NCBI GenBank assembly: GCA_024709185.1
Contig: JANJXE010000225.1
Span: forward strand, 1-12,409
Direction: 5' to 3'
DNA: 12,409 nucleotides
From: Paludibacter sp.
GTDB taxonomy: Bacteria > Bacteroidota > Bacteroidia > Bacteroidales > Paludibacteraceae
Shown: positions 1-12,409 of the stretch, piece after piece
Numbering within the stretch: position 1 is the stretch's first letter
Layout: each line of letters begins with the position of its first letter
The notes under the pieces: model-generated
Seen by the model: the letters and a program-made list of their open reading frames with translations, nothing else
Told to the model about the DNA's origin: nothing
The model's database searches: none
Translations under genes and position numbers: made by a program

Positions 1-1107
1 GCTCCGGTCAAATGGTACCAACGCGACTGGATGGATTATGACAATGTAAAAGAAAATACAAGCGATATCGATGTGCTACGAAAAGCCCTCGAGGATGCGG
101 TGGAACGTCAGTTGATGTCGGATGTACCCTATGGTGTATTACTTTCCGGCGGACTCGACTCATCGGTTATTTCGGCAATTGCCAAAAAGAAATCTGCTCT
201 GCGTATCGAATCAGGAAATACCGAACAAGCCTGGTGGCCGCAGCTTCACTCCTTTGCGGTTGGACTGGAGGGTTCGCCCGACCTGGCTGCTGCACGGAAA
301 GTGGCCGACTATATCGGTACCGTTCACCACGAAATTAACTTTACAATTCAGGAAGGTCTAGATGCACTGCGTGATGTAATTTATCATATCGAAACCTATG
401 ATGTTACTACCGTACGGGCAAGTACACCTATGTACCTGCTTGCAAGAGTAATTAAATCGATGGGAGTAAAAATGGTACTTTCAGGCGAAGGTGCCGATGA
501 AATCTTCGGTGGATATTTGTATTTCCACAAAGCACCCAATGCGGAAGAATTTCACAAGGAAACCGTTCGTAAGCTCAGCAAACTGCATCAATACGATTGC
601 CTTCGTGCCAACAAATCGCTGGCATCGTGGGGTGTAGAAGGCCGGGTACCTTTCCTTGACAAGGAATTTATGGATGTGGCCATGCGTCTTAATCCACAGG
701 ACAAAATGGCCGGCAAGGGTAAAATCGAAAAATGGATTTTGCGGAAGGCCTTCGAGGATTATCTTCCCGAAAGTATTACCTGGCGACAGAAAGAGCAGTT
801 CTCGGATGGTGTGGGCTATAACTGGATTGACACTCTGAAATCAGTAACTTCTGCACAAATTTCGGATGAAATGATGGCCAACGTAGCTGAAACTTTCCCG
901 ATAAATCCACCACTTTCGAAAGAAGAATATTATTACCGTACAATATTCCAGCAACATTTTGGTTCCGATCAGGCAGCTGCCTGTGTTCCTTCAGTACCTT
1001 CGGTAGCCTGCTCCACTCCTATCGCCCTGGAGTGGGACGAAGCCTTCAAAAAACAAAACGATCCTTCGGGACGGGCTATTGCCAACGTACACGAGCAGGC
1101 GTATTAA
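1..1107 (+). CDS. asnB: Asparagine synthase B (glutamine-hydrolysing), C-terminal part
   Basis: This cytoplasmic enzyme makes asparagine from aspartate, ATP and glutamine-derived ammonia. The frame is open from base 1, so the gene starts outside the window; about 368 residues are visible, the synthetase half. Counting from the Met at base 31, the pyrophosphate-binding loop SGGLDSS is at residues 39-45, followed by the family blocks HSFAVGLEGSPDL, IYHIETYDVTTVRASTPMYL, LSGEGADEIFGGYLYFHKAP, EGRVPFLDKEF and WRQKEQFSDGVGYNWID. The C-terminal SVACSTP and EWDEAFKKQNDPSGRA match what is recalled of E. coli AsnB almost block for block. The N-terminal glutaminase domain with its catalytic Cys2 is not in the window and cannot be checked. 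The gene ends 33 bp before a strong hairpin and is convergent with the response regulator. It looks like a normal housekeeping gene. Identity is very secure. Confidence 0.97.
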   Translation, partial: APVKWYQRDWMDYDNVKENTSDIDVLRKALEDAVERQLMSDVPYGVLLSGGLDSSVISAIAKKKSALRIESGNTEQAWWPQLHSFAVGLEGSPDLAAARKVADYIGTVHHEINFTIQEGLDALRDVIYHIETYDVTTVRASTPMYLLARVIKSMGVKMVLSGEGADEIFGGYLYFHKAPNAEEFHKETVRKLSKLHQYDCLRANKSLASWGVEGRVPFLDKEFMDVAMRLNPQDKMAGKGKIEKWILRKAFEDYLPESITWRQKEQFSDGVGYNWIDTLKSVTSAQISDEMMANVAETFPINPPLSKEEYYYRTIFQQHFGSDQAAACVPSVPSVACSTPIALEWDEAFKKQNDPSGRAIANVHEQAY

Positions 1108-1140
1108 AATAATCAATTAACTAAAATTCAGCTATTTAAT

Positions 1141-1188
1141 CCAAAAGCCTTATATAATCCTACGTCAGGAATTATATAAGGCTTTTGG
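1141..1188. terminator. Bidirectional terminator hairpin between asnB and the response regulator
   Basis: A perfect 18 bp inverted repeat, CCAAAAGCCTTATATAAT at 1141-1158 and its complement at 1171-1188, flanks a 12-base loop. Weaker complementarity continues outward (CAGC at 1129-1132 with GCTG at 1197-1200). The stem contains A- and T-runs, so a transcript from either side ends its hairpin in a U-containing arm. The position between convergent stop codons fits shared termination of asnB and the regulator operon. There is no long U-tract beyond the stem. Confidence 0.75.
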
Positions 1189-1211
1189 GATAAATGGCTG
1201 TGTACCTATGG

Positions 1212-1880
1212 TTACTCTGTCCGCAGTCTTAATCCCAACTTAATTTTGCTTTCAAGTGTAAGTGATGGATCGCGCTCGAGGTACTTGCGCAGGACTGTCA
1301 CATTATTATTTAGCGAACCTTCTTTCAATCGGGTATCACGGGTTTTCCATACAGTTTCAATAATTATATCGCGGCTCACAAAATTATCTTTGTTTTTGCA
1401 CAAGAGCAACAATACTTCCGAAGAATAATTATTCAGGTACAGTTCTTCCCCGTCGACCTCCAACTTGTGCTGATCAGGATAAAAACGAAGATTCCCAATT
1501 TCGAAACACTGTACAGCAGCTTCTTTGACTACAAGCTTTTCGATGCGCTTCAATACTTCGGCGAGTCGATAGGGTTTTCGCACATAATCTGTATTAGGGA
1601 TGCTGAATGCCTGATCAAAATCGGAATTTTCGTCGCGCGAAGTTGTAAATAACAAGGGTACATCACTCAACTCCCTGATTTTTCTGCTAATGGCAAAACC
1701 ATCCAGCTCTTCGTTTAAATTCACATCCAGCAACACAATATCGGGCTTGAAATTGATCAACTCCTTTAATGCCATAGCACCACCAGGCAGATATTTCACC
1801 GAATACGCACGTTCCTCCAGCGCACCCCGCAAGGTAGTGCCCAGATTCAGATCATCTTCAATTAATAAAACTTTGTACAT
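1212..1880 (-). CDS. OmpR/PhoB-family response regulator
   Basis: This 222-residue protein is a cytoplasmic DNA-binding response regulator, expected to be phosphorylated by the kinase encoded just upstream. The receiver domain covers residues 1-115: acidic pocket ED at 8-9, phospho-acceptor Asp52 in LLDVN, conserved Thr80 in LFTTSR, and Lys102 in RKPYR. A winged-helix output domain follows (about 125-222), with VSRDIIIETVW and a recognition-helix region NNNVTVLRKYL. The end, KLGLRLRTE, replaces the usual GxGYxL of the C-terminal hairpin. Only 21 bp separate it from the kinase stop, so the two are almost certainly co-transcribed, kinase first. OmpR-type regulators bind tandem direct repeats about 11 bp apart; repeats with 11 and 22 bp periods stand upstream of the peptide and HNH genes, making these likely targets (inference). 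No specific named regulator was recognised. Confidence 0.93.
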   Translation of the reverse strand: MYKVLLIEDDLNLGTTLRGALEERAYSVKYLPGGAMALKELINFKPDIVLLDVNLNEELDGFAISRKIRELSDVPLLFTTSRDENSDFDQAFSIPNTDYVRKPYRLAEVLKRIEKLVVKEAAVQCFEIGNLRFYPDQHKLEVDGEELYLNNYSSEVLLLLCKNKDNFVSRDIIIETVWKTRDTRLKEGSLNNNVTVLRKYLERDPSLTLESKIKLGLRLRTE

Positions 1881-1901
1881 ATATCTTTCGTATTTATATT
1901 T

Positions 1902-3251
1902 TTAACTTACGGGCAACACTACTTTAAATTCACTTCCAACGCCCGTTTTACTGCTTACTTTCACTTCGCCCCTGTGTTGTTCCACGATGTTTTTAACGTA
2001 GTTCAAACCAATACCAAATCCTTTAATCTGAGTGATACCCTGATGCACACGGCTGTACTTATCAAATACCAGATCGAGCTTGTCTTCCGGGATCCCAAAT
2101 CCATTATCCTGAATTCCTACCGAAACCTGCTGGTTTTCAGTCTGTAGCCGAATCAGAATTTGAACATCATCGCCCGAGTATTTGATAGCATTGTCGATGA
2201 GGTTGGCAAAACATTGTGTTAACAGCTGTTTATCACCATCAATGGCAGGTAAATTATCTGCCACATCGAGATTAATCGTCACCTGTTTGTTTTTAAAGCG
2301 TTGTTCACTGAATTTATCCTTCAAATCTTCAATGATATCCAGCAACTCAACCCGTTCCTTATTAAGAATCAACATTCCCTCTTCGAGTTTCGATAAGGTA
2401 ACAATCATATTGATGGCATCGTTTAGCTCATCGGTAGCCCGTATCGAATTATTCAACAGCAAACTGTTTTGTGGTGTATTAAGGGTTGCTGCCGACATAC
2501 TCAGGCAATCGAGGTTAAAGGTAAGGCTCGATACCGGCCGCTTGAGTTCGTGAGCTATTGTGCCCAGGAATTCGTTTTTAAAGGCTACCAGCTGTTTCTG
2601 ACGGGCAAGTACTTTTTGGAGATACATAAAGGCCAGCAAACAAATTATCGACAATACCAACGACGATGCCAACATAAGTCCCATTCGTTTAATGATAATC
2701 TGAAATGGGTTAATCAGGTGCAACTGAAGGGCAATGGAATTGGCAGCATCGATAAGCATGGGTTCACTGGATATCATAAAAAGGGATGACTGCCAGTTTT
2801 CGCGGGAGCTTTGGATTAATTCGCCTGTTTTTTGATTGATAATATTAACGGTAAAGGTGCTTTGAAATTCACGAGTTGTCATGATCGTGGAAGTGATGCT
2901 GTCGAGACGGTGTAAATTGAGAGGTACAGTGGGGCTGATATGGAGGTGGATAATCATGTCCAAACCGCTGACGACGTTGGCCGTTTTTGCACTTGTGAGG
3001 TCCAAAACTGTCATATCTTCATTTTCAGGCAATGTTGGAGCAATCACAACAGTCGACTCATTGATTGTTTCTCTGTATTTATCATTCCGGATCGTCAGGT
3101 CAGCCCGAAACGCTTCCTCGAGTATTGCATTCGATTCTTTCGTCCAGGCAGCACGGGTTGTGTTGTAATAATCGTTAACCAAAAAGATCTGTGTCCCGAA
3201 GATCAGGATTAGTGATGCAAGCACAAGAAAAAAACCGGTTTTTGACGACAT
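1902..3251 (-). CDS. Membrane sensor histidine kinase (HisKA/HATPase_c)
   Basis: This 449-residue transmembrane sensor kinase pairs with the downstream regulator. A first membrane helix spans about residues 6-25 and a second about 191-211, leaving an extracytoplasmic sensor of roughly 165 residues that resembles no sensor family recognised here. The dimerisation and phospho-acceptor helix has His234 in HELKRPVSSL, where classical kinases usually have HELRTP or HELKTP. The ATP-binding domain has the N box LIDNAIKY (Asn354), the G1 box DNGFGIP (382-388), the F box VFDKYSRV and the G2 box GFGIGL (411-416), ending VGSEFKVVLPV. All catalytic motifs are present, so it should be active. There is no HAMP domain between helix 2 and His234. 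The gene is divergent from the peptide gene across a repeat-rich region of about 490 bp, so the secreted peptide is a reasonable candidate ligand, but nothing in the sequence proves it. Confidence 0.93.
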   Translation of the reverse strand: MSSKTGFFLVLASLILIFGTQIFLVNDYYNTTRAAWTKESNAILEEAFRADLTIRNDKYRETINESTVVIAPTLPENEDMTVLDLTSAKTANVVSGLDMIIHLHISPTVPLNLHRLDSITSTIMTTREFQSTFTVNIINQKTGELIQSSRENWQSSLFMISSEPMLIDAANSIALQLHLINPFQIIIKRMGLMLASSLVLSIICLLAFMYLQKVLARQKQLVAFKNEFLGTIAHELKRPVSSLTFNLDCLSMSAATLNTPQNSLLLNNSIRATDELNDAINMIVTLSKLEEGMLILNKERVELLDIIEDLKDKFSEQRFKNKQVTINLDVADNLPAIDGDKQLLTQCFANLIDNAIKYSGDDVQILIRLQTENQQVSVGIQDNGFGIPEDKLDLVFDKYSRVHQGITQIKGFGIGLNYVKNIVEQHRGEVKVSSKTGVGSEFKVVLPVS

Positions 3252-3351
3252 GGTATCCGTTGAATATATAGTATAATATTAGCTCCTTATTTTGCGTTCG
3301 AAATTACACATTTTTTGCGTGTTACGCAGGGGGTACCCGGGCAAAATTTCG

Positions 3352-3369
3352 AAGTTCTCACAAAGCACT
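3352..3369. repeat. Left arm of 18 bp inverted repeat
   Basis: AAGTTCTCACAAAGCACT at 3352-3369 is the exact reverse complement of 3560-3577. The 190 bp separation makes a transcript hairpin unlikely; two copies of one protein-binding site in opposite orientation, perhaps joined by a DNA loop, is the simpler reading. Further partial copies, CTCACAAAA (3369-3377) and CTCACAAAC (3400-3408), follow at 12 and 31 bp. Confidence 0.85.
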
Positions 3370-3559
3370 CACAAAATCCTCATTTTTGTCACATTTTCAC
3401 TCACAAACTTTACGCAAAAGAAACGGGAAAACAAGAATTACGAGCCCCCAAAATTACTAAAAATCGGAGATTTCATTACAAATCGACGAAATAATATTAA
3501 GAATTATTATTTTCACATCATTTTATACAAAATTATTAGCTTTTTTTATGTGAAATATT

Positions 3560-3600
3560 AGTGCTTTGTGAGAACTTTTGTAGTGCTTTGTGAGCTCAAC
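3560..3600 (+). promoter_or_regulatory. Operator with 22 bp-spaced direct repeats upstream of the peptide promoter
   Basis: AGTGCTTTGTGAG occurs twice, at 3560-3572 and 3582-3594, exactly 22 bp apart, or two helical turns. The first copy extends to GTGAGAAC (3568-3575) and the second to GTGAGCTCAAC (3590-3600). The block ends 16 bp before the -7-like element at 3617, the position expected of an activator bound next to RNA polymerase. It aligns without gaps to 4050-4090 upstream of the HNH gene with 29 of 41 identities. The adjacent OmpR-type regulator is the most economical candidate to bind here, which is inference. Confidence 0.7.
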
Positions 3601-3616
3601 CCTTCATTTTATACTA

Positions 3617-3624
3617 TAATATTG
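3617..3624 (+). promoter_or_regulatory. Candidate Bacteroidetes -7 promoter element of the peptide gene
   Basis: TAATATTG matches TAnnTTTG at all but one fixed position. Transcription would begin near 3630, giving a leader RNA of about 115 nt before the peptide start. That leader contains another CTCACAAAG copy (3655-3663) and a small hairpin TCACT-aag-AGTGA (3686-3698). Support comes from the same element at the same distance from the matching operator at the HNH promoter. Confidence 0.6.
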
Positions 3625-3654
3625 TAAGGTAATTAAAAATTACAAAACAAGCAG

Positions 3655-3663
3655 CTCACAAAG
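3655..3663 (+). repeat. CTCACAAAG operator-like copy in the peptide leader region
   Basis: This is an exact CTCACAAAG, lying within AGCTCACAAAGCT and downstream of the predicted peptide promoter. A site in the transcribed leader could serve as a repression or feedback site if the same regulator binds it. It has the orientation opposite to the two copies at 3564 and 3586. Confidence 0.5.
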
Positions 3664-3743
3664 CTACAAAAAGAAAAGGATACCCTCACTAAGAGTGACT
3701 AAAACAGAAGAATCAAAATTATTAATACAAAAATTAAAAGAGT

Positions 3744-3872
3744 ATGAAAACTACAAAAAAAACAGCTGCCGAATTCACAACTTTGAATGCAGCACAGATG
3801 AATGAAGTTAAAGGCGGTTATTGGATTAAAGTTCTTACTGCTGACGGAAGAATCACTATTCTTTGGGTATAA
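3744..3872 (+). CDS. Double-glycine-leader peptide precursor (42 aa), substrate of the C39 exporter
   Basis: This 42-codon gene encodes a predicted secreted-peptide precursor. The leader (residues 1-25) begins MKTTKKTAAEF and ends MNEVKGG. Taking Gly25 as -1, hydrophobic residues fall at -4 (V22), -7 (M19), -12 (L14) and -15 (F11), the pattern recognised by C39 peptidase domains of PCAT exporters. The predicted product after GG is YWIKVLTADGRITILWV, 17 residues, with no Cys, net charge about +1, Trp near each end, and two hydrophobic strands around TADGR that could form a beta-hairpin. No modification enzyme lies in the window, so it may act unmodified. The ATG follows an A-rich stretch with weak AAAAGAG, normal for Bacteroidetes. 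A strong terminator follows about 50 bp after the stop, so it is probably monocistronic. It could be a bacteriocin or a pheromone; the neighbouring two-component system favours a signalling role. No named peptide family was matched. Confidence 0.85.
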   Translation: MKTTKKTAAEFTTLNAAQMNEVKGGYWIKVLTADGRITILWV

Positions 3873-3900
3873 AGAAACAGAAATTCTGACAGAAGAATTC

Positions 3901-3919
3901 ATTGCTTCCTGTAAGCAAT
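3901..3919 (+). other. Small hairpin in the 3' region of the peptide transcript
   Basis: ATTGCTT (3901-3907) and AAGCAAT (3913-3919) form a 7 bp stem with a five-base loop immediately before the main terminator. With imperfect pairing around GAAATTCT and AGAATTC (3880-3900), the 3' end of the peptide transcript looks highly structured, which could stabilise a short abundant mRNA. Confidence 0.45.
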
Positions 3920-3924
3920 AAAAT

Positions 3925-3967
3925 CGAACGGCAAACAATCAGTGCATTGTTTGCCGTTCGGTTTTTA
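3925..3967 (+). terminator. Rho-independent terminator of the peptide gene
   Basis: CGAACGGCAAACAAT (3925-3939) pairs perfectly with 3946-3960 around the hexaloop CAGTGC and is followed by GTTTTTAAA. This is a 15 bp G+C-containing stem with a U-tract, a textbook intrinsic terminator. It separates the peptide gene from the HNH gene and implies that the latter needs its own promoter, found at 4107. Confidence 0.92.
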
Positions 3968-4045
3968 AAGGATAACACCCTTCGAAAAAACCGTTGCAGG
4001 GCGCAGAATGCATAAAAATAAATTGTGAATTTACATTAACATGCC

Positions 4046-4090
4046 CGTTAGAACTTCGTTAGAACATTGGTAGTAGCATGTGAGTTGAAC
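4046..4090 (+). promoter_or_regulatory. Second operator copy, upstream of the HNH nuclease promoter
   Basis: CGTTAGAAC occurs twice, at 4046-4054 and 4057-4065, exactly 11 bp apart, followed by GTAGT (4070-4074) and GTGAGTTGAAC (4080-4090). The last three blocks lie exactly 490 bp from GTGAGAAC, GTAGT and GTGAGCTCAAC at the peptide promoter. The 11 bp period is typical of tandem half-sites for OmpR-type regulators. The block ends 16 bp before a -7-like element, as at the peptide gene. Confidence 0.7.
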
Positions 4091-4106
4091 CAATTGAATT
4101 AAGTTC

Positions 4107-4114
4107 TATACTTG
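4107..4114 (+). promoter_or_regulatory. Candidate -7 promoter element of the HNH/barrel operon
   Basis: TATACTTG differs from TAnnTTTG at one fixed position and lies exactly 490 bp from the -7-like element of the peptide gene, so operator-to-promoter spacing is the same. Transcription would begin near 4120, which argues against the in-frame GTG at 4117 being a start codon. Confidence 0.6.
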
Positions 4115-4140
4115 CAGTGTACAATAACAACAGCACAACC

Positions 4141-4578
4141 ATGCAGACAGATGTATTACAATTCAGGCTACTCCCTTCTTGTGTTAACGACATGCACCAA
4201 CAGCGGGAACGGTTTATCAGCGCCATCGGCTTTTTTCAATCTGCTAAAAATTTCTCAATGAAACGATTCCGCAACACAGATCAAAACGGGAATAACTGGT
4301 CGCAGGAGCTAATCAGGGCCGTTTGGAATAAGGGACAGGAAATTCCCGGCTTCGATCCCGATAAATACCGCAAGGACTGTTGTGGTGCCTGGATGCAATT
4401 CAATAAGTTCGGACATATTTCCGAGAATGGTGTGGGTTGGGAAATCGACCACATCCAGCCCATCTCAAAAGGAGGCACCGACGACCTGAGCAACCTTCAG
4501 CCCCTGCAATGGCAAAATAACCGCAGCAAAGGCGAAGAATTCCCCGCCGATGATTATGCGGTTATTGGTTCGTATTAA
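4141..4578 (+). CDS. Small HNH endonuclease domain protein
   Basis: The protein has 145 residues from the ATG at 4141. Its C-terminal half carries an HNH motif: VGWEIDHIQPISKGGTDDLS, then NLQPLQWQNNRSKGE, providing the Asp-His pair, the central Asn and the final Asn/Lys region of a metal-dependent nuclease. Upstream, VWNKGQEIPGFDPDKYRKDCCGAWMQF resembles the N-terminal part of short Bacteroidetes HNH proteins of about 100 residues. These often begin near the ATG at 4258 (MKRFRN), which is therefore an alternative start; the first 39 residues have no recognisable domain. The ATG at 4141 was preferred because the frame is open and lies just downstream of the predicted promoter. There is no signal peptide and no GG leader, so it is probably cytoplasmic. 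Only 11 bp separate it from the barrel gene, and it shares operator architecture with the peptide gene. Its role in the system is unknown. Family assignment is firm; start and function are not. Confidence 0.8.
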   Translation: MQTDVLQFRLLPSCVNDMHQQRERFISAIGFFQSAKNFSMKRFRNTDQNGNNWSQELIRAVWNKGQEIPGFDPDKYRKDCCGAWMQFNKFGHISENGVGWEIDHIQPISKGGTDDLSNLQPLQWQNNRSKGEEFPADDYAVIGSY

Positions 4579-4589
4579 TTTTCACGACT

Positions 4590-5390
4590 ATGAAAAAAAA
4601 CCTAGAGTTAATCATTATTCTTGTTTCATTTTTATTCTCAGAATCCAAAGCTCAATCCAACGACAGTTTCACGAAAGATGACAGTTGGAAATTTGCCGCT
4701 GGAGTAACATTGTATAGCAACACAGACTACAGTGGTGGTTATATTGATTTGACTCATAGACCCCTGGAATTTAATCTGAGATATAAAATCAGTAATAATC
4801 ATGTTCTTCGGATGGGTTTACCTTTAGTGATAAAAGAAAATTTATGGGGTTCAATTTCCTATCCACCAAATTATGATGAACAAAACTCTCTTGAAGATTA
4901 CTACAAACTGATGTTATCTGAGGATGCTAGAGAATACTTCCAAATGGTAGGAAACAACTACAGCATGTATGGTATTACACTCGGGTATGATTACAATTAC
5001 TCATTTACTCCTGCATTCTCTGCTTTTGCAGGAGTGGACTTAGCCTATTATTATTCACTACGTAGATTGAACTTTTATGGTATTACTTATTTGAAACCTA
5101 TTGATAATTCTTCAAAAATACTTATGATGGAGTATGTTCAGGAAAATGATTATTTTTACAAATATGCCATAAATCCAATAGCAGGAATCCGTTATCAATA
5201 TCAAAAACTACTAATTGAAGTTTCTTTAGGCTGTTCTTTTTACAATTTAAAATACACAGTGAATAAAAAATTCAATAAATTTAATCCTGGTGAAAATAAT
5301 AATACTGAGTATAGTGAGGAGTTAAATCAACCATTTCTGGGTATTCAACAACAATTTGTATCTCAACTATCATTATATTATACATTATAA
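4590..5390 (+). CDS. Predicted outer-membrane beta-barrel protein of unknown function
   Basis: This 266-residue protein begins with a typical Sec signal peptide, MKKNLELIIILVSFLFSESKA, with cleavage predicted before QSND. The rest alternates hydrophobic and polar residues and is rich in Tyr, Phe and Asn, with strand-like segments such as WKFAAGVTLY, LEFNLRYKI, YGITLGYDYNY, FSAFAGVDLAYYYSL, IAGIRYQY, LLIEVSLGCSFYNLKYTV and the final QLSLYYTL. This suggests a small barrel of perhaps 8-12 strands in the outer membrane. It is far too short and unlike TolC to be the export channel. Codons are markedly A+T-rich compared with the HNH and exporter genes on either side, suggesting a separate origin. 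It lies 11 bp after the HNH gene, probably in the same transcript. It could be a receptor, an immunity component or a passive neighbour; no family was recognised by name. Confidence 0.75.
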   Translation: MKKNLELIIILVSFLFSESKAQSNDSFTKDDSWKFAAGVTLYSNTDYSGGYIDLTHRPLEFNLRYKISNNHVLRMGLPLVIKENLWGSISYPPNYDEQNSLEDYYKLMLSEDAREYFQMVGNNYSMYGITLGYDYNYSFTPAFSAFAGVDLAYYYSLRRLNFYGITYLKPIDNSSKILMMEYVQENDYFYKYAINPIAGIRYQYQKLLIEVSLGCSFYNLKYTVNKKFNKFNPGENNNTEYSEELNQPFLGIQQQFVSQLSLYYTL

Positions 5391-5466
5391 TTATTCATTT
5401 GAACTAAAAAAATATTTTATTTTCTGTAATCATTCAATTTTGTCCTTTTACCTGCTATTTTTTATA

Positions 5467-5474
5467 TAATATTG
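5467..5474 (+). promoter_or_regulatory. Candidate -7 element of the exporter operon
   Basis: TAATATTG, identical to the peptide gene's -7-like element, lies 28 bp before the exporter ATG in an A+T-rich 112 bp gap. The operator seen at the other two promoters is absent at the corresponding upstream position, so the exporter genes may be expressed independently of the peptide. Confidence 0.5.
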
Positions 5475-5502
5475 CAGCCTCAAAGTAAGAAAAGAGTAAA
5501 GC

Positions 5503-7695
5503 ATGCAATTCCCTTTTTACGCTCAGCACGACGCCATGGACTGCGGCCCTTCCTGTTTACGGATGGTGGCCGCTTTCCATGGCCGCGTGTTTTCACTCGA
5601 ATACCTGCGCGGTAAAGCCGGCATCAATCGCGAAGGCGTATCGCTTCTGGGTATCAGCGAAGCCGCTGAAGCTATCGGGATGCGCTCTACCGGTGTGATG
5701 GTTTCGTTCGACGAACTCATTACGGCTCCCTTTCCCTGTATTGTGCACTGGAATCAGGAACACTTTGTGGTAGTTTATGATGTGCGCAGGAAGCGCGGAA
5801 AAACCATGGTGTATGTGGCCGACCCGGCTGGTGGCAAACAACAATACACCCGCGAGGAGTTTTGCCGTTGCTGGATCAGTTCGCGCCAGGGCGATAAGGA
5901 ACTGGGTATTGCCTTGTTGCTCGAAACAACTCCTGAGTTTTTTGCCAGGGACAACGAAAAGGTCAACAGGCGTGGTTTTCGCTTTCTTTGGAGTTATATT
6001 CGTCCGCACCGGAAATTTATTCATCAGGTACTGCTCGGTATCCTTGCAGGAAGTCTGTTGCAACTGGTGCTTCCGTTTCTTACCCAATCGATAGTCGATA
6101 TTGGTATCTCCTCGCAGGATATCAGTTACATAGGCCTTGTACTCATCGCCCAACTGATGCTCATTATCAGTGGTACTGCGATTGATTTCATTCGCGGTTG
6201 GATTTTACTTCACCTGGGTACCCGTGTAAATATCGCACTGATATCCGATTTTCTGATTAAACTGATGCGACTTCCCCTGGGTTATTTTGATACAAAAATG
6301 ACCGGTGACATCCTTCAACGCATCAACGACCATACCCGCATTCAGCATTACCTCACCAATTCAAGTCTGAACATCCTGTTTTCGCTGGTTACGCTTGTAA
6401 TTTTCAGCTTTGTAATATTATTGTATAGCTTCCCGGTATTTGCCATCTTCATCGTGGGCAGTAGTCTGTATTTTGCCTGGGTATGGCTGTTTATGAAACA
6501 AAGGGCATCTCTCGACCACAAGAATTTCGCGCTTCAATCCGCCAATCAGAGCAATGTGATACAACTGGTGAACGGCATGCAGGAAATTCGTCTGAGTGGT
6601 AGCGAGAAACAAAAACGCTGGGAGTGGGAACGCCTGCAGGCCCGTATGTTTCGCCTCCGGATCAAAGGGCTGGCACTGGCTCAGTACCAGGATTCGGGCG
6701 CTGTATTCATCAACCAGACAAAAAACCTCCTGATAACCGCCTTAGTTGCCAAATTAGTCATCGACGGGCAAATGACGCTGGGTATGATGTTGGCCGTACA
6801 GTATATCATTGGTCAACTCAATGCTCCTGTCGATCAGCTGATTACCTTTATGAGAGAAAGTCAGGATGCGCGCCTGAGCCTCGAACGCCTCAGTGAAGTA
6901 CACGAAAAAGAGGATGAAGAATCATCCTCCGGTGAAAATATTCAGGAAATACCTGCGGGGCAGGATATCGTATTATCCAATATTTTCTTTAGTTACGACA
7001 CCACCCGCATGGGCATTCCTGTAATTAAAGGGATTGACTTACGCATCCCGGCGGGAAAGCAAACAGCCATTGTGGGCACCAGCGGAAGTGGCAAGACAAC
7101 CCTGGTGAAGCTGATGCTTGGTTTCTACCCCCTTCAACAGGGCGAAATTTTACTGGGCCCGCACCGGCTTGATACTTTTAGCATGCGCGAATGGCGAAGG
7201 CGCTGCGGGGTGGTAATGCAGGATGGCTATATTTTCTCCGACACCATTGCCCGCAATATAGCACCCGGCGAAGAGAATATTGATAAAGCAAAACTCCTGC
7301 AAGCGGTAGAAGTTGCCAATATCCGTGAATACATTGAAACCTTGCCGTTGGCCTACAACACAAAGATTGGTCAGGAAGGGATTGGACTGAGTCAGGGGCA
7401 AAAGCAGCGCATTCTTATCGCAAGAGCTGTGTACAAAGATCCGGAGGTAGTGTTCCTCGACGAAGCCACCAATGCGCTCGACACCAATAACGAACGGGCG
7501 ATTATGCAACAATTAGAGCAGTTTCTGAACGGACGGACATCTATTGTGGTGGCACATCGTTTAAGTACAGTACGCAATGCCGATCAGATTGTGGTTATTG
7601 AGGATGGAATGATTGCCGAACAGGGCACGCATAACGAATTGCTCGCTGCCGGAGGAGCCTACTATCGCTTGGTGAAAAATCAATTAGACGTATAA
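5503..7695 (+). CDS. Peptidase-containing ABC transporter (C39 peptidase, membrane, ATPase)
   Basis: This 730-residue inner-membrane exporter cuts double-glycine leaders and pumps the released peptide outward. The N-terminal C39 domain (about 1-145) has oxyanion Gln8, catalytic Cys14 in MDCGPSCL, His87 in EHFVVV and Asp107 in DPAGG, so protease activity should be intact. The membrane domain (about 165-455) has about six hydrophobic helices. The ATPase domain (about 485-730) has Walker A GTSGSGKTT (525-533), Q-loop Gln573, signature LSQGQKQR (629-636), Walker B VVFLDEA (649-655) and switch His685 in AHRLST. Length and order match the PCAT family used for bacteriocins and peptide pheromones. 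Its stop overlaps the hlyD-like start by one base, a sign of translational coupling. The double-glycine peptide at 3744 is the only substrate visible in the window. Confidence 0.96.
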   Translation: MQFPFYAQHDAMDCGPSCLRMVAAFHGRVFSLEYLRGKAGINREGVSLLGISEAAEAIGMRSTGVMVSFDELITAPFPCIVHWNQEHFVVVYDVRRKRGKTMVYVADPAGGKQQYTREEFCRCWISSRQGDKELGIALLLETTPEFFARDNEKVNRRGFRFLWSYIRPHRKFIHQVLLGILAGSLLQLVLPFLTQSIVDIGISSQDISYIGLVLIAQLMLIISGTAIDFIRGWILLHLGTRVNIALISDFLIKLMRLPLGYFDTKMTGDILQRINDHTRIQHYLTNSSLNILFSLVTLVIFSFVILLYSFPVFAIFIVGSSLYFAWVWLFMKQRASLDHKNFALQSANQSNVIQLVNGMQEIRLSGSEKQKRWEWERLQARMFRLRIKGLALAQYQDSGAVFINQTKNLLITALVAKLVIDGQMTLGMMLAVQYIIGQLNAPVDQLITFMRESQDARLSLERLSEVHEKEDEESSSGENIQEIPAGQDIVLSNIFFSYDTTRMGIPVIKGIDLRIPAGKQTAIVGTSGSGKTTLVKLMLGFYPLQQGEILLGPHRLDTFSMREWRRRCGVVMQDGYIFSDTIARNIAPGEENIDKAKLLQAVEVANIREYIETLPLAYNTKIGQEGIGLSQGQKQRILIARAVYKDPEVVFLDEATNALDTNNERAIMQQLEQFLNGRTSIVVAHRLSTVRNADQIVVIEDGMIAEQGTHNELLAAGGAYYRLVKNQLDV

Positions 7696-8987
7696 TGAAG
7701 GAAACAGATAAGATACAGTTGCGCAGCGATGAAGTTCAGGAGATTCTGAGCCGGCCACCCCATTCACTTATCCGTTACGGGATACTGGTAATCAGCCTGA
7801 TTATCCTTGCCGCTTTTATCACGAGCTTTTTCTTTACCTATCCCGACCGGGTATCAGGGAACGTGTCGATAACCAGCAGTGCTCCGCCCGTTTGGGTAGT
7901 GACTCGCTCCGAGGGTATGCTGAGCGGATTGTATTGCACCGATCAGCAACAGGTGAATGCTGGCGATGTGCTCGGCGTAATCGATAATCCCGCACGAACA
8001 GAAGATGTATTGAAGTTACGTACTATCTTACAAAACACCGTCTTTGAGGAAAACAAACTGGCCTATTCACCGCAACTACTCAACGACCGATTCGAACTGG
8101 GTACTGTGCAGCCTGCTTTTTCACAGTTTATCGTGGCTGCCATTGCGTACCGTAACTTTTTGCAGCTTAATCTTACTGAAAAAGAGCAGGCCATTATCAG
8201 TCAACAACTTAGCAACCGGCGCGAATACCGCAGTTTGCTGCTGCAACAAATCGCGACCAAGGAAAAAGAACTCGAGATTGAACGCTTGGTGTATGAACGG
8301 GATAAGCAGTTGTTTCAACAAAAAGTGGTAGCTGAATCAGATTTACAACAGGCTGAGCAACGACTACTCAGCCGGAAGAACGAATTGGATCAACTGAAAA
8401 CATCGGCATCGCTCGAGAACATTGAAACGGCACAACTTTCGGGATCGCTGCAGAAACTGACAGTGCAGCAATTGCGTGAAAAGAACCAGCTGTATTCGTC
8501 GCTAAAATCGGCTTTACTGGAACTGGAAACTGCACTCAGCGAATGGCAGTACAACTATTTGTTAACCGCACCAGCTTCAGGCGTAGTAAGTTTCAATGGA
8601 TTGTGGAACGAACAGCAATACATTTCGAAAGATCAGAAGTTGATGGCTGTAGTCCCTGCAGCTCCTTCCAACTTCACAGGTCGAATGCTGATGCCGGTAT
8701 CGGGAGCAGGAAAAGTAGAGAAAGGACAACTTGTAATGTTGAAGTTGCACGATTATCCGTACCTCGAATTTGGAATGCTGAGAGCCCGGGTTGAAAAAAT
8801 CGCCCTCGTACCCGATGAGCAATATTATGCGGTTGAGATTTCGTTTGAAAAAGAGCTGCGTACCACTACCGGTAAGCTGTTGCCACTGCAGGGTGAGCTC
8901 ACTGGCAGTGCCGAAATTATCACCAACAAACGCAGTTTGATGGAACGAATCCTGGCACCGGTAATTTATTTACTGAAAAGGGTATAA
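7695..8987 (+). CDS. HlyD-family periplasmic adaptor (membrane fusion protein)
   Basis: This 430-residue adaptor links the ABC exporter to an outer-membrane channel. It has a short cytoplasmic N-terminus, one membrane helix at about 28-48, a first lipoyl half near 65-97 (RSEGMLSG, VNAGDVLGVIDN), a long Gln/Glu/Leu-rich coiled-coil hairpin at about 160-285, a second lipoyl half starting LTAPASGVVSF (290-300), and a beta-barrel region to the C-terminus. The start codon overlaps the exporter stop (TAATG). This pairing is standard for Gram-negative export of GG-leader peptides. No TolC-like channel gene is in the window, so a channel encoded elsewhere is probably shared. No promoter separates it from the exporter. 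Confidence 0.93.
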   Translation: MKETDKIQLRSDEVQEILSRPPHSLIRYGILVISLIILAAFITSFFFTYPDRVSGNVSITSSAPPVWVVTRSEGMLSGLYCTDQQQVNAGDVLGVIDNPARTEDVLKLRTILQNTVFEENKLAYSPQLLNDRFELGTVQPAFSQFIVAAIAYRNFLQLNLTEKEQAIISQQLSNRREYRSLLLQQIATKEKELEIERLVYERDKQLFQQKVVAESDLQQAEQRLLSRKNELDQLKTSASLENIETAQLSGSLQKLTVQQLREKNQLYSSLKSALLELETALSEWQYNYLLTAPASGVVSFNGLWNEQQYISKDQKLMAVVPAAPSNFTGRMLMPVSGAGKVEKGQLVMLKLHDYPYLEFGMLRARVEKIALVPDEQYYAVEISFEKELRTTTGKLLPLQGELTGSAEIITNKRSLMERILAPVIYLLKRV

Positions 8988-9031
8988 AAAACAGAAGTTT
9001 TTCTTCGCTGAAAGTTCAGAAGCAGCTGAGT

Positions 9032-9073
9032 TTTGTTCATCTGAGGATTTAATTGTTACCTCACACGAACAAA
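9032..9073. terminator. Hairpin between convergent hlyD-like gene and pyrF
   Basis: TTTGTTC (9032-9038) pairs with GAACAAA (9067-9073) and TGAGG (9042-9046) with CCTCA (9059-9063), separated by a symmetrical 3x3 internal loop and closed by a 12-base A+T-rich loop. Its place between convergent stops suggests a shared terminator. A short TTTT follows on the plus strand, but neither strand has a strong U-tract, so the call is moderate. Confidence 0.5.
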
Positions 9074-9085
9074 GGCTTTTGAATA

Positions 9086-9916
9086 TCAGATTCCTGCCTG
9101 TTTCAATAGCTCGTCCATTTCCTGTTGAACCTTAAGCGCTTCGGTTCTTGCCGCTTCCGCAAAATCGGTTCCCGACGACGCATAGATAATCTGACGAGAC
9201 GAGTTCACAAGTAAACCACACTGTTGATTCATGCCGTAGCGAGCCACTTCCTGCAAACTTCCACCCTGAGCACCAACACCCGGAACCAACAGAAAATGAT
9301 TGGGAATGTGAGAGCGGATAGACTTCAGCATTTCCGCTTTGGTAGCGCCCACCACATACATCAGGTTATTGGTGGTTCCCCACTGTTGCGAAGTTTTCAG
9401 TACTTTTTCATAGAGCTTCTCCCCTGTTTCATCGGCAATAAACTGAAAATCAAAAGCCCCTTTATTGGAAGTAAGGGCCAACAGAATCACCCATTTATCC
9501 TCGTAAGTCAGAAAAGGAGTTACCGAATCCTCACCCATATAAGGCGCCACAGTCACTGCATCAAACACCATATTTCCAAGGAAAGTGCGTGCATACATGG
9601 CCGATGTATTCCCGATATCTCCGCGCTTAGCATCGGCAATAATGAACTGATCGGGGTAATTGTCACGAATATAGTCCACAGTACGCTCCAATGCTTCCCA
9701 ACCCTGCAGGCCCAGACTTTCGTAAAAAGCCAGGTTGGGTTTGTAAGCTACGCATAAATCAGCTGTAGCATCAATAATCGCTTTGTTGAACTCAAAAATG
9801 GCATCCTGATATTCATCAACTAAAAACTCAGGTATTTTTTGAATATCGGTATCCAGACCTACGCAAAGGAACGAGCGTTTACGTTGAATATTTTCGAAAA
9901 GTTGTTTTCTGTTCAT
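9086..9916 (-). CDS. pyrF: Orotidine 5'-phosphate decarboxylase
   Basis: This 276-residue cytoplasmic enzyme converts OMP to UMP, the last step of de novo UMP synthesis. It is the longer form of OMP decarboxylase common in Bacteroidetes and actinobacteria. Seen motifs are FLCVGLDTD (17-24), [10 protein letters not shown] with Lys59, the catalytic DAKRGD (Asp95, Lys97, Asp100), [12 protein letters not shown], and the phosphate-binding end [10 protein letters not shown] (211-220). Length and motif spacing are normal. It follows prfA on the same strand after 117 bp. That gap contains a perfect TAnnTTTG element and a small hairpin, so pyrF may have its own promoter as well as read-through. Adjacency of prfA and pyrF is common in this phylum. 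Confidence 0.96.
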
Positions 9917-9973
9917 CGTATTGATAGGAGTTGAATTATTACCTTTTTGTACTTAAAAATTAATCGAAATAAA

Positions 9974-9990
9974 AAGGTATTTTTTACCTT
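9974..9990 (-). other. Small hairpin in the prfA-pyrF gap (leader of pyrF)
   Basis: AAGGTA (9974-9979) and TACCTT (9985-9990) form a 6 bp stem with a T-rich loop on the plus strand; on the coding (minus) strand it is AAGGTA-aaaaa-TACCTT followed by TTTTTATTT. It could be a weak terminator for prfA or an attenuator-like structure before pyrF. The stem is short, so confidence is low. Confidence 0.35.
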
Positions 9991-10000
9991 GTTTTTTCTT

Positions 10001-10008
10001 CAAAGTTA
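10001..10008 (-). promoter_or_regulatory. Candidate -7 promoter element of pyrF
   Basis: Read on the minus strand, this is TAACTTTG, a perfect match to TAnnTTTG, located 84 bp upstream of the pyrF start codon and just past the prfA stop. No convincing TTTG -33 element at a typical distance was identified, so the call rests on the -7 match and the position. Confidence 0.5.
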
Positions 10009-10033
10009 TTTCATTTGGTCAACATCGGAATTA

Positions 10034-11119
10034 TTACAATTCGCTTTCTTTCAAGCGTTCAGCATTTTCGGCAACAATCAATTGATCGATCACCGATTGA
10101 ATATCGCCGTTCATAAAAGCAGCTAAATTGTAAATTGTAAAATTGATGCGATGATCGGTTATTCGTCCCTGTGGATAGTTATAGGTACGGATTTTTGCCG
10201 AACGGTCGCCGGTCGAAACCATGGTTTTACGTTTTGACCCTATTTCGTCGAGGTATTTCTGATGTTCTATTGCATAAATCCGCGAACGAAGCTCAATCAT
10301 CGCTTTCGCTTTGTTCTTGTGTTGCGATTTTTCATCCTGACACTGAACCGTGATACCCGTTGGGATATGCACCAGCCGGATGGCCGAATACGTTGTATTT
10401 ACCGACTGACCACCTGCACCCGACGAGCAAAAGGTATCCACCCGCACGTCCGATTCTTTCAGTTCGATGTCGAACTCTTCGGCTTCGGGCAACACAGCCA
10501 CTGTAGCAGCAGAGGTATGTACGCGTCCTTGTGTTTCAGTTTGCGGTACCCGCTGCACACGGTGTACCCCCGATTCGTACTTTAGCGTTCCGTACACATT
10601 ATTTCCCGAAACAGTAAAAATAATTTCTTTGTATCCCCCGGAAGTACCTTCCGAGATATTGGTAACTTCCACCTTCCAGCCTTTCGACTCGCAATAGCGG
10701 GTGTACATTTTAAATAAATCGCCTGCAAAAATGGCTGCTTCATCACCACCGGTTCCACCCCTGATTTCCACAATGGCATTTTTATTATCCTCAGGATCAG
10801 CTGGTATCAACAGCAATTTGATTTCCTCTTCCATCTGCGGAATCTTTCCTTCCAACTCATCCAACTCTGCCTTCGCCATCTCGCGCATTTCGGCATCGGT
10901 TTCGTTGTTCAGAATTTCTTTCGCTTCAGCATAATGCGACAAAGCCAGTTCATACGCATTTTTGGCATTTAACAGGTCTTCCAGTTCGCGGTACTCCTTG
11001 TTAAGTTTGACAAATCGCTTCTGATCCGATATCACCGATGGGTCGGTAATTAGGGTCGAAATTTCTTCGAATTTATGGTGTAAACCTTCTAACTTTTCGA
11101 TTAATGTTTTTTCTGCCAT
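10034..11119 (-). CDS. prfA: Peptide chain release factor 1 (RF1)
   Basis: This 361-residue class I release factor reads UAA and UAG in the ribosomal A site and triggers peptidyl-tRNA hydrolysis. The catalytic GGQ loop is at 236-238 in [12 protein letters not shown]. The decoding loop follows in [24 protein letters not shown], where the tripeptide PxT is PQT (192-194) rather than the PAT of E. coli; it is clearly not the SPF of RF2. Length (about 360) is normal, and the stop codon used here (TAA) is compatible. An N-terminal coiled-coil domain (about 1-105) precedes the core. It is transcribed after purL with a 72 bp gap. No sign of a programmed frameshift is present. Confidence 0.97.
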
Positions 11120-11191
11120 ATTTATATTTAAGAAGTTACCTTTTCAGGCATCTTCAAAAGTGTATATTTTTCGTTTATCCTAACAATCGTT

Positions 11192-12409
11192 TTATCGGTG
11201 TGCTTCCACCCATTTACGTCCATTTACAAATGCTTCCACCCAGGGAGTTATCTGATCCGAATTTTTACGTTCTGCAGGATAATGCGCCCACTGCCAGGGG
11301 AAAATAGCCCGTTCCAGGTGAGGCATCATTGCCAGGTGACGACCATCGGCCGAGGCAATACCTGCGGTAGAATAATCGGAACCATTGGGATTGGCCGGAT
11401 AGTCTTCATAGCTGTATTTGGCGATGACCGAATACTTATTTTCTTCGTAAGGAAGCGAGAATTTCCCTTCGCCGTGTGCTACCCAAACCCCTAATTTACT
11501 ACCTGATAACGAACCAAACATCACCGAATTATTCACCGGAATAGTTAGGCCCACAAAGCCCGACTCAAATTTATGCGAATCGTTGTGCAACATACGCGGT
11601 TTCTGTTCGTGTTCAGGAGTGAGCAATCCGAGCTCAACCATCAGCTGACATCCATTGCAAATACCCAAACTCAGCGTATCCTTGCGTTGGTAATAGCGAT
11701 CGAGTGTTGCCTTCGATTGTTCGTTATACAGGAATGCACCTGCCCAACCTTTGGCCGAACCCAATACATCAGAATTGGAGAAACCGCCGCAGAACACGAT
11801 CATGTTTACATCATCGAGTGTTTCGCGACCCGTAGCCAGGTCGGTCATATGCACATCTTTTACATCAAAACCAGCCAGGTACAACGAATACGCCATTTCG
11901 CGTTCTCCATTGGTACCCTTTTCGCGGATAATTGCCGCTTTAATACCCGAAGGCTGACGATCGGGTGACAAGTCAAACTGCGATAGCTTTCCTTTAAAGG
12001 AAGGATTGAACTGGAATTCAAGCGGCTGCTGTTTGTAGTTGGTAAAACGGGCCAGGGCCTGCGCTTCACCACTCTGACGACGGTCGAGAAGGTAGGACGA
12101 ACGGTACCATTTATCCCTCAAGTCATTAATCGAGAAAGTATAGCTCACTTTTTTCTTCGTAACTTCCAGACGGCGCTCTTCAATTGGAACCGCAATTTTG
12201 GCGTACGCAACGCCGGCAGCTTCGAGGAGTTTTTCCACTGGTTTGCGATCCTTAACCTGAATAACAACACCCGGGTTTTCAGCAAATAAATTGGTAACAA
12301 TTGAATTTCCAGCAAGTGCATCCAGGTTGATGGCCAACCCACCTTTCGAATTGGCAAAACACATTTCAGCCAGCGTTGTAATCAATCCACCTTCCGAGAT
12401 ATCGTGACC
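11192..12409 (-). CDS. purL: Phosphoribosylformylglycinamidine synthase, C-terminal part
   Basis: The long-form enzyme turns FGAR, ATP and glutamine into FGAM in purine synthesis. The frame is open to the window edge, giving 405 visible residues beginning GHDISEGGL, so the N-terminal two-thirds are missing. What is seen is the end of the second AIRS-like domain and the complete glutamine amidotransferase domain. The nucleophile is the first Cys of LGICNGCQLM (about visible residue 251), and the His/Glu pair is in MPHLERAIFPWQW (about 364 and 366). FCGGFSNSDVLGSAKGW and WVAHGEGKF are characteristic PurL blocks. The fused glutaminase marks it as the large single-chain PurL rather than a PurS/PurL/PurQ complex. 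It lies upstream of prfA and pyrF on the same strand. Confidence 0.96.
   Translation of the reverse strand, partial: GHDISEGGLITTLAEMCFANSKGGLAINLDALAGNSIVTNLFAENPGVVIQVKDRKPVEKLLEAAGVAYAKIAVPIEERRLEVTKKKVSYTFSINDLRDKWYRSSYLLDRRQSGEAQALARFTNYKQQPLEFQFNPSFKGKLSQFDLSPDRQPSGIKAAIIREKGTNGEREMAYSLYLAGFDVKDVHMTDLATGRETLDDVNMIVFCGGFSNSDVLGSAKGWAGAFLYNEQSKATLDRYYQRKDTLSLGICNGCQLMVELGLLTPEHEQKPRMLHNDSHKFESGFVGLTIPVNNSVMFGSLSGSKLGVWVAHGEGKFSLPYEENKYSVIAKYSYEDYPANPNGSDYSTAGIASADGRHLAMMPHLERAIFPWQWAHYPAERKNSDQITPWVEAFVNGRKWVEAHR

Follow-up and report, generated by a model that had tools for sequence, protein, structure and literature searches.

A double-glycine peptide gene divergent from a histidine kinase/OmpR-type regulator pair suggests a peptide-pheromone circuit in Paludibacter and other Bacteroidales

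What is a short double-glycine (GG) peptide gene doing back to back with a sensor kinase gene in Paludibacter, and how many of the genes around it belong to the same system? The window, by which we mean the whole stretch of DNA analysed here (12,409 nucleotides), is the entire contig C167 of a MAG that is 82.65% complete (G000). An earlier note on this sequence had proposed a self-contained peptide signalling or antagonism system made up of a kinase/regulator pair, a GG precursor, an HNH nuclease, a beta-barrel, a C39 exporter and its adaptor. We verified all seven ORFs where it had placed them, the barrel-like one without a family match over cut-off. Kinase and regulator are transcribed leftward; peptide, HNH protein, barrel-like protein, exporter and adaptor follow rightward:

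1212..1880, minus strand: OmpR/PhoB-type response regulator (PF00072, Response_reg, 62 bits; PF00486, Trans_reg_C, 33 bits; both above cut-off)
1902..3251, minus strand: sensor histidine kinase (PF00512, HisKA, and PF02518, HATPase_c, above cut-off)
3350..3382, minus strand: three 11-bp repeats facing the kinase gene, TGAGGATTTTG TGAGTGCTTTG TGAGAACTTCG
3558..3594, plus strand: peptide-promoter repeats, three 11-bp units and a terminal TGAG, TTAGTGCTTTG TGAGAACTTTT GTAGTGCTTTG TGAG
3615..3624, plus strand: TATAATATTG, which we take to be a promoter-like element, 20 bp downstream of the peptide-promoter repeats
3744..3872, plus strand: 42-aa GG peptide precursor, with a 25-aa leader and the 17-aa core YWIKVLTADGRITILWV after the presumed cut site
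4048..4084, plus strand: pre-HNH repeats, three 11-bp units and a terminal TGAG, TTAGAACTTCG TTAGAACATTG GTAGTAGCATG TGAG
4141..4578, plus strand: HNH nuclease-like protein, 145 aa (PF01844 above cut-off), with an N-terminal extension of about 40 aa
4590..5390, plus strand: barrel-like secreted protein (by eye), 11 nt after the HNH gene
5503..7695, plus strand: C39 peptidase ABC exporter (Peptidase_C39, ABC_membrane and ABC_tran above cut-off)
7695..8987, plus strand: HlyD-type adaptor (PF13437, HlyD_3, above cut-off)

The flanking genes are asnB-, pyrF-, prfA- and purL-like, named by eye and not by a model; the asnB- and pyrF-like flanks recur in the two relatives closest to the window (L029 and two contigs of G030).

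The peptide scores below the cut-off of every listed Pfam and NCBIfam model, including those for TIGR04149 rSAM RiPPs (13.4 against 25 bits) and class I lanthipeptides (17.6 against 22 bits), and a modification enzyme next to the precursor is missing from the seven window proteins scanned with Pfam and NCBIfam. That the peptide is more than a chance ORF is shown by 87 relatives in the protein database at E<1e-5, several of them one peptide with alternative starts; a Pfam domain is listed for none of the 87. The GG is present in 87 of 87, with the reservation that the search profile itself had an invariant GG. If the core is taken as the residues after the last glycine of the leader, it measures 16-21 aa in 85 of the 87, and Cys is absent from all of them; a single Cys occurs in the more distant peptides L261 and L266 and in P0208, which is not among the 87. 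Every core carries a (D/N/K)G turn (DG 56, NG 28, KG 3), with mainly hydrophobic residues before it and alternating hydrophobic and polar residues after it, a pattern that suggests a hairpin shape for the core of about 17 aa. The 87 peptides comprise 76 distinct cores, on leaders with a weak likeness to those of pheromones and bacteriocins. Some loci carry near-identical or identical tandem copies of the peptide gene (three at L049:10760-11297, two at L042:8880-9192), and some have extra GG peptides with longer, bacteriocin-like cores some kilobases from the signalling peptide (L038:2127-3303, L037:6456-6635).

How firmly is this peptide tied to the kinase? A kinase search of 100 relatives gave 26 rows at or above 240 bits, corresponding to 25 genes, as two rows are one G030 gene on two contig ends; two kinases lacking the upstream side (G015:C553 and G041) were set aside, leaving 23. 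An intact divergent GG peptide of 39-44 aa lies beside 14 of these. Four more have a broken or altered peptide: three stops in G002, one stop in G040:C218, the leader only in G039, and KE in place of GG in G016. The remaining five have none beside the kinase (G037, G038, G017, G015:C79, G005:C55). Across the 19 loci examined for spacing, broken ones included, the start codons of peptide and kinase are 172-518 bp apart. The earlier note had regarded a kinase/regulator pair usually found apart from the peptide as fatal to its proposal; what we find is adjacency to an intact peptide in 14 of 23 cases. At the G002 locus (L036:8679-12334), where the remnant with three stops lies, a transposase-like ORF (by eye) stands between kinase and regulator, as if the circuit were in decay.

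The converse search gives a similar picture. A profile of the 14 peptides, run over 48 Paludibacter genomes, found 20 sites in 16 genomes, of which 17 adjoin a family kinase, one (G040:C33) adjoins a more distant kinase/regulator pair, and two are at a contig end. This count is partly circular, as the profile contains 13 of the 20, which had been selected next to kinases. Of the seven sites outside the profile, four adjoin a family kinase (one being an identical second copy), one the distant kinase and two a contig end; none of the seven in the 48 genomes lies away from a kinase. The two contig-end sites, both on G045:C25, are probably one split locus, because G045:C20 begins with a peptide and a kinase. 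In L121, likewise outside the profile, peptide and kinase are adjacent.

The pairing extends beyond the genus. In 393 Bacteroidales genomes the peptide profile matched eight places at E<=1e-5: the window, three in G061 (all in the profile) and four new ones, of which three (G669, G802:C7 and G674) have the peptide next to a kinase/regulator pair, the fourth (G749) running into a contig end. A weaker match in G584 (E 3e-4) also has such a pair, and a wider profile added G754 and G802:C9, both with the pair. Six peptide/kinase pairs are thus known beyond the genus, found with profiles not containing them and belonging to four other Bacteroidales families by genome labels. We also considered whether GG leaders in general adjoin kinases: among 23 loci fetched for weaker matches (16 and 7, chosen from longer lists), only G584 and G802:C9 have the pair, and these two have short cores (16 and 19 aa) with the turn glycine. 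The other 21 show no kinase-profile match within 4.5 kb of the peptide match and have mostly longer cores; one of them, L306, has neither a peptide match nor any kinase-profile match at all. In a phylum-wide search of 395 genomes, all peptide matches besides the window reached at most 29.5 bits, and no family kinase was found near such weak matches in the five loci fetched. The kinase search over 395 genomes drawn evenly from the phylum returned 29 genomes that match at E<=1e-60; outside the window genome the top score is 273 bits, from the same order. Named relatives are mostly from Paludibacter and other Bacteroidales MAGs, which puts the window in Paludibacter or close by. The core of the system, a GG peptide divergent from a kinase/OmpR-type regulator pair, is smaller and more widespread than the earlier note proposed.

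OmpR/PhoB-type regulators bind tandem 11-bp direct repeats. The self-similarity of the 19 peptide promoters peaks at lag 11 (mean z 2.03) and next at lag 22 (1.62), all other lags from 5 to 30 staying at or below 0.62. At lag 11, 57 other intergenic regions from the same loci average 0.07 (p 4.8e-6), and z exceeds 2 in 9 of the 19 test loci against 3 of the 57 controls. The direct-repeat promoter of the peptide gene is a property of the 19 loci as a group: the window itself has z 1.0 at lag 11 and 3.4 at lag 22, and the lag-11 signal is absent from L037 (-1.0), L188 (-0.2) and L043 (0.2). A matrix built from the units before the peptide gene in the three closest species (window, L029, L052), with the HNH-side units left out, scores the HNH-side repeats at 28.2, 20.6 and 30.6, respectively, against 15.1 for the best of 20 mononucleotide shuffles of the window; the HNH-side repeats had been noticed by eye beforehand. 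On the kinase side it gives 38.2 in the window and 38.3 in L052, and only 14.9, below the best shuffle, in L029. No repeats were found upstream of the C39 gene (best score -4.8 in 5381-5510). Genome-wide, a consensus box written from the window's own sites and allowing up to three mismatches has four matches (three sites) in G000, all in the window, five in G034, four of them in the locus, and seven in G030, five of them at the locus. Reversing the pattern still yields 3, 1 and 3 matches in the same genomes, so single matches off the locus may be chance. One mismatch-free G030 box (G030:C14) lies ahead of a gene at L209:4231-5724 for a 497-aa protein, lipoprotein-like by eye and without a Pfam match, followed by about five similar tandem genes (L209:1009-4240), one confirmed as DUF6705; this layout recalls a toxin with several immunity genes.

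The kinase has two hydrophobic helices (by eye) and a sensor region at about residues 29-190. AlphaFold2 models the full kinase with a mean pLDDT of 76.9 and a pTM of 0.47, and the sensor alone with 80.1 and 0.75; in the kinase model the sensor region consists of one long helix, two shorter helices and five strands. A recognised peptide-binding fold was not supported, as Foldseek against the PDB with the sensor alone gave no match at E<=0.001 (the CzcS and CusS sensor domains, among the matches at E 0.7-2.3, are not evidence), and the best 50 matches listed for the full model are mostly kinase cores. Nor is the pair RprXY: RprY is the best NCBIfam match of the regulator, at 118.8 bits against an equivalog cut-off of 370.

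Distances were compared over the 15 pairs whose kinase is full-length, among them L121 and G016 with its KE peptide. Core distance correlates with sensor distance at r 0.80 and with kinase-domain distance at 0.51. The partial correlation of core and sensor given the kinase domain is 0.73, that of core and kinase domain given the sensor -0.16, shared ancestry not being removed from either; the corresponding values for the leader are 0.45 (sensor) and 0.14 (kinase). The core-sensor partial r stays at 0.47-0.75 after removal of outliers or of a clade of four, and is 0.63 (n=13) with the regulator as control. In six of seven permutation runs none of 2000 permutations reached the observed value, and one did in the smallest run. 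The core thus covaries with the sensor domain of the kinase and not with its kinase domain, with ancestry controlled in part.

Gene linkage, common promoter repeats, sensor-core covariation and a genome-wide association of peptide and C39 protein, described below, were all computed directly, and in our judgement they probably reflect a three-component, autoinducing peptide-pheromone circuit. The 42-aa precursor would be cleaved after the double glycine, and its core would leave the cell through the C39 ABC exporter, working with the HlyD adaptor and a TolC-like channel whose gene lies elsewhere. The adjacent kinase would sense this hairpin-like peptide of about 17 aa through its extracytoplasmic domain, and the OmpR-type regulator would then bind the tandem 11-bp repeats, raising expression of the kinase/regulator and peptide genes in a positive feedback and, in the window's clade, also that of the HNH(-barrel) unit.

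A different way to account for the same linkage is to regard the peptide as an effector, perhaps a small bacteriocin, and the kinase as a sensor of something else, such as envelope stress or a competitor, so that the linkage would reflect no more than control of the effector. Bacteroidetocins also combine a GG leader with a C39 exporter, according to the part of the published account available to us (PMC6671954), and in some loci additional bacteriocin-like GG peptides lie some kilobases away (L038:2127-2324). However, the short and Cys-free cores described above (single Cys residues being confined to L261, L266 and the excluded P0208), the lack of a recognised immunity gene next to the window peptide, the covariation of the core with the sensor rather than the kinase domain, and the fact that the peptide remains with the kinase where the exporter is elsewhere all speak against it, and we consider it unlikely. 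Antagonism by the peptide itself, one of the two roles offered by the earlier note, finds no support here in view of the first two of these points.

The window exporter is the only C39 match in its genome, where proteins of the OEP (TolC-type) family are encoded elsewhere. A window-type C39 exporter with HlyD lies within about 6.5 kb of the peptide in at least 8 of the 23 loci (G000, G034, G030, G006, G003, G029, G040 and, via a second contig, G045), and G018 has a different C39 protein nearby; such locus counts, like those for the HNH and barrel-like genes, are lower bounds because several contigs end soon after the peptide. The exporter thus usually lies apart from peptide and kinase, an outcome that the earlier note had named as counting against its proposal. 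Across whole genomes, though, 13 of the 14 Paludibacter genomes that have an intact GG peptide contain a C39 match, compared with 10 of the remaining 34 (Fisher p 7e-5, uncorrected for ancestry). The exception, G020, has an intact GG peptide and no C39 match, in an assembly that is 85% complete and on a contig ending 2.4 kb past the peptide. No C39 match was found in G016 (KE for GG), which fits the association, nor in G039 (leader only) or G017 (no peptide), yet C39 is present in G002, G015, G037 and G038, which have the kinase without an intact peptide.

This association also bears on whether the peptide might act on its own kinase inside the producing cell or its periplasm, as self-sensing feedback instead of cell-to-cell signalling. 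The very tight pairing of the two genes would suit such feedback, and so would G016, a single contig of 3,685,504 bases, whose peptide (L047:10712-10840) retains the usual hairpin-like core with KE for GG in a genome without a C39 match. Against these stand the conservation of GG throughout the 87 database relatives, found with a profile in which it was invariant, and the genome-wide link to C39, which together make purely internal sensing improbable.

What, then, of the genes between peptide and exporter? For the HNH protein, a start at 4141 (145 aa) is more likely than one at 4117, the 13 closest homologues having 144-147 aa. Its N-terminal extension (about 40 aa, 4141-4260) is nearly constant in length and variable in sequence among these homologues. 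An HNH protein with such a long extension is found in at least 3 of the 23 loci, namely the window and the two loci closest to it; in G016 a shorter HNH protein is encoded about 1.9 kb from the peptide. The barrel-like protein has no Pfam or NCBIfam match over cut-off, its name resting on our reading of the sequence and on one of 19 database homologues (P0214), which carries PF05150; among the 23 loci it occurs in at least one, the window. With these counts, HNH and barrel-like protein were rejected as core parts. The combination put forward in the earlier note was too inclusive in this respect, while its pairing of peptide and kinase holds across genomes. It was probably right about the HNH link, and co-regulation is possible for the HNH gene, which is preceded by repeats in the three closest species. 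It is very improbable that the window amounts to a single effector system, built around HNH and barrel and with regulation dedicated to it, as the earlier note framed it: the repeats before HNH in three species and the 11 nt between the two genes fit it, but the place of these scarce genes is elsewhere taken by DUF6261 or unrelated genes. In six loci (L033, L036, L037, L190, L191, L192) the peptide gene, or what is left of it, is followed by a DUF6261 gene (three assignments confirmed by Pfam, three by similarity to those), possibly a recurrent output.

Finally, we would like to place this circuit among the systems it resembles. The open-licence PMC literature searched yielded no description of a comparable peptide/kinase family from Bacteroidota; one review, in the part available, treats quorum sensing in Bacteroides and Porphyromonas via acyl-homoserine lactones and autoinducing peptides via Agr (PMC11641729). 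On balance we lean towards a family of Gram-negative peptide quorum-sensing systems, so far undescribed, in Bacteroidales, with hairpin pheromones of about 17 aa in many pherotypes, dedicated kinases with extracytoplasmic domains, OmpR-type autoinduction via tandem 11-bp repeats, receptor-only lineages in which the signal has been lost, and clade-specific outputs such as HNH. If this reading is right, the circuit supplies a receptor, a reporter promoter and a signal that can be synthesised as a 17-mer, making peptide quorum sensing in Bacteroidota directly testable and possibly of use for circuits in commensal bacteria.

Bacteroidetocins are likewise Bacteroidales GG peptides with a C39-type exporter. 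As far as the accessible text goes, they have 15-16-aa leaders and Cys-containing toxins of 42-48 aa, accompanied by a TM protein and, in most cases, a gene for a thiol oxidoreductase; the main text of the paper does not contain the word 'sensor' (PMC6671954). The window core, of 17 aa and without Cys, differs from these and from class II bacteriocins, which are Cys-containing and about 40 aa long. The Bacteroidales RiPP cluster BGC5 shares precursors near an HK and an RR, for which its authors suggested signalling; in contrast to the window, its predicted cores are long, and it has two rSAM enzymes, three that are LanC-like and, in the portion of the paper available, no transporter (PMC10352776). 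RaxX-RaxSTAB of Xanthomonas, judged from a partial source, offers another Gram-negative peptide with a C39-type exporter. RaxX differs from the window peptide in being tyrosine-sulfated and sensed by a plant receptor.

In Firmicutes, the ComCDE, BlpCRH and plantaricin systems combine a GG pheromone, a C39 exporter with adaptor, an HPK10 kinase/LytTR regulator pair and direct-repeat promoters. The window shares with them the short GG-leader peptide beside a kinase/regulator pair, the exporter and adaptor, and the direct repeats; the leader of L266 even passes the Pfam ComC cut-off (21.9 against 20.4 bits). It differs in its HisKA kinase, which has two hydrophobic helices and an extracytoplasmic region where HPK10 is polytopic, in its OmpR-type regulator (Trans_reg_C) in place of LytTR, in a hairpin-like core with a constant turn Gly, and in its Gram-negative Bacteroidales host. 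Because the two defining features, HPK10 and LytTR, fail, the circuit is not a member of the Firmicutes family. The earlier note's idea of a pheromone-type circuit built on an HPK/OmpR pair instead agrees with the HisKA/HATPase_c and Trans_reg_C domains found, and linkage and promoter repeats argue for the signalling function we propose for it.
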